Source: Pseudarthrobacter sp. Fe7 (GTDB lineage Bacteria; Actinomycetota; Actinomycetes; Actinomycetales; Micrococcaceae). From it: a DNA stretch of 64,000 nt. This document shows, in pieces, positions 1 to 64,000 of the stretch (within the stretch, counting starts at the first letter, position 1; each line of letters starts with the position of its first letter). The position numbers were made by a program, and so were the translations under genes. The stretch lies in assembly GCA_024372495.1 (NCBI GenBank), contig CP099977.1:124001-188000 (forward strand). The letters run 5' to 3'. The notes under the pieces are model-generated. The model was not told the origin of the DNA. It made no database searches and worked only from the letters and a program-made list of their open reading frames with translations.

Positions 1-1
1 A

Positions 2-127
2 CGCGAATGGCGGCTGCTGCGGCTGGAATCGCTGCTGTTCCTGCGGGCCCACGGCGGTTCGGAAACCATCGGGATGTCCGAGCTGGAACGACGCATCAGC
101 AACGAACTGGAGGCCGTCCGCTCCTGA
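2..127 (+). CDS. C-terminal fragment of an unidentified protein
   Basis: An open frame runs from the window edge to TGA at 125-127, giving the last 41 residues of a protein. The fragment is Leu/Arg/Glu-rich and probably helical, beginning REWRLLRLESLL and ending ISNELEAVRS. There is too little to assign a family. The next gene on the same strand starts about 80 nt downstream, so the two need not be co-transcribed. Confidence 0.55.
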   Translation, partial: REWRLLRLESLLFLRAHGGSETIGMSELERRISNELEAVRS

Positions 128-208
128 GCAGGGGGCGGCTTCCCATGGTCTTGAGGGCAGGGGAAATTACCCCTACCCGAGGCTATGTCCGGGGCGTACA
201 TTCGGGGC

Positions 209-935
209 ATGACCAACAATCTCAGCGTAGTGATCAACGCCGACGCGCCGCAGGTCTGGACCATGCTGCGTGAACCCTCCAAGGTGGCCCAGTGGCATGG
301 CTGGCAGGCCGAGGACCTGGAGTCCGAGATCAAGGAAATCTACTTCTCCGATGTGCAGGAAGCCCCGGACCACACCAGCCTCACCGTGCACGGCGGCGAT
401 ACGTTCGAGCTTCACCCGGTGGCCGACGGCACCAGGGTCAGCGTCACGCGCGGCGCCGTGGACCACGACTCGGAGTGGGCTGCCTGGGACGAGGACATTA
501 CCCAGGGCTGGCTGACTTTCCTGCAGCAGGCTCCGCTTCGCCCTTGAACGCCACCCGCACGGCAAGCGGCATACCCTGTTCCTGCACCTGACCGAGGGCA
601 AGGGCTCCGCCATCGAGAAGCTGGGGCTCTCAGACCTCCCCGCACCCGGCGAGGCGTACCGCCTGACGCTCGGCACCGGCGAGGATATCAGCGGCAAGGT
701 CTGGTACCGGACCAGCCACCAGGTGGGGCTCACGGTGCACGGCTACGCGGAGCACGGCGAGGGCCTGCTGGTGGTGGCGGACCATCCTGCCATCAAGGAT
801 GTCCGGGCGGAGGGCGATGGCTCCCTGGTCATCGCCTCCACCTACGACCTGGGCGCCGGCGCCTTCGATACCATCCGGTCGTCCTGGGATTCCTGGCGGT
901 CCGAGAACTACCCGGCCTCGGAAGCGGCCAGCTGA
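209..935 (+). CDS. SRPBCC (START-like) domain protein
   Basis: A protein of about 240 residues of the SRPBCC/AHSA1 hydrophobic-pocket fold. The N-terminus (MTNNLSVVINADAPQVW) is the typical first strand and helix of this fold, and WAAWDEDITQGWLTFLQQLR is the typical C-terminal helix of the domain. A further region of about 100 residues follows. Ligand and role are unknown. The frame breaks at 530, where CAGGCTCC should read CAGCTCC; removing one G joins the two halves. ATG 209 is preferred because conserved residues begin there; ATG 185 in the same frame is an alternative. Confidence 0.75.
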
Positions 936-1004
936 GTTTATTGGCGCTGGCTTCGCTGGCGCCGGCTTTACGGGCGCGTCGCGGTTTGCTGGCACACTGG
1001 TACG

Positions 1005-2291
1005 GTGCCAGCCAACCCCGCCTTCGCCCTTCCTGAAACCCGTTCCCAGTTCTCCTTCACGGTCGGCACCCGCCTGGCGGACTCCTGCCCGCCGTCGGCA
1101 GCGCAGGTAGCGGAAAACGACGGGGAATTCCTGGGCCGCACCGGCACCATCACCACCCCGCACGGTAAGATCCAGACCCCGGCGTTCATCGCCGTCGGGA
1201 CCAAAGCCACGGTGAAGGCCGTACTCCCGGAGTCCATGGCAGACCTGGGCGCGCAGGCATTGCTGGCCAACGCCTACCACCTGTACCTGCAGCCGGGCCC
1301 GGACATCCTGGACGAGGCAGGCGGGCTGGGTGCCTTCATGAACTGGTCCGGCCCCACCTTCACGGATTCCGGCGGATTCCAGGTGATGAGCCTGGGCTCG
1401 GGGTTCAAGAAGGTCATCGACATGAAGTCCGTGGACGCCTCCGGCCCCGATGACGCCGTGGCCCCCGGCAAGGAACGCCTGGCGCACATCGACGATGACG
1501 GCGTCTGGTTCAAGTCCCACCTGAACGGGGACCGGCACCGCTTCTCCCCGGAGATTTCCATGCGGGTCCAGCACCAGATCGGCGCGGACATCATGTTCGC
1601 GTTCGACGAGCTCACCACGCTGCAGAACTCGCGGCGCTACCAGGAGGAGTCCCTGGAACGCACCCGGTTGTGGGCGGAGCGGTGCCTTGAGGAGCATTTC
1701 CGCCTGACGGAGCAACGGGCGGGCAAGCCGTACCAGGCGCTGTTCGGCGTGATCCAGGGCGCCCAGTATGAGGACCTGCGCCGGAAGGCGTGCAGCGACC
1801 TCGGCGCCATGCCGTTCGACGGGTTCGGCATCGGCGGGGCGCTGGAGAAGGAGAACCTGGGCACCATTGTCCGCTGGTGCAACGAGGAGCTGCCGGAGGA
1901 CAAGCCGCGGCACCTGCTGGGCATTTCCGAGCCGGATGACATCTTCACGGCCATCGAGAACGGCGCAGACACCTTCGACTGCGTCTCCCCTACGCGGGTG
2001 GCCCGCAATTCCGCCTTCTACACTCCGCATGGCCGGTTCAACCTCTCCGGCGCCAAGTACAAGCGCGATTTCGGGCCGCTGCAGGAAGGCTGCGACTGCT
2101 ACGCCTGCGCCAACTACTCACGGGCGTATATCCACCACCTGTTCAAGGCCAAGGAGATGGTGTCCGCCACCCTGATCTCCATCCACAATGAGCGCTTCGT
2201 GGTGAAGATGGTGGACGATGCCCGGCTGGCCATCGAGTCCGGCACCTTCTTCGACTTCAAGGCCGAGACCCTGGGCCGGTACTACTCCTAG
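1005..2291 (+). CDS. tgt: tRNA-guanine(34) transglycosylase
   Basis: Exchanges guanine for a 7-deazaguanine base at position 34 of GUN-anticodon tRNAs. The intact 428-residue frame has the family hallmarks: FTDSGGFQVMSLGS (substrate pocket and general-acid Asp), GVIQGA, GFGIGG, the nucleophile region DTFDCVSPTRVARN, and a zinc site CDCYACANYSRAYIHHL with three Cys and one His. GTG 1005 is the likely start. A CACACT -10-like box at about 993 would place transcription initiation close to the GTG, so it may be leaderless. No other queuosine gene is present in the window. Confidence 0.95.
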   Translation: MPANPAFALPETRSQFSFTVGTRLADSCPPSAAQVAENDGEFLGRTGTITTPHGKIQTPAFIAVGTKATVKAVLPESMADLGAQALLANAYHLYLQPGPDILDEAGGLGAFMNWSGPTFTDSGGFQVMSLGSGFKKVIDMKSVDASGPDDAVAPGKERLAHIDDDGVWFKSHLNGDRHRFSPEISMRVQHQIGADIMFAFDELTTLQNSRRYQEESLERTRLWAERCLEEHFRLTEQRAGKPYQALFGVIQGAQYEDLRRKACSDLGAMPFDGFGIGGALEKENLGTIVRWCNEELPEDKPRHLLGISEPDDIFTAIENGADTFDCVSPTRVARNSAFYTPHGRFNLSGAKYKRDFGPLQEGCDCYACANYSRAYIHHLFKAKEMVSATLISIHNERFVVKMVDDARLAIESGTFFDFKAETLGRYYS

Positions 2292-2326
2292 GCAGTACCG
2301 TCAGGGAGCTCCGGTAGGGTGGCCCC

Positions 2327-3087
2327 ATGCCTATCGAATCCATTGAAATCACTGCCGCAGAAGGCACCGCAGAGGCCCTGGTGGTTCGCCCGTCCACCGG
2401 AACCGGCCCATTCCCCGGCGTCATCCTCTACATGGATGCGTTCGGCCTGCGCCCCCGCATCCAGGACATGGCCCAGCGCATCGCCGACTGGGGCTATGTG
2501 GTGCTGGCACCGAACGTTTTCTACCGTGAAGGAACGGCTGCCGAGCCTGGCCCCGGCCGTGGACATGACCACCCAGGAGGGCCGCGAAGCTGCCGGCAAG
2601 GCAGCCTTCCCGCGGGTCGGCCGCCTGACCTCGGACAAGGCCGTGCCGGACATCGAGGCCTGGGTTTCCGCGCTGGCCGCGCTCGACGACGTGGCGCCGG
2701 GTCCCATCGGCACCACCGGTTACTGCATGGGCGCCCGGCTCGCCGTCCGCACCGCCACCTCCCACCCCGAGGACGTGGCAGCGTGCGGCGGCTTCCATGG
2801 CGGCGGCTTGGCCACGGACGAGCCGGACAGTCCGCACGTGGGGCTTGGAAATGCCCGGGCGCGGTTCGTGTTCGGCCATGCCGACAAGGACCGGAGCATG
2901 GATCCCGACGCCGTTGCCCGCCTGGGTGGGGCGCTCAAGGACGCGGGCCTCGAAGCATCCAACGAAATCTATGAAGGTGCGCCGCACGGCTACACCATGG
3001 CGGACACGTCAGCGTTCCACCCGGAAGCCACCGAGCGGCATTTCCAGGAGCCTGCGGGCGTTGCTGGACGGGACGCTGAAGGCCTGA
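2327..3087 (+). CDS. dienelactone hydrolase family protein
   Basis: An alpha/beta hydrolase of about 253 residues. The Cys-Asp-His triad of dienelactone hydrolases is visible: Cys in GYCMGA, Asp in FGHADKDRSM and His in GAPHGYT. The N-terminal GTGPFPGVILYMDAFGL strand-loop is also typical. Substrate is unknown; it is probably cytoplasmic, with no signal peptide. Two breaks, at 2546 and 3051, are both GAGCCTG where GAGCTG restores the frame (TAAELAPAV and HFQELRALL). It starts 35 nt after tgt and may be co-transcribed with it. Confidence 0.85.
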
Positions 3088-3109
3088 CCCGGCCCGCCGC
3101 CGTCGAACC

Positions 3110-3165
3110 CGCCGGAAAGCTGCCGCTTCGCCGGAACGTTTCGGCGATCCGGACGGTTTCCGGCG
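3110..3165. repeat. 56-bp palindromic element, family 1, copy A
   Basis: Four half-sites in fixed geometry. CGCCGGAA occurs at 3110 and 3129 (19-nt spacing); its inverted form occurs as TTTCGGCG ending at 3146 and TTCCGGCG ending at 3165 (again 19 nt). The central gap is 2 nt. Total length is 56 bp, the same as copies B and C. It lies 89 nt upstream of the DUF559 gene. Confidence 0.85.
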
Positions 3166-3254
3166 ACCCTGGCACGCGGGACCGCCCTGGCGGGTTTTCC
3201 ACATGACGACGACGGCGCCTTCCGGGGCTGCCGCAGCCGCAGGATCCTGTCGGG

Positions 3255-4194
3255 ATGACACCACAGCAGCCAGCCCGTCTCCCCGCACTTCCAGACACCC
3301 GCAACCTGTGGCGAACCGGGCAATTGCACGAGATGGGCCTCAATTCCAGGGCCATCAAGGCCTTGATCCTCAACGGGAAGCTGGTCCGCCTCCGGCATGG
3401 CTGCTACATCCGCGCTGAGCTGTGGGAGAAGCAGACGGGTCCTGCCCGCAGCAGGCAGTTGATTCGAGCCCATGCGCACGGGACGCTGACCAGGCTCGAC
3501 GGGCGGCTACGTGTACAGCCACACCTCGGCCGCCCGGCTGCATGGTTTGTATCTATGGGATGTTGATGACCTGATCCACCTTCTGCTGCCGGGAAGACCG
3601 TCCAACGAGCGGCTCGGCAAGGATGTCCGCGGCCATACCCGGCCCTGGAACGCGCCAGAGGTGGTGACTCTCGGAGGCTTACGGGTGACCTCGCTGGAGC
3701 GGACTGCAGTGGATTGCGCCATGATGCTGGGTTACCGGCAGGCACTGATACTGATGGACCACGCCCTCCGGCTCGGTGCAGACAAATCCCTCATGGAAAG
3801 AATGGCTGACGGCCTGCAAGGACGCCGCGGGATCCGGACCCTCCGGCTCGCGCTCACCCACGCAGATCCGCGTTCGGAGTCGGCCGGTGAGACACTGACC
3901 CGCGAACTCCTGATTCGGCTCAACCTTCCCCTGCCGGAGCCCCAGGTCGGTGTAGCTACGCCCGCGGGCCGCTACCGCCTGGATTTCGCCTGGAAGGAAA
4001 AGAAGGTGGCCCTCGAATTCGACGGGAAAACGAAGTACTTCGACTACAAGCCCACGGCCGAGGTGCTGTTCCAGGAACGGCAGCGGGAGAATGCCCTCAC
4101 CGAGAATGGGTGGACCTTTGTGCGCGTGACATGGGCCGACCTCTTCCGCGAACACGAGTTCAAAGCCCGCGTCCTGGCCGCGCTCCGACGGTAG
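3255..4194 (+). CDS. AbiEi-like N-terminus plus DUF559 (VSR-like) nuclease-fold protein, paralogue 1
   Basis: About 312 residues. The N-terminal half resembles the winged-helix of AbiEi-type regulators (residues about 20-60, GLNSRAIKALILNGKLVRLR). The C-terminal 110 residues resemble DUF559, a PD-(D/E)XK, Vsr-like fold: LDFAW...KKVALEFDGKTKY gives the acidic and Lys residues, and QRENALTENGWTFVRVTW the last strand. Activity is not established. The frame breaks at 3493 (CAGGCTCG for CAGCTCG). Identical 56-bp palindromic elements lie 89 nt upstream and 24 nt downstream. A divergent paralogue at 50403-51344 is likewise flanked by palindromes. Confidence 0.75.
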
Positions 4195-4218
4195 CCCCAT
4201 ACCTCCGGAGCGCCAAAC

Positions 4219-4274
4219 CGCCGGAACGGGACCAGATCGCCGGTTCTTTCCGGCGAACCAGCACCTTTCCGGCG
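4219..4274. repeat. 56-bp palindromic element, family 1, copy B
   Basis: Half-sites CGCCGGAA at 4219, CGCCGGTT at 4238, TTCCGGCG ending at 4255 and TTCCGGCG ending at 4274. The 19-2-19 geometry and 56-bp length are identical to copies A and C. The spacers share AGATCGCCGG and CGGCGAACC with copy C. It lies between the DUF559 gene and pdxK, 91 nt before the pdxK start. Confidence 0.85.
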
Positions 4275-4365
4275 TGTCGGGATCCGGGGGCGTCCCGTGG
4301 ACGGCACGCTGAAGGCCTGCGCACCGGTTTGGCAGGGGTCCGACGCCGGGTGGCAGGATGGGTGG

Positions 4366-5225
4366 ATGACTTCCGTTTCCCCTGATGCCACGCTGTCCGC
4401 GAACGCCCCCGCCGTCGTCCTCACCATCGCCGGCTCCGAGGCCACGGGCGGCGCCGGCGCACAGGCCGACCTGAAGACCTTCCAGGAGCCTGGGCGTCTT
4501 CGGCATCGCCAACCTCACCTGCATCGTGTCCTTCGACCCGAAGGACAGCTGGAACCACCGGTTCGTGCCGGTGGACCAGCAGGTGATCGCGGACCAGGCT
4601 GGAGGCGACGACGGCGGCGTACGGTCCGGCGTCGGGCGCACCTTCCGCGTTGGATACGGTGAAAATCGGCATGCTGGGCAGCCCGGCCACCATCAGCACA
4701 GTGGCAAGCGCACTGCAGGAGAACAGCTTCGCCAATGTGGTCCTGGACCCAGTGCTGATCTGCAAGGGCCAGGAGCCCGGCCACGCGCTGGACACGGACC
4801 AGGCGCTGAAAGCCCAGATCCTGCCGCTGGCCACGTTCGTCACCCCCAACCACTTCGAGGCGGAGTCACTGTCCGGCCTGGAGATCACGGATGTGGAGTC
4901 ACTCAAGGCAGCAGCCGTCCGCATCCATGAACTCAGCGATGCGGCAGTCCTGGCCAAGGGCGGGGTGCGGCTGGAAGGCCCGGACGCCGTCGACGTTTTC
5001 TATGACGGCGAGACCCTCGAAGTCCTGCGCGCCCCCAAGGTGGGCGAGGTGGCCGTTTCCGGCGCCGGTTGCTCGCTCGCAGCCGCCGTGACGGCGGAAC
5101 TGGCCAAGGGTGCCAGCCCGCTGGAGGCCGCACGGACCGCCAAGGAGTTCGTCACCGCAGGCATCCGCAACCGGGTTGCCTCCGGCGCCCCGTTCGATGC
5201 CCTGTGGCAGGGCGGCGCCCGCTAG
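4366..5225 (+). CDS. pdxK: pyridoxine/pyridoxal kinase of the ThiD-like Bacillus type
   Basis: Ribokinase-fold kinase phosphorylating a B6 vitamer or hydroxymethylpyrimidine. About 285 residues. Seen: TIAGSEATGGAGAQADLKTF (N-terminal substrate loop), SFDPKDSWNHRFVPVD, DPVLICKG, TPNHFEAESLSG, and GAGCSLAAAVTAELAKGA with the anion-hole GAGC. The NSWNH-like and (V/L)CKG motifs match Bacillus PdxK better than classical ThiD, so pyridoxine kinase is the better name, but ThiD activity is possible. Two breaks, at 4489 (GAGCCTG) and 4597 (AGGCTG), both revert to AGCTG. ATG 4366 follows GGATGGGTGG. Confidence 0.85.
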
Positions 5226-5248
5226 AACCTCTCTCCCCGCGCCGGGTT

Positions 5249-5304
5249 CGCCGGAAACCCTCGAGATCGCCGGAATTGTGCGGCGAACCCGGCAGTTTCC
5301 GGCG
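5249..5304. repeat. 56-bp palindromic element, family 1, copy C
   Basis: Half-sites CGCCGGAA at 5249 and 5268, TGCGGCG ending at 5285 and TTCCGGCG ending at 5304. Arms of 11 bp (TTCGCCGGAAA / TTTCCGGCGAA) pair perfectly. It occupies the 93-nt gap between the convergent pdxK and poxB genes, so it could also act as a bidirectional terminator hairpin, although no T-tract follows. Confidence 0.85.
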
Positions 5305-5318
5305 AACTCGACGTGTGC

Positions 5319-7066
5319 CTAGCGCCGGGGGATGTTGCGCAGGTTGCTGCGGGCCATGCTTACGGCCTCGCCCGCCCCCGGTTGAGGACCACCTTGGACA
5401 TGGCGGTAGCGAACCCGATGACCTGCGAGCCGGAGATCTTGGGCGGGATGGACAGCGCCTTGGGGTCGGTGATGAGCTCCACAAGTGACGGGCCGGGGTG
5501 CGCGAAGGCTTCCCGGTACGCTGCCTCGATCTGCGCCGGATCCTGGACCCGGACGGCGTGGAAGCCCAGCGCCTGTGCCACCGCCGCGTAGTTGGCGTCC
5601 GGGACGTCCACGCCGAAATCGGGCAGGCCGTCCACCAGCATCTCGAGCTTGACCATGCCCAGGGTGGAGTTGTTGAACACCACCACGTTGACCGGCAGCT
5701 TGTAGGCGGCGGCAGTGATGAGCTCGCCCAGCAGCATGGACAGCCCGCCGTCGCCGGACACCGAGATGACCTGGCGCCCGGGATACGCCAACTGGGCGCC
5801 GATGGCGTGCGGCAGGGCGTTGGCCATGGAGCCGTGCAGGAAGGACCCGATGAGCCGGCGGGTGCCCAGCGGGTTGATGTAGCGCGCGGTCCAGACGTTG
5901 CACATGCCGGTGTCCGCGGTGAAGATGGCGTCCTCGGCGGCCACCTGGTCCAGCAGCGACGCCGCATACTCTGGGTGGATGGGCTGCTTCTTCTCCACCT
6001 TCCGCGTGTAGGCGCCCACGGCCTTGTTCATCAGCCGGTCATGCTTCTTGAGCATCTGGTCCAGGAACCGTCGGCTCTTCTTGGCCTTCACCAGCGGCAG
6101 CAGCGCGCGCAGGGTGGGCAGCACGTCGCCGTGGACGGCAATGTCGACGTCGGTCCGGCGGCCCAGCCGGTGGGCCACCCGGTCCACCTGCGCGGTGCGG
6201 GTGTCCGGCAGGAACTGGTCGTAGGGGAAATCCGTACCCAGCAGGATCAGCAGGTCGGCGTCTTCGATGCCTTCCGCGGCGGCCCCGTATCCCAAGAGCC
6301 CGGTCATGCCGATATCGAACGGGTTGTCGTACTGGACAAAATCCTTGCCGCGCAGCGAGTGCCCCACCGGCGCCTTGGCCAGTTCGGCGAGCGCCATCAG
6401 CTCGCTGTGCGCCCCTTCCACGCCGGCGCCCGCGAAGATGGCCACCTTGGCGGAGTCGTTGATCGCATCCGCCAGGGCCTGAACGCTTGCCGGGTCCGGG
6501 ACCAGGCTGGCAGGCCGGAACGTGGCGGGCAGCGGCGTGGGGCCTGCGGCTTCCAGCCCGGCGATGTCCCCGGGAAGGGTCACGACGGCCACTCCGCCGA
6601 GCCCCAGCGCATGCTGGATGGCACTGTGCATCACCCGGGGCGCCTGCTCCGCGGTACTGACCAGTTCCGAATACACCGAGCACTCGTTGAAGAGCCGGTC
6701 CGGGTGGGTCTCCTGGAAGAAGCTGCTGCCGATCTGCTTACTGGGGATGTGCGAGGCGATGGCCAGCACCGGCGCACCGGAGCGGTTGGCGTCGTAGAGT
6801 CCGTTGATCAGGTGCAGGTTTCCGGGGCCGCAGGATCCGGCACACACGGCAAGCTTGCCGGTGAGCTGGGCTTCGGCTGCGGCCGCAAATGCGGCGGCCT
6901 CCTCATGGCGTACGTGGATCCAGTCGATGCCGCCCTTCGCGGAGCCTCCGGTCTGGCGCACGGCGTCCACGATCGGGTTGAGGCTGTCACCCACAATCCC
7001 GTAGATCCGCTGCACGCCGGCAGCCTGGAGTTGTTCGATGAGCTGGGTGGCAAGTTCCTTGGCCAT
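5319..7066 (-). CDS. poxB: thiamine-diphosphate-dependent pyruvate oxidase/dehydrogenase (quinone)
   Basis: Converts pyruvate to acetate and CO2 with electrons passed to quinone; a peripheral membrane enzyme using ThDP and FAD. About 582 residues. Domains in order: N-terminal PYR domain (IYGIVGDSLNPI, RHEEAAAFAA with the catalytic Glu, AGSCGPGNLHLINGLYDA), middle FAD/TPP_M domain, and C-terminal PP domain with ThDP motif SGDGGLSM...FNNSTLGM. The start is ATG at 7066. The frame ends prematurely at 5360; one missing G in a G-run near 5379 restores an end in MARSNLRNIPRR with TAG at 5319. PoxB supplies acetate, which the nearby aceA-aceB genes can assimilate. Confidence 0.9.
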
Positions 7067-7164
7067 GGGTGCAGACTCCCGCGATTGTGGTGGTGTGCTG
7101 ACATGGCCAATATAGCCCGCCCACCGCGGCGGGCAGTTGGGAACAGGCAGCCAGCAAGCCCAAA

Positions 7165-7216
7165 CAAAGGAGGCGTACGACGGCGGCCCGGCAGCCGCCG
7201 TCGTACGCCTCCTTTG
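7165..7216 (-). terminator. perfect 23-bp inverted repeat, probable terminator of the MHS transporter gene
   Basis: Left arm 7165-7187 and right arm 7194-7216 are perfect 23-bp complements (core GGAGGCGTACGACGGCGGC) around a 6-nt loop. It sits 30 nt past the stop of the transporter gene and upstream of poxB. On the minus strand it is followed by TTTGGGC, not a full T-tract. It could also be a palindromic repeat; only one copy is seen in this window. Confidence 0.6.
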
Positions 7217-7245
7217 GGAGGCAGGCACCTTTGGTGCCGTCCGGA

Positions 7246-8637
7246 CTAAACGCCGAGGGCGTCCTTGTCCTTGCCGCCTTGGTGTGCTTGCTCCCAGGCG
7301 TGGCCTTGTTCGTCGTCCAGGTGCGTGGCCTTCTTGTTCTTCAGGGCGAAGATGTAGACCACCAGCGAGATGGCGATCGCAACGGTGACGTAGGTGAAGA
7401 ACAGGTCCTCCCGGCCTACGGTCTGGAACGCCGCCCCGATCAGCGGGACCGTACCGCCGAAGAGCGAGTTGGCGATCGCGTAGCCCAGGCCCACGCCCAG
7501 GGCGCGGATGGAGGCCGGGAAGAGTTCGGCCTTCACCAGGGCGTTGATGGAGGTGTAGCCGCCCACGATCAGCAGGCCGCCCATCATCAGCAGGAACGCG
7601 GTGAATGGATCCTTCGTGCCGGCCAGGGTGGAGAGCAGCGGCCACGTGAAGAGTACGCCGGTGATGCCGAACCAGACCAGCAGCGGCTTGCGGCCCACCT
7701 TGTCCGAGATGATGCCATAAACGGGCTGCAGCAGCATGAAGATGAACAGGGCCCAGAAGTTGATCACGGAGGTGTCGGTCTTGGCGATGCCGGAGGTATC
7801 GTTCATGAACTTCAGAATGAAGTTGGTGTACGTGTAGAACGCCACCGTGCCGCCGAGCGTAATGCCAATGCAGACCAGCAGGGGCTTCCAGTAACTGGTG
7901 AACAGCAGCTTCATGGAGCCCGGCTGGGCCTGGCCGGCCACTGCAGGGGTCTTGGCCGCCTCGATCTGTTCGGCGGAAACGGTCTCCTCCATGGAGCGCC
8001 GCAGCCACAGCACCACCAGTGCGGCCACGCCGCCGATGGCGAACGGAATGCGCCAGCCCCACCCGCCCAGGTCGCCCTTGGGCATGGCGTTCTGCAGGAT
8101 CACCAGGACCAGCAGGGCCAGCATCTGGCCGCCGATCAGCGTCACGTACTGGAAGCTGGAGAAGAAGCCGCGGCGCTTGGTGGTGGCGGCCTCGGACATG
8201 TAGGTGGCGCTGGTGCCGTATTCACCGCCCACGGAGAAGCCCTGGATCACGCGGATGAGCACAAGGAGGATCATTGCCCACAGTCCGATGACGTCCTGGG
8301 TGGGCAGCACGGCGATGGCGAAGGATCCGGCGGACATCATGGTAACGCTGAGCGTCAGCGCGGCCTTGCGGCCCTTGCGGTCGGCGTACCGGCCGAAGAA
8401 CCAGGCCCCGATGGGCCGCATAAGGAACGACGTCGAGAAGACGGCCATCGCTTCGAGGCCGGCCTGGAGCTCATCCTTGGAGTTGAAGAAGTGGGCCTGG
8501 AAGTAGGCGGCGAAGACGGTGTAGACGTAAAGGTCGTACCACTCCACGAGGTTGCCGGCGGAACCCTTCAGGATGTTGCCCACGGCCCGCCGGGTCTGGG
8601 CGGCCTCCGATAGGGGCGCGGCTTGTTGGGTGCTCAT
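7246..8637 (-). CDS. MFS transporter, metabolite:H+ symporter (KgtP/ShiA/ProP-like)
   Basis: Intact 463-residue membrane protein. The MHS family pattern is clear: GNLVEWYDLYVYTVFAAYF in TM1, GRYADRKGRKAALT in the TM2-3 loop, GGEYGTSATYMSEAA, the second-half signature SDKVGRKPLL, and ELFPASIRALGVGLGYAIANSLFGG near TM10. Such proteins import organic acids, shikimate or betaines; the substrate cannot be read. ATG 8637 is preceded by an ideal AAGGAGG at 8647-8653. Position upstream of poxB on the same strand could suggest a carboxylate substrate, but a strong hairpin separates them. Confidence 0.9.
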   Translation of the reverse strand: MSTQQAAPLSEAAQTRRAVGNILKGSAGNLVEWYDLYVYTVFAAYFQAHFFNSKDELQAGLEAMAVFSTSFLMRPIGAWFFGRYADRKGRKAALTLSVTMMSAGSFAIAVLPTQDVIGLWAMILLVLIRVIQGFSVGGEYGTSATYMSEAATTKRRGFFSSFQYVTLIGGQMLALLVLVILQNAMPKGDLGGWGWRIPFAIGGVAALVVLWLRRSMEETVSAEQIEAAKTPAVAGQAQPGSMKLLFTSYWKPLLVCIGITLGGTVAFYTYTNFILKFMNDTSGIAKTDTSVINFWALFIFMLLQPVYGIISDKVGRKPLLVWFGITGVLFTWPLLSTLAGTKDPFTAFLLMMGGLLIVGGYTSINALVKAELFPASIRALGVGLGYAIANSLFGGTVPLIGAAFQTVGREDLFFTYVTVAIAISLVVYIFALKNKKATHLDDEQGHAWEQAHQGGKDKDALGV

Positions 8638-8874
8638 CGGTGAGTTCCTCCTTGAAGTGACGTCGGCCTCCAACGCCGGAGGGCCTTATTCACGGTATGG
8701 GTGATCCACCGCACAACCAATGCAGCGGGGCATTTCCTAACACTTCCTTAGGTTTTGCCGCGCCCCCATCCCGCCCTGCTGGCCTGCCGCCGTCGGGCAA
8801 TACCGTTTCGCAGGCGGTAGTCTCCAAAGGCGGGGGATGATCCGGGAGACCGCACAAGGGCAAGGAAGATGGCA

Positions 8875-9545
8875 ATGGACGTGCTGATCGTCGAAGACGA
8901 CGACGCCATGGCGAGCGCCCTCACCGCCGCCGCTGCAAGCGCGGGGCACCACCCGCAGCGTCTGGCACGGGGCGCTGACGCGCTGCTGTCCCACCGGAAC
9001 TTCCAGGTGATCCTCCTGGACCTGGGCCTGCCGGACATGGACGGACTGGAGGTGCTGCGCAAGCTCCGCCAGGTCACCGACATCCCCATCCTGATCCTGA
9101 CCGCCCGCGACGACGAACGCAGCGTGGTGCTCGGGCTGCGGTCCGGCGCGGACGACTACCTTGTCAAGCCGGTCAAGCTCGTGGAACTGCTGGCCCGGAT
9201 CGAGGCGGTGACGCGCCGGGCGGGGCGCGCCGGCGGCGTCCAGCAGGAAGACATCATCGTGCTGGACGACCTGGCGATCGACCTGAACCGGCGCACCGCC
9301 TCCAAAGCCGCGCGGCCCCTCCCCTGACCGCAACGGAGTTCGAACTCCTCGGGCTGCTGGCACGGCATGCAGGCTCGGTGGTCACCCGGGAGCAGATCCT
9401 TGACGCACTGTGGGGCGACGCCTTCCTGGCATCATCCCGCTCGCTTGACGTCCACCTCACCGGGCTGCGGGCAAAACTGCAGAAACCCGGATTCATCATC
9501 AACGTCCGAGGGGTGGGTTACCGTGTGGAGGCGGCCGGCACATGA
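8875..9545 (+). CDS. OmpR-family response regulator
   Basis: Receiver domain (residues 1-115): acidic pocket VEDDD, phospho-acceptor Asp in ILLDLGLPDMDG, Thr in LTARDDE and Lys in DYLVKPVK. The C-terminal winged helix is LTATEFELLGLLARHAGSVVTREQIL and ends in RGVGYRVEAAGT. A missing C in the CCCC run near 9322 splits the two domains; adding one C joins RPLP to LTATEF. ATG 8875 has AAGGAAG at good spacing. The stop overlaps the kinase ATG (ATGA at 9542-9545). Confidence 0.85.
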
Positions 9546-10993
9546 GGCTGCGGGTGCTGGGCGTCCTGAGCGTGCTCTGCCTGGTGGTAGTCTTCCTGAT
9601 TTCGGGCACCATCCTCACTTCGGCCTCGCGTGAGCTGACCCAGGAGCCTGCAGATCAACAGGGCGGCCTCCCTGAACCGACTGGCCCAGGTGGCGTTCGA
9701 TGCGTCCAGCGACGGCGACACCGCGCGGCTGCAGCGTGAAATGGACACATACTCGGGGCTCTACGGGGAAGGGATCGTGGTACGGGTCCAGCAGGCCACC
9801 TTCCATTCGGGGGACCTTGATACGGGCCGGGCCGATGTGCAGGAAGCCCTGTCACGGGCAAGGTTGAATGTCAGTAACACGGCCCTGGACCCGCTGGAGC
9901 CTTTCGGTTCCGGCCCCCAGGTCATTTTCCGCCCCTTCGGCAGCGCAAGCCAGGTGCTGGGCGCCGTAGTGCTGGACGTTGACGCCGGCACCGCCCAGCA
10001 GAAGCTCCGCGAACGTTGGCTGGCGGTGGGGGTGGCGGCACTTGCGCTTGCCGCAGTGCTTCTGCTGGGGGCGGCCCGCGTCACCTGGTGGGTCCTCCGG
10101 CCCGTCCAACGGCTGAACTCGGCGGTGCACGAACTGGAAAGTACCGGCCGTGCGGGACGCCTTCCGGAAGACGGGCCGCCGGAGCCTGCGGGAACTGAGC
10201 CGGTCCTTCACCGTGATGGCCCGGACTGTGAGTGCCAGCATGGCAGCGCAGCGGCAGCTGATTGCGGACACGTCACACCAGCCTCCGCAACCCCGTGGGG
10301 GCGCTCCGGCTTCGGCTGGACCTGCTGCAGCTTGAACTGAAGACCGCCCGGGAACACGATGCGGCCGAAAGGGCCATGGCGGAGCCTGGAACGGGTGGAG
10401 GACATCCTGGACGGCGTACTCAAGCTGGCGGCCGCCGAGCACCGGGCGTCCGAGGGTTACCTGCGGGCTGCCGGCGGACCCGTGGACCCTGGGCCGGCAC
10501 ATCCGATGGACCCCTATCCCGTGCTCCAGGGGAGATTGAACGGGCAGCACCGTTGGCGGAACAGGCCGGTTGCCGCCTCGTCCTTGCCGGGCCGCCACGG
10601 CCGCCCGCATTGATTGGCTGCCGGCCGGCGGAACTGGCCCAGATGGCGGGCGAACTACTCAACAACGCCATCAAATACGCCCCGGGCGCCACCGTGACGG
10701 CCGCCGTCCGGCCGGAAGGGGACACGGTGGTGGTGGAGATTTCCGACGACGGGCCAGGGCTTTCCGCCCCGGAGCGTGCCTCGGCTGCCACCAGGTTCTG
10801 GCGGTCCCCGCAGCATTCAGCGATCCCGGGAACCGGGCTGGGCATGACCATAGTGGGCGAACTTGCCGCGGCAAACGGCGGGCGCCTGGTGCTGGACGGC
10901 GCGGTCCCGCATGGGCTGTCCGCCCGGATCGAGTTTCCTGCTTACGCGGCAGAAGTCCCGTCAGCCCCCGGCGGCGGTGGGCAGAATGAGTGA
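9542..10993 (+). CDS. sensor histidine kinase
   Basis: Membrane sensor kinase partnering the preceding regulator. Seen: N-terminal TM (VLGVLSVLCLVVVFLISG), an extracytoplasmic sensor region of about 130 residues, a second TM (LAVGVAALALAAVLLLGAA), HAMP, an H-box (QLIADTSHQLRNPVGALRLRL), an N-box (GELLNNAIKYAPG), DDGPGL and GTGLGMTIV. The frame is broken at 9647, 10185, 10282 and 10385, each AGCCT for AGCT, and at least twice more between about 10440 and 10545. This makes it the most damaged gene here. Unless those are errors it is a pseudogene; the intact ends and operon argue for errors. The gene end overlaps the TAXI start. Confidence 0.75.
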
Positions 10994-11988
10994 CGTTCAC
11001 GCGCCCACGCGGGCGCTATCCCGCCGCTCAGTACTCACGTCAGCTGTCGCCGCCGGACTCGCGGCCTGCCTGCCTCCCGCCCTGGCCGCGTGCACCGGAG
11101 GCGACCGGCCGAAGAACCTCACGGTGGCAGGCGGTGAACCCGGCGGGTTCTATCTGGAGTTCTCGACGCTGCTGGCCGCGGCGCTGGAACGCCACGCCGT
11201 GGCGGGCCACGCCCGGGCGGTGGCCACCGGCGGCAGCCTGGACAACATCGCCGAGCCTGCGGGCCGGGCGTGCCGCCTTCGCGGTGGCCCTGGCTGATGC
11301 CGCCAGCCAGCCGGGCGGGGACACCGGGGAGATCGCCGCCATCGGGAAAGTGTACGAAAACTACGTCCACTGCGTGGTGCGGAAGGGCAGCGGGATCCGG
11401 GACATCTCCGGGTTGGCGGGCCGCCAGGTTGCCGTGGGCCAGCCCGGATCGGGCACGTCGCTGACCACGCCGCGGCTCTTTGAAGCAGCCGGCTTGGGCA
11501 CCTCGACGGATGCCACTGCGCCCCCTGCCGGGACCGCCGTCGTCGAAAACCTTGGCCTGAATGACGGCATCGCCGCGCTGAAGGCCGGCACCGTAGAGGC
11601 CCTGTTCTGGTCCGGCGGCGTTCCAACCGCTGCCATCGCCGCAGCCCAGCAGGAGGTGGCCCTGGGACTCCTGGACCTCTCGGGGCTGCTGCCGGAACTG
11701 CGCCGGCGCTATGGCGGCATGTACGACCGCGTCCTGATACCCGAAGGCAGCTACCCGGGCGTTCCGGCGGTGTGGACGGTGGGCGCTCCCAACCTGCTCC
11801 TGTGCCGCAAGGACCTGGACAGCGCCACCGTCGAGCGCACTGTGCGCCTGCTTGTGCACAACGCCGGCGAGCTGATTCCCCAGTCCACCCTGGGCGTCCA
11901 GTTCCTTAGCGCGGAAAGCCTCATCAACACCGCGGGCGTCCCCCTGCACCCGGCCGCCGCGGCCGCCTACCGTAAGCTCCACGGCTGA
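10986..11988 (+). CDS. TAXI-family solute-binding lipoprotein
   Basis: Extracytoplasmic binding protein of the TRAP-associated TAXI family, about 333 residues. The N-terminus has a twin-arginine-like RR followed by a hydrophobic stretch and lipobox LAAC. GGEPGGFYLEF, TGGSLDNIAEL and VAVGQPGSGTSLT are typical family segments. The break at 11256 (GAGCCTG) reverts to GAGCTG. It overlaps the kinase gene by 8 nt. No TRAP membrane subunit (DctQM-like) is encoded in the window, so it may present a ligand to the kinase rather than feed a transporter. Confidence 0.85.
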
Positions 11989-11992
11989 CCCA

Positions 11993-12124
11993 ACGCCCGC
12001 GCACCTTTGGCGGCTTAACCCAAACGCCCCATCACTTTCATCAGGAAAGTGATGGGGCGTCGGCAGGAAACCGGCAGGATCTGAGCGGGCGTTGCTGGAA
12101 TAGCCGCAAAATGTGAGCGGGCGT
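11993..12124. repeat. array of an 11-nt motif, locus 1, with central hairpin
   Basis: Inverted motif copies ACGCCCGCGCA (11993) and ACGCCCCATCA (12024) lie left of centre. Direct copies TGATGGGGCGT (12050), TGAGCGGGCGT (12082) and TGAGCGGGCGT (12114) lie to the right. Spacing is 31 nt on the left and exactly 32 nt on the right. The inner pair extends to perfect 16-bp arms (12024-12039 / 12045-12060). It lies between the convergent TAXI and ramB genes, so the hairpin may also terminate both. Confidence 0.8.
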
Positions 12125-12128
12125 GCGG

Positions 12129-13639
12129 TCAGCTCCCGGAGTGGGCCTGCAGGAAGCTGTACACCTCGGTCTCGTCCACGCCGGGGAAAGCACCCGGGGG
12201 CATGGCGGCGAGCAGGTGCGAGTGCGCCCTGGCGGATGGCCACGCGTTCCCGGCCCACTGGCTGGTCAGCTCGGCCGGCGGCCGCTTGCAGCAGTTGGGA
12301 TCCGGGCAGTTGGACGTGGCCCGGGCGGTGGTTTCCCGTCCGCGGAACCACTTCACGTGCTGGTACGGGACGCCGATGCTGAGGGAGAACTCCCCGCTGG
12401 CGGACCGTTCCGTGCGCGCGGTGCACCAGTAGGTTCCCGACGGCGTATCGGTGTACTGGCTGTAGGCACTGAACTTGTCCGGCACGTCAAATACCGCGCG
12501 GGATGTCCAGGCCTTGCACGACGGCTGGCCCTCGATGGCGCCGGTGTGGTCCTGGGGAAAGTTCACGCCGTCGTTCTCGTACGCCTTGTAGATGATCCCG
12601 CTCTGGTGCGTCTTCTGGAAGTGCGTGGTGAGGCCCAGGTGCTTGGTGGCCAGGTTGGTGAAGCGGTGCGCCGCAGTCTCGTAGGAAACGGCGAACGCGT
12701 CCCGGATGTCCTCTACAGCGATTTCCTTGGCCGCTTTGGCTTTCTGCAAGAATTCCACGGTTGCCTGCTCAGGCAGGAGCAGGGCGGCGGCGAAATAATT
12801 GGTGGCCACCCGCTGGGCCAGGAAGTCGCCGTAGTTCTTGGGCGTTTCATGGCCCAGAACGTAATGCCCCAGGGCCTGCAGCAGCACCGAGCGGGGATCA
12901 TGGTCCTGCCGCTGGCTCTGCGTCAGGTAAATTTTGCGGTTCTTCAAATCCGTCACGGAGCGGGTGGAATGCGGCAAATCCCCCACATGGTGAAGGGTGA
13001 AACCAAGGTGCTCGGCGATGTCCGCGATGACGTGCTGGCTCAGTGGTCCGGTGGTGTAGCCCACCTCCTTGAGGACCTTTTGTGCCTCGGCCTCGTACTC
13101 CGGAAAGTAGTTGCCCCGCTCCCGCATCATGGCCCGCAGCCCACCGTTGGCGCGGCGGGCTTCCTCGGGGTTGCCACCTGCTCATTCATCTTCCGTTCCA
13201 GCTCATGCAGCAGCCCCACCTGCGCCTCGAGCACATCCAGCGGCAGCCGCGAGCTGACGCGGATTTTAGGCAGGTTCAGAGCCTCGTAAAGGGGCCCGCG
13301 CTGGTAGCGCTCCAGCTCGATTTCCAGGGCGGCGCGGCGGCTGGGCGGCTCGGCGCCGAGCAGCTGGTCGATGCTGACATTCAAAGCCGACGCGAGGTGC
13401 TGCAGCAGCGTCAGTTTGGGTTCGCGTTTGCCGTTCTCAATCAGGCTGAGCTGGCTGGGAGCGGTCCCGACGGCGACGCTCAGGTCATCGAGCGTGAGCC
13501 CGGCTTGTTTGCGCAGATGGCGGACGCGGCGGCCCAGCGCGATGACGTCCAGTTCCGCTGCGGCGGCTGACGGCGGCTGGGAAACGTCCCGGTTCCAGCT
13601 TGAAGGCGACATTTCTGAAGAATACGTGAAGAAGTGCAT
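12129..13639 (-). CDS. ramB: RamB/ScfR-type XRE regulator of acetate and glyoxylate metabolism
   Basis: About 503 residues in three parts: an XRE helix-turn-helix (GRRVRHLRKQAGLTLDDLSV...QLSLIENGKREPKL), a central IrrE/ImmA-like region (LLQALGHYVLGHETPKNY) and a C-terminal ScfR-type Cys-containing domain. Corynebacterium RamB has this architecture and controls aceA and aceB. Here it is divergent from aceA, supporting the name. A missing C near 13169 splits the gene; adding it gives EQVATPEEARRANGG. The start may be 13639 or 13612. The C-terminal Cys motif CPDPNCCKRPP resembles a metal- or thiol-sensing site; that is inference. Confidence 0.85.
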
Positions 13640-13724
13640 TTCTTTCCATAGTTTTTCTCTAGAAAGGGGGTTGAAAGTGCTGAAAAGTAGTTGTCACGGA
13701 AAGAAACACCGCACCGGATAAGCC

Positions 13725-13754
13725 GGTGGGAACCTCAATGACGCGGTTCCCACC
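13725..13754 (+). promoter_or_regulatory. hairpin in the aceA leader
   Basis: Perfect 10-bp arms GGTGGGAACC (13725-13734) and GGTTCCCACC (13745-13754) with a 10-nt loop. It lies within the 149-nt ramB-aceA intergenic region, 34 nt before the aceA ATG. It could be an operator for a dimeric regulator or an RNA hairpin in the 5' leader. Confidence 0.5.
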
Positions 13755-13788
13755 TACTCCATCCGGAGCTCAATCAAGGAGATCAACG

Positions 13789-15106
13789 ATGACTGCAGCA
13801 TTTGAGCCCAACCAGCAGACGCCCGAACAGCAGGCAGCCGCCCTGGAGCTCGAGTGGGCCGCCAACCCCCGCTGGGAAGGTGTGACCCGGGACTACTCAG
13901 CCTCCGACGTCGTCCGCCTCCGCGGCCGCGTCTCCGAAGAGCACACCCTGGCGCGCCGCGGATCCGAAAAGCTGTGGAAGCAGCTGACCGAGGAGCACCA
14001 GACCGGTGGCTACACCAACGCACTGGGCGCCCTCACCGGCAACCAGGCCGTCCAGCAGGTCAAGGCGGGCCTGCGCGCCATCTACCTTTCCGGCTGGCAG
14101 GTTGCAGCCGACGCCAACAACTCGGGCCACACCTACCCGGACCAGTCGCTGTACCCGGCAAACTCCGTCCCCACCGTGGTCCGCCGCATCAACAACGCCC
14201 TGCTCCGGGCCGACCAGATCGAATTCTCCGAGGGCATCCAGACCGTTGAGGACTGGCTGGTCCCGATCGTCGCCGACGCCGAAGCCGGCTTCGGCGGCCC
14301 GCTGAACGCCTACGAGCTCATGAAGTCCATGATCCAGGCCGGCGCCTCAGGTGTGCACTGGGAAGACCAGGCTCGCCTCCGAGAAGAAGTGCGGCCACCT
14401 CGGCGGCAAGGTCCTCATCCCCACCCAGCAGCACGTCCGCACCCTGAACGCCGCACGCCTGGCGGCCGACGTCGCCGGCACCCCCACCGTCGTCATCGCC
14501 CGCACCGACGCCGAGGCAGCCACCCTCATCACCTCAGACGTCGACGAGCGCGACCAGGAATTCATCACCGGCGAGCGTACCGCTGAGGGCTTCTACAAGG
14601 TCCGCAACGGCATCGAACCCTGCATCGCCCGTGCCAAGGCCTACGCCCCGTACTCCGACCTCATCTGGATGGAGACCGGCACCCCGGACCTGGAGCTCGC
14701 CCGCAAGTTCGCCGAATCGGTCAAGGCCGAGTTCCCGGACCAGATGCTCTCCTACAACTGCTCGCCGTCGTTCAACTGGCGCAAGCACCTGGACGACGAC
14801 ACCATCGCCAAGTTCCAGCGTGAACTCGGCGCCATGGGCTTCACCTTCCAGTTCATCACCCTGGCTGGCTTCCACGCCCTGAACTACTCGATGTTCGACC
14901 TCGCCCACGGCTACGCCCGTGAAGGCATGAGCGCCTACGTCGAACTCCAGGAAAAGGAATTCGCCTCCGAGTCCCGCGGCTACACCGCAACCAAGCACCA
15001 GCGCGAAGTCGGCACCGGCTACTTCGACACCATCTCCACGGCGCTCAACCCGAACGCGTCGACCCTCGCCTTGGTCGGATCGACCGAAGAGGGCCAGTTC
15101 CACTAA
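13789..15106 (+). CDS. aceA: isocitrate lyase
   Basis: Cleaves isocitrate to glyoxylate and succinate, the first glyoxylate-shunt step. About 438 residues, normal for the family. Seen: [20 protein letters not shown] (Mg2+-binding), the catalytic loop [29 protein letters not shown] and [15 protein letters not shown] break at 14370 falls just before the catalytic loop (CAGGCTCG for CAGCTCG, giving [14 protein letters not shown]). ATG 13789 follows AAGGAG. It is expressed divergently from ramB and upstream of aceB. Confidence 0.95.
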
Positions 15107-15245
15107 TCCCCAGCCGCCCAAGGTGGGCCGTTCGCTTCGCTCACCGAAAAGGCACGACGGCGGCACTCACCTAAGCGTGACCGCTGACGGGTCGGGAAGG
15201 GGAATCCGGAAGCGTGCGTAAAGGGGCCCTGTCCCCGGCGTCGAC

Positions 15246-15258
15246 CGAGCTTTGCGAG
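15246..15258 (+). promoter_or_regulatory. candidate RamB-binding site upstream of aceB
   Basis: CGAGCTTTGCGAG keeps the CTTTGC core of the Corynebacterium RamB consensus (about AAAACTTTGCAAA), with 8 of 13 positions matching. It lies in the 256-nt aceA-aceB intergenic region, about 105 nt before the aceB ATG. The remaining intergenic sequence shows no gene. Confidence 0.35.
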
Positions 15259-15362
15259 GTCATACGTCGGGGATGGGGATAGCACGCGGAGGATTTCCTT
15301 TCCCGGCCCCACCCAGGCAAGTCCCGCCGTCGAACTTCCCTTTCGTCTTTAAGGAGACTGAA

Positions 15363-17018
15363 ATGAACAGCTTCACCGATAGCTTCACGATCAACGGCAT
15401 TACCCTGACTGCGCAGCCCATCTGCCGGCAGGATGAAGTGCTCACGCCCGATGCCCTGTCCTTTATCGCCAAGCTGCACCGCGCCACTGCTGACCGCAGG
15501 CAGGAACTGCTGCAGGCACGGCGTACACGGCGGGCCGATATTGCAGCGGGCGCCGATCCGCGGTTCCTCCGGGAAACCGAGCACATCCGCAACGATCCGT
15601 CCTGGCGGGTCGCTCCCCCGGCCCCCGGTCTGGAGGACCGCCGCGTCGAAATCACCGGACCGGTGGACAAGAAGATGACCATTAACGCCCTGAACTCCGG
15701 AGCCAAGGTGTGGCTCGCGGACATGGAAGACTCCTCCACCCCCACCTGGCGGAACGTCATCAAGGGCCAGCTGAACCTCACCGACGCCCTGGAACGCCGG
15801 ATCGACTTCACCACCGAAGAAGGCAAGGAATACAAGCTCCGCCCCACCGGGGACCTGCCCACCATCGTGGTCCGCCCCCGCGGCTGGCACCTGCCGGAAA
15901 AGCACATGCTCATCGACGGCCAGCCCATCGCGGGCGGCATCGTGGACTTCGGCCTGTTCTTCTTCCACAACGCCCGCCGACTGCTCGCGCAGGGCAAGGG
16001 CCCGTACTTCTACCTGCCCAAGATCGAGAACCACCTCGAGGCCCGGCTGTGGAATGACATCTTCATCCTGGCCCAGGAGCCTGCTCGGCATCCCGCAGGG
16101 CACCATCCGCGCCACGGTCCTCATCGAGACCATCACTGCCGCGTTCGAAATGGAGGAGATCCTCTACGAACTGCGCGACCACGCCGCGGGCCTGAACGCC
16201 GGCCGCTGGGACTACATCTTCTCCCTGATCAAGAACTTCCGCACCCGCGGCCCCCGCTTCGTCCTGCCGGACCGCGGCCAGGTGACCATGACCCAGCCGT
16301 TCATGCGCGCCTACACTGAACAGCTGGTCCGGGCCTGCCACAAGCGCGGCGCCATGGCCATCGGCGGTATGGCCGCAGCCGTGCCCAATCGCAAGGACCC
16401 GGACGCCAACGCCAACGCCCTCGAGAAGGTCCGTGCTGACAAGACCCGCGAGGCCAACGACGGCTTCGACGGCTCCTGGGTGGCGCACCCCGACCTGGTG
16501 CCCATCTGCCGCGAGGTTTTCGACGGCGTCCTGGGCACCAAACCGAACCAGCCTGGACCGGCTCCGCGAGGAGGTCACCCCTGACGACCGGGCCCTGATC
16601 GACGTTGCTGCCACCACCGGCACCATTACCGAACAGGGCATCAGGAACAACATCGAAGTGGGCATCCGCTACATCGAATCCTGGCTGCGCGGCAACGGTG
16701 CAGTAGCCATCCACAACCTCATGGAGGACGCCGCCACCGCGGAAATTTCACGGTCCCAGCTGTGGCAGTGGATCTACGCCCGGGCCATCACCGACCAGGG
16801 CGAGATCATCAGCCACGAATGGGTCGAGGAACTCCTGGACGAGGAATTCGCCCGGCTGGAACGCTTCGACGGCGACCGGTTCGAGGACGCCCGCGACATC
16901 TTCGAAGAAGTCACCCTGGCCACCGAATTCCCGTCCTTCCTCACCCTCCCCGCCTACGCCCGCTACCTGACCGAGGCCCGCGAAAAGGCCACCCTCGAGG
17001 AGCCTGGCCGCGGCCTGA
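15363..17018 (+). CDS. aceB: malate synthase A
   Basis: Condenses glyoxylate with acetyl-CoA to malate, completing the shunt begun by AceA. About 551 residues. Seen: [29 protein letters not shown] split over the active-site strand, [14 protein letters not shown] with catalytic Arg, [34 protein letters not shown], and [11 protein letters not shown] containing the catalytic Asp. Three breaks at 16080, 16552 and 17003 are all AGCCTG for AGCTG; the last restores the natural end EELAAA-stop. ATG 15363 follows TTAAGGAG. Confidence 0.95.
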
Positions 17019-17040
17019 ACCACCCGCAACTTCCGTCCGC

Positions 17041-17093
17041 CGGGCCGGCACGCCCTCCGCAACAGGCCCCCCGAAATCCGGGGCGCCGGCCCG
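17041..17093 (+). terminator. nested hairpin downstream of aceB
   Basis: Outer arms CGGGCCGGC (17041-17049) and GCCGGCCCG (17085-17093) enclose an inner stem GCCCC...GGGGC (17066-17084). It begins 23 nt after the aceB stop. No T-tract follows, so termination is an inference. Confidence 0.45.
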
Positions 17094-17112
17094 GCGACGG
17101 AGCACCCCTCAC

Positions 17113-17213
17113 ACCCCCGCTCACTTGTTGCAGGAAAACCCGGAACGCCCGCTCACTTTCCCAAAGAAAGTGAGCGGGCGTTCCGCCGTTTAGTGCAAGA
17201 AGTGAGCGGGCGT
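17113..17213. repeat. array of an 11-nt motif, locus 2, with central hairpin
   Basis: Inverted copies ACCCCCGCTCA (17113) and ACGCCCGCTCA (17145), then direct copies TGAGCGGGCGT at 17171 and 17203; every same-strand spacing is 32 nt. The inner pair extends to perfect 19-bp arms, 17142-17160 and 17166-17184. The central gap between inner motifs is 15 nt, as at locus 1. It lies between the convergent aceB and cynX-like genes. Confidence 0.85.
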
Positions 17214-17247
17214 CGGGGTGACGGAACGTCCGACGGCGGACGCGGCC

Positions 17248-18442
17248 TTACCGGCCCTTGGGCACCTTGCGTACGGACAGTGTTGTGCTGAGGAAGAAGG
17301 CCAGCACCGATGCCAGGATGACCAGCAGGGCCGGCGCCCACGAGCCCGAAGAATCGTGGACGAACCCGACCAGCGGGGGTGCCACCGCGGCGAGGCAGTA
17401 CCCCAGGCCCTGGACCGTGGCGGACATCCGGCCGGCAGCGGCCTGGTCGCGCGCGAGCTTGATGATGGCGATGAAGATCAGGGTGATGCCGCCGCCCTGG
17501 GCGATTCCACCCGACGTGGACCACAGCCACCACAACTGCGGCAGGAAAAGCAGCCCGATCGGAACGGCCAGCCACAACGTGCCCAAGGTGACCGCCACCG
17601 CCGTCGTACTCAGGTATTTGGCCGCGAAGGGCACGCCGAGCCCGCCCACGATGGCAAGGATCTGGAAAATCGAGGACGCAGCGCCTGCCTCCGCGGCGGT
17701 CATGCCCAGGCTCGTCGTGCAGGTAGCTGGGAAGCCAGGCCGTAATGCCGTAGTAAGAGAACGCCTGCCCGCCGAAGCCGGCTGTGAGCCCGAACGTGAT
17801 CCAACCGGAACCGCGTGCCGGTGGCAACGGTGCGTCGCCGGCGCCGTCAGCCGCCACCAGGAATGCCGTGCGGGGTCCCACTGCGAGCACCCACACCACC
17901 ACCGCTGCAACCGCCAGGACAGCCACTGCGCCCAGGGCCAGCCGCCACCCCGTCACAGCCGCGAGCGGGGCCATCGCCACCGAGGTCAGGAAGGACCCGA
18001 TGTTCAGCGCGGCGGTGTAGATCCCCATGGCGGTCCCCTGCCGCCGCGGGGCAAAATCACGGCGGATGATCAGCGGCACGGCGATGTTGCCCACGGTGAT
18101 GGCCACGCCAATAACCACGGTCCCGGCCACCACCAGCGCCGGGCCTCCGGCGGAGCGGAGCAGCACGCCGGCCAGCACCCCCAGGATGGTCAGCGTCACG
18201 GCAAACTCGGCGCCGAACTTCCTGGCGGCCAGGGACGCCAGCGGGGCCGCCAGTGAAAAGCACAGTACGGGGATGCTGGTCAGCAGTCCCAGCATGACCG
18301 GCGTGAACTGCAGTTCCGCCTGCATGTTGTCAACCAGGGGTGCTACGGCAACGAAGGGGCCCCGGAGGTTCAGCGCCAGCAGGCCGATGCAGGCCAGCAG
18401 GACCCAGCTTTTCGGGATGCGCGACAGGACGCGGCCGCTCAC
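17248..18442 (-). CDS. MFS transporter of the CynX/NimT type
   Basis: About 397-residue, 12-helix major facilitator. The N-terminal helix LLALNLRGPFVAVAPLV and the LLTSIPVLCFSLAAPLASLAARKFG segment are typical of cyanate/nitroimidazole-type transporters; the substrate is unknown. The minus-strand frame breaks at 17710 (GAGCCTGG for GAGCTGG), joining WLPSYLHDE to LGMTAAEAG. The start is GTG 18442, since the same frame is closed upstream. It ends at 17248, convergent with aceB. Confidence 0.85.
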
Positions 18443-18584
18443 AGGGGCAAAATCGGGAGTGGGTGTTGATTCATCACTCCCATTGCTATCACGCCGGGCG
18501 TGGCTGGAGTTTCAGGCACCCTGCCCGCCAGCCCTGCCATACGATAAACGTGACCAAGGACGTAGGACGCTACGAAGGACACCG

Positions 18585-19545
18585 ATGACGCACCGCCTTG
18601 CCATCCTCGATGACTACCAGGACGTAGCTCACGGCTTCGCCGACTTTACGGCCTTGGAGGCGGCCGGTGTCATCGTAACGTCCTACCGTGAACCTTTCGC
18701 TTCCCGGGATGCCTTGGTGTCGGCGCTGGCGGACACCACCATGGTGATCGCCATGCGGGAGCGGACGGCGTTCCCCCGTGAAGTGTTCGAGAAGCTGCCG
18801 GCGCTTGAACTGCTGGTCACCACTGGAATGGCAAACGCCGCCATCGACGTGGCAGCGGCAGCCGAGCACGGCGTGACGGTCTGCGGCACCCCCGGCTCAC
18901 CAACGGCAGCGCCGGAACTGACCTGGGCCCTGCTACTGGCCATCGCCCGGCACGTGCCTGCGGAGGAACACTCGCTTCGGGCCGGCACCTGGCAGTCAAC
19001 CGTGGGGATCGAGCTGGCCGGGAAGACCCTTGGCATCGTGGGGCTGGGAAACATTGGCCGGCGGGTAGCCGCCTACGGGCAGGCGTTCGGGATGGACGTG
19101 GTGGCCTGGAGCCAGAACCTGACGGCAGAGGAAGCCGCTGAAGCAGGCGCCCGGCTGGTGTCCAAGGACGAGCTCTTCACGATAGCCGACGTCGCCACTC
19201 TCCACCTGAGGCTCTCCCCCAGGTCGGAGAACACCGTGGGCGAGGCCGAGCCTGCGGCTGCTGGGGCCGGAAGGCATCCTGGTGAACACCGCCCGCGGGC
19301 CGCTGGTGGACCAGGAAGCGCTCGTCAAGGCTTTGAATGAAGGGTGGATCCGCGGCGCAGCCCTGGACGTCTTTGACCAGGAACCGCTGCAGGCCGGGCA
19401 CCCGCTCCTGGCCGCGCCCAACACCGTGCTCTCCCCGCACCTGGGCTACGTCACGCAGGAAAGCTACCGGCAGTTCTACGGCGGCGCCATCGAGGACATC
19501 AACGCCTGGCTGGCCGGTGCCCCCATCCGCACCATCAGCACCTGA
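18585..19545 (+). CDS. D-2-hydroxyacid dehydrogenase (NAD-dependent)
   Basis: About 320 residues of the D-isomer 2-hydroxyacid dehydrogenase family. The NAD-binding motif is GIVGLGNIGRRVAAYG; catalytic residues sit in VNTARGPLVD (Arg), LDVFDQEPL (Glu) and LSPHLGYVT (His). Substrate (glycerate, phosphoglycerate or another hydroxyacid) is not readable. The break at 19251 is GAGCCTGCGG for GAGCTGCGG. ATG 18585 follows GAAGGAC. An acetyltransferase follows after 16 nt on the same strand. Confidence 0.88.
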
Positions 19546-19561
19546 CTTGGAGAGACACCGC

Positions 19562-20095
19562 ATGACCCACACCATCCGCAAGGCCACAACGGACGACGCC
19601 GGCCCGCTCGCCGCGCTGGCGGCCGTCACCTTTCCGCTGGCCTGCCCGCCGTCGTCGTCACCTGCCGACATCGCCGCGCACCTGGCCAACACGCTCAGCG
19701 AGGAACACTTCAGGGGCTATCTCGCTGACCCGGACGTGACCATCCTGGTCATCGACGCCGATGGGCAGCTCAACGGCTACAGCCTCATAGTGGACAGGCC
19801 CGCCGCGGATCCGGATGTGGCGTCCGCCCTGGCGCTGCTGCCCTCCGTGGAAATCAGCAAGTGCTATGTCCACCCCGACTATCACGGCCTGGGCGCGGCC
19901 GCTGAACTCATGCAGGCCAGCCTGCATGCCGCGGCGGCCGCCGGCGGCGCCGGGGCCTGGCTGGGCGTTAATAGCCAGAACGCCCGCGCCATCCGCTTCT
20001 ACGAAAAGTCCGGTTTCCGAAAGGTGGGTACCAAGTCCTTCCGGCTGGGCAGCACCATGGAGCACGACTTCGTCCTGGAACGCGCCCTGTCCTGA
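19562..20095 (+). CDS. GNAT-family N-acetyltransferase
   Basis: Intact 177-residue acetyltransferase. The acetyl-CoA pyrophosphate loop lies in VHPDYHGLGAAAELM, followed by GAWLGVNSQNARAIRFYEKSGF, the usual beta5-alpha4 motif. The acceptor is unknown. It has GGAGAG just upstream and is probably translated with the preceding dehydrogenase. Confidence 0.88.
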   Translation: MTHTIRKATTDDAGPLAALAAVTFPLACPPSSSPADIAAHLANTLSEEHFRGYLADPDVTILVIDADGQLNGYSLIVDRPAADPDVASALALLPSVEISKCYVHPDYHGLGAAAELMQASLHAAAAAGGAGAWLGVNSQNARAIRFYEKSGFRKVGTKSFRLGSTMEHDFVLERALS

Positions 20096-20173
20096 AGCCC
20101 GTGCCGCTGCCCCTGCCCCTGCCCCGAAAGGCAAGCCGGTCAAGCCGCCGGGACGGTCCGGGGCAAGGCGCGT

Positions 20174-22355
20174 TCACGCGCCGGGCTGGTTGAGTCCGTG
20201 CCGTACGGTACTGCCGGCAAATCCATTGGGCGGGTAGGCCAGCGGCGGCCGGGGCTCCGCCAGGAACCTGAGCCCGGGCGGGAGCCCCTCGATGCTGCCC
20301 TTGGTCCCCGTGGCGGTGATGGTGACGCGGCTTGAGTCGAGCAGGACGTTTTCGGCCCGGAAGGAGCCCACGATTTCGGGCAGGATCGGGGCCAGGTGCA
20401 CCACTCCGCGGGTAAAGACGGGATCGAACCGCAGCAGGATCCGTGCCAGCCTGGACCGGCGCCGCCGCAGCCCACGCCTGCGGCGAGCAGGCCGTGGGGT
20501 ACGGCACCGGGCTGGGAAACTCACCGCGGTCAAAGCCGCAGAACAGTTCCGGCAGCCGGCCTTCAAAGTGCGCTGCGGCGTCGAAGATCCCCAGGGCCAC
20601 CCGCTTGGCCTCGTCCACAAATCCGTAGCGCATCAAGCCAGTGGCCACCAGTGCAGTGTCGTGCGGCCACACGGAACCGTTGTGGTAGCTGACCGGGTTG
20701 TAGGCGCCCATGTCGGAGGCCAACGTACGGATCCCCCAGCCCGTGAACATCTGCGGCGACATCAGGTGCTCCATCACGGACACCGCTTTGTCCTCGTCCA
20801 CGATGCCGGTCCACAGGCAATGGCCGATGTTGGAGGTCAGGGCGTCGACAGGCCGCTTGTCCTTGTCCAGCGCCACGGCAAAGTACCCCTTGTCCGGCAG
20901 CCAGAACTTCTTGTTGAATTCCTCCTTAAATGCCGCGGCCTTGTCCGCCCAGTGCATCTCCAGGGCCGGGTCACCGCTCCAGTGCGCCAGCAGTGACCTG
21001 CCCAGATACGCGGCGTACACGTAGGCCTGGACCTCGCAAAGCGCGATCGGCGCCTCGGCGATGGTGCCGTCAGCGAAGTTAATGCCGTCCCACGAGTCTT
21101 TCCAGCCCTGGTTGACCAGGCCGTGGTCATTGGCCCGGTGGTATTCCACGAACCCGTCGCCGTCACGGTCTCCGTACTTCCCGATCCATTCCAGCGCCCG
21201 GTCGGCGTGCGCCAGCAGCGGCTGGATCTTCTCCCGGGAAAGCCCCCAGCGGCTCAACTCGCCAAGGACAGCAACAAAGAGCGGGGTGGCATCGGCCGTG
21301 CCGTAATAGGCCGTGCCGCCAAGGGAGAGTCCTGCCGTCACGCCCAGCCTGACCTCGTGCGGGATCCGGCCGGGTTCCTCCTCCGAATCCGGGTCCACCT
21401 TCTTTCCCTGGATTCCGGCCAGGGTCTGCAGCGTGCCCAGCGCCAGGTTGGGGTTGACCATCAGGCTCATATACGAGGTCAGGAGCGAGTCCCGGCCAAA
21501 CAGGGCCATGAACCACGGTGCGCCCGCGGCCACGGCTGCCCGTTCCGGGTGGTGTGCGTCGAAGATGCGCAGGGCGCCGAGGTCGGTCTGGCTCTGGTTG
21601 AGCAGGTCCTGCAAGTGGGAGTCCTCGATACTGATCCGCGGGAGTCCCTCTTCCCATGCCAGGTGCCGGCGCACCCCTTCGCGGTGGTGCGGCAACTGTC
21701 CTTCCTTGAAGGGCTTCTCCGGCGCTTCCCCGTTGACCAGGGGCACCACAATGACGCTGGTGGTCCATTTGCCCCGGGCCGGGACGGTGATGCGGAAGCG
21801 CAGCCCTTCGGTGCTGACTTCCGCGTCCCGGGCCCCGATCGCGGAACCGCGCTGCTGGCCATGCCGGGCCGCCTCGATAATAAGCCGCCCCTCCGACACG
21901 GTCCGCGTGGTGTCATCCGGGCCCGTGGCGCGCCCGCCCTTGACGTCGAACAGGTCGGCTTGGTCCGCACCGACCAGCAGCTCAACCTCGCATTCCACGG
22001 GTTCGGACGCATAGTTTTCCAAGGTGATGTCGTCCTGCAGGCCCGGGCCGATGTGCCGGACCTGCCGGACCACCAGCGGGCTGTCGTACCTGCCGTCCGG
22101 CCACTTGGCCCGGCCCACGAAGGTTGCCTGGAACGGCTGGGGCCGCTGGGCCGAAAGCGGTTCGCGCAGCGAGCCGTTGACGCGAAGGACCCAGCGGGAC
22201 AGGATGCGGGTGTCCTGGTAGAACGCGCCGTTCGTGCCGGCGTCGGGACTGATGTCGCCGCTGCCGGATGAGATACAAAAGGATGAGCCCTCCAGGACCG
22301 TGACAGAGCCGGATTCGGACACGGTTGCTTCATTGTCTGCATTCCAGGCGGTCAT
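20174..22355 (-). CDS. amylo-alpha-1,6-glucosidase-like glycogen debranching protein
   Basis: About 727 residues. The N-terminal GDE_N-type beta domain (GSSFCISSGSGDISPDAGTNG, YQDTRILSRW) is followed by an (alpha/alpha)6 glycosidase domain with PWFMALFGRDSLLTSY, DRDGDGFVEYHR, GWKDSWDGI and YHNGSVWPHDTALVA. The family is annotated as amylo-1,6-glucosidase; natural substrates of the actinobacterial members are poorly defined. The minus-strand frame breaks at 20450 (CAGGCTGG for CAGCTGG). It follows a GT4 glycosyltransferase by 65 nt on the same strand, so joint action on a storage or exported glucan is likely. Confidence 0.85.
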
Positions 22356-22420
22356 GGAAACACTCCCTTCTCAAGGGGAAGCCGTCCTTCCCCGGGGATC
22401 GGGAAAAGCAGTTCTGCCCC

Positions 22421-23482
22421 CTATCGATTCTGGTGTAACCGCGTACCGTGCGGAACCCCCGGAGGCATCCTGCCTTCAATAAGGTCGCTATAGAGTTCCA
22501 GGTGCTCGGCAACCATCCGCTCGGCACTGAACTTATCCATCACCGCCTTGCGGCACTCCGCCCTGTCCAGGGCGGCGGCTTCCGGGACCATGGCGGCCAG
22601 TTCGGCTGTCTTTCCCAGGAACCCGGTCCGTCCGTGTTTGACGATCTCAGGGGCGGAACCGATGTACGTACCCACCACGGGAGTGCCGGTGGCCAGGGCC
22701 TCGATCATGACCAGTCCAAACGGTTCGGACCACTGGATGGGATTCAGGAAGGCCAGTGCCTCCCCCATCAGCCGGTACTTTGCGGCATCGTCCACCTCGC
22801 CCACGAAGTCTTCGTTGGGGCCCAGCATTGGTTCGATAACCTCCTGGAAGTAGCGGACCTCTTCCGGTTCCCGCATCTTGACCGCGATCTTAAGGTGGAG
22901 TCCGGCCTGCCGCGCGATGGCAATGGCTTCCAGCAGTCCTTTGTCCGGGGATGACCGGCCCACGAAGCACAGGTATCCACCGCTTCCGGTCCCCACCGGT
23001 ACGGCTGAGAGATCCATGCCGTGGTGGATCACGCGGGTGACGGGAACGTCCGGGGCGTGCGACGCCTGGTCCCGTGAGATGGCGATGACCGCGCCCTTCC
23101 GGGCTACGGCACGGTAGATGTCCGCTGCCTGGGCGTGAATGGGGCCGTGGATTGTGGTTGCTACCGGAACCGTGCCCGGACGATGGAGGTACAGGGGACC
23201 CACCAGGGTGTGGTCGTGGATGATGTCCACGTCCTGGAGCCCCTCATATGCCCTGACCACGTGGCTGAGCTCGGAGAGTGTGGTTCCCAGTCCTTCATAG
23301 TCGGTGGGCCGCATCCCGGGAACGAGCTTCACCGGACACGTGCTCTCCGACGGTGCCGCCAACAGCACCTCATGTCCGGCCGCGGCGAAACCCCTGGCCA
23401 GGGTGTCCACTACTCTTTCGGTCCCACCGTATGTTGCCGGTGGTACCGGAATCCACGGTCCTGTGACAAGTCCAATCCGCAT
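22421..23482 (-). CDS. GT4-family glycosyltransferase
   Basis: Intact 353-residue GT-B enzyme. The N-terminal PPATYGGTERVVDTLARGFAAAGHEV loop and the C-terminal IQWSEPFGLVMIEALATGTPV (donor-binding E-x7-E motif) are typical of GT4. VGRSSPDKGLLEAI is the usual strand after the linker. Donor and acceptor are unknown. ATG 23482 has GGGAGG upstream. It is first of a probable two-gene operon with the debranching-type glucosidase. Confidence 0.88.
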   Translation of the reverse strand: MRIGLVTGPWIPVPPATYGGTERVVDTLARGFAAAGHEVLLAAPSESTCPVKLVPGMRPTDYEGLGTTLSELSHVVRAYEGLQDVDIIHDHTLVGPLYLHRPGTVPVATTIHGPIHAQAADIYRAVARKGAVIAISRDQASHAPDVPVTRVIHHGMDLSAVPVGTGSGGYLCFVGRSSPDKGLLEAIAIARQAGLHLKIAVKMREPEEVRYFQEVIEPMLGPNEDFVGEVDDAAKYRLMGEALAFLNPIQWSEPFGLVMIEALATGTPVVGTYIGSAPEIVKHGRTGFLGKTAELAAMVPEAAALDRAECRKAVMDKFSAERMVAEHLELYSDLIEGRMPPGVPHGTRLHQNR

Positions 23483-23704
23483 TCCTGGCCTCCCAGGTGA
23501 TACAGGCCGGGCTCCCCAGCCTGGCCGGGCACTACTCCACCGGGCATGGTCGGTCCACCGCGGTGTCTTGAGCTTCGAAAGGGCCTGCTGCTTGACCTCT
23601 GAATCAGACTATTCCGCACCAAGCCGCCGGCCACAAGAGTGCGTGTGTGGCATCTCATAGTGGCGGCCCGGAATGGCGGCGGCGGCCCGCAGGTTGTGCA
23701 GGGC

Positions 23705-24404
23705 ATGAAGATTGAGATCTGGTCAGATGTTGCCTGCCCGTGGTGTTTCATCGGCAAGCGCCGGTTCGAGGCCGCCCTGGCGGCCTTCCCGCACCGTGAC
23801 GCCGTCGACGTGGAGTGGCGCAGCTACCAGCCTGGACCCAACGCTGCCGGATCACTACGACGGAACCGAACTGGAGTACCTGAGCAGCCGCAAGGGCATG
23901 CCGGCCCAGCAGGTTTCGCAGATGTTTGAGCATGTGGCCCAACAGGCCAAGGGTGAAGGCCTGGACTACCGGTTCGACAAGGTAGTGGTGGCCAACAGCT
24001 TCACTGCCCACCGTCTGATCCACCTTGCAGCAGCCCACGGCAGGCAGGACGCAGCCAAGGAACGCCTCCTCAGCGACCACTTCGAACACGGCAAGGACAT
24101 CGGCAGCCGGGACTACCTGACGTCCCTGGGCAGCGACCTTGGCCTGCCTTCCAACGAGGTGGCGGAACTCTTCACCACGGACAAGTACTCGGACGAGGTC
24201 AGGTTCGACTTCCAGGAAGCCCAGGGCCTGGGCATCAGCGGCGTCCCGTTCTTCGTGATCGACCGCAAATTCGGGTTGTCCGGCGCCCAGCCCGCGGAGA
24301 CGTTCACCGCCGCCCTCAACCAGGCATGGCAGGATGCCAACCCGCTGGTCATGGTCAATTCCCCAGCTGCTGAAGCCTGCGGCCCCGACGGCTGCGCGGT
24401 CTGA
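23705..24404 (+). CDS. DsbA/FrnE-family thiol-disulfide oxidoreductase
   Basis: About 233-residue DsbA-fold protein. The active site CPWC is in IWSDVACPWCFIGKRRFEAA; the cis-Pro is in GISGVPFFVIDRKFGLSGAQ. There is no signal peptide, which fits cytoplasmic FrnE-like members. The C-terminus carries an additional Cys pair (ACGPDGC), as in some FrnE proteins. The break at 23831 is CAGCCTGG for CAGCTGG, giving WRSYQLDPTLPDHYDG. A TetR gene follows after 35 nt. Confidence 0.88.
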
Positions 24405-24439
24405 CGTCTTTTACTGACACATAGCGGTAAAGTGTCTGT

Positions 24440-25090
24440 ATGCCCAGGATTTCAGCGGCCAGCAATGCCGAACAACGCGCGGATACCCAGCGCCGTATAC
24501 TCACCGCTTTCGGCGAGCTCCTTTTCACCCATGGACTTCCCGGGCTGACCATGACGGACGTGGCCCGGCACGCCGGCGTTGGCCGTACCGCGGTATACAA
24601 CTACTACGCGGACATCGAAGAACTCCTGATTTCCTACGCCCTGGACGAGACCGAGAAGTTCCTTGCCGACCTGCGCGACTCGCTGGACCGGCTGGAGAAC
24701 CCGGTAGAGCGGCTGGCCCTGTACGTCCGCGCCCAGGTGGTGGACCTCAGCCGCCGCCATCTCCCGCCGGGACCTGCCATGGGGGCTGTCCTGTCGCCGT
24801 CGTCCTTCGCCAAGCTCTCCGACCATGTCGGCGAGCTCAGTGTCCTGCTGCAGGGCATCCTGCGTGACGGCATGGAGCAGGGCTACCTGCCCGTGGCGGA
24901 CGTGGGCCAGCAGTCCCAGTTGATCCTGGGCACGTTGTCCTCCAGCGCTGCAAGGGGCAGCGACGAGCCGGCCGAACTGGAGGCGCGCGTGGCCCGCACG
25001 GTACGTTTCATCCAGTTGGGCGCAGGAGCAAGGTTCGACGGCGACGGGCGGCCCGTCCGGACGGCCCAGCTTCCGGCAGTAGCCGGCTAA
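24440..25090 (+). CDS. TetR-family transcriptional regulator
   Basis: Intact 216-residue regulator. The N-terminal HTH is ADTQRRILTAFGELLFTHGLPGLTMTDVARHAGVGRTAVYNYYAD read over the usual positions 12-56; the C-terminal ligand domain is unassigned. A TAAAGT -10-like box at 24428-24433 sits just before the ATG, so the message may be leaderless. GACAC (24416) and GTGTC (24432) form a short inverted repeat over this promoter that could be its operator. Confidence 0.88.
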   Translation: MPRISAASNAEQRADTQRRILTAFGELLFTHGLPGLTMTDVARHAGVGRTAVYNYYADIEELLISYALDETEKFLADLRDSLDRLENPVERLALYVRAQVVDLSRRHLPPGPAMGAVLSPSSFAKLSDHVGELSVLLQGILRDGMEQGYLPVADVGQQSQLILGTLSSSAARGSDEPAELEARVARTVRFIQLGAGARFDGDGRPVRTAQLPAVAG

Positions 25091-25106
25091 GTCCGGCCGC
25101 CTGCAG

Positions 25107-25781
25107 TCAGGGCGCCGGGGCCGCGGTGGGCATGACAGGCAGTTTGTCCATGTCCGCGGTGCGCCGGTTTTCCCGCGGGCAGCTGAGCTTGCCGGGGGTC
25201 TGGTCCACCAGCTCCGGCGGGACCAGCGCCTTGTAGTCCTGCGCCAGGATGACGTCCACGCTGGCATCGCTCCTGCCGTCCTGGAAGTAGTCCGAGCCAG
25301 GCACGTTGCGCTGCACGGTAAACGCCGCCGCCTGCCCTGCTGTTCCGGAAACCACCTCTGCCACGCCACGGTAGCCGGCGTTGACATTCGCGACGTTCCC
25401 CACCACGAACTTGCGTGCCAGGAACTCATCCGCCACGGAGCGGGCCAGCCCGGGCCTGCTGGTGGAGTTGTAGACGTTGAGGTTGATTTTGTCGCTGGGC
25501 GTGAAGTCGAACATCGTCGCCGGGCAGGATGACACCGGCGCCGGGACCGGCGCCGCGGCAGGAATTTTCAGCCGGCCGTTAATGATGGCCAGGGCAAGGA
25601 GAATGCCTGCGGCGATCAGGCCGATCAGCAGGACCAGGACCACCCCGTGCAGAACGCGGCGGCGGACCCGGACGGTCTCGTCGGCATCCCTGGCAGCTTC
25701 CATGGCGGCGCGCAGCTCAGGTCCGGAAACAACATGGTGGCCATGCAGGACGCCAGGGTCCTTCGGCCGCCTGCTAGCCAT
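25107..25781 (-). CDS. LytR_C-domain membrane protein
   Basis: About 224 residues: a short cytoplasmic N-terminus, one TM helix (VVLVLLIGLIAAGILLALAII), then an extracytoplasmic LytR C-terminal domain (KINLNVYNSTSRPGLARSVA and later VDVILAQDYKALVPPEL). Mycobacterial relatives (Cei, VirR) act in cell-envelope integrity; a similar role is inferred. ATG 25781 lies inside the last codons of the upstream gene, implying translational coupling. Confidence 0.82.
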   Translation of the reverse strand: MASRRPKDPGVLHGHHVVSGPELRAAMEAARDADETVRVRRRVLHGVVLVLLIGLIAAGILLALAIINGRLKIPAAAPVPAPVSSCPATMFDFTPSDKINLNVYNSTSRPGLARSVADEFLARKFVVGNVANVNAGYRGVAEVVSGTAGQAAAFTVQRNVPGSDYFQDGRSDASVDVILAQDYKALVPPELVDQTPGKLSCPRENRRTADMDKLPVMPTAAPAP

Positions 25782-26077
25782 CGAGCACCAGGACCCGGGC
25801 ATGGATCGCAGTGCGCTGGTGCAGGGCGGTGCGTACGGCGCGGTGCAGTCCGTCTTCCAGGTAGAGGGTCCCCTGGTACTGCACCACGTGCGGGAACAGG
25901 TCACCGAAAAACGTGGAGTCTTCCGCGAGCAGCGCTTCCAAATCCAGGGTGCGCTTGGTGGTCACCAGGCTCGTCCAGCCGGACCGGTCGGGGCGGCAGC
26001 GTGGCCCACTGCTTGGGAGTGCTGTAACCATGGTCGGGGTAAGGGCGACCCTCGCCCACAGCTTTGAATATCACCAT
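25774..26077 (-). CDS. conserved actinobacterial hypothetical protein coupled to LytR_C gene
   Basis: About 100 residues once corrected: MVIFKAVGEGRPYPDHGYS..., then LDELVTTKRTLDLEALL, AEDSTFFGDLFPHVV and YLEDGLHRAVRTAL. I recognise this as a widespread actinobacterial family of unknown function; similar sequences are sometimes labelled VapB-like antitoxins, for which I see no direct support. The break at 25969 (minus-strand GAGCCTGG for GAGCTGG) removes the true start from the longer frame. The ATG at 26077 has TACTGT about 7 nt upstream, suggesting a leaderless message. Confidence 0.72.
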
Positions 26078-26220
26078 GCCACAGTAGGCACCGCGGTGCC
26101 CCAGCGAAAGTAGCAGGGCTGGCCCGCGTCAGGTTGTAGCCAAACAGTGACCATCCGCCACGCAGCGCGGCTCCCAGCCTCCGCACAGGACAGCGCCGGT
26201 CCTGCTGACAGAATGGACCC

Positions 26221-27150
26221 ATGACGATATCCGAGTCCCCCGCCGCGTCCGCGCCCGGAATCCGCCTGCCGTCCGCACCGCCGCTGGCACTCCTGCTGGA
26301 CGTCGACGGCCCGGTGGCCAGCCCCGTGACCCGGGACGTCAAGCCGGAGATCATCGCGGACCTGGTGGCCCTCGCAGCGGCCGGCATTCCCGTCATCTTC
26401 AATACCGGCCGTTCGGACGCCTTCATCCGCGAGCAGGTCATGGAGCCGATGATCGCCGCCGGCATCCCGGCAGGAACCGTCATCCACGCCATCTGCGAAA
26501 AAGGCGCGGTCTGGTTCAGCTATACCTCTGCCGGCCCCGGCCCCATCCACGTGGACCGGGAGCTTGCCGTTCCGGCGGAGTACGGCGACGACATCCGCCG
26601 GCTGGTGGCGGAGGACTATGCCGCGCACATGTTCTTTGACGAGACCAAGCGCGCCATGGTGTCCGTGGAGCAGCACATCAATGTGCCCAGCGCCGACTAC
26701 CTGGCAGAGCAGAAGCTGTTCGACGCCGAGGCAATGGAGCTCATGGCACGCCACGGACTCGGCGTCGTGCGGCTTGGCCACCACGCCCCAAATTCCGACG
26801 ACGAGGTGGACTACCGCGTGGATCCCACCATCATTTCCACTGACATCGAGTCGGTACGGCTGGGGAAGGACCTGGGCGCCAGCCGCGCGGTGGAGCTCCT
26901 TGCCGCCCAGGGCATCACGCCTCAGGCGTGGCGGACGGTGGGCGATTCCCGCACCGACTACGCCATGGCGGACTGGCTGCACCACAACGACCACCCCGTA
27001 AAGCATGTTGACGTGCGGCCGGCGGACGGCGTGCCCAGCAAGCCATACCCCGTGCTGACCGCAGCAGACCTGGGGCTGGAGGAGACGGTGATCCACGACG
27101 ACGCCGGAGGCGCCTTCCTGCGTGCCTGGCGGGAGGCGTTGGACGGCTGA
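26221..27150 (+). CDS. HAD-superfamily phosphatase
   Basis: Intact 309-residue HAD hydrolase. The motif I region LLLDVDGPV has the nucleophile Asp and second Asp; FNTGRSD is motif II; a large cap of about 120 residues follows; WRTVGDSRTDYAMADWL is motif IV. Substrate is unknown. It resembles Cof/trehalose-phosphatase-like HADs in layout. Confidence 0.82.
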   Translation: MTISESPAASAPGIRLPSAPPLALLLDVDGPVASPVTRDVKPEIIADLVALAAAGIPVIFNTGRSDAFIREQVMEPMIAAGIPAGTVIHAICEKGAVWFSYTSAGPGPIHVDRELAVPAEYGDDIRRLVAEDYAAHMFFDETKRAMVSVEQHINVPSADYLAEQKLFDAEAMELMARHGLGVVRLGHHAPNSDDEVDYRVDPTIISTDIESVRLGKDLGASRAVELLAAQGITPQAWRTVGDSRTDYAMADWLHHNDHPVKHVDVRPADGVPSKPYPVLTAADLGLEETVIHDDAGGAFLRAWREALDG

Positions 27151-27229
27151 GCCGCTGCCGGACCGCCGTCGGCCGTTCGCAGCGGGCAAAAACGGCCCCG
27201 AAACCTGCCGTTACCCCGGCGGGTCTATC

Positions 27230-28867
27230 ATGCAGGTAAGAATGCCCACTTCCACCAGCACGGAGAAAACCATTACAGAAGCACCGGTCCAGGACGAGGT
27301 ATATTACGGCGCCCAAGCGTCCGTAGAGGAACAATTCCACGCCGAGATCACGTCGGCGGCGGCGGAGCAACGGCTCAAACACCGCCCTGACGTCATTCGG
27401 CACAAGGGCCGCTATGCCCTGATCAATGACACCAGGACCCCGTACCAGGCCATGGTGGAAGACCTGTTGTTCCTGCGCAATGTCCTGGCCAGTGCGGGCC
27501 TTTCGTACCTCCTGGTCCGCGGCAACAACGACCGGCCTGTGCTGGCCCTGGACTGGAAGGACCGGAAGAAGCTCCGGGCTGCCCTGGTGGAGGCGTGCCG
27601 GGACGAGCCGTTCTATTCCATGACCGTGGACGCCAAGAAGAAGACCTCCGTCCTGGTGGCGGACGGGGAACTGTCCCCCAACCGGCAGGGACGCATCTTC
27701 CGCCTGTACCGTCCGCGGGTGGAACCGGAGGGCGGCTTTGAGTTCGGCGCTTCTGCCGGCGTGCAGATCGAGCTTTGGTCCTTCGAGGGCGAACAGCTTA
27801 TCCTGCCGATCGAAAATTCGCTGACCCGCAGGACCATGCTGCGCCAGGATGCGGTCCGGGGCACCGTCGAACGCTACGGCCACACCTGGCCCACCATCGA
27901 AAACATGTTTGCCGACCACGCAAGCGACATCAGCTTCGACGTGGACATGGTCTTCTCCTGGGTGGACGGCAGCTCCCCGGAATACATTGCCGCCCGCAGG
28001 GCCCAGCAAAAAGGCTATGTCCTGGGCGAGGGAGATGACCATGAGGCCCGGTTCCGCCAGATCAACGAACTCAAGTACGCACTGCGCTCCGTGTACATGT
28101 TTGCGCCGTGGATCCGCCGGATCTTCATCGCTACCGACTCCCCCGCGCCTTCCTGGCTGGCAGAGCATCCGTCCGTCACAATCGTCCGGAGCGAGGAGTT
28201 CTTTTCCGATCCCTCGGTGCTGCCCACGCACAACTCGCAGGCCGTTGAGTGCCAGCTGCAGAACATCGAGGGGTTGTCCGAGCACTTCCTCTACTCCAAC
28301 GACGACATGTTCTTCGGCCGCCCGGTAGGCCCGGACATGTTCTTCACTCCCGGCGGCATCACCAAATTCATCGAGGCCGAGACCAGGATTGGGCTGGGCG
28401 AGAACGACGCCGAGCGCAGCGGGTTCGAGAATGCGGCCCGGGTGAACCGCAAGCTCCTTTGGAACCGGTTCGGCCGCATCACCACCCGTCACTTGGAACA
28501 CACCGCCGCGCCCCTGCGGCGCAGCGTGGTGAACCAGATGGAGGAGGAGTTCCCGGAGGAGTTCCGCAAGACGGCGGCCAGCCGGTTCCGTGCAGCGGAC
28601 AACATCTCCGTCACCAACTCGTTCTACCACTACTACGCCCTGCTGACCGGCCGCGCCGTCACGCAGACGGCGGCGAAGGTGCGCTATGTGGACACCACCA
28701 TGCGCGCCGGCCTCAAGTACCTGCCCAAGCTGCTCGCCAAGCGCAACATGGACTTCTTTTGCCTGAACGACGGCAGCTTCCCCGAGGTCAGTGCGGACGA
28801 GCGCGCCGAAGTGGTGACTGACTTCCTGGAGAGGTACTTCCCCATCAAGGCACCCTGGGAAAAATAG
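27230..28867 (+). CDS. Stealth-family phosphotransferase
   Basis: Intact, about 545 residues. The conserved Stealth regions are readable in order: CR1 (FDVDMVFSWVDGSSPEY), CR2 (NELKYALRSVYMFAPWIRRI...ATDSPAPSWL), CR3 (NSQAVECQLQNIEGLSEHFL...NDDMFFG) and CR4-like sequence near FLERYF at the end. Stealth proteins are hexose-1-phosphate transferases making phosphodiester-linked capsule or wall glycans; some occur in actinobacteria. The first 190 residues are an extra N-terminal region. Start may be 27230 or 27242. No other capsule gene is adjacent. Confidence 0.88.
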   Translation: MQVRMPTSTSTEKTITEAPVQDEVYYGAQASVEEQFHAEITSAAAEQRLKHRPDVIRHKGRYALINDTRTPYQAMVEDLLFLRNVLASAGLSYLLVRGNNDRPVLALDWKDRKKLRAALVEACRDEPFYSMTVDAKKKTSVLVADGELSPNRQGRIFRLYRPRVEPEGGFEFGASAGVQIELWSFEGEQLILPIENSLTRRTMLRQDAVRGTVERYGHTWPTIENMFADHASDISFDVDMVFSWVDGSSPEYIAARRAQQKGYVLGEGDDHEARFRQINELKYALRSVYMFAPWIRRIFIATDSPAPSWLAEHPSVTIVRSEEFFSDPSVLPTHNSQAVECQLQNIEGLSEHFLYSNDDMFFGRPVGPDMFFTPGGITKFIEAETRIGLGENDAERSGFENAARVNRKLLWNRFGRITTRHLEHTAAPLRRSVVNQMEEEFPEEFRKTAASRFRAADNISVTNSFYHYYALLTGRAVTQTAAKVRYVDTTMRAGLKYLPKLLAKRNMDFFCLNDGSFPEVSADERAEVVTDFLERYFPIKAPWEK

Positions 28868-28896
28868 GCCGGTCGCGCAGCCTGCGCATGCGTCGA

Positions 28897-28924
28897 GGCC
28901 GGCCTGCGCGTCAGGCCGGCCCTT
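28897..28924. terminator. hairpin between convergent genes
   Basis: GGCCGGCCT (28897-28905) and AGGCCGGCC (28913-28921) pair perfectly, followed by CTTT. It lies in the 70-nt gap between the Stealth gene and the phosphodiesterase gene and could serve both strands. Confidence 0.6.
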
Positions 28925-28937
28925 TGTGGAAGCGGTC

Positions 28938-29867
28938 CTAGCTCCGCGTGGGCAGCCCGCGCTTTGCGCTGCCCCGCTGCTTGGTGGTCTCGGGGATCCG
29001 GACCCCGGCAGCCTCCAGCCGCCGGGCCGTCTCTTCCGGTGACACATACTCGCCAACCGTGGGCGCACTGCCCATCGGCACCACCGAGTGCACGATGGTG
29101 TGCTCGTACACGTGCACCAGGTTGAAGGCCTGGCCGCCGTCCTGTCCCCGGGTTCCGCCCACAGGAACGTTGAGGTCCTGGGTGTAGCAGGAGGCGGAAG
29201 CAACCGAGACCGGAACGCCGGCAAAGCTCGCTGTAGTGGAGTAGTGCAGGTGGCCGGCCAGGATGGTGCGGACATCCGAGTTGCGGACCACCGCCGCCAG
29301 GGATGCCTGGTCGCGCAGTTCCACCAGCACCGAGAGGTCCAGCACGGACGGAACCGGAGGGTGGTGGAGCGCCAGGATGGTGCCGTCCGGGGCAGGGGTT
29401 TCCAGCTGGCCGGCCAGCCACCCAGCCTGCGCCGCGCTCAGTTCGCCGTGGTGGTACCCGGGGACGGTGGTGTCCAGGGTGATCACGCGCAGTCCGTTGA
29501 TGAAGTAGCTGTGGTCCACCGGTTCGTCACTGCCGGGCTGGTCAAGCAGGCCCCTGCGGAAATTCGCGCGGTCGTCATGGTTTCCCATGGCCCAGATGAC
29601 CTGGGCGCCGAGTTCCTTGCACGCGGGCTCAACGATGGCGCGGAGCTTCACGTAGGCCTCGGCATCGCCCTTGTCGGCAAGGTCGCCCGTGAAAATTACG
29701 GCCTCCGGTTTGGCCCCGGACGCCTTTACTTCGTCGAAGAGCTGGATGAGCCTGGCTTCGCTGTCGACGGTTCCGTAGAGGGGTTCTGGACCTCCCAACA
29801 GGTGGGGATCGCTCAGGTGGAGTAGGAAGTGGCGTGGCCGGGGGTGTTCGGCCTCGATGTGCTCCAT
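28938..29867 (-). CDS. CpdA-like metallophosphoesterase (3',5'-cAMP phosphodiesterase family)
   Basis: Intact 309-residue calcineurin-like phosphoesterase. The metal ligands are visible: [31 protein letters not shown] and AGHLHYS. The arrangement matches class III cyclic nucleotide phosphodiesterases (CpdA/Rv0805 type); activity on cAMP is inferred. Upstream is an AT-rich stretch with TTGGAT and TACAAG spaced 16 nt on the minus strand, a plausible promoter. Confidence 0.85.
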
Positions 29868-30025
29868 TGCTACCTCTATGGTCGGTGGGAAGCCGTTCTT
29901 CCCTTGTACCCTTCAGTAATATTTATCCAATCAGACATTTGGCAAACTTGGGGTAAATCTCCGTTGCTGATGTGGAAAAAGTTAAAAGAACTGCGCTTTT
30001 TCATGCCAAATTCGGTCAACGCCGG

Positions 30026-30538
30026 TTATCCGAGGGCCTGCTCGATCGCGTCGATCACCTCTGCCGAATCGGGCTCAACCGTAGGGGCGAATCGGGCCAC
30101 CACTTCCCCGTCCCGGCTGACCAGGAACTTCTCGAAATTCCACTTGACCAGCCCCGGCAGCAGCCCGGTTTTGAACTTGGTGAGCTCGGAGTAGAGCAGG
30201 TGCTGGTTCCTGCCGCGGACCTCGGCCTTGCCCGTCAACGTGAACGAGACACCGAAGTTCCGTTCGCAGAAGTCCGCGATATCGCTGTCCGTGCCTGGCT
30301 CCTGCCCTGCGAACTGGTTGCACGGAACGCCGAGGATCTCGAACCCCCGGTCCCGGAACTGGCCGTAGAGGGCCTCCAGGCCGGCGTACTGCCGCGTGAA
30401 GCCACAGTTGGAGGCCACGTTGACGACCATCACCACCTTCCCCTTGAACTGGCCGAAATTCGTCCTGGTGCCGTCATTGAGGACCAGCGGGATCGGGTAG
30501 AGGGGGCGCGGGCGCCGTGTCAGCGGAAGGTTGTCCAT
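30026..30538 (-). CDS. glutathione-peroxidase-family thiol peroxidase
   Basis: Intact 170-residue protein. The peroxidatic site is VNVASNCGFTRQY with Cys instead of selenocysteine; GVPCNQFAGQEPGTD holds the Gln and resolving Cys region, and KWNFEKFLV the catalytic Trp/Asn. Members with this form usually use thioredoxin; actinobacteria of this group lack glutathione, so a thioredoxin- or mycothiol-linked reduction is likely (inference). It follows the phosphodiesterase-side AT-rich region and stands alone. Confidence 0.9.
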   Translation of the reverse strand: MDNLPLTRRPRPLYPIPLVLNDGTRTNFGQFKGKVVMVVNVASNCGFTRQYAGLEALYGQFRDRGFEILGVPCNQFAGQEPGTDSDIADFCERNFGVSFTLTGKAEVRGRNQHLLYSELTKFKTGLLPGLVKWNFEKFLVSRDGEVVARFAPTVEPDSAEVIDAIEQALG

Positions 30539-30590
30539 GGATGGAATTCGGTGCCGGCGGCCCGTTGTACGGGTCCCGGGTGGAAATCAT

Positions 30591-32385
30591 CTAGGCCGGC
30601 GGCGCCGTTGGTGCGGGTCGGGTCAACGTGGGGGTTGGTGCGGGCGTGGGCGGCGCGACAGTGCTGGGTGCCGGGGCAGGCGCAGGAGACGGGGCGGGTG
30701 CTGGAGCAGGAGCGGGCGCAACGGTCGTTGGCGACGGCGCAGGTGCAGGTGCCGGTGCTGGCGCAGGTGCCGGTGCGGGTGCCGGAGCAACAGGCGTTGG
30801 CGACGGCGCTGGCGCAGGTGCAGGTGCTGGAGCAGGTGCCGGTGCCGGTGCTGGAGCAGGTGCAGGTGCCGGTGCGGGTGCCGGAGCAACAGGCGTTGGC
30901 GACGGCGCAGGTGCAGGTGCAACAGGCGTTGGCGACGGCATAGGGATTGGCGACGGGCTCGGCGACGGCGACGGACTCGGGCTTGGAGCAGCGGGCGACG
31001 GCGACGGACTCGGGCTTGGAGCAGCGGGCGACGGCGAAGGGCTCGCCGGTACAGCCGACGGACCGCTGGGGGCCGGGCTCGGCGAAGGCGTGGGGCTTGG
31101 AGCAGCGGGCGACGGCGACGGGCTTGGCGAAGGCGTGGGGCTTGGAGCAGCGGGCGACGGTGACGGGCTTGGCGACGGCGTGGGGCTTGGAGCAGCGGGC
31201 GACGGCGACGGGCTCGCCGGTACAGCCGACGGACCGCTGGGGGCCGGGCTCGGCGAAGGCGGCGCGGCACTTAGCGGTTCAGCAGCTGGTGGGGCCGTCG
31301 TCGTCAATTGCACGTTGGGAGGGGGAGCGGAACGCCCCTCGCCCAGGCGGGCGACGGGGCCGGGTCCAGGAGCGGCGGGAAGGGAGATGCCTGGAGCCCG
31401 GCCGCCGGGAATCCGTCCCCGGGGTCGATTTGGAGCGGGATGGTCCAGCTGATCCAGCCGCTGGACAGCCCCTGGCCGGGCGCGTACGACGCCATCCCGG
31501 CCGGAATTGCCTGGTTCAGCGCGCGGAGCTGAAGGAAACTCCATCTCAAGGGGTTGGTGTAGCGGCCGTTCAGAATGGTCTCGAAGTGCAGGTGGCAGCC
31601 AGTGGACGATCCGGTAGTGCCCACGCGCGCGATGACCTGCCCCACCTGCACCTTGTCACCGGTGTGCACGCCGGTGGATTCCAGGTGGTTGTAGGTGGTG
31701 ATCAGCCCGTCGCCGTGGTCAATCTCTACCCGGTTGCCGCCGCCCCAGGGGTGCCAGCCGCTGCGCGCACCACACCGGAATCAGCGGCGTAGACGGGTGT
31801 CCCGCACGGCGCTGCGTAGTCCTGGCCCAGGTGGAAGTCTCCCGCGGCCCCGCTGATCGGGCTGACCCGGAAACCGAACGGCGAGCTCGGGTCCAGACGC
31901 TGAAGTGGAGCCATCAGGAAGCCGGCCAACGGCCTGCCCGCACCGGCCGGGCCAACTGTCAGGGCGCCCCCGGACCCCTGGGCGACGCCGCCGATTGATG
32001 TGTGCGGGAAGGCCAGGGTGACCTGCGGATTGGACAGGATGGCCGGCGGAAGGGCGCCCGCGTTAACCTGGTCCATCGCCGTCGAGGCCGGATCGCCCGG
32101 CGCTTCGTGCCCGTTGTGTGCTCCGAAGGTTCCGGAGGGTGCAGCAGGGCCAGCAGCCGTCCGCGCTCCGGCAACGGATCGCGCCAACAGGGTGGGTTCT
32201 GCGGACCCTGACGAAAGGTTTGCGGCGCAAACGGATGCCGCAAGTACACCCGCGGCAGCGGCGGCGCGGGCAATAGGGGGAAAAGCACGCTGGTCCGGCT
32301 TGCGTTTGACTCGCACGGAATTCTTGCCCAATTTACTGACTCCACGACGTGGCCTGCCGCACGTTGTCTCGACGGTATGTCCCAT
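30591..32385 (-). CDS. secreted M23 (LytM-like) metallopeptidase with a long Pro/Ala/Ser tail
   Basis: About 597 residues. An N-terminal signal-like helix ([21 protein letters not shown]) is followed by a linker, the M23 domain and a tail of about 230 residues. Zinc and catalytic motifs are [40 protein letters not shown] and CHLHFE. Role: probable peptidoglycan endopeptidase or inactive activator. Two breaks: near 31745, where one missing G restores GWHPWGGGN, and one between about 31335 and 31400 at the tail junction. The stop is at 30591. The true start may be a GTG downstream of 32385. Confidence 0.8.
30610..31263 (-). repeat. low-complexity repeats encoding the PxPxP tail
   Basis: On the minus strand this encodes tandem AP, SP and SPTPVAPAP-type units, in three zones: long AP runs, [11 protein letters not shown] units, and two near-identical copies of [18 protein letters not shown] about 130 bp apart. 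Such runs are prone to slippage and assembly collapse, so the exact length is uncertain. Confidence 0.8.
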
Positions 32386-32517
32386 GGGACCACAGGACCG
32401 CAGGCGTGGAAACCCCGGGGCGGGACAATGCGGGTTTTTTGTGGGCCGTTAGGGGAATCGGGTCCTCGTTTCACCGCTGCATCCAGCCGACCGCCTGGAA
32501 ATAGGCAAGAATGTCCC

Positions 32518-33454
32518 ATGCGCAATGTCCTTCGTACATGGCAGGACGAGATCAAGAAGACGTTCTCAGGCAGGGCCGACGCCCCGCCTGACTGGACGCT
32601 GAAGCTGGCCGAGGGCGACGACCCCGGGTACCACCTGCCCGGTTCAGCGGTGTGGGCCGTACACGGGTCCATGACGCCCATTGTGGGAGGAATCCGCACC
32701 CTGCTCATGCAGTCGCTCCATCCGGGCGCCCTGGCAGGGGTACACGAGCACTCCAACTTCCGCGACGATCCCCTGCGCCGGCTGGCCAACACCATCCGAT
32801 GGATCTTCACGGTGACCTACGGGTCCACGGCGGCCGCCGAAGAGGCAACACGGCGTGTCCGGCGCCTCCACGAGCCTGTCCAGGGCAGCTACGAGGACAA
32901 CGGCGGCGGAGTGCGCGGCTACAGCGCCAACGATCCGGAGCCTGGCCAACTGGATCCACATAGCTTTCACGGACGGTTTCCTGGCAGCGCACAAGATTTG
33001 GGGCGGACCCATCCCCGGCGGTGCGGACGCATACGTCCGCGAGTGGGCCCAGGCCGGGCGGATGATGGGCGTGGAAGAGCCGCCGCTGACGGAAAAACAG
33101 ATGCGCAGCCAGTTGGATCAGTGGTACGCGCAGGGTGATCTTCGGGCGGATGGCCGGGTAAAGGAAACCGTGGAGTTCATCCGCAACGCTCCGCTGCATC
33201 CATTGCTCAAGCCTGGCTATCGGGTCCTCTTTGCCGCTGCCGTGTACAGCCTGGAGCCGAAGTACCGGCAGATGCTCGGGCTCTCTGTTCCACGGCTGGG
33301 CCCCTTTCCCCTGCCGGTGGGGCTGGCAACAAAAGCCGTGCTCGGCGTCGTCCATCTCGCCCTGGGCGGTCCCCGGAGACGGATGGGTCCCAGCGAGACA
33401 GCGGCGCGGCAGCGCCTGAGGCGGCTTGGTGAACCCTTCGCGGAGGTGGCCTGA
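32518..33454 (+). CDS. DUF2236 (MpaB/latex-clearing-protein-like) oxygenase-family protein
   Basis: About 311 residues. The family signature is visible: GSAVWAVHGSMTPIVGGIRTLLMQSLHPGALAGVHEHS, where His and Arg residues ligate heme b in characterised relatives, and IHIAFTDGFLAAHKIWGG. Known members include Lcp rubber oxygenase and fungal MpaB; the substrate here is unknown. The break at 32941 (GAGCCTGG) restores SANDPELANWIHIAF. The gene converges with tRNA-Ser across a shared hairpin. Confidence 0.85.
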
Positions 33455-33488
33455 CCCTCCCGAACCACGGCTGCGACGTCGGAAAAGC

Positions 33489-33526
33489 AAGAACCCGGCC
33501 CCCGGGGTTACCAGGGCCGGGTTCTT
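33489..33526. terminator. terminator of tRNA-Ser, possibly bidirectional
   Basis: AAGAACCCGGCCC (33489-33501) pairs with GGGCCGGGTTCTT (33514-33526) over a 12-nt loop. On the minus strand it is followed by GCTTTTCC, a good intrinsic-terminator tail. It also lies just past the DUF2236 stop on the plus strand. Confidence 0.8.
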
Positions 33527-33532
33527 GACCGG

Positions 33533-33617
33533 CGGAGAATGGGGGATTTGAACCCCCGAGGGCGTTAACCCAACACGCGTTCCAGGCGTGCGCCATAGGC
33601 CGCTAGGCGAATTCTCC
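33533..33617 (-). tRNA. tRNA-Ser (anticodon GGA)
   Basis: An 85-nt class II tRNA. The acceptor stem GGAGAAT pairs with ATTCTCC. The anticodon loop CTGGAAC, between CACGC and GCGTG, gives anticodon GGA. A long variable arm is followed by a T-arm GGGGGTTCAAATCCCCC. The discriminator is G, followed by CC; the full CCA is not encoded. Confidence 0.95.
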
Positions 33618-33645
33618 AACTGCTTCTGAATCAAAAGCAGGTACT

Positions 33646-33675
33646 AGATTACCTGAAGTTTTCCGCATCACCCAA
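33646..33675 (-). promoter_or_regulatory. promoter of tRNA-Ser
   Basis: On the minus strand TTGGGT (33675-33670) and TAATCT (33651-33646) are separated by 18 nt. They lie about 30-55 nt upstream of the tRNA 5' end, as for a sigma-70-type promoter. Confidence 0.6.
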
Positions 33676-33976
33676 TTGGCCCATCCGGAACCGGTTTTGA
33701 GGGCGTCCCCGTCCACTCCCTGAAGGGGCGGCGGGTGGTGCCTTAACTTGAAAATGGACGCCCCCAATGCGCCCATTCCCTGTTGCACCGTTGAGCTGCC
33801 GGGTCCGTCCCGTTAAGCCAGGCCGCGCAGCTCACAACCTTGAGATTGCCCCAATCGGTGTACATAACCATGATCCCGGCTGGGGCCTGGATAAGCAATG
33901 GAAATCCGAACACCGGATGCCTTCCCGCACCGCACCGGGGCGTCCAGGCACCACCTGACGCGGCACCGGAAGCCGA
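33676..33976. other. intergenic region without recognisable gene
   Basis: About 300 nt between the tRNA-Ser promoter and the SRP RNA promoter. Short open frames on both strands show no recognisable domain, good start signal or neighbour support. Confidence 0.5.
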
Positions 33977-34006
33977 TTCGAGTCGGGCCGGATGTTCGGG
34001 TAAAGT
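33977..34006 (+). promoter_or_regulatory. promoter of the SRP RNA
   Basis: TTCGAG (33977-33982) and TAAAGT (34001-34006) are separated by 18 nt, placing initiation at about 34011-34013, the predicted RNA 5' end. Confidence 0.6.
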
Positions 34007-34010
34007 ATCT

Positions 34011-34101
34011 GACGGCCCCTCATGTGGCGTCATCCTGTTGAACTCCCCCAGGACCGGAAGGTAGCAAGGGTAGACGGGCTCTGGCGGGTGCATGGGGGGT
34101 C
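34011..34101 (+). ncRNA. ffs: 4.5S / signal recognition particle RNA
   Basis: The invariant domain IV core CAGGACCGGAAGGTAGCA is present, flanked by GTTGAACTCCC and GGGCTCTGGCGGGTGC, typical of bacterial small SRP RNA. Terminal sequences (GGCCCCTCATG and CATGGGGGGTC) can pair to close the hairpin. It lies directly upstream of dnaX, the usual actinobacterial position. Ends are approximate. Confidence 0.93.
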
Positions 34102-34158
34102 TTTACTATTCCCCCACAGGGCGGCGCGATGTCAGCCCGGATTGGTAGGGTTTTCTCT

Positions 34159-37100
34159 GTGACAGTTACTACCGCCCTGTACCGCAGATACCGTCCCGAC
34201 TCGTTCGCTGACGTTATCGGGCAGGAGCATGTCACCGAGCCGCTGATGACGGCTTTGCGGAAAAACCGGGTCAACCACGCCTACCTTTTTCGGGCCCCAG
34301 GGGCTGCGGCAAAACCACGTCCGCCCGGATTCTGGCCCGCTGCCTCAACTGCGCCCAAGGCCCCACTGACACCCCCTGCGGGACCTGCCCCAGCTGCGTT
34401 GAGCTGGCCCGCGGCGGCTCAGGCTCCCTTGATGTCATCGAGATTGACGCCGCCAGCCACGGCGGTGTTGATGACGCCCGGGACCTCCGCGAACGCGCCA
34501 CCTACGCCCCCGTGCGGGACCGCTACAAGATCTTCATCATTGACGAAGCCCACATGGTCACTTCCGCCGGGTTCAATGCCCTGCTGAAGATCGTGGAAGA
34601 GCCGCCGGAACACATCAAGTTCATCTTCGCCACCACGGAGCCGGACAAAGTCATTGGAACCATCCGTTCCCGGACCCACCACTACCCGTTCCGGCTGGTA
34701 CCGCCCGAGCCCCTGATGGCCTACCTGGAGCTCCTGTGCCGCCAGGAAAACGTTCCCGTCGCCCCCGGAGTCCTGTCCCTTGTCATTCGGGCCGGCGGCG
34801 GCTCCGTCCGTGACTCGCTCTCGGTCCTGGACCAGCTCATGGCAGGTGCCGGACCCAATGGGCTGGATTACGAGCTCGCCGTGGCGCTGCTCGGCTACAC
34901 GCACGCCTCGTTGCTGGATGACGTTGTGGAGGCAGTGGCTGCTTCCGACGCCGCCACCGTTTTCCGGGCCGTGGACCGTGTCATCCAGACTGGCCACGAT
35001 CCACGCCGGTTCGTTGAGGACTTGCTGGAGCGCTTCCGCGACCTGATCATTGTCCAGGCCATGCCCGAGAGCGCCCACGCCATCCTCCGCGGGATGCCGG
35101 CAGACCAAATCGCCCGCCTGCACAACCAGGCCCACAACCTTGGCGCGGCGGAGCTTTCCCGGGCCGCGGACGTCACCAATACGGCCCTGACCGAAATGAC
35201 CGGGGCCACGTCCCCCCGGCTGCACCTGGAACTGCTGTGCGCCCGGATCCTGCTGCCCAGCTCAGAACAGAACGAGCGCGGCATGGCGGCCCGGATCGAC
35301 CGGGTGGAGCGGCGGCTCAACTATGCAGGGAACGACGTCGGTACTCCCGCCACGGCAGCGCCGGCAGCCGCGGCGGTTCCAGCGGCGCCGGTGCCTGCGA
35401 CAGCCCCCGCTGCCACTCCTGCCACAGCCCCCCAGCGCCCGCAGGAACCGGCTGTGCAAGAGCCGCCTGCCCAATCCGCACCGACCCACCCCGCATCGGC
35501 CACGTCCACGCCGGCTCAATCCGGAACCGGCACGTCTGCCGTGCCGGCTCCTGCCCCGGGCAGCGCCGGAAACACGGCACCGACCGAGCCTGGCTGCTCC
35601 CGTCGCGCCCGGCACCGGTGACGGGCAGGTCGCTACCGCCGCGGACGGCCAGCGCACCCCCTTACGCCGCCGCGGGTCAGCACCAGCGACTGGCCCGTCG
35701 AGGACCCGGCCCGGGCCAGGACACCACAGGCCGCCGCCGCAGCGGAAACGAACAACGCCGCCCAGCCGACCACCGCTGCTGCGCAGCCCGCTGCAGGGCG
35801 GCGAACAAACGCTGTGCCGCAGGCACAGGAAGACCGGCGGGTGCCCGGCCACGGAGTTCCGCCCCAGGCCCAGGACACGCCGCAGGGCACCCGAACCCAG
35901 GCGCCGAACCAGGGTCCAGGCAACCAGCCCTCAGTTCCGCAACCTCCTGCCCACCAGGCACCGGCGCACCAGGAATCGCCGGGCGGGTCCCTCCCTGCCG
36001 CTTCCCCGGCCATGGGCGACGTGGAAGTCCTTCGCAGGGCCTGGCCGGACGTGCTGCAGGCATTGTCCAAAATCAAGCGCAGCACCTGGGCTCTCGTTGA
36101 GCCCAATGCGCAGGTCAGCGCCTTCGACGGCAGCGTCCTGACGCTGTCCTTCAGCACGTCCGGGCTTGCCGGGGCCTTCGGCAGGGCAGACCATTCGGAC
36201 AATCTGCGCCGGGCCATCCACAAGACCGTTGGCATCGACTGCCAGATCCATGCGGTTGCCGGGGGCACCAGCCAGGCGAGCTCTGAGCCAAACCCAAAAG
36301 TGCCCGCCAGCCCGGTGGTTCCGGCCACTTCAGCTGACGTTGCCTGGGGGCTGGCTCCCGCCGCCCAAGCAGCTCCCCCAACGCCGGCACCTGCCTCGGG
36401 AGCCCCTGGGGCTTCGCTGGGCGGTAGCTCCGTGCGCACCGCGAAAGTTGACAAATCCGCCGAGGCCGGCAGCTCCTTCGTTGGGCAAGGCTCCGCTCCG
36501 GCCGGCCCTTCCGGCAGCTCTGCTGTTGGCTTGCGCCCGTCGGCCACGCCTGCGGGCACTCCTCCGGCTGGCGCTTCTCCGGAAACGCGTCCGGTAGGTG
36601 ACGCTACCGCGTACGGTAACCAGGCCACGGCGCCGGTCCGCGCCACCGCCAACGCCGCGGAGACCGCTTCCACCATATCCGGCACGGGAGCCTCCCAGCC
36701 CGCGTACCCGCCCGCGTACCCGCCCGCGTACCCGCCCGCGGGAGGAGACTACTCCTACTCCGATGACGACTGGGGCCCGCCCCGGGATGAGGACGCTCCC
36801 CCGCTGGATGAGGAGCCGCCCATTGACTGGGAGCCCGCTGCGCGCGCCGGCAACCGGACGGCGCCACCACCTTCTGCCACTGGTATCCGCCAGGCGGAAG
36901 ATGGCGGCCAAACCGAGGCTGCTGCACGCGCCCAGGGGTCTGTCCCCGATGGCCAACCCCCGGCCACCGCTGGCCCCGTTAGCCACCCCGCCGGCCAGCA
37001 CCCGGGAGACGCCCACGATCCCTGGACCCGCGCCGTGGAACAGGCACCCGGCATATGGGTGGTTGGCGACAAGAGCAACGTGGGCGCCAAGCCAGCACCT

Positions 37101-37733
37101 GCTGCAGCGAAAGACAACATCGGGGCATCGGCCTCCGTCCCCCACTACGCGCCCGCAACGGCCCAGGTGCCACCGTCCATCCCGGCAGCTCCCGCCGCCG
37201 CGGCCACGGCGGCGACAGGGCCCGGCTGGACTCCGGGTGCAGGTTCCCGCCCCGGCCAGGCGGAGGCGGCCGCGGGAAGTTACCAGGCATCGTCCCCCGG
37301 CCGCACCCCTGTCCCGGAATTCGCCATGGCCGCTGCCGCACCAGCGGCGGTTGCCCAGGCCTCTGTGACGCAGACACCTGTTATGCAGGCTGCGGTTGTC
37401 CACGTCACTGCTGGGCAGGCCACTGTTGCACCCTCCCGCCCCCAGCCGGGGGCTGCTGCGCCGGCTGCCGCGCCCGGACCCGGACGAACTGAAACGCGGC
37501 AAAGCCTTTACCAGCGGCTGTCCAACAGCCCTGAAGCCGAGGCCGGACGCGCCAAGGCCCCGGCCAGGGGAGCCACTGCGCCGAGCGCTTTTGTCCAGGA
37601 CATACCAAGCGCCGACGATGAAACGATCGAGGAATCCGGTGTGTTCGGCCGGGCCGCCGTGGAGCGCATCCTGGGCGGAAAACTGATCGAGGAGCGGTCC
37701 CTGGACGGAAGCCCGGTCACGCCTCGCTATTGA
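34159..37733 (+). CDS. dnaX: DNA polymerase III gamma/tau subunit with a very long C-terminal extension
   Basis: Clamp-loader ATPase, about 1190 residues against roughly 600 in E. coli. AAA+ module: YRRYRPDSFADVIGQEHV, Walker A GPRGCGKTT, four-Cys zinc site CLNCAQGPTDTPCGTCPSC, Walker B FIIDEAHMVT and TTEPDKVIGTI. A Pro/Ala/Gln-rich linker leads to a folded block (GDVEVLRRAWPDVLQALSKI..., 36012-36260), then about 500 disordered residues ending VERILGGKLIEERSLDGS. Breaks: a missing T near 34288, AGCCTGG at 35589 and a missing C near 35655. GTG 34159 is probably leaderless (TAGGGT upstream). recR follows. Confidence 0.92.
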
Positions 37734-37810
37734 CGGCGGGCGATGCTGCCGCCGGGGCACTGCCACCTGACTGATCCACCCGCTAATCACACCAAGCTAA
37801 AGAGGGAAAC

Positions 37811-38411
37811 GTGTACGAAGGTGCTGTCCAGGAGCTGATCGATGAGCTCGGACGCCTTCCGGGAGTGGGACCCAAGTCAGCACAGCGGCTGGCGTTCCAC
37901 ATTCTTGAAGCCGATCCCCAAGACATGAGGCGGCTGGTTGAGGCCATCACCACTGTCAAGGAACGGGTAAAGTTCTGCACAGTCTGCGGCAACGTCACGG
38001 AGCAGGAGCTGTGCAACATCTGCCGCGATCCTCGCCGCGATCCGGCCGTCATCTGCGTGGTGGAGGAGTCCAAGGACGTCCTGGCGGTGGAGCGCACCCG
38101 TTCGTTCCGTGGCCGGTACCACGTGCTGGGCGGTGCCATCAATCCGATAGCCGGGGTTGGACCGGAACAGCTGCGGATCCGCGAGCCTGCTCACCCGGCT
38201 GAACGACGGCCAAATCCAGGAAGTCATCATCGCCACGGACCCCAACCTGGAGGGCGAGGCAACGGCCACTTACCTGGCCCGCATGCTCAAGACGATCGGC
38301 ATCGCAGTCACCCGCCTTGCCTCCGGCCTCCCCGTGGGCGGTGACCTGGAGTACGCCGACGAGGTCACCCTGGGCCGCGCCTTCGAGGGACGCCGCAACG
38401 CCCTGGGCTGA
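37811..38411 (+). CDS. recR: recombination mediator RecR
   Basis: About 200 residues, standard length. N-terminal HhH ([21 protein letters not shown]), a four-Cys zinc finger ([20 protein letters not shown]), and the Toprim domain ([33 protein letters not shown]). It acts with RecF/RecO in loading RecA at gaps. The break at 38186 is GAGCCTGC for GAGCTGC, giving [12 protein letters not shown]. Start GTG 37811 follows AAAGAGGGAA. The order dnaX-recR-ask is conserved in related actinobacteria. Confidence 0.94.
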
Positions 38412-38512
38412 GGCACATGGCGGGCTCCCGCCGTCGTCCGTCACCCCCAGGCTTGGCCTGCCGGCCTGGCCAACGGGTACCACGGCGCCCCATGGCCGGA
38501 ATGTGGTCACAA

Positions 38513-38541
38513 TTCAACGTCCCTCCGGGCACGGCGATAAA
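38513..38541 (+). promoter_or_regulatory. candidate promoter of ask
   Basis: TTCAAC (38513-38518) and GATAAA (38536-38541) are separated by 17 nt in the 209-nt recR-ask gap, about 80 nt before the ask ATG. Nothing else in the gap looks genic. Confidence 0.5.
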
Positions 38542-38620
38542 CTGTCGGTGGAAAGTCGCGCCGTCCGGCGTCAGGCTGCCTGGCCTCCAGAACTCCAATT
38601 AACCCAATGAAGGTACGCGC

Positions 38621-39978
<1,358 letters not shown>

Positions 39979-39987
39979 GCGTAAAGG

Positions 39988-40033
39988 AAAAGCCGGGCTG
40001 CCCGTTCCTAGAGGACGGGCAGCCCGGCTTTTT
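39988..40033 (+). terminator. intrinsic terminator of the aspartate kinase gene
   Basis: AAAAGCCGGGCTGCCCGT (39988-40005) pairs with ACGGGCAGCCCGGCTTTT (from 40015), followed by T. It starts 9 nt after the ask stop. The A-run on the left makes it usable for the convergent minus-strand gene as well. Confidence 0.9.
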
Positions 40034-40049
40034 CGTATCAAACAAGCAG

Positions 40050-40265
40050 TCAGATCTCGCGTTCCAGGTCTTCCCGGCGTACCGCGTAGTGGTGGCCGGT
40101 TGAATCGGTCTCCACCACGAAATGCGAAAGATCCTCTTCCGAGGCCTGTTCGAAGTCGTCGTGTTTGTGCACCACCGGCGCATCGGCGTCCAGTCGGGTG
40201 GCGGGACCGAAGAAGAAGCGCAGCCTGTCGGTCAGGCCCATGAAGCTGCTGAGGACATGTGCCAC
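40050..40265 (-). CDS. small conserved protein, paralogue of its neighbour
   Basis: 71 residues from GTG 40265, which has GGGGGTGG upstream; ATG 40241 is an alternative. It contains LRFFFGPATR, an acidic middle and ends YAVRREDLEREI. The next gene on the strand (40384-40626) shares LRxxFGPAxR and a Y-x-V-x-R ending at the same relative positions. Function unknown; probably cytoplasmic. Confidence 0.65.
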   Translation of the reverse strand: MAHVLSSFMGLTDRLRFFFGPATRLDADAPVVHKHDDFEQASEEDLSHFVVETDSTGHHYAVRREDLEREI

Positions 40266-40383
40266 TGTTATCCACCCCCTTCCCGGAAATCGGGCGAAAG
40301 TGCAACAGGCTCCGGCAGGAGCCAGTGCCCTCATTTTATGCCCGGGGCAGGAAAAAGGCGCCGGTGCGAGAGCGACGGAATTG

Positions 40384-40626
40384 CTACCGGAGGGAGCGGT
40401 CTTCAGGGTTCCTTGGCACCACGTAGGTGCTGCCGTCCGGCCTGGTGATGGTCTCCCACTGCTGGGTTTCCGCCTGGCGCTGGGCCAGCAGGCGCCGGTT
40501 TTCTTCCGTCATGTCGTGTGCCAGGGCAGTGCGGCTGGCGGGACCGAAAATGGCCCTCAACTTTCCTGTGGCTCGCATGAAGCGCTGGGAGGCGTTGCCC
40601 TTGTCCGCGGTCCTGTCGCTGCCCAT
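40384..40626 (-). CDS. small conserved protein with FGPAxR motif
   Basis: 80 residues from ATG 40626, with AAGGAA upstream. LRAIFGPASR lies near residue 25 and TRPDGSTYVVPRNPEDRSLR forms the C-terminus. Related to the adjacent 40050-40265 product. It is divergent from the ohrR-like gene, sharing a 76-nt promoter region. Function unknown. Confidence 0.65.
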   Translation of the reverse strand: MGSDRTADKGNASQRFMRATGKLRAIFGPASRTALAHDMTEENRRLLAQRQAETQQWETITRPDGSTYVVPRNPEDRSLR

Positions 40627-40663
40627 GAAGCGGTTCCTTCCACTCACCGATACCAGCAACAAA

Positions 40664-40692
40664 TGTACACTAATGATTAATGCACTAACAAT
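40664..40692. promoter_or_regulatory. AT-rich operator-like region before the OhrR-type gene
   Basis: CACTAA occurs at 40668 and 40683 (15-nt direct repeat) around TGATTAATG. The region is strikingly AT-rich for this genome and lies between divergent genes; MarR/OhrR proteins typically bind such sites in their own promoters. Confidence 0.45.
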
Positions 40693-40702
40693 TGGAGGGC
40701 GA

Positions 40703-41176
40703 ATGACTGCCACAGCGGCAACGGACCCAGAAATGACGGACACAGCACACGAAGAAGACCTGCTGCTTGAACACCAGCTCTGCTTTGCGTTGACGGTGGC
40801 TGCCCGCAGTGTGGTGGGCGCCTACAAACCTGTGCTGGAAAAACTCAACCTCACCCATCCGCAGTACCTGGTAATGCTCTCACTGTGGGAAGACAGCCCC
40901 CGCACCGTGCGGAACATCAGCGATGCCCTCGCCCAGGAACCGGCCACCATCTCCCCGCTTCTGCGCCGGCTGGAGGCAGCGGATCTGATCACACGGCGCC
41001 GCGCAGACGGCAACGAGCGCGCACTCGCCGTCGAGCTGACCCCAAAAGGCGCCGCCCTGCGGCAGCAGGCGCTCCGGGTGCCGGGAACCATGATGGAGCG
41101 GTTGGGGCTGACCCGGGACCAGGTCGCGGAACTGCACGCATCCATGACGGGGTTGATCGCCGCTACCTCCCAGTGA
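40703..41176 (+). CDS. OhrR-type MarR-family redox regulator
   Basis: Intact 157 residues. EHQLCFALTVAARSV contains the N-terminal reactive Cys position of OhrR; NLTHPQYLVMLSLWE, the wing helix ATISPLLRRLEAADLITRRR and LRVPGTMMERLGL follow the OhrR pattern. Such proteins repress peroxidase genes until the Cys is oxidised by organic hydroperoxides. No ohr gene is in view, so the target may be the divergent small gene or a distant locus. ATG 40703 has GGAGGG upstream. Confidence 0.82.
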   Translation: MTATAATDPEMTDTAHEEDLLLEHQLCFALTVAARSVVGAYKPVLEKLNLTHPQYLVMLSLWEDSPRTVRNISDALAQEPATISPLLRRLEAADLITRRRADGNERALAVELTPKGAALRQQALRVPGTMMERLGLTRDQVAELHASMTGLIAATSQ

Positions 41177-41252
41177 GTGGTCGCGGCAGGACAGAAGCCC
41201 GCCCGCACTGGGACAAGCGACTAGAATTACTGGACGAAGGAGAGGTGGCCTG

Positions 41253-41828
41253 ATGCGTAAAGTTCGGATGCTCGGAGCGCTCCTGGCGGTTGGCGCCGGG
41301 CTGATCTCCGGCTGCAGCGGCACTCCTGACAGCGGCACGCCCGCATCGACTGCCCCATCCACAGCTTCAGCCGGCCCCTCCTCCCCGTCCCCGGGAGGCT
41401 CCCCGGCCGGGCCGTCCCCCGACACCGAAACCTCCCTGCCTGCTCCCGCCCCCGCAACGTCGCGGCCAAGCCCCGGTCCCGGGCAGGGGAACGCTGAACT
41501 CGCGATTACGGTGATGCCGTCCCAGGGCGCGCCGGACGTCAACTACACGCTGGTCTGTTCCGCGGGGACGCCGGCCGCGGAAAGCAGCCATCCCAACGCC
41601 GCTGCCGCCTGCACCACGCTGAAGGCGAACCCCGGCATCATTGCTCCGGTGGTCCCAGGGACGGCGCAGCCCTGCACCCAGCAGTACGGCGGCCCCCAAA
41701 AAGCCACTGTCACCGGAATGGTGGACGGCGTTGCCGTGGACTCATCCTTTGCACGGACCAACGGATGCGAGATCGGCGCGTGGGATGCTGCCAAGGACGT
41801 ATTAGGCGCATCCGGTGGAGCCTCTTAA
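41253..41828 (+). CDS. secreted subtilisin-inhibitor-like (SSI) lipoprotein
   Basis: 191 residues. The N-terminus is a lipoprotein signal (LLAVGAGLISGCS), then about 55 residues of Pro/Ser/Ala linker, then an SSI domain: YTLVCSAG, HPNAAAACTTL, PCTQQYGGPQ and TNGCEIGAWD, with both disulfide pairs of Streptomyces subtilisin inhibitor. By position the P1 residue would be the first Gln of CTQQY. It overlaps the next gene by 14 nt and converges on a secreted subtilase gene 1.3 kb away. Confidence 0.85.
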   Translation: MRKVRMLGALLAVGAGLISGCSGTPDSGTPASTAPSTASAGPSSPSPGGSPAGPSPDTETSLPAPAPATSRPSPGPGQGNAELAITVMPSQGAPDVNYTLVCSAGTPAAESSHPNAAAACTTLKANPGIIAPVVPGTAQPCTQQYGGPQKATVTGMVDGVAVDSSFARTNGCEIGAWDAAKDVLGASGGAS

Positions 41829-42738
41829 AATCCTGGCGGCGGACGGGGCGCGGGTGCGGGAAGAGGCCCACCTGCAGCGCGTCGGCCGCTACGCAGACCC
41901 CTACCTGGCCCGGCGGTCAGCGGGGCAGAAGCACCCGGTGGAGGACTTCCTCTTCACTTACTACACCCAGAAACCCGGCCAGCTGAAGCGGTGGCACCCG
42001 GGTGCCGGAGCAGTCCTCACCGGCGCCCCGGCAGCCGAGCGGCTGGGCTGGAAGCATTACCGGATGCTCGACGACGGCGAGCTCGCCTCCCTGGGGCTGG
42101 CTGCGGGAAGCACCGCGGCCACCTTCGATCGGCGCGCCTTTCTGGCCGACCGCAGGGATGCGGTGGCCTTCGCCGGCGTCATCCTCCGCGGAACCGCGGC
42201 CAGGCCGGCCCAGTTCGGCTGCTTCGGCCTCCACGAGTGGGCCATGGTCTACCGGCAGGACAAGTTCGATCTCCGTCACGAGTACCTGCAGCTGCGGCTG
42301 GGGGCGGCCGGTACGGACAAGGTGGTGGAGGACAACAGGATACGCTGCACCCACTTCGACGCGTTCCGGTTCTATACCCCGGACGCCATCCCGCTCAATG
42401 AGCACTCCCCCAGCCGGGAATTGCAGCGGCACATGGAGCAGCCGGGATGCCTGCACGCCAACATGGACCTTTATAAGTGGGCCTACAAGCTGCTGCCGGC
42501 GCTGTCCAGCGAACTGGTGATGGACTGCTTTGAACTGTCCTGGCGGATCAGGGCCATGGACATGCAGGCATCCCCGTACGACCTGGCCGACTGGGGCTAC
42601 CCCGCCATTGCCATCGAGACGCCCCATGGCAAGGCCGCCTATGTTGAGCACCAGCGCGCCTTCGCCGCCGAAGCGGGGGTCCTGCGGGAAAGACTTGCAG
42701 CAGAACTCGGAGCCATCGCGGAAGGAGCGCCCCAGTGA
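41815..42738 (+). CDS. conserved actinobacterial protein, sometimes labelled 3-methyladenine DNA glycosylase
   Basis: Intact 307 residues from GTG 41815, inside the end of the SSI gene. Recognisable family features: HPVEDFLFTYYTQKPGQLKRWHPG, FGLHEWAMVYRQ, CTHFDAFRFYTPDA and PGCLHANMDLYKWAYKLLP. The family carries a glycosylase label in databases, but I see no motif supporting that activity. Downstream it overlaps a second SSI-like gene by 4 nt (GTGA). Confidence 0.7.
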   Translation: MEPLKILAADGARVREEAHLQRVGRYADPYLARRSAGQKHPVEDFLFTYYTQKPGQLKRWHPGAGAVLTGAPAAERLGWKHYRMLDDGELASLGLAAGSTAATFDRRAFLADRRDAVAFAGVILRGTAARPAQFGCFGLHEWAMVYRQDKFDLRHEYLQLRLGAAGTDKVVEDNRIRCTHFDAFRFYTPDAIPLNEHSPSRELQRHMEQPGCLHANMDLYKWAYKLLPALSSELVMDCFELSWRIRAMDMQASPYDLADWGYPAIAIETPHGKAAYVEHQRAFAAEAGVLRERLAAELGAIAEGAPQ

Positions 42739-43067
42739 TCGACCTGACCATCAGCATCCGTGACCACCCAGACGCTCCCCAACACGTGTTCCGGCTGGTA
42801 TCCCGGGACGGGCACCCGGTTGCCGGGACCACCATCCCGGAGCCGGTGGCCGCACTGGCCGCCGTGGAGCGGTTCGGCGAGGACATTTTCTTCCCCGAGC
42901 CCGGGCCGCCAAAGCTGTGCACGCAGCAGTACGGCGGCCCCCAAGTCGCCGTAGTAACCGGAACGTTCCGTGGACGCGCCGTCCACTCGACGTTTACCCG
43001 TACCGACGGATGCGAAATCGCACGTTGGAAGGCCATGGGCCCCTTGCTGGGCGGGACCGCCACTTAG
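42735..43067 (+). CDS. small SSI-like domain protein without export signal
   Basis: 110 residues. The C-terminal half KLCTQQYGGPQVAVVTG...GRAVHSTFTRTDGCEIARW matches the SSI domain of the gene at 41253 almost residue for residue. The N-terminal half lacks the first Cys pair and there is no signal peptide. It may be a cytoplasmic SSI-fold protein. It is third in the overlapping three-gene unit. Confidence 0.75.
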   Translation: MIDLTISIRDHPDAPQHVFRLVSRDGHPVAGTTIPEPVAALAAVERFGEDIFFPEPGPPKLCTQQYGGPQVAVVTGTFRGRAVHSTFTRTDGCEIARWKAMGPLLGGTAT

Positions 43068-43119
43068 CCTTCCGCGGCAGGAACGGAGCGGCACGAACGG
43101 ACGTGGGAGAACAGAAAAA

Positions 43120-43149
43120 GTCCCGGGCGGCCTGGCGACCACCCGGGAC
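43120..43149 (-). terminator. intrinsic terminator of the subtilase gene
   Basis: GTCCCGGG (43120-43127) pairs with CCCGGGAC (43142-43149). On the minus strand the stem is followed by TTTTTCTG. It lies about 20 nt past the subtilase stop and 53 nt past the SSI-like stop. Confidence 0.85.
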
Positions 43150-43169
43150 CTCCCCCCATGTTTTCCCGG

Positions 43170-46100
43170 TCAGGCGGCTGGTACCACCTGCGCCAGGTCA
43201 AGCTGGGGAGCGCCGGCCGGGGCCGGGGCGGAGCCCGGTCCCACCTTCACGTTCACCCAGGTTTTGATGCCATTGCTGCCAAGGCTCAGCCGTGAGAGGT
43301 AGGACCCCTCGGACAGGCCTGTCCAGTTCAGTGTTGCCGAGGTGGCGGTCCCGTTCGGAGCCACGATGGGATTGGGGTTCACCGTGAGGTTGCCCGCATC
43401 ACCGGCGAAGTTCACTGCCTGGACGGAAGCGGTGGCCGGTCCATTGCCCGGTGTGGCATACAGGTTTGCCACCACGTAGTAGGTCCCGGCGCGGGGTGAT
43501 TCCAGGTCCAGGAATTCGCTGGCAGATGCCGTGGCTACCTGGATCGGGGTCAGGCCGCCCGAGCCATTCGGCGCGTAGACCACCATGTCCCAGTCGACGT
43601 CGGTCGACTGCGCCTGGACGCCCATGCGGGCAAACGTGGTACCCGTCGGCACCTTCACCTGCAGCAGTGCGTTGTGGGCGTCGTTCGTGGGCGCGTACGT
43701 TCCGGGGGTCTTGGTGATAGCGGTCTGGCTAAGCGGAGCCAGGCCCTGCACACCGACGGCGATGGGGCTGTCCGAGCCGGATACCAGCCCCATGGTGCCG
43801 CTGCCGGAGCCCGTGGCCGAACCGAACGAGAAGGACGGGGCGATCTGGGCGTCGACAGGGCGGATGGCGAGCGGCGACGTCACGGTCCGGGGACCCTTCC
43901 AGGTGAGGCTTCCGGTGGTGAACTTGCCCACCGGGGCGCTGACGTTCCGGATGGTGACGGTCACTTCACGCGTCTGGCCGGCCTTGGCGAAGTTCAGGGC
44001 CTTGGGTTCGACGTTGACGCTGAAACCCGGCAGGTTCACCTCGGGACGGTACATGCCCGGCACCAGGGCTGTCAGCTTGCGTTTGACCTGGACCTCTCCC
44101 ACCAGGCTGCCCAGGGCGATGGAGGGCAGGTTGAGGTCGCGGGCAGCGATGGTTCCTGCCTGCGGCGCACCGGTTTCCACGCCTTGTCCGTTCAGGAAGC
44201 CAAGCCAGTCCTGCATACCGGAGTCATAAACCAGTCCGGGATCGAGGACATGGGTGGAATCGATATGCCCGGCACCGCCCTGGAACGGGTCGGTGTTGGG
44301 CGTACCGTCGGCGTTAACCAAGGGGTAGGCGGTGGTCATCATCGCGGATTTCACCATTGCGGGAGTCCACTTGGGCTGCTTTCCCAGGACCAGGGCGCCG
44401 AAGCCGGCAATGTGGGGTGCGGCCATGGAGGTGCCGGACATGAATCCAAACTGGGCGCCGTGGTTGCCGATAGTGGAGACGCCGGCCAGGACATTGACGC
44501 CCGGGGCGGAAATGTCCGGCTTGAGCAGGTCACCGCCGGAGGCGAGGGTGGGACCCCGGGAGGAGAAGCCCGCGATCTGGGGTGCCGCGGCCGGGGGAGC
44601 CCGGTCAGGTCGCCCTTGACCAGGCTAACCGTCAGCTTTGGATCGGCTTCGAGCTTGGCCTTCAGTTCCAGGCTTTTCGGTGCGTTGACGTGGACGGCGG
44701 GAATGACGTGGTTGTCGGCATCCTCGGAGCTGCTGGTGAGGTTCACCAGGATCATGCCCACACCGCCCTTGGCCATAACTTCCTGGCTCTTGGCGGTCCG
44801 GTCCACCACACCGCGGTCGCAGACCACAACCTTGCCGGCAACCTTTGCCGCATCAAGGGTTCCGGGGCCGCAAAGGTTGGGGTTTGCGGCTCCGGGAGCG
44901 GCCGCGGCGGCCGCGACGACAACTGGCTTGTCCGCCACTTCCGATTTCATGATGGACGCGCCGCGGTACAGCGATCCGTCCGAGACCTTGACCGTTCCCA
45001 GCAGATCACTGGGGAAGGTGGAAGCGGCTACCGTCGTGAGCCACGGCGAAGCGTGGTTCACGGTAGAGGCTGTGGGACCGGAGTTGCCGGCCGACGCCGA
45101 GACGAAGATGCCTGCGGCAGCGGCGTTCAGGAAAGCCAGCGCGACAGGATCAGTAGTACTGTCGTTGTTGCCCGAAATGGAGTAGTTCAGGACATCGACC
45201 CCGTCCTTGATGGCTGCGTCTACGGCTTCCACGGCAGCGGAGGAATAGCAGCCGCCGGTGTCCGGATTGGTGTCCTCCCAGCAGATCTTGTACACCGAAA
45301 CCTTGGCCGCGGGGGCCACGCCTGAGCCCTTTCCGAAGCTGGCTCCGTCGATTACCTGCTCAACGTTGGCGTTGCCCGCTGCCGTGGTGGCGGTGTGGGT
45401 GCCGTGGCTGCCGACGTCCACCGGGGAGATCTGCTCCTGGGGTGCGCGGCTTTCCGGTGGCACGTACTGCAGGAAGGAATCGGCGAAGTAGCGGGCGCCG
45501 ACGACCTTCGAGTTGCAGAGGGAGCCGTCAAAGGCCGCCCCGGTTCCCTGCCCCTTCTGGCATTCCCCCTGGAAGGTGGTGCCGTCCGCCTTAAGCATGG
45601 CGATCTTGCCGTCGCCGGTGCGGTAGGGGACCCCCATCTGGGCATCCCCCTGCAGCGGCTTCACCGGTTCCCCTTGGAGGAAAGGGTTGTCCGGCGCGTA
45701 GCCGGAGTCGATGACGCCCACCACCACTCCCTTGCCGGCATTGGCCTCTCCACCGAACTGCTTGGCCCAGGCGCCGTCTGGACCGGTGAGCTTGAGGAAG
45801 TCGGTGGTGGTGTAGTCGGGCTTGTTTTCGACATCCTGTGCAACTGCCAGGACCCGCTTGTCCTTCGACAGGGCTCCCGCCTGCGCCGCCGTCAGTTCCG
45901 CCGTGAACCCGTTGAGGGCCGCGGTGTACTGCTTGGCGGGACTGACACCCTGGGCCGCTGCGACGTTACGCTGCTGCTGGCGCAGGTGGGCGTCGTAGGC
46001 CTTGTAGTTGGGACTTCCGGCATCGAGTTTCCTGCCGAGCCTGCGGCTTGGTTGCGCCCAGTCCCGCGACGCCGCCGTCGTATGCCGCGGCAGCCGGGCC

Positions 46101-46298
46101 GGCCAGTACCACGATGTAGCGGCCGTCCTTGAATTGACTGTCCTTTGCGGTGGCGGCGGCATTCCGGCTTTGGCCCCCAGGCGCCGCCGAAGCGGGGCCT
46201 ACTGCCAGCGAGCTAAAGAGAAGGGGCAACCCGACGGCCAGTGCGGCCGCTTTCCGGAGTCCCCCAGCCCGCAAGGGGCTCTTTCCAGTTGATTTCAC
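43170..46298 (-). CDS. secreted S8 subtilisin-like serine protease
   Basis: About 1043 residues. Signal peptide (KAAALAVGLPLLFSSLAVGPASAAPG), I9 propeptide (GRYIVVLAG), then the catalytic domain: Asp in VVVGVIDSGY, His in DVGSHGTHTA, Ser in SGTSMAAPH; oxyanion Asn in SASAGNSGP. A PA domain (LCGPGTLDAAKVAGKVVVC) is inserted between His and Ser. A long fibronectin-like and beta-rich C-terminus follows. Breaks: 46040 (minus-strand CAGGCTCGG for CAGCTCGG) and a missing C near 44597. Start GTG 46298 has GAAAGGG upstream. Confidence 0.92.
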
Positions 46299-46359
46299 GT
46301 GCAACCCTTTCACGATGAGCCGCCCAGTCTTGGTGGGCGTCTGGCTGGAACTGCAGAGA

Positions 46360-46380
46360 AAATTACAGGTTTTGTAATTT
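46360..46380. promoter_or_regulatory. perfect AT-rich palindrome upstream of the subtilase gene
   Basis: AAATTACA (46360-46367) and TGTAATTT (46373-46380) are perfect 8-bp complements around a 5-nt spacer, 62 nt before the subtilase start. The size and symmetry suit a dimeric repressor or activator. It stands in an otherwise unusually AT-rich 140-nt stretch. Confidence 0.55.
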
Positions 46381-46496
46381 GCTGAGACCAGACTGTTCAC
46401 AGAGTACAGACTGATAGCGGGATATGACATAGAGCACATTCTGCAATTTTTTGCTTGTCATATCGGAGCCGCCGAGGAGATCCGGGCATGGAAAAA

Positions 46497-46516
46497 GGGC
46501 GCCCCGAAGGGCGCCC
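46497..46516 (-). terminator. intrinsic terminator of the small membrane-protein gene
   Basis: GGGCGCCC (46497-46504) and GGGCGCCC (46509-46516) form a stem with a 4-nt loop. On the minus strand it is followed by TTTTTCC. It lies 29 nt past the stop of the 46545-46730 gene. Confidence 0.85.
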
Positions 46517-46544
46517 TCCCAGGAGCGGATGATGCCTGCCTGCG

Positions 46545-46730
46545 CTATTGCCGGGGCGTTCGCACCACGTCGCTGATCCATTGCCTGGTCTTTTCATCCA
46601 CTGGGCCGGCAACGCGGGTGTCACGCGCCAACCGGTCGGCTTTCACCTTCTGGAAGACCATCCGGCCCAGGCCGGCGAACACGGCGGCGGCAACCACCGG
46701 CAACAGCATGGACTTCGAATTCTCAGCCAT
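46545..46730 (-). CDS. small membrane protein of unknown function
   Basis: 61 residues: one hydrophobic helix (MLLPVVAAAVFAGLGRMVFQ) followed by a charged cytoplasmic-type tail (KVKADRLARDTRVAGPVDEKTRQW). A clear terminator follows, supporting a real transcript. The 268-nt gap to purS holds no other gene that I can support. Confidence 0.65.
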   Translation of the reverse strand: MAENSKSMLLPVVAAAVFAGLGRMVFQKVKADRLARDTRVAGPVDEKTRQWISDVVRTPRQ

Positions 46731-46998
46731 CCAGCAATCCTAGTGAAGGCGTTCCTGCAACTCCAGAACCATGCCGGGAAGGACTCCGTGGACGGGCCGT
46801 TTCTTTCGGCTCCCGGGCACAAGTAAGCCGAATGCGGAGGGATGCGCCCGGGCCGGTAGAATGATGAGGCAAGCTCGCGGAGCGCCCGACCTCATGGTGA
46901 ACCAACGCAGGTGACCACTTGTCCCCGACACCCGGTACGGCGTGAGACGGCACCACTCCGCTGCGCCCTTACCCAAGCTCACGCACAGGAGTTGCCGG

Positions 46999-47250
46999 AT
47001 GCCCCGGATCGTTGTTGACGTCATGCCCAAGCCCGAGATTCTGGACCCGCAGGGGAAGGCGATCGTCGGCGCTCTCCCCCGTCTGGGCTTCACCAGCTTC
47101 AGCTCTGTCCGCCAGGGCAAGCGTTTCGAACTGACGGTCGACGGCGAGGTGACGGAGGAAATCCTGGCCCAGGCCCGCGACGCCGCCGAAACCCTCCTGT
47201 CCAACCCGGTGATCGAGGACGTCGTCAACGTCGAGGTCGTCGAGGCCTGA
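46999..47250 (+). CDS. purS: phosphoribosylformylglycinamidine synthase subunit PurS
   Basis: 83-residue bridging subunit of the PurSQL FGAM synthase. [24 protein letters not shown] and [11 protein letters not shown]-like ending ([13 protein letters not shown]) are diagnostic. ATG 46999 follows CAGGAG. purQ begins one nucleotide after the stop. Confidence 0.95.
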
Positions 47251-47251
47251 G

Positions 47252-48025
47252 ATGACTGAACTTCCCCTGATCGGCGAGGCCATCGCCGTCGCGGCGGAGC
47301 CGCGCCTCGCCGGCGCCCGGATCGGCGTCGTCACCTTCCCCGGCACCCTTGATGACCGGGATGCCGCCCGCGCCGTACGCCTGGCCGGTGCCACCGCCGT
47401 CGAACTCTGGCACGGCGACACGGAACTCGGTGACGTGGACGCCGTCGTCATCCCCGGAGGCTTCTCTTACGGTGACTACCTCCGCGCCGGCGCCATTGCC
47501 CGTTTCGCACCGCTGATGTCCAAGATCATCGACGCCGCCAACAGTAACGCCAAGCTGCCCGTCCTGGGTATCTGCAACGGCTTCCAGATCCTCACCGAGT
47601 CGCACCTGCTGCCCGGTTCGATGATCAAGAACGACCACCTCAAGTTCCTGTGCCGCGACCAGGTGCTGCGCGTCGAGAACAGCAACACCGCCTGGACGCT
47701 GGACTACGAGGCGGGCCAGGAAATCACCATCCCGCTGAAGAACCAGGACGGCCAGTACATCGCTGACGAAAAGACCCTGGATGCCCTTGAGGCTGAGGGC
47801 CGCGTCGTCTTCCGTTACGTGGGCTTCAACCCGAACGGGTCCCGGCGCGACATAGCCGGCATCTCCAACGTGGCCGGCAACGTGGTGGGCCTCATGCCGC
47901 ACCCCGAGCACGCCGTGGAGCCGGGTTTTGGCCCCGAATCCCTGGATGGCATCGGCGGTTCCGACACCGATGGCCTCGGATTCTTCACCTCCGTACTGAA
48001 CAAGATTGTGGGAGGCGACAAGTGA
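47252..48025 (+). CDS. purQ: phosphoribosylformylglycinamidine synthase glutaminase subunit PurQ
   Basis: Intact 257 residues, class I glutamine amidotransferase. [37 protein letters not shown], the nucleophile Cys in [11 protein letters not shown], and His/Glu in GLMPHPEHA. It supplies ammonia to PurL. The stop overlaps the purL GTG by 4 nt, so the three purine genes form one operon. Confidence 0.96.
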
Positions 48026-50332
48026 CCACCGAAACCACCAAGAAGTTCAACATCGACACCGTCGAGAACGCCGCCAAGACTCCGGACACCGAACTGCCGT
48101 GGGCCGAGCTTGGCCTGAAGCAGAACGAGTTCGACGAGATCGTCAAGGTCCTGGGCCGCCGCCCCACCGGCGCCGAACTGGCCATGTACTCCGTGATGTG
48201 GAGCGAGCACTGCTCCTACAAGTCCTCCAAGAACCACCTACGCCAGTTCGGCCAGAAGGTCACCGAGGAAATGAAGAAGGACATGCTGGTGGGCATCGGC
48301 GAAAACGCCGGCGTCACCAACCTGGGGGACGGCTGGGCCGTGACCTTCAAGATCGAATCGCACAACTCGCCGTCGTTCGTTGAGCCCTACCAGGGCGCCG
48401 CGACCGGCATCGGCGGCATTGTCCGGGACATCATCTCCATGGGTGCCCGCCCCGTTGCCGTCATGGACCCGCTGCGCTTCGGTGCCATCGACCACCCTGA
48501 CACCGCCCGCGTCATGCACGGCGCCGTGGCGGGTATAGGCGGCTACGGCAACTCCCTGGGCCTGCCGAACATCGGCGGCGAGATGGTGTTCGACTCCGTC
48601 TACCAGGGCAACCCGCTGGTCAATGCGCTGGCCGTGGGCGTCATGCGCCACGAGGACATCCGCCTGGCCAACGCCTCGGGCAAGGGCAACAAGGTGGTTC
48701 TGTTCGGTGCGCGCACCGGCGGTGACGGCATCGGCGGCGCTTCCGTGCTGGCCTCCGAGTCCTTCGACGACACCAAGCCCTCGAAGCGCCCGGCCGTCCA
48801 GGTGGGCGACCCGTTCGCCGAGAAGGTCCTCATCGAGTGCTGCCTGGAGCTGTTCAAGGGCTCGCTGGTGGAAGGCATCCAGGACCTCGGCGCGGCAGGT
48901 ATTTCCTGCGCCACGTCCGAACTCGCTTCCAACGGCGACGGCGGCATGCAGGTTGAGTTGACCTCCGTCCTGCTGCGCGACCCCACGCTGACCCCGGGCG
49001 AGATCCTGATGTCCGAGTCGCAGGAACGCATGATGGCAGTGGTCACCCCGGAGAACGTGGAAGCGTTCGAGGCCGTCATGGAGAAGTGGGCCGTGGAATA
49101 CTCCTGGCTGGGCGAGGTGACGGACACGGGCCGCCTGATCATCACTTGGGAAGGCGACGTGATTGTCGACGTCGATCCCCGCACCGTAGCGCACGACGGC
49201 CCGGTCTACGACCGCCCGTTTGCCCGTCCAGAGTGGCAGGATTCCGTCCAGGCCGACACCTTCACCGGTTCCGTGCAGGATGCAGCCCGCCCGGCCGCTT
49301 CGGCTGAGCTCGCTGCGGCAGTGACGGAACTCGTGGCCTCACCGAACATGTGCTCCAAGTCCTGGATCACCAACCAGTACGACCGCTACGTGGGCGGCAA
49401 CACCTCCATGGCGTTCCCCGACGACGCCGGCGTAGTCCGCGTGGACGAGGAAACGGGCCTGGGCGTGGCCCTGGCCACCGACGCAAATGGCCGCTACACG
49501 TACCTGGACCCGTACCACGGCGCGCAGCTGGCCCTGGCCGAGGCCTACCGGAACGTTGCCACCGCCGGCGCCATCCCCATGGCCGTCAGCGACTGCTTGA
49601 ACTTCGGCTCCCCCGAGGACCCCGATGTAATGTGGCAGCTCGCCGAAGCCATCCGCGGCCTGTCCGACGCCTGCATGGTGCTGGGCATCCCGGTCACCGG
49701 CGGCAACGTCTCGCTGTACAACCAGACGGGCACCACGCCCATCCACCCCTCCCCCGTGGTGGCGGTCCTGGGCAAGCTCGACGACGTCGCGCGCCGCACG
49801 CCGTCCGGCTGGCGTGAGGATGGCCAGGCGATCTACCTGCTGGGCACCACGGACGCCGAGCCTGGACGGTTCGGAATGGGCCAACATGCGCGGCCACCTG
49901 GGCGGGCAGCCACCGAAGGTGGACCTTGAGGCAGAGCGTGCCCTGGGCGAGATCCTGATCAACGCCTCGCGCGATGGCATGATTGACGCCGCGCACGACC
50001 TGTCAGAGGGCGGCCTCGCGGCTGCCTTGGTTGAGTCGTCGCTGCGCTACGGCGTGGGCGCCCGGATCGCGCTGCAGGACATGATGGACCGGGACGGCGT
50101 GGACCTGTTCACGGCGCTGTTCTCGGAGTCCCAGGGCCGTGCCGTTGTGGGCGTCCCGCGGTCCGAGGAAGTCCGCTTCACGGACATGTGCACTGCCCGC
50201 GGCTTCGCGCACGCCCGCATCGGCGTGGTGGACGCAGCCAGCGGCGCCCTGGAGATCAACGGCGTGGAGAGCCTGTCCCTCGACGCCCTCCGCGAAGCCC
50301 ATGAGGGGACGCTGCCGAAGTACTTCGGCTGA
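48022..50332 (+). CDS. purL: phosphoribosylformylglycinamidine synthase subunit PurL
   Basis: About 770 residues, the small PurL type used with PurS and PurQ. Seen: [54 protein letters not shown], and in the second half [32 protein letters not shown] and [14 protein letters not shown]. It converts FGAR to FGAM using ATP. The break at 49861 is GAGCCTGGAC for GAGCTGGAC. The start GTG overlaps purQ. A 19-bp palindrome followed by TTTT acts as terminator. Confidence 0.96.
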
Positions 50333-50344
50333 TTTAGCCCTCAT

Positions 50345-50400
50345 CGATTGCTCCGTAACTGCCCTTTCGAGCACTCAAAACGGCAGTTACGGAGCAATCG
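50345..50400. repeat. palindromic element, family 3, copy 1
   Basis: Perfect 19-bp arms CGATTGCTCCGTAACTGCC (50345-50363) and its complement (50382-50400), followed by TTTTAAG. It is placed as the purL terminator and abuts the DUF559 stop at 50403. A near-identical element lies at the other end of that gene. Confidence 0.85.
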
Positions 50401-50402
50401 TT

Positions 50403-51344
50403 TTAAGAACCCCGACGCCAACCTGCCTGCACCAGGGCAACGAGTACTTTGGCCGCAGCCGGTTTAGCGTCGTTGACCATGTGGCGCTTTGAGATCCTGA
50501 CTTCCGTCCAGCCCAAGGCGGCATACCGTTCAGAGCGCGTTATGTCCCTGGCGATCTGCCCCTCTTCGGCATGGTGCTCGCCCTCGTATTCGATCCCGAT
50601 CCGGTACTTCCGGTATGAGAGGTCAGGCTCGTGATGCCGCCTGCCTGTGTCATCGATGATCGGAACATTCAATTCCGGCTCGGGCAGGCCGGCCCGGACC
50701 AACGCCAGCCGAAGCAGGGTTTCCTGGGGCGAGTCCGAACCCACACGGATCAGCTGGATGGCCTCCTTGGCTTTGCGGATTCCCCGCTTCCCTTTATGCC
50801 GGTCAATCATCCGTTGAAGATCGCTTACGGAGCACAGCGGCATATCGCGGCCTTCAAGTTCCGGCCTCGGCACGCGGGCGCAACTGTCACCGGCCACTAC
50901 AAGGGCATCGAGGCTGAGCAGCTCAGCGAGGTCCAGCCATGTTCGTTCCGGTGTCGTGACAGGAATACCCTCATGAACTGTCACTTCATCGTCGTACAGC
51001 TTCATTCTGTGGACGATCACATGTGGTCGATCGAGGTGGGCTTCACCCTCGGGTCGGATGATGTGGTGCATGTCGGGTTTCTCCTTCCGCAGCCGAAGAG
51101 GCAGCGAAAGCAGCCCTGCGGCGGTGAGGTGGGATGCGGCGCATCGCTTGTTAACCTCAATGAATGGCCGCACCCGCGTGCTCAACGGTTGTTCCGTCGT
51201 CGGGCCGTCTTCCCTGATGCCCTTGCCAAGCCGCGTCAGGGACCGATGCCGCAGGCGTTTGGCTGAGACGCCCGCCTGTCCAGCCTCGGCTGCGGTGAAC
51301 GGACGGCCTTTGAGTGCTGCCGGGAGCGGGAGCGGAGTCTTCAT
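50403..51344 (-). CDS. AbiEi-like/DUF559 (VSR-like) nuclease-fold protein, paralogue 2
   Basis: Intact 313 residues. N-terminal winged-helix-like region (FTAAEAGQAGVSAKRLRHRSLTRLGKGI), a middle region with VTTPERTWLDLAELLSLDALVVAGD, and a C-terminal PD-(D/E)XK-like domain: ETLLRLALVRAGLPEPELNV, HEPDLSYRKYRIGIEYEGEHH and YAALGWTEVRISKRH. Same architecture as the 3255-4194 product but diverged. It sits precisely between two palindromic elements (50345-50400 and 51398-51457). Function not established. Confidence 0.78.
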   Translation of the reverse strand: MKTPLPLPAALKGRPFTAAEAGQAGVSAKRLRHRSLTRLGKGIREDGPTTEQPLSTRVRPFIEVNKRCAASHLTAAGLLSLPLRLRKEKPDMHHIIRPEGEAHLDRPHVIVHRMKLYDDEVTVHEGIPVTTPERTWLDLAELLSLDALVVAGDSCARVPRPELEGRDMPLCSVSDLQRMIDRHKGKRGIRKAKEAIQLIRVGSDSPQETLLRLALVRAGLPEPELNVPIIDDTGRRHHEPDLSYRKYRIGIEYEGEHHAEEGQIARDITRSERYAALGWTEVRISKRHMVNDAKPAAAKVLVALVQAGWRRGS

Positions 51345-51397
51345 CGGTCCATAAGACCAGAACGGCGCTGCTGTCCGCAGAAGTTATCCACACCCTC

Positions 51398-51457
51398 ATC
51401 GGTTGCTCCGTAAACGCCCTTTTGACGCTTCATAAGGGCGTTTACGGAGCAATCGAT
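51398..51457. repeat. palindromic element, family 3, copy 2
   Basis: 24-bp arms 51398-51421 and 51434-51457 (core TTGCTCCGTAAACGCCCTT) with one G:A difference. Compared with copy 1, two positions differ in the left arm and both are matched by changes in the right arm. Both copies are preceded by CCCTCAT. It lies between DUF559 and the DUF503 gene. Confidence 0.85.
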
Positions 51458-51461
51458 GGGG

Positions 51462-51755
51462 CTAATCCTCGCTGTGGAGTTCCCGCTGACGGGCGCTGAG
51501 CAGTTCGATCTCGGGGCGCCCCGCGACAAAGCGTTCGACGGCGGCGAGCACCTCCACGAGGTGGGGACGGTCCGCAGCCACCAGGCCCACGCCCAGCCGC
51601 GTGCGCCGGTACTGGCTGTGGTCCCCCACTTCGGCAACCGAGACGTCAAACCGGCGTTTGAGCTCAGCGAGGAGCGGCCTGACAACGGACCGTTTCTCCT
51701 TCAGGCTGTGCACGTCGCCAAGCAGGATGTCGAACTCGATCCAGCCGATCCACAT
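51462..51755 (-). CDS. DUF503 family protein
   Basis: Intact 97 residues. IGWIEFDILLGDVHSLKEKRSVVRPLLAELKRRFDVSVAEV is the typical first half of DUF503; the C-terminus is VERFVAGRPEIELLSARQREL. A small cytoplasmic protein of unknown function. It is last in a minus-strand run of small genes, 14 nt after the monooxygenase-like gene. Confidence 0.85.
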   Translation of the reverse strand: MWIGWIEFDILLGDVHSLKEKRSVVRPLLAELKRRFDVSVAEVGDHSQYRRTRLGVGLVAADRPHLVEVLAAVERFVAGRPEIELLSARQRELHSED

Positions 51756-51769
51756 GGCCTGGACCTTCC

Positions 51770-52090
51770 TTACCCGATGGTGAGCTCCCCCATCAGGTCC
51801 CAGCCTTCGCCGTCGATCTGGCGGCTGATGATCTTGGGGGTTTCGATGAGGGCCTGGGGCATATCCGCCATGGCCTTCTGGAAGTGGTCGCTGTTGACGT
51901 GGTCACCGGCGGCGTCGTCCTTGAAGGCTTCCACCAGGACGTATTCGTTGGGGTCGTCCAGGCTCCGGGACCAGTCGAACCACAGGTTGCCAGGTTCCTT
52001 CCGCGTGGCTTCGGTGAAGTCAGCCACGAGGTCCGGCCAGCGCTCGGACCACTCGGGCTTGACCTTGAACTTGACGACGATAAAGATCAC
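51770..52090 (-). CDS. putative quinol monooxygenase (ABM domain)
   Basis: Intact 106 residues with the dimeric alpha-beta barrel pattern: FIVVKFKVKPEWSERWPDLV, EPGNLWFDWSRSLDDPNEYVLVEAF and HVNSDHFQKAM. Related to YgiN-type quinol monooxygenases. It overlaps the upstream DUF1990 gene by 4 nt. Confidence 0.85.
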   Translation of the reverse strand: MIFIVVKFKVKPEWSERWPDLVADFTEATRKEPGNLWFDWSRSLDDPNEYVLVEAFKDDAAGDHVNSDHFQKAMADMPQALIETPKIISRQIDGEGWDLMGELTIG

Positions 52091-52635
52091 TGGGATTTTC
52101 CTTCCGCGGCGAGACTGCGTGCCCCTTCAATGTACCGGGAAGTAACGTAGCGCTGCGCCGCCCGGGTGACCGGTGCGCCGGCCGCATAGAACCAGTTGGC
52201 GGGCTTACTGAAGGCGCGGATCCTCAGCCACACTTCCCCTTGGCTGTTGATCTCCACCTCGAATGATTCCTCCCCGCGGGCCGGGTGGCCTGGCAGCGTC
52301 CCATAGCCGAACCCGGCGGATTGGGGAACGCCTTTAGGGGCCGGCTCGTGTACCCAAACCACCCGGCAAGGCGCCGGGAGGCGGAAGGGCCCGACGCCGA
52401 ATCCGCTCACCACGTATGCGCCGGTGACTGCCCTCGGCGAATCGGCGCGGACTCGAAGTCCTGCCCGCCGCTGCAGCTCCCAGGCAAGGATGCCGTCCGC
52501 CACCCGCCGGTATACGCCCAGGCCGGCGCCCAGTTGCGCCTCCTCCAGGACACGGGGGTATCCCTCGGGAGCGTTCCCCTGCTCCGTGCTGCCCACTCCC
52601 GGGTAGTCGAGCCTGCCCGCCGCCCTATTCGCCAT
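52087..52635 (-). CDS. DUF1990 family protein
   Basis: Intact 182 residues. The family pattern LDYPGVGST, GLGVYRRVADGILAWELQRRAG, VVWVHEP and GFGYGTLPGHPARGEESFEV is clear. Function unknown. The start lies within the last codons of the upstream YjbR-like gene and the stop overlaps the monooxygenase start, indicating coupled translation. Confidence 0.85.
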   Translation of the reverse strand: MANRAAGRLDYPGVGSTEQGNAPEGYPRVLEEAQLGAGLGVYRRVADGILAWELQRRAGLRVRADSPRAVTGAYVVSGFGVGPFRLPAPCRVVWVHEPAPKGVPQSAGFGYGTLPGHPARGEESFEVEINSQGEVWLRIRAFSKPANWFYAAGAPVTRAAQRYVTSRYIEGARSLAAEGKSQ

Positions 52636-53039
52636 TGCTGCCTGCCGTCCCGAGGCGTGCCCACCCCAGTTGTTCCTGCTGCTTCCGGCTTAAGCCTGAC
52701 ACCACCAGGTCATATGAGTCCTCCACCATGTCCCGGACCATGCCGTCCGGCAGCGAGCCGTCAAGGCGCACACCATTCCAGTGGGTCTTGTTCATATGCC
52801 AGGCGCCGGTGATCTCCGGGTGCACTGCGCGCCTGCGCCGCCAGGGCCGGTTCGCACTTCAGGCTCACCGAGAAATCGCGCTCGTCCATCGCAGATAAGG
52901 CAAACAGTTTGGCCGCAGGGCGGGTGCCACCGGCAATGGGGGCCCGGACCTTGAAAACTGAGGTCTCCGGTCCAAACGGAAAATCCTCATAGGCTCCCGG
53001 AAACGACAGGCAGATGTTCCGCAGCGCGTTTGGGTCCAT
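52625..53039 (-). CDS. MmcQ/YjbR-like DNA-binding-fold protein
   Basis: About 138 residues when joined: MDPNALRNICLSFPGAYEDFPFG, KLFALSAMDERDFSVSLKCEP, then GAWHMNKTHWNGVRLDGSLPDG and YDLVVSGLSRKQQEQL. The family has a CyaY-like fold and unknown role. The frame breaks near 52828. Compared with the expected AAQLRAVHPE, two bases (AG of an AGCT) are missing. It heads a minus-strand run with DUF1990, ABM and DUF503 genes. Confidence 0.8.
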
Positions 53040-53084
53040 GAGGGAAGCCTATAAAGCAGCCCGGCGCGGTGCTAGTCTGCGAGG

Positions 53085-54121
53085 ATGTCACGCGACCAGG
53101 GAGCCATACCTGTTCTGGATCTAAGCTCCGCACGGCAGCCCTACGGGTCCTTCCGCCCCGAGTTCATCGAGCAGCCTGCGGCATGCCACCCACGACGTCG
53201 GGTTCTTTCAAATCACGGGCTACGGCGCCCGGCCCGGACAGGCGGAAGAGCTGCTGGACATTCTCCGGCGCTTCTTCAGCCTGCCGCTTGAGGAGCGGAT
53301 GAAGCTGGACAACCGGCTGTCTCCGCACTTCCGCGGCTACACCCGCATGGGCACCGAGGTGACCCAAGGCCGGGCAGACGCACGTGAGCAGATCGATTAC
53401 TCCCCGGAGCGCGGGCCGGTCACGGACTATCCGGAGGATCAGCCCTACTGGCTGCTGCAGGGCCCCAACCTCTGGCCCGACCGGTCGTTTCCCGAACTCA
53501 AGTCCGCCGCCATGGAATGGGCGGAACTTATGTCCGAGGTTGGGATGGAGCCTGCTGCGGGCCATCGCGGTTTCGCTGCAGCTGCCGGAGGACTATTTCG
53601 ATGAACCGTTCCGGGACACCCCAGCGTGGATGGGCAAGCTGGTGCACTACGTCGGCGGCGTGGTGGAGGCGGCCGGTGACCAGGGCGTCGGTTCCCACGC
53701 CGACTACGGGTTCGTCACCCTCCTGCTGCAGGACGACGTCGGCGGCCTTGAAGTCTTGCCGCCCGGAACCAGCCAATGGCTCCCCGTGGAGCCGCTTCCC
53801 GGCGCTCTGGTGGTGAACCTCGGCGAAATGCTGGAAGTAGCCACCGAGGGATACCTGGCGGCCACCATCCACCGCGTCCAGGCGCCGCCGCCCGGCGTCG
53901 ACCGCTACTCGGTCCCGTTCTTCTGGTCGCCCCGGCTGGATGCCGTCATCGAGCCCGTCCCGCTGGCTCCCGAGCTGAAGGCCGCCGCCCGTGGCATCAC
54001 TGATGATCCCGCCAACCCGCTGCTGGCGTCCTTCGGCCTGAACATGCTCAAGGGCCGCATGCGCGCCCATCCGGACGTCACCGAACGGCACTACCCGCAG
54101 TTGATGGGCCGCCGGGCCTGA
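53085..54121 (+). CDS. 2-oxoglutarate/Fe(II)-dependent oxygenase, isopenicillin N synthase-like
   Basis: About 345 residues. N-terminal DIOX_N (GAIPVLDLSS, FFQITGYG) and C-terminal oxygenase domain with the iron triad: HADYGFVTLL (His, Asp) and ATIHRVQ (distal His), plus RYSVPFFW for 2-oxoglutarate. Natural substrate is unknown. Breaks at 53175 and 53551, both AGCCTGC for AGCTGC. TAGTCT 7 nt before the ATG suggests a leaderless message. Not linked to a biosynthetic cluster here. Confidence 0.87.
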
Positions 54122-54128
54122 TGAAGCC

Positions 54129-54554
54129 CTAGAGGCCGTACTTCCAGGCAAGCTGGGCAGGGCAGGCGTTCATCACCACATCGAGCCCTGCGGCCTTGGC
54201 ACGATCCGCTGCCGCCTCATCGATGACGCCCAGCTGCAGCCACACGGCCTTGGCCCCAACAGCGATGGCCTGGTCCACCACGCTGCCCACTTTCTGCGAG
54301 TTCACGAAGCAATCCACGACGTCGATGGGCCGCTTTTCCGCCGGGATGTCACCAAGGGTGGGATAGCCGGCCTCGCCGTGGACAGCATCACCAGGCAGGT
54401 TGACGGGAATGATTTCCATGCCCAGCCTGTCCCGGATAAACAGCGATACATCGTAGGCTGCGCGCCACTCATTGGTGGTCAGTCCAACGATGGCCCAACG
54501 CCCCTTGGTTCGCATGAGGCGTTCAATGACTGCAGGATCGTTCGTGTGGCCCAT
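54129..54554 (-). CDS. CoA-binding (YccU-type) Rossmann protein
   Basis: Intact 141 residues with the CoA-binding fold: GRWAIVGLTTNEWRAAYDVS, IPVNLPG, YPTLGDIPAEKRPIDVVDCFV and AKAVWLQLGVIDEAAADRAKAAGLDVVMNACP. A related gene lies at 59357-59851. Role unknown. It converges with the oxygenase gene, separated by 7 nt. Confidence 0.87.
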   Translation of the reverse strand: MGHTNDPAVIERLMRTKGRWAIVGLTTNEWRAAYDVSLFIRDRLGMEIIPVNLPGDAVHGEAGYPTLGDIPAEKRPIDVVDCFVNSQKVGSVVDQAIAVGAKAVWLQLGVIDEAAADRAKAAGLDVVMNACPAQLAWKYGL

Positions 54555-54699
54555 GGGATCAGCCTACGCTCCACACCAGAAGTCCGGCAGAATCGAATAA
54601 AAGAACGACTGCAGCAACCTTGGGCCCCTGTGAACGAATATTAAGCGTGGAGTGCGAGAGTTTGCTCTCGCGGATTCACTGGAGTGTAGTGGTCTTTGA

Positions 54700-54862
54700 C
54701 CATCCCGAGCGGCCGAGAGACCTGGATCGATGACGCCGCAGCAACCTTGGTCGCCGGACGTTCCCCGACGCTCAGGCGCGAACAAGGACGACAGCCGCGG
54801 ATGTCCGGAACCGACTTTTCCGGAAGGCTGCCTCCGAAGGGTGCTACCGCCAGGACCGATGG
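54700..54862 (+). promoter_or_regulatory. SAM riboswitch (S-box-like) ahead of acs-sfnG-metY
   Basis: P1 arms CCATC (54700-54704) and GATGG (54858-54862) enclose the conserved core: GAGCGGCCGAGAGACCTGG, CGATGACGCCGCAGCAACC (kink-turn and SAM-binding region) and GGGTGCTACCGCCAGGACC. The same core precedes the methionine synthase gene at 63935. The P1 3' arm lies 9 nt from the acs start, next to its GGAG, so control of translation initiation is likely. Exact subclass (SAM-I or a variant) is undecided. Confidence 0.88.
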
Positions 54863-54864
54863 AG

Positions 54865-54909
54865 TGAAACGATGGGCTTGAGCGCCGCTGAAACGATGGG
54901 CCTGAACGC
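54865..54909 (+). repeat. 24-nt tandem duplication over the acs start
   Basis: TGAAACGATGGGCTTGAGCGC (54865-54885, shown only in part by its core ATGGGC) recurs at 54889-54909 with two substitutions. The offset is 24 nt, so both ATG codons (54872, 54896) are in the same frame. Confidence 0.8.
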
Positions 54910-56823
54910 GGGGGTCCACCCTGGCAATGTTGCCTTCTGGGAGCAGCAGGCGCTGCGCCTGGACTGGGAAACACCGTGGCACACGGCCCACCGCTGGCTT
55001 CCGGCAGACCCGGAGGCTGGCCGCGGCCCGGAGATCACCTGGTTCGAGGGCGGCAAGCTCAACGTCGCCGCCAACTGCGTGGACCGCCACGTCGCGGCCG
55101 GCCGCGGCGCCAAGGTGGCCCTCCACTTCGAAGGCGAGGCCGGTGACCGCAGGTCCATCACCTATGCCGAACTCCAGCGCGAGGTTGCCAAGGCCGCCAA
55201 CGCGCTCCTTGCCCTGGGCATCACCAAAGGCGACCGGGTGGTCATCTACCTTCCGGTCATCCCCGAAACCATCATCATCACCCTCGCCGTAGCACGTATC
55301 GGCGCCATCCACTCCCTGGTGTTCGGCGGCTTCTCCGCGGAGGCGCTGAAGTTCCGGGTGGAGGACACCGGCGCCAAGCTCCTGGTCACCACCGACGGCC
55401 AGTTCCGCCGGGGCGTGGCGGTACCCGTGAAGGACAACGCCGACGCCGCCGTCGCCGGGGACAACGCCATCGAGCACGTCCTGGTGGTAAACCGCACCAC
55501 CCCGGCCGCGGACATTGCCGCGGTCCCCATGACCGAAGGCCGCGACGTCTGGTGGCACGACGTCGTCGGGAGCGCCGCGGACGTCCACGAGCCGGAGGCT
55601 TTCGACGCCGAAACGCCGCTGTTCATCATGTACACCTCCGGCACCACCGGCAAGCCCAAGGGCCTGGTGCACACGTCCGGTGGTTACCTGACGCAGGCGT
55701 CGTGGAGCTTCGAGCACCTGTTCAGCAACCCGGACCCGGCCCTCCGGGACCAGGACGTGCACTGGTGCACCGCGGACCTGGCCTGGGTCACCGCGCACAC
55801 CTACGAAATTTACGGCCCGCTGTCCAACGGCGTGACCCAGGTGATCTTCGAGGGCACTCCCAACACCCCGCACCCGGGCCGCCACTTCGAGATCATCGAA
55901 CACTACCGCGTGACGCAGTACTACACCGCGCCCACGCTGGTCAGGTCCCTCATGGGCTGGTTCCCGGACGGCGTGCCGGACACCTACGACCTCGCCTCCA
56001 TCCGCCTGCTGGGCACTGTGGGCGAGGCCGTCAACCCGGAGGCATGGCGCTGGCTGCGGGACAACGTCGGCGCCGGCACCGCCCCCGTGGTGGACACGTG
56101 GTGGCAGTCCGAGACCGGGGCCACCATCCTCTCCCCGCGCCCACGGACACCAGCTTCAAGCCCGGCTGTGCAGCGCGCCCGCTGCCCGGGGTCAGCACAA
56201 GGATCGTGGACGACGGCGGCAACACCGTTGCGCCGGGCGTCCAGGGAAACATCGTGGTTGACTCCCCGGGACCCGCCATCGCACGCACCGTTTGGGGCAA
56301 CCCGCGGCGGTACTTCGACTCCTACTGGAGCAAGTACGCACAGCAGGGCTGGTTCCTGGCCGGCGACGGCGCCAAGTACGATGCCGACGGCGACATCTGG
56401 ATCCTGGGCCGGGTGGATGACACCCTGAACGTTTCCGGCCACCTGCTCTCCACCATCGAAATCGAATCCGCCCTGGTATCGCACCCGGACGTGGTGGAGG
56501 CCGGAGTCTGCCCGGTGGCGGACCCGAAGACCGGCCACGCCGTGATTGCGTTCGTCGTCCTGAAGACAGGCGCTCCGGCGGACTGTACTGCGGACCTCCG
56601 GAACCACGTAGCCAGGGAAATCGGCCCCATCGCCAAGCCGCGCGACGTCGTCGTGGTCCCGGACGTCCCCAAGACCCGCAGCGGAAAGATCATGCGCCGA
56701 CTGCTCACCCAACTGTTCGAGGGAACAGGGCTGGGCGACACCACCTCACTCCAGAACGAACCGGCCATCGCCGGTATCCAGGAAGTCCTGCGCCTGCGGG
56801 CCCTAGCAAAGGAAAACTCATGA
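54872..56823 (+). CDS. acsA: acetyl-CoA synthetase
   Basis: AMP-forming acetate-CoA ligase, about 650 residues. Seen: acetyl-CoA synthetase N-terminal region, LVFGGFSAEALKFR, the P-loop YTSGTTGKPKG, WCTADLAWVTAHTYEIYGPL, VVDTWWQSETG (Trp setting acetate size), RVDDTLNVSGHLLSTIEIE and KTRSGKIMRR with the catalytic Lys. A missing T near 56138 splits the frame at SPLPTDTSFKPG. It is first gene after the SAM riboswitch; it may provide acetyl-CoA for O-acetylhomoserine. Stop overlaps sfnG (ATGA). Confidence 0.92.
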
Positions 56824-58013
56824 CAGACATCAGCAACGCCGCCCGTCTCTCCGAACCGCTCAAGTTCGCCTACTGGGTACCCAACGTCTCCGGCGGCCTG
56901 GTGGTCTCCACCATTGAACAGCGCACCGGCTGGGACTTCGACTACAACAAGAAGCTGGCCCGGATCGCCGAAGAATCCGGCTTCGAGTACGCCCTGACCC
57001 AGACCCGCTACGCCGCCTCCTACGGTGCGGACAAGCAGCACGAGGCAACCTCCTTCAGCCTGGCCCTATTGGCCGCCACCGAGCGACTCAAGGTGATCGC
57101 CGCCGTCCACCCGGGCATGTGGCACCCCGGCGTGCTGGCGAAGTACATCATCACCGCGGACCACATTTCCAACGGCCGCGCCGCGGTGAACATTGTCTCC
57201 GGCTGGCTGAAGAGCGAGTTCACCAACTTCGGCCTGGAATGGCTGGAGCATGACGAGCGCTACGTCCGCACCGAAGAGTTCATCAACGTGCTGCGCGGTT
57301 TGTGGACCGAGCAGGAGTACAGCCAGTCCGGCAAGTACTACAACATCACCGACTTCACCCTGAACCCCGCACCGGTGAACGTGCCGGGCCGCGCCCACCC
57401 GGAAATCTTCTTCGGCGGAAACTCGACGGCGGCGCAGGCCACCGCGGGCCGCGTGGCGGACTGGTATTTCTCCAACGGAAAGGACCTGGAGGGCTTCAAG
57501 GAGAACATCGCAGGCGTGGTCGCGTCGGCAGGCGAGGCCCGCCGCGGCACTCCGGGACAGCTGGCCGCTCCCCGGTTCGGGCTGAATGGCTTCGTCATTG
57601 CCCGCGACTCCGAAAAGGAAGCCCGGGACACTCTCCGCGAGATCGTGGAGAAAGCACACAAGCCGGCCGTGCAGGGCTTCCGGGACGCGGTCCAGGAAGC
57701 CGGGGCATCCACCAAGGACGGCAAGGGTATGTGGGCCGACTCCACGTTCGAGGACCTGATCCAGTACAACGACGGCTTCAAGACCCAGCTCATCGGAACC
57801 CCGGAGCAGATCGCGGAACGGATCGTCGAATACAAGAAGATCGGCGTCAACCTGTTCCTCACCTGCTACCTGCACTTCCAGGAAGAGGTGGCAGCGTTCG
57901 GCCGGGACATCCTGCCGATCGTCCGCGAGCTTGAGGCGGACCTGGCCCGGAAGAACGGCACCGAACTCGACCTGTCACAGGCCCCGGTTGCCGCCGAGTC
58001 GGTGGCTGTCTGA
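56820..58013 (+). CDS. sfnG: FMNH2-dependent dimethylsulfone monooxygenase (SfnG-like)
   Basis: Intact 397 residues of the luciferase-like monooxygenase family. Segments match characterised SfnG closely: [67 protein letters not shown] and VQYNDGFKT-like [20 protein letters not shown]. SfnG oxidises dimethylsulfone to methanesulfinate, releasing methyl as formaldehyde. Substrate here is inferred. Position between acs and metY under a SAM riboswitch points to organosulfur use for methionine. Needs a flavin reductase, not seen in the window. Confidence 0.87.
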
Positions 58014-59360
58014 TGGCTGAACGCACCTTCGGTTTCCGCACCCGCGCCCTGCACGCCGGCGGCACCCCCGATGCCGAGCACGGCGCCCGTGCCGTCCCGA
58101 TCTACCAGACCACCTCGTTCGTCTTCAAGGACACCAACGATGCCGCCAACCTGTTCGCCCTGCAGAAGTACGGCAACATCTACTCCCGGATCGGCAACCC
58201 CACTGTGGCGGCCTTCGAGGAGCGCATCGCATCCCTGGAGGGCGGAATTGGAGCAGTAGCGACGTCGTCCGGCATGGCAGCGGAATTCATCACCTTCGCC
58301 GCCCTGACCCAGGCGGGCGACCACATCGTGGCGGCCTCCCAGCTGTACGGCGGCACCGTGACCCAGCCTGGACGTGACCCTCCGCCGTTTCGGCGTGGAT
58401 ACCACCTTCGTCACCGGCACCGACCCCGCTGACTACGCCGCGGCTGTCCAGGACAATACGAAGGCGATCTTCGTGGAGGCGGTGGCCAACCCGTCGTCGG
58501 AGGTCCAGGACCTTGCGGCGCTGGCAAAGGTGGCGCACGACGCCGGGATCCCCCTGGTGGTCGACGCCACCTTGAGCACTCCCTACCTCGTGCGGCCCAT
58601 CGAGCACGGCGCCGACATCGTGATCCACTCCGCCACGAAGTTCCTGGGCGGCCACGGCACCACGCTGGGCGGCGTGGTGGTGGAAAGCGGGCGCTTCAAC
58701 TGGGGCAACGGCAAGTTCCCCGCCATGACCGAGCCCGTGGCCTCCTACGGAAATGTCTCATGGTGGGGCAACTTCGGCGAGTACGGTTTCCTCACCAAGC
58801 TGCGCAGCGAGCAGCTGCGGGACATCGGGCCGGCCCTGTCGCCGCAGTCGGCGTTCCAGCTGCTCCAGGGCGTCGAGACCCTGCCGCAGCGCCTCGACGA
58901 GCACCTGAAGAACGCGCGCGCCGTGGCGGAATGGCTGGAAAACGATGACCGGGTGGCGTACGTCAACTACTCCGGACTGCCATCCCACCCGCACTTTGAC
59001 CGGGCACGCAGGTACCTGCCGCTGGGTCCCGGGTCGGTGTTCTCCTTCGGGGTCAAGGGCGGGCGCGCTGCCGGCCAGAGGTTCATCGAGTCCCTGCAGC
59101 TGGCGTCGCACCTGGCCAACGTGGGCGACTCCCGGACCCTGGTGATCCACCCCGGCTCCACCACCCACCAGCAGCTCAGCGCGGCGCAGCTGGAATCCGC
59201 CGGCGTGCCGGAGGACCTGGTCCGCATCTCGGTGGGCCTCGAGGACATCGAGGACATCCTGTGGGACCTGGACCAGGCACTCACCGAAGCGTCCATAGCA
59301 GTGCCCGGAGCCGCCGCTGACGAACCCGCAGAAGCCTGCACGATCGGAGCAAACGCATGA
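58013..59360 (+). CDS. metY: O-acetylhomoserine sulfhydrylase
   Basis: PLP enzyme of the Cys/Met metabolism family, about 449 residues. [63 protein letters not shown], the PLP Lys in [12 protein letters not shown], and [17 protein letters not shown] near the end. It makes homocysteine from sulfide, or methionine directly from methanethiol, and O-acetylhomoserine. The break at 58367 is CAGCCTGG for CAGCTGG. Start and stop each overlap the neighbours by ATGA-type junctions. Confidence 0.93.
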
Positions 59361-59851
59361 CCACCGCGGAACGCACCTGGTCAGGCCCGTCAGCACCGGA
59401 GCGGCTGGCCCTGCTCCGGCAGGCGAAGTCGATAGCCATTGTTGGCGCCTCGGACAAGCCGTCCCGGGCCAGCTACTTCGTGGCCACGTACCTGCTGTCC
59501 TCCACCCGCTACAAGGTGTACTTCGTCAACCCCGTGGTCAAGGAGATCCTGGGCCAGCCCACCTACGCCTCGCTGGCAGACCTGCCTGAGAGCCCGGACA
59601 TCGTTGACGTGTTCCGCAAGCACGACGACCTTCCCGGTGTCCTGGACGAGGCAGTGGCCGCGGGCGCCAAGACGCTCTGGCTGCAGTTGGGCTCATGGCA
59701 TGAAGGCGTGGCTGCAGGCGCGGAAGCTGCAGGCCTCAACGTGGTGATGGACCGCTGCGTGAAAATCGAGCATGCGCGCTTCCATGGCGGACTGCACCTC
59801 GCCGGTTTCGATACCGGAGTGATTTCCGCCAAGCGCCAGGTCATGGCCTGA
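59357..59851 (+). CDS. CoA-binding Rossmann protein, last gene of the SAM-riboswitch operon
   Basis: Intact 164 residues. AKSIAIVGASDKPSRASYFVATYLL and YFVNPVVKEILGQPTYASLADLPE are typical of the CoA-binding (YccU) family; AAGLNVVMDRCVKIEHARF holds a conserved Cys. Its retention in the metY operon suggests a link to sulfur metabolism. It overlaps metY by 4 nt and is followed by a strong terminator. Confidence 0.88.
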   Translation: MTTAERTWSGPSAPERLALLRQAKSIAIVGASDKPSRASYFVATYLLSSTRYKVYFVNPVVKEILGQPTYASLADLPESPDIVDVFRKHDDLPGVLDEAVAAGAKTLWLQLGSWHEGVAAGAEAAGLNVVMDRCVKIEHARFHGGLHLAGFDTGVISAKRQVMA

Positions 59852-59867
59852 CCGGCGACTGAAAACA

Positions 59868-59902
59868 GCAACAGCGGGTCCGTCCACCGGACCCGCTGTT
59901 GC
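59868..59902. terminator. terminator between the metY operon and the anti-sigma gene
   Basis: GCAACAGCGGGTCC (59868-59881) pairs perfectly with GGACCCGCTGTTGC (59889-59902), 7-nt loop. It lies 17 nt past the CoA-binding gene and 11 nt past the convergent anti-sigma gene. GAAAAC precedes it, giving a short T-rich tail on the minus strand. Confidence 0.8.
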
Positions 59903-59912
59903 TTCATGCAGG

Positions 59913-60887
59913 CTATTTCGCCGGGGAGGTGGGCTTTGGGCCGTTTCCCTGCCCGACGCCCTGCGAGCCGAATTGGCCCTGGCCCTGCGCAGGCGCAGCA
60001 CCGGCCGCAGTGCCTGCAGCCTTCGGTGCCGCTCCTGCTGCGTCCGCGGCTGCCGGCGGAGTGTTTGATGCCGGCTGCCCGGTCTTCGCAATGCCGGCAG
60101 CCCCGGCCCCTGCCCCTGAAGGCGTTCCTTCCGCCGCCGCGCCGGCGTCCTCCTTGCCGCTGCCGGACACGCTGCCATGCGATGCGCCCCCGGCGGCCGC
60201 AGGCGTACACTTCCCCGCTCCAGTCGCGGCATCGTGTTGGACCGGGCCGGCACACGCCGGGATGCCGGCGTGCGCCCCGGCGTGCCCCTGGCCGGCGTGG
60301 CGTGAGGATGCGTCAGGATCCCGAACGAGACGGGAAGCTAGATTCGCGGCATCGATGGACCCACCGGGCGCTGCAGGTGAACCGGCAGCAGCAAGTTCCC
60401 CTTCGGAAGCCACTTTGGGGGCCCGGTAGCCGCGGCCGACGGCCGACCGTTCTCCGGCCGGGGCGCTCCAGGGCTTCCACTCCTCAAGCAGGTGCTCCAC
60501 GGCGCTGCTTCCGGAGGGGGTGGAGCCGGCGGCTACTCCGCCAACGCCCAGCCCCATTCCGGCCACCAAGACCAGGCCCAGCGCGGTGGGGCGGTGGCGC
60601 CGCCGGCGGCGGCGTGCCAGTTCATCGTCCGGCTGTTCATCGTGCTGTTCCCCACGCTGTTCAACTGTGCGCTCCTCGCCCCGCGCGGCCTGAACGTCGT
60701 CTTCCGCCGGTGCCGGCACGCCCGTTGTGAGCAGCGCTGCAAGTTCGCCGGTGGGCGCCGGCGCAGGCAGGGAGGCCAGGGCGGCCAGCGATAACAGGGC
60801 GCCGCGAAGTTCCGCGTCCTGGGCGCAGCCGGCGTCCTGGAGCATGTCGTCCACAAGGGCGGCGAGGTTATCCGAGGCAGATGTCAT
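59913..60887 (-). CDS. membrane anti-sigma-like protein with disordered exported domain
   Basis: Intact 324 residues. The N-terminal cytoplasmic part (about 90 residues) is helical then Glu/Gln/Asp-rich; RRRRRRHRPTALGLVLVAGMG leads into a single TM; the remaining 200 residues are Gly/Ala/Pro/Gln-rich and probably extracytoplasmic. The start overlaps the sigma-factor stop (ATGA), the usual sigma/anti-sigma arrangement. No zinc-binding HxxxCxxC motif is present, so the assignment rests on context. Confidence 0.7.
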   Translation of the reverse strand: MTSASDNLAALVDDMLQDAGCAQDAELRGALLSLAALASLPAPAPTGELAALLTTGVPAPAEDDVQAARGEERTVEQRGEQHDEQPDDELARRRRRRHRPTALGLVLVAGMGLGVGGVAAGSTPSGSSAVEHLLEEWKPWSAPAGERSAVGRGYRAPKVASEGELAAAGSPAAPGGSIDAANLASRLVRDPDASSRHAGQGHAGAHAGIPACAGPVQHDAATGAGKCTPAAAGGASHGSVSGSGKEDAGAAAEGTPSGAGAGAAGIAKTGQPASNTPPAAADAAGAAPKAAGTAAGAAPAQGQGQFGSQGVGQGNGPKPTSPAK

Positions 60888-61435
60888 GGCGCGAGATACT
60901 CCTTCACTGCGGCGAGTTCCCGTAGCTTCAGCAACGCGCGCCGCTGAAGCTGCTTCACCGAACCGGCGCTCTTTTCCATGGTCTCCGCCGTCTGTTCAAC
61001 CGTGAGGCCACCTACCAGCCGGAGGGACAGCACTTCCCGCTGGTCCTGCGGGAGCCCGTCCAGGAGGTCGAGGACTTCCCGGGGCGAGATGCGCCGCAGG
61101 GCTTCCTTCTCCGCCGAGGTGTCTTCGCGCTGGTCGAGCCCGGGCTCGAACGGAAGCTTCACCGGGCTGCGGCTTTGCCGCCGGTGGTCGTCCACCATGC
61201 GCGCGTGCGCGACGGAAAAAATGAAGGTCCGCAGCCCGGATTCACCGCCGTGCACGGTGTCGAGCCGGGGCAGCACGGAAAGGAACACTTCCTGCATGGC
61301 GGCCTCCGGATCCTCTACTCCCCGGGCCGTGAGATAGCCCAGAACCTGTGATGCGTATGTCTTGTAGACCAGGTTGAAGGCAGCGGCCCCGGAAACCTGT
61401 TGGTCCCGGGCCTTATCTGTCTGTGCATCGGTCAC
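60884..61435 (-). CDS. ECF-family RNA polymerase sigma factor
   Basis: 183 residues from GTG 61435 (GGAAAG upstream); a TTG at 61471 is an alternative. Sigma2: AAFNLVYKTYASQVLGYLTARGVEDPEAAMQEVFLSVL over residues 18-55, with FIFSVAHARMVDDHRR. Sigma4: LDLLDGLPQDQREVLSLRLV and TVEQTAETMEKSAGSVKQLQRRALLKLRE. Co-translated with the anti-sigma-like gene. Regulon unknown. Confidence 0.9.
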   Translation of the reverse strand: MTDAQTDKARDQQVSGAAAFNLVYKTYASQVLGYLTARGVEDPEAAMQEVFLSVLPRLDTVHGGESGLRTFIFSVAHARMVDDHRRQSRSPVKLPFEPGLDQREDTSAEKEALRRISPREVLDLLDGLPQDQREVLSLRLVGGLTVEQTAETMEKSAGSVKQLQRRALLKLRELAAVKEYLAP

Positions 61436-61695
61436 TGACGTGGTGCTTTCCGTCAAGGAGGGTGGTGGCAAGGCAAGCGCTCAGTACATCCGGAACGCTG
61501 CCCCCACTTTACCCTCCAGTAACCTCCCGAGCCGGAAGGGCCACGAAGCCCCGCCACTCGCGGAAAGACAAAAGGGCCGGCCTGGAACGTGATGGGGGAC
61601 AGGTTCCAGACCGGCACTTCATAGGGGTAATCGCTCCGGTCCCCCGGAGGGTTACGCGTTTTCAAAAATACTTTTTGAATCCCGTCTTCCGCCTT

Positions 61696-62067
61696 TCAGC
61701 GGGTTGCTGCCCGTGTCCACCGTGGTGTCGTGGCATACCGTCGCGGCCCCTTCGCCAGCGCGAAGGCGTGCGCCGTGGAGGGCGTGCGTTCTTCGCTGCA
61801 GGCAGGTACGACGACGGTAGGCAGCTCAACCGGGACAGCGGCGGCAGCCGCAACAGCTACAGCCACGGGACGGGATGCGGTTCCGGCGGGACAAAGGTCG
61901 GTGACCAGGCCGGTCCCGGCACATTCCCGCACCGCGGCGATCCCGGCCACCACGGCGGCCTTGTCCTCGAACGGGCCGGAGACTGCGATCACAGCCCCGT
62001 CCGGGGCCAGGAGCCGGAATCGGAAGAACGAATCAGCGTCGATGAATGCTTCGAATTTTCCGGCCAT
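61696..62067 (-). CDS. YegP/DUF1508-domain protein
   Basis: 123 residues from ATG 62067 with AAGGAAGGA upstream. The N-terminal 60 residues form one DUF1508 unit: GKFEAFIDADSFFRFRLLAPDGAVIAVSGPFEDKAAVVAGIAAV. The C-terminal half is Ala/Val/Pro-rich and low complexity. Function unknown. The 260-nt stretch between it and the sigma gene contains no supported gene. Confidence 0.75.
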   Translation of the reverse strand: MAGKFEAFIDADSFFRFRLLAPDGAVIAVSGPFEDKAAVVAGIAAVRECAGTGLVTDLCPAGTASRPVAVAVAAAAAVPVELPTVVVPACSEERTPSTAHAFALAKGPRRYATTPRWTRAATR

Positions 62068-62184
62068 GACGATCCTTCCTTGGGCACCAGGGGGTACAGA
62101 AGAGTCTGGCTGCGGCAACGGCAGCCCTACAAGACCGTTCGCGTTAAGCCTGTGTAAATTCGTTTCCCACCCGGCAAAGAACAA

Positions 62185-62216
62185 GCGGCAGGCCACCTGC
62201 AAAGGTGGCCTGCCGC
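62185..62216 (-). terminator. intrinsic terminator of purA
   Basis: GCGGCAGGCCACC (62185-62197) pairs with GGTGGCCTGCCGC (62204-62216). On the minus strand it is followed by TTGTTCTTTG. It lies 28 nt past the purA stop. Confidence 0.8.
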
Positions 62217-62244
62217 CGTCGACATGCTGCTCCGGAAGAGCGTG

Positions 62245-63534
62245 TCAGTCGTTGATGAGGTCGTTCACCACGATGGTCTGGTCCCGGTCGGGGCCGACGC
62301 CGATGGCGGAGAAACGCGTGCCGGAGAGCTTCTCCAGTGCCAGCACGTAGTTCCGGGCGTTCTCCGGCAGGTCAGCCAGCGTCCGGGCGCCGGTGATGTC
62401 CTCGCTCCAGCCGTCGAAGTACTCGAAGATGGGCTTCGCGTGGTGGAACTCCGTCTGCGTCATCGGCATCTCATCGTGCCGGACACCCTCCACGTCGTAG
62501 GCGACGCAAACCGGGATCTGCTCGATGCCGGTGAGGACGTCCAGCTTGGTGACGAAGTAGTCAGTGAAGCCGTTCACGCGGGACGCGTGGCGGGCCAGCA
62601 CGGCGTCGTACCAGCCGCAGCGGCGCGGACGGCCGGTGTTGACGCCGAACTCCCCGCCTGTCTTCTGCAGGTACATGCCCATTTCGTCGAAGAGTTCGGT
62701 GGGGAACGGGCCGGCACCAACACGGGTGGTGTAGGCCTTGATGATGCCGATGGAGCGGGAGATGCGGGTGGGCCCGATGCCGGAACCTACGGACGCGCCG
62801 CCCGCGGTGGGGTTGGAGGAGGTCACGAACGGGTAGGTGCCGTGGTCCACGTCCAGGAACGTTGCCTGGCCGCCCTCCATAAGGACAACCTTGCCCTCGT
62901 CAAGGGCGGAGTTCAGGACCAGGGTGCTGTCGATCACCAGCGGGCGCAGCCGCTCGGCGAAGGACAGGAAGTACTCCACGATCTCGTCCACCACAACGCT
63001 GCGGCGGTTGTAGACCTTGACCAGGAGTTCGTTCTTCTGGCGCAGCGAGCCTTCCACCTTCTGGCGGAGGATGGATTCGTCGAATACGTCCTGGACTCGG
63101 ATGCCCAGCCGGGCCACCTTGTCCATGTAGGCAGGCCCGATGCCCCGTCCGGTGGTGCCGATCGCGCGGCTGCCCAGGAAGCGCTCGGTCACCTTGTCCA
63201 GCACCTGGTGGTACGGGGCCACCAAGTGGGCGTTGGCGGAGACCCGCAGTTTGGAGGTGTCGGCGCCGCGCGCCTGGAGTCCGTCGATTTCCTGGAAGAG
63301 GGCCTCGAGGTTCACCACGCAGCCGTTGCCGATAATGGGAACGGCGTTGGGGCTGAGAATGCCCGCTGGAAGCAGCTTGAGTTCGTACTTTTCACCGCCT
63401 ACGACGACGGTGTGCCCGGCGTTGTTGCCGCCGTTGGGCTTGACGACGTAGTCAACACGGCCGCCCAGCAGGTCGGTGGCCTTGCCCTTTCCTTCGTCGC
63501 CCCACTGGGCTCCTACGATCACAATTGCTGGCAT
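62245..63534 (-). CDS. purA: adenylosuccinate synthetase
   Basis: Intact 429 residues. [16 protein letters not shown] (P-loop and catalytic Asp), [11 protein letters not shown] (catalytic His), [33 protein letters not shown] and TKLDVLTG are all canonical. Converts IMP and aspartate to adenylosuccinate with GTP. ATG 63534 has GGGGAGG upstream. It is monocistronic and distant from purSQL. Nothing genic is seen between 63535 and the riboswitch promoter. Confidence 0.97.
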
Positions 63535-63782
63535 GGGATCCTCCCCCATTCGTTCGGGCTGCCGGGGCCAAGCCACCAGGTGGCCGGTCCATGCAGCACC
63601 GTTCATGAGAATGCCCCGAACATACCGGCCTTCGCACAGCCGCAGCGCGGCGCGGCGAAGCAAGAGTTCCGGGGCTCTTACCACCCAAGTTTAGCCGATA
63701 GGGCACTTTGTCCACTGTTTGTGGGCCGCCGCGGCGGCTACCCGTCCTTGGGCAGCCGGACGCGACACAAAGCGGCGCAGAC

Positions 63783-63811
63783 TTGCCCGACGGCGGCATC
63801 TCGATTTATGT
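63783..63811 (+). promoter_or_regulatory. promoter of the second SAM riboswitch
   Basis: TTGCCC (63783-63788) and TTATGT (63806-63811) are separated by 17 nt, with initiation expected just before the riboswitch P1 arm at 63821. Confidence 0.6.
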
Positions 63812-63820
63812 GAGAGTGAA

Positions 63821-63919
63821 CCATCCGGAGCGGTCGCGAGACTTGGCTCGATGACGCCGCAGCAACCACGGTCCAGCAGGATTCCTGCCGGCCGAAGGTG
63901 CTACTGCCAGGACCGATGG
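63821..63919 (+). promoter_or_regulatory. SAM riboswitch (S-box-like) ahead of methionine synthase
   Basis: P1 arms CCATC (63821-63825) and GATGG (63915-63919). Core elements GAGCGGTCGCGAGACTTGG, CGATGACGCCGCAGCAACC and AGGTGCTACTGCCAGGACC match the 54700 element; the variable P-loop between them is shorter. The P1 3' arm directly precedes the AAGGAAG ribosome-binding site of the next gene, which suggests translational control. Confidence 0.9.
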
Positions 63920-63934
63920 AAAGGAAGATTCCAG

Positions 63935-64000
63935 CATGCCCCAGAACACCGACCACATCCGCGTCACCCACGCGGGATCGTTGCCCCGCACCCCCGAACT
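63935..64000 (+). CDS. cobalamin-independent methionine synthase family protein (5' fragment)
   Basis: The first 22 codons before the window ends: MPQNTDHIRVTHAGSLPRTPE. (V/T)H-x-GSLPRTPEL is the characteristic N-terminus of MetE C-terminal-domain-only proteins. ATG 63935 has AAGGAAG 7 nt upstream. Control by the adjacent SAM riboswitch supports a methionine-synthesis role. Truncated by the window. Confidence 0.78.

Follow-up and report, generated by a model that had tools for sequence, protein, structure and literature searches.

A gene for an AbiEi-like, Vsr-like (MTES_1575, DUF559-type) protein in Pseudarthrobacter sp. Fe7 is bracketed by two copies of a 56-bp palindromic element, and several comparisons with relatives strongly support, as far as sequence can, the pairing of this protein clade with its palindrome. 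We consider it probable that the two form a cognate nuclease–palindrome pair, comparable to REPIN/RAYT in how it works but built on an unrelated enzyme, with binding, cutting and copying being inferred. What computation has established is the geometry of the elements, their dispersal, their position on either side of the gene in most clades, their clade-specific sequence, the association of copies with the matching gene for types I and II, and the predicted fold of the protein; neither binding, cleavage, copying nor movement has been demonstrated, and all four remain inferences. The link between gene and palindrome, which extends to other clades and other palindromes, is much stronger than is visible from the window alone (that is, the whole 64,000-nucleotide stretch of DNA that was analysed).

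Elements and gene in the window

Three type I elements, none assigned a strand, lie at positions 3110–3165 (upstream of the first AbiEi-DUF559-type gene), 4219–4274 (downstream of this gene) and 5249–5304 (a solo copy between a thiD/pdxK-like kinase gene, which has a Phos_pyr_kin match, and a convergent gene that we take, without a family search, to be pyruvate oxidase). The original prediction had placed three 56-bp elements at exactly these coordinates, and they stand far above chance: 31, 30 and 30 of the 32 ideal half-site letters are matched, against maxima of 20 to 25 in 20 third-order Markov randomizations of the window, and the only two other window positions that score at least 23 (24 and 23) both overlap the three elements. 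The layout is M-N11-M-NN-M'-N11-M', in which M is CGCCGGAA and the total is 56 bp, with a single imperfect half-site per element (TTTCGGCG, CGCCGGTT and GTGCGGCG). The 19 nt previously given as lying between same-strand copies is correct as a start-to-start distance but not as a gap, as 11 nt separate the half-sites, and the search pattern first proposed, the inner gap of which was wrong, has no match in the window.

Both halves of a type I element consist of a direct repeat (M-N11-M) rather than a REP palindrome. Folded as DNA, the upstream copy reaches −21.7 kcal/mol (z −3.7), and the downstream and solo copies have z values of −4.7 and −4.5, respectively. Although the arms of type I covary above shuffles, the spacer arms are paired at merely 60% (47% expected), and we therefore conclude that a strict hairpin is not conserved in this type. 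Reading the elements as RNA was likewise rejected, with an Rfam scan of positions 2600–5800 returning one chance-level match only.

The first gene (3255–4194, forward strand), which belongs to the type I clade, does lie between two copies, with the third following pdxK, as had been described; what does not hold is a single reading frame, given that a frameshift splits the gene into ORFs at 3255–3566 and 3511–4194. In a close relative, the orthologue (L038:8967-9905) is intact in one frame of 312 amino acids. Because the assembly of the window genome is 78.9% complete and the neighbouring kinase and hydrolase frames also look broken, an assembly error is the likely, although unproven, cause of the frameshift. 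Between the upstream element and the gene lies TTTTCCACA (3195–3203, forward strand), a 9-mer that we take to be DnaA-box-like; of the 118 genus rows, 70 have a strict TT[AGT]TCCACA box on the upstream side and 1 has such a box on the downstream side.

Predicted fold of the protein

In a structure model derived from 67 unmodified homologues (pLDDT 89), residues 8–204 resemble the AbiEi antitoxin 6y8q (Z 10.8 over 179 residues, but with an rmsd of 7.1) and residues 209–312 resemble the catalytic domain of the homing endonuclease I-Bth0305I (Z 12.5, rmsd 2.1, 94 residues), with Vsr matching at Z 8.8. The acidic positions E208, E212, D243 and D256 are invariant in all 67 homologues, and by model and alignment the protein meets the criterion for the Vsr/DUF559 superfamily (that is, a PD-(D/E)XK-like nuclease fold with conserved acidic residues). 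Among profile searches, the PADLOC AbiEi model matches at 3e-14, the type I protein falls just under the cut-off of Pfam AbiEi_4, all matches to Pfam MTES_1575 are under the curated cut-off, and NCBIfam gave no meaningful match. The earlier suggestion of a DNA-binding-type N terminus joined to a nuclease fold thus finds support in the model, which predicts an AbiEi-type winged-helix DNA-binding part followed by a Vsr/I-Bth0305I-type nuclease; that the protein binds and cleaves DNA is inferred from this prediction. In their own promoters, AbiEi occupies a pair of 23-bp inverted repeats with 3 bp between them and Rv2827c occupies two pairs of this kind, according to the portion of the source available (PMC7319586). 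As the type I element (two 27-bp halves, 2 bp apart) is similar in size to the AbiEi repeats, binding by two protomers is plausible, albeit inferred.

Palindromes beside related genes

With the 312-aa orthologue as query, 120 of the 150 genus genomes gave a match at E ≤ 1e-40; flanks were taken for many, not all, of the matches listed, and 20 regions (mostly of 57–63% identity) were left out. The predicted enrichment of copies near the gene is evident at the 60 type I genes for which flanks were read: 51 are bracketed by two elements, 7 have one on a single side (among them a gene at a contig end and an interrupted gene) and 2 lack both. The distance from the aligned part of the gene is 63–143 nt for the upstream element (excluding the window gene, the aligned part of which is cut by the frameshift) and 18–145 nt for the downstream element.

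More distant homologues have different palindromes in the same two places (for example, CGATGGTT-N11-CGATGGTT-NN-M'-N11-M', also of 56 bp). When period and gap were left free, a finder applied to 118 flank rows reached a score of at least 25 for 67 of the upstream and 69 of the downstream flanks (null median 21, 95th percentile 24, maximum 32), and the period of the best match was 19 in 60 and 63 of these, respectively. Types I to IV show the layout of four half-sites most clearly, and types VI, VII and VIII have no inner 19-bp repeat; the shared features are therefore a palindrome of approximately 56 nt and its placement.

Upstream and downstream sequences match each other (at least 33 of 50 letters) at 97 of the 115 genus genes compared, the 118 rows including two duplicates (L038 = L076 and L035 = L104). 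By clade, matched flanks were obtained for type I in 51 of 59 genes, for I' in 4 of 4, for II in 12 of 13, for III/VI in 12 of 12, for IV in 4 of 4, for V in 4 of 9, for VII in 10 of 11 and for the deepest genus clade in 0 of 3. Mismatched pairs reached the threshold in 1 of 650 cases; this null was drawn from distant homologues and the threshold was chosen after the null had been seen. For 60 draws of random chunks from the genus loci, the 95th percentile was 31, yet the highest score was 50.

The window itself holds a further example. An intact second AbiEi/DUF559-type gene of 313 amino acids (50403–51344, reverse strand; Pfam MTES_1575 6.7e-6, under the curated cut-off), next to what is presumably purL, encodes a protein with 29% identity to the first family over 191 amino acids. 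It is flanked by type VIII palindromes of 56 bp, again without an assigned strand, at 50345–50400 (downstream) and 51400–51455 (upstream), each with 25 of 28 positions paired and both much more stable when folded than shuffled sequences (z −9.7 and −10.8, respectively), and a DnaA-box-like 9-mer, TTATCCACA (51384–51392, forward strand), lies between the gene and its upstream palindrome. Type VIII copies are present in 71 of 150 genus genomes, with no match for the reversed control. The window genome has additional homologues with matching flanks at two loci (L010 and L011) and, less clearly palindromic, at a third (L013).

Beyond the genus, a survey of the phylum found a homologue at E ≤ 1e-20 in 21 of 119 genomes, two of them in the genus of the window. 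Matched flanking repeats accompany 15 of 26 distant actinobacterial homologues outside the genus and were not found at the other 11; at 11 of the 15, no fewer than 19 of 28 positions are paired on at least one side (19 being the 95th percentile expected by chance). These repeats are unrelated in sequence, yet they occupy the same two places. Across the clades compared here, the length and placement of the palindromes are nearly constant, and it is their sequence that differs.

Palindrome sequence follows the protein

Element similarity rises with protein identity across 96 genes (Spearman 0.64), a value reached by none of 500 permutations. At the locus that we take to be tgt, the elements of type I (42) and type II (12) genes have a median similarity of 0.525 and are in effect unrelated (shuffled floor 0.475, 95th percentile 0.55), whereas type I elements at tgt and at other loci (9) have 0.675, compared with 0.725 within tgt. 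The type I genes of two genomes (G409 and G424) sit at a locus otherwise held by type V genes, and their elements have similarities of 0.75 to type I and 0.59 to type V. We therefore regard it as strongly supported, with the locus control as the strongest point, that the sequence of the element goes with the clade of the protein and not with the locus, insofar as alignments alone can decide this. Clustering by neighbours indicates several home loci in the genus, with type I cassettes at three of them; given that most genes occupy few fixed loci, movement of cassettes is likely to be rare.

Dispersal and copy number

The type I repeat is dispersed, mostly intergenic and largely confined to Arthrobacter sensu lato. 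The genome search proposed in the original prediction, performed with the register corrected and at most 3 mismatches, recovers 8 copies in 4.47 Mb and none with the reversed pattern. A family survey of 295 genomes at the same tolerance found matches in 21, of which 19 are among the 24 genomes of the window's genus; the other two have 3-mismatch, chance-like matches only, and the reversed control matches 3 genomes. In the genus draw, 101 of 150 genomes have copies (1 to 27 each), and those relatives that have named records are Arthrobacter in the wide sense (Arthrobacter, Pseudarthrobacter and Paenarthrobacter). A weight matrix built from 148 unique copies has no match of at least 8 bits in 1.05 Mb of reversed sequence. 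At the loci examined, 170 of 188 unique copies lie outside predicted genes, even though 85% of the sequence is predicted to be coding (coding share and gene positions come from a simple gene predictor); 80 of the 188 are not near a gene homologue, and 7 of these are inside predicted genes.

Copies would be equally common in genomes without the gene if the two were unconnected, as the original prediction itself recognized, and they are not: type I copies are present in 58 of the 59 genomes that have a type I gene (mean 6.85) compared with 40 of the 88 that lack one (mean 1.08). After subtraction of the two flanking copies, 51 of the 59 still have copies (mean 4.90; Mann–Whitney p = 3e-11). For this test, 3 genomes with partial type I genes were set aside, and those counted as type I include G315 (by identity), G321 (interrupted gene) and the window genome (frameshifted gene). 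There are exceptions in both directions, with 13 type I copies in a genome without a gene match at E ≤ 1e-40 (G260) and no type I copies in a genome with a type I gene (G427). Type II copies occur in all 13 genomes with a tree-placed type II gene (mean 5.3). Among the type I genomes, 7 of 59 have them, and of the 120 genomes with neither a type II nor a type III gene, 19 do. We quote 13 of 13 rather than all 18 type II genomes because the placement of three of them (G009, G296 and G340) by their flanking type II elements is circular; two more (G373 and G421) were assigned by identity alone. Type I and type II copies are thus concentrated in genomes that have the matching gene, although the association tests cover these two types only and are not corrected for shared ancestry.

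Possible mechanisms

We suggest that the protein and its own palindromic element have co-evolved, and that two copies of the element bracket the gene to form a cassette (that is, palindrome–gene–palindrome), with solo copies residing mostly between genes and seldom between divergent ones. Two protomers may occupy the two 27-bp halves, as AbiEi does its pair of inverted repeats, and the nuclease may then nick or cut at the element, perhaps as an extruded or single-stranded hairpin. Repair or replication would subsequently copy the palindrome to a new site, move the cassette, or remove the cassette and leave one element behind, and the unit could persist as a selfish or domesticated nuclease–repeat pair, functionally analogous to REPIN/RAYT. 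A broader form of this proposal envisions an actinobacteria-wide class of selfish or domesticated AbiEi-Vsr-type nuclease–palindrome systems that arose separately from REPIN/RAYT, with cuts by the nuclease, perhaps at replication forks (an idea that stems from the DnaA-like box adjoining many of the genes), serving to copy or home the palindromes and the cassette; we hold this form tentatively, as a possibility that falls somewhat short of an even balance. Taking all variants together, we infer that cutting and copying, or homing, ranks above a role as operator only.

The upstream copy alone would fit an AbiEi-style operator, and it is conceivable, if unlikely, that the protein merely represses its own promoter through this copy while the downstream copy insulates or terminates, the solo copies being a regulon or spare terminators and the nuclease being aimed at something else (for example, foreign DNA). 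The position of the upstream element, within 63–143 nt of the aligned start of type I genes, is consistent with such a role, as is the binding of AbiEi and Rv2827c to paired 23-bp inverted repeats in their own promoters, as far as the accessible part of that work goes (PMC7319586). However, the downstream copy has the same sequence and is as regular as the upstream copy, and there are up to 27 copies per genome. Of the 73 solo copies outside genes, 27 are found between convergent, 41 between co-directional and 5 between divergent genes, which fits a role at 3' ends; the sites of a regulon would be expected in front of genes, yet it is divergent regions that the copies avoid (5 of 73, compared with 159 of 852 neighbouring ORF pairs, the remainder of which are 202 convergent and 491 co-directional). 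Terminators, for their part, have no need of a clade-specific sequence, and simple terminators are disfavoured on this ground.

Less likely still is a model in which a stand-alone homing nuclease recognizes the solo element as its target, such that a cut empty element is repaired from a cassette-bearing chromosome and the gene is thereby inserted with an element on each side. The nearest nuclease fold to the model is indeed that of a homing endonuclease (I-Bth0305I), and the type I genes at the type V locus in G409 and G424 have kept type I elements. Moreover, where one genome (G177) has element–gene–element, another (G039) is without the cassette and shows one element alone between the outer flanks, with kinase-to-element spacings of 3354 and 3353, respectively; excision, deletion between the repeats and homing into a lone element all fit this arrangement, however, and so it speaks equally for a deletion. 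Most solo elements are unoccupied, and no intron or intein is involved. Among other occupied and empty sites, the position of a type I cassette in G311 holds a lone type VIII palindrome in G376, and at the kinase/oxidase junction, 5 of the 9 genomes aligned carry the element (in one case partly deleted) and 4 do not, with neither a clean insertion point nor a target duplication seen at this one site.

Repeats of approximately 56 bp are often MITEs or REPs, and the copy-number test is not phylogeny-controlled, but spread of MITE-like repeats by an unrelated transposase, with their position beside the gene owed to shared ancestry, is already disfavoured and to us scarcely credible, given that different palindrome families flank different gene clades and track the protein rather than the locus, that unrelated repeats occupy the same two places at homologues elsewhere in the phylum, and that a Y1 transposase, the only transposase family searched, was absent from the 30 genomes searched. 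Cargo of a phage or plasmid was also considered and rejected, with no phage record and a single weak match to a plasmid (32% across 75% of the query).

Relation to known systems

The nuclease–palindrome system fits no described kind known to us. As the original prediction had supposed, no paper joining DUF559, MTES_1575 or AbiEi nucleases with palindromes could be recognized by title or start of abstract in PMC full-text searches; a description may exist elsewhere because preprints and subscription journals were outside their scope. AbiEi-DUF559/Vsr-like proteins are present in several copies per genome in many actinobacteria, our searches found no role assigned to them, and the pairing gives a subset of them a concrete substrate to test; the many natural protein–element pairs also provide a ready series for studies of DNA recognition.

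With Vsr and I-Bth0305I, the modelled protein shares the fold of the C-terminal nuclease, but flanking palindromes and an AbiEi DNA-binding part set it apart, and no intron or intein was seen. The MTES_1575-type Vsr REase (PMC3710099) and the Caulobacter DUF559 protein VsrA (PMC12907096) are likewise Vsr-like nucleases on the evidence of the sections available; unlike the window proteins, MTES_1575 is described there as fused to HEPN and other domains (PMC3710099), and a term search of both texts did not find the word stem 'palindrom'. The AbiEi antitoxins (AbiE type IV toxin–antitoxin; Rv2827c) resemble the window protein in the predicted fold of residues 8–204 and in the paired inverted repeats of similar size that adjoin the gene, and differ in that the window protein has a C-terminal nuclease domain and its repeats are found also downstream and genome-wide.

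The original prediction likened the elements to REPINs and the DUF559 protein to a RAYT-like partner, which is upheld as an analogy by the flanking copies and the copy-number association, but not as membership: a Y1 transposase (PF01797) was found in 0 of 30 genomes (control matches in 5 of 14 known genomes), and because of this absence and because type I halves are not REPs, we do not count the system as REPIN/RAYT and reject a RAYT as mover. In a partial text of the RepRanger article (PMC12306157), a table includes Arthrobacter livingstonensis and the word RAYT does not appear. As in REPIN/RAYT systems (REPtrons and TIRtrons), the partner gene is flanked by its own palindromes, copies are dispersed outside genes, the partner is single-copy in its type, and gene and repeat co-diversify, as has been described for RAYTs in those parts of the literature that we could access (PMC3116915, PMC3733652). 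Unlike in REPIN/RAYT, the enzyme is predicted to be an AbiEi-Vsr-type nuclease and not a Y1 HUH transposase, and the type I half-elements are direct repeats 19 bp apart instead of REP hairpins. If the proposed pairing is true, it would represent a second, unrelated way to build a partnership of gene and palindrome, and thus an independent system in which to ask what has been asked of REPIN/RAYT, namely what holds enzyme and repeat together and how the repeat copies.

Sequence features of the cassettes and their sites

In both cassettes of the window, the interval between the AbiEi-like/Vsr-like gene and its upstream palindrome contains a DnaA-box-like 9-mer (TTTTCCACA at 3195–3203 for the first gene; TTATCCACA at 51384–51392 for the second). 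Across Arthrobacter sensu lato, a strict DnaA-like box was found upstream in 70 of the 118 gene loci with flanks read (two genes were read twice) and downstream in 1 of the 118; among distant homologues from other actinobacteria, it was present upstream in 2 of 26. Conservation within type I elements extends beyond the half-sites, given that C14, which belongs to none of them, is conserved at 95% and lies in a TGC/GCA motif (positions 12–14 and 43–45) common to type I, II and III elements.

Three further strong palindromes of 56–57 nt (7163–7218, 12014–12070 and 17135–17191) are possibly ordinary terminators. The region 2319–5225 has three apparently interrupted reading frames within 3 kb, those of the hydrolase, the DUF559-type protein and the thiD/pdxK-like kinase; together with a genome completeness of 78.9%, they suggest indel errors in the assembly.

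Between its U and D neighbours, locus L248 of genome G376 carries a single type VIII palindrome at the intergenic site of the type I cassette of G311, and the palindrome type at some sites therefore differs by genome. L107 and L115 (genomes G409 and G424) have type I genes at a locus occupied by type V genes in other genomes, and the elements of these type I genes remain type I-like.
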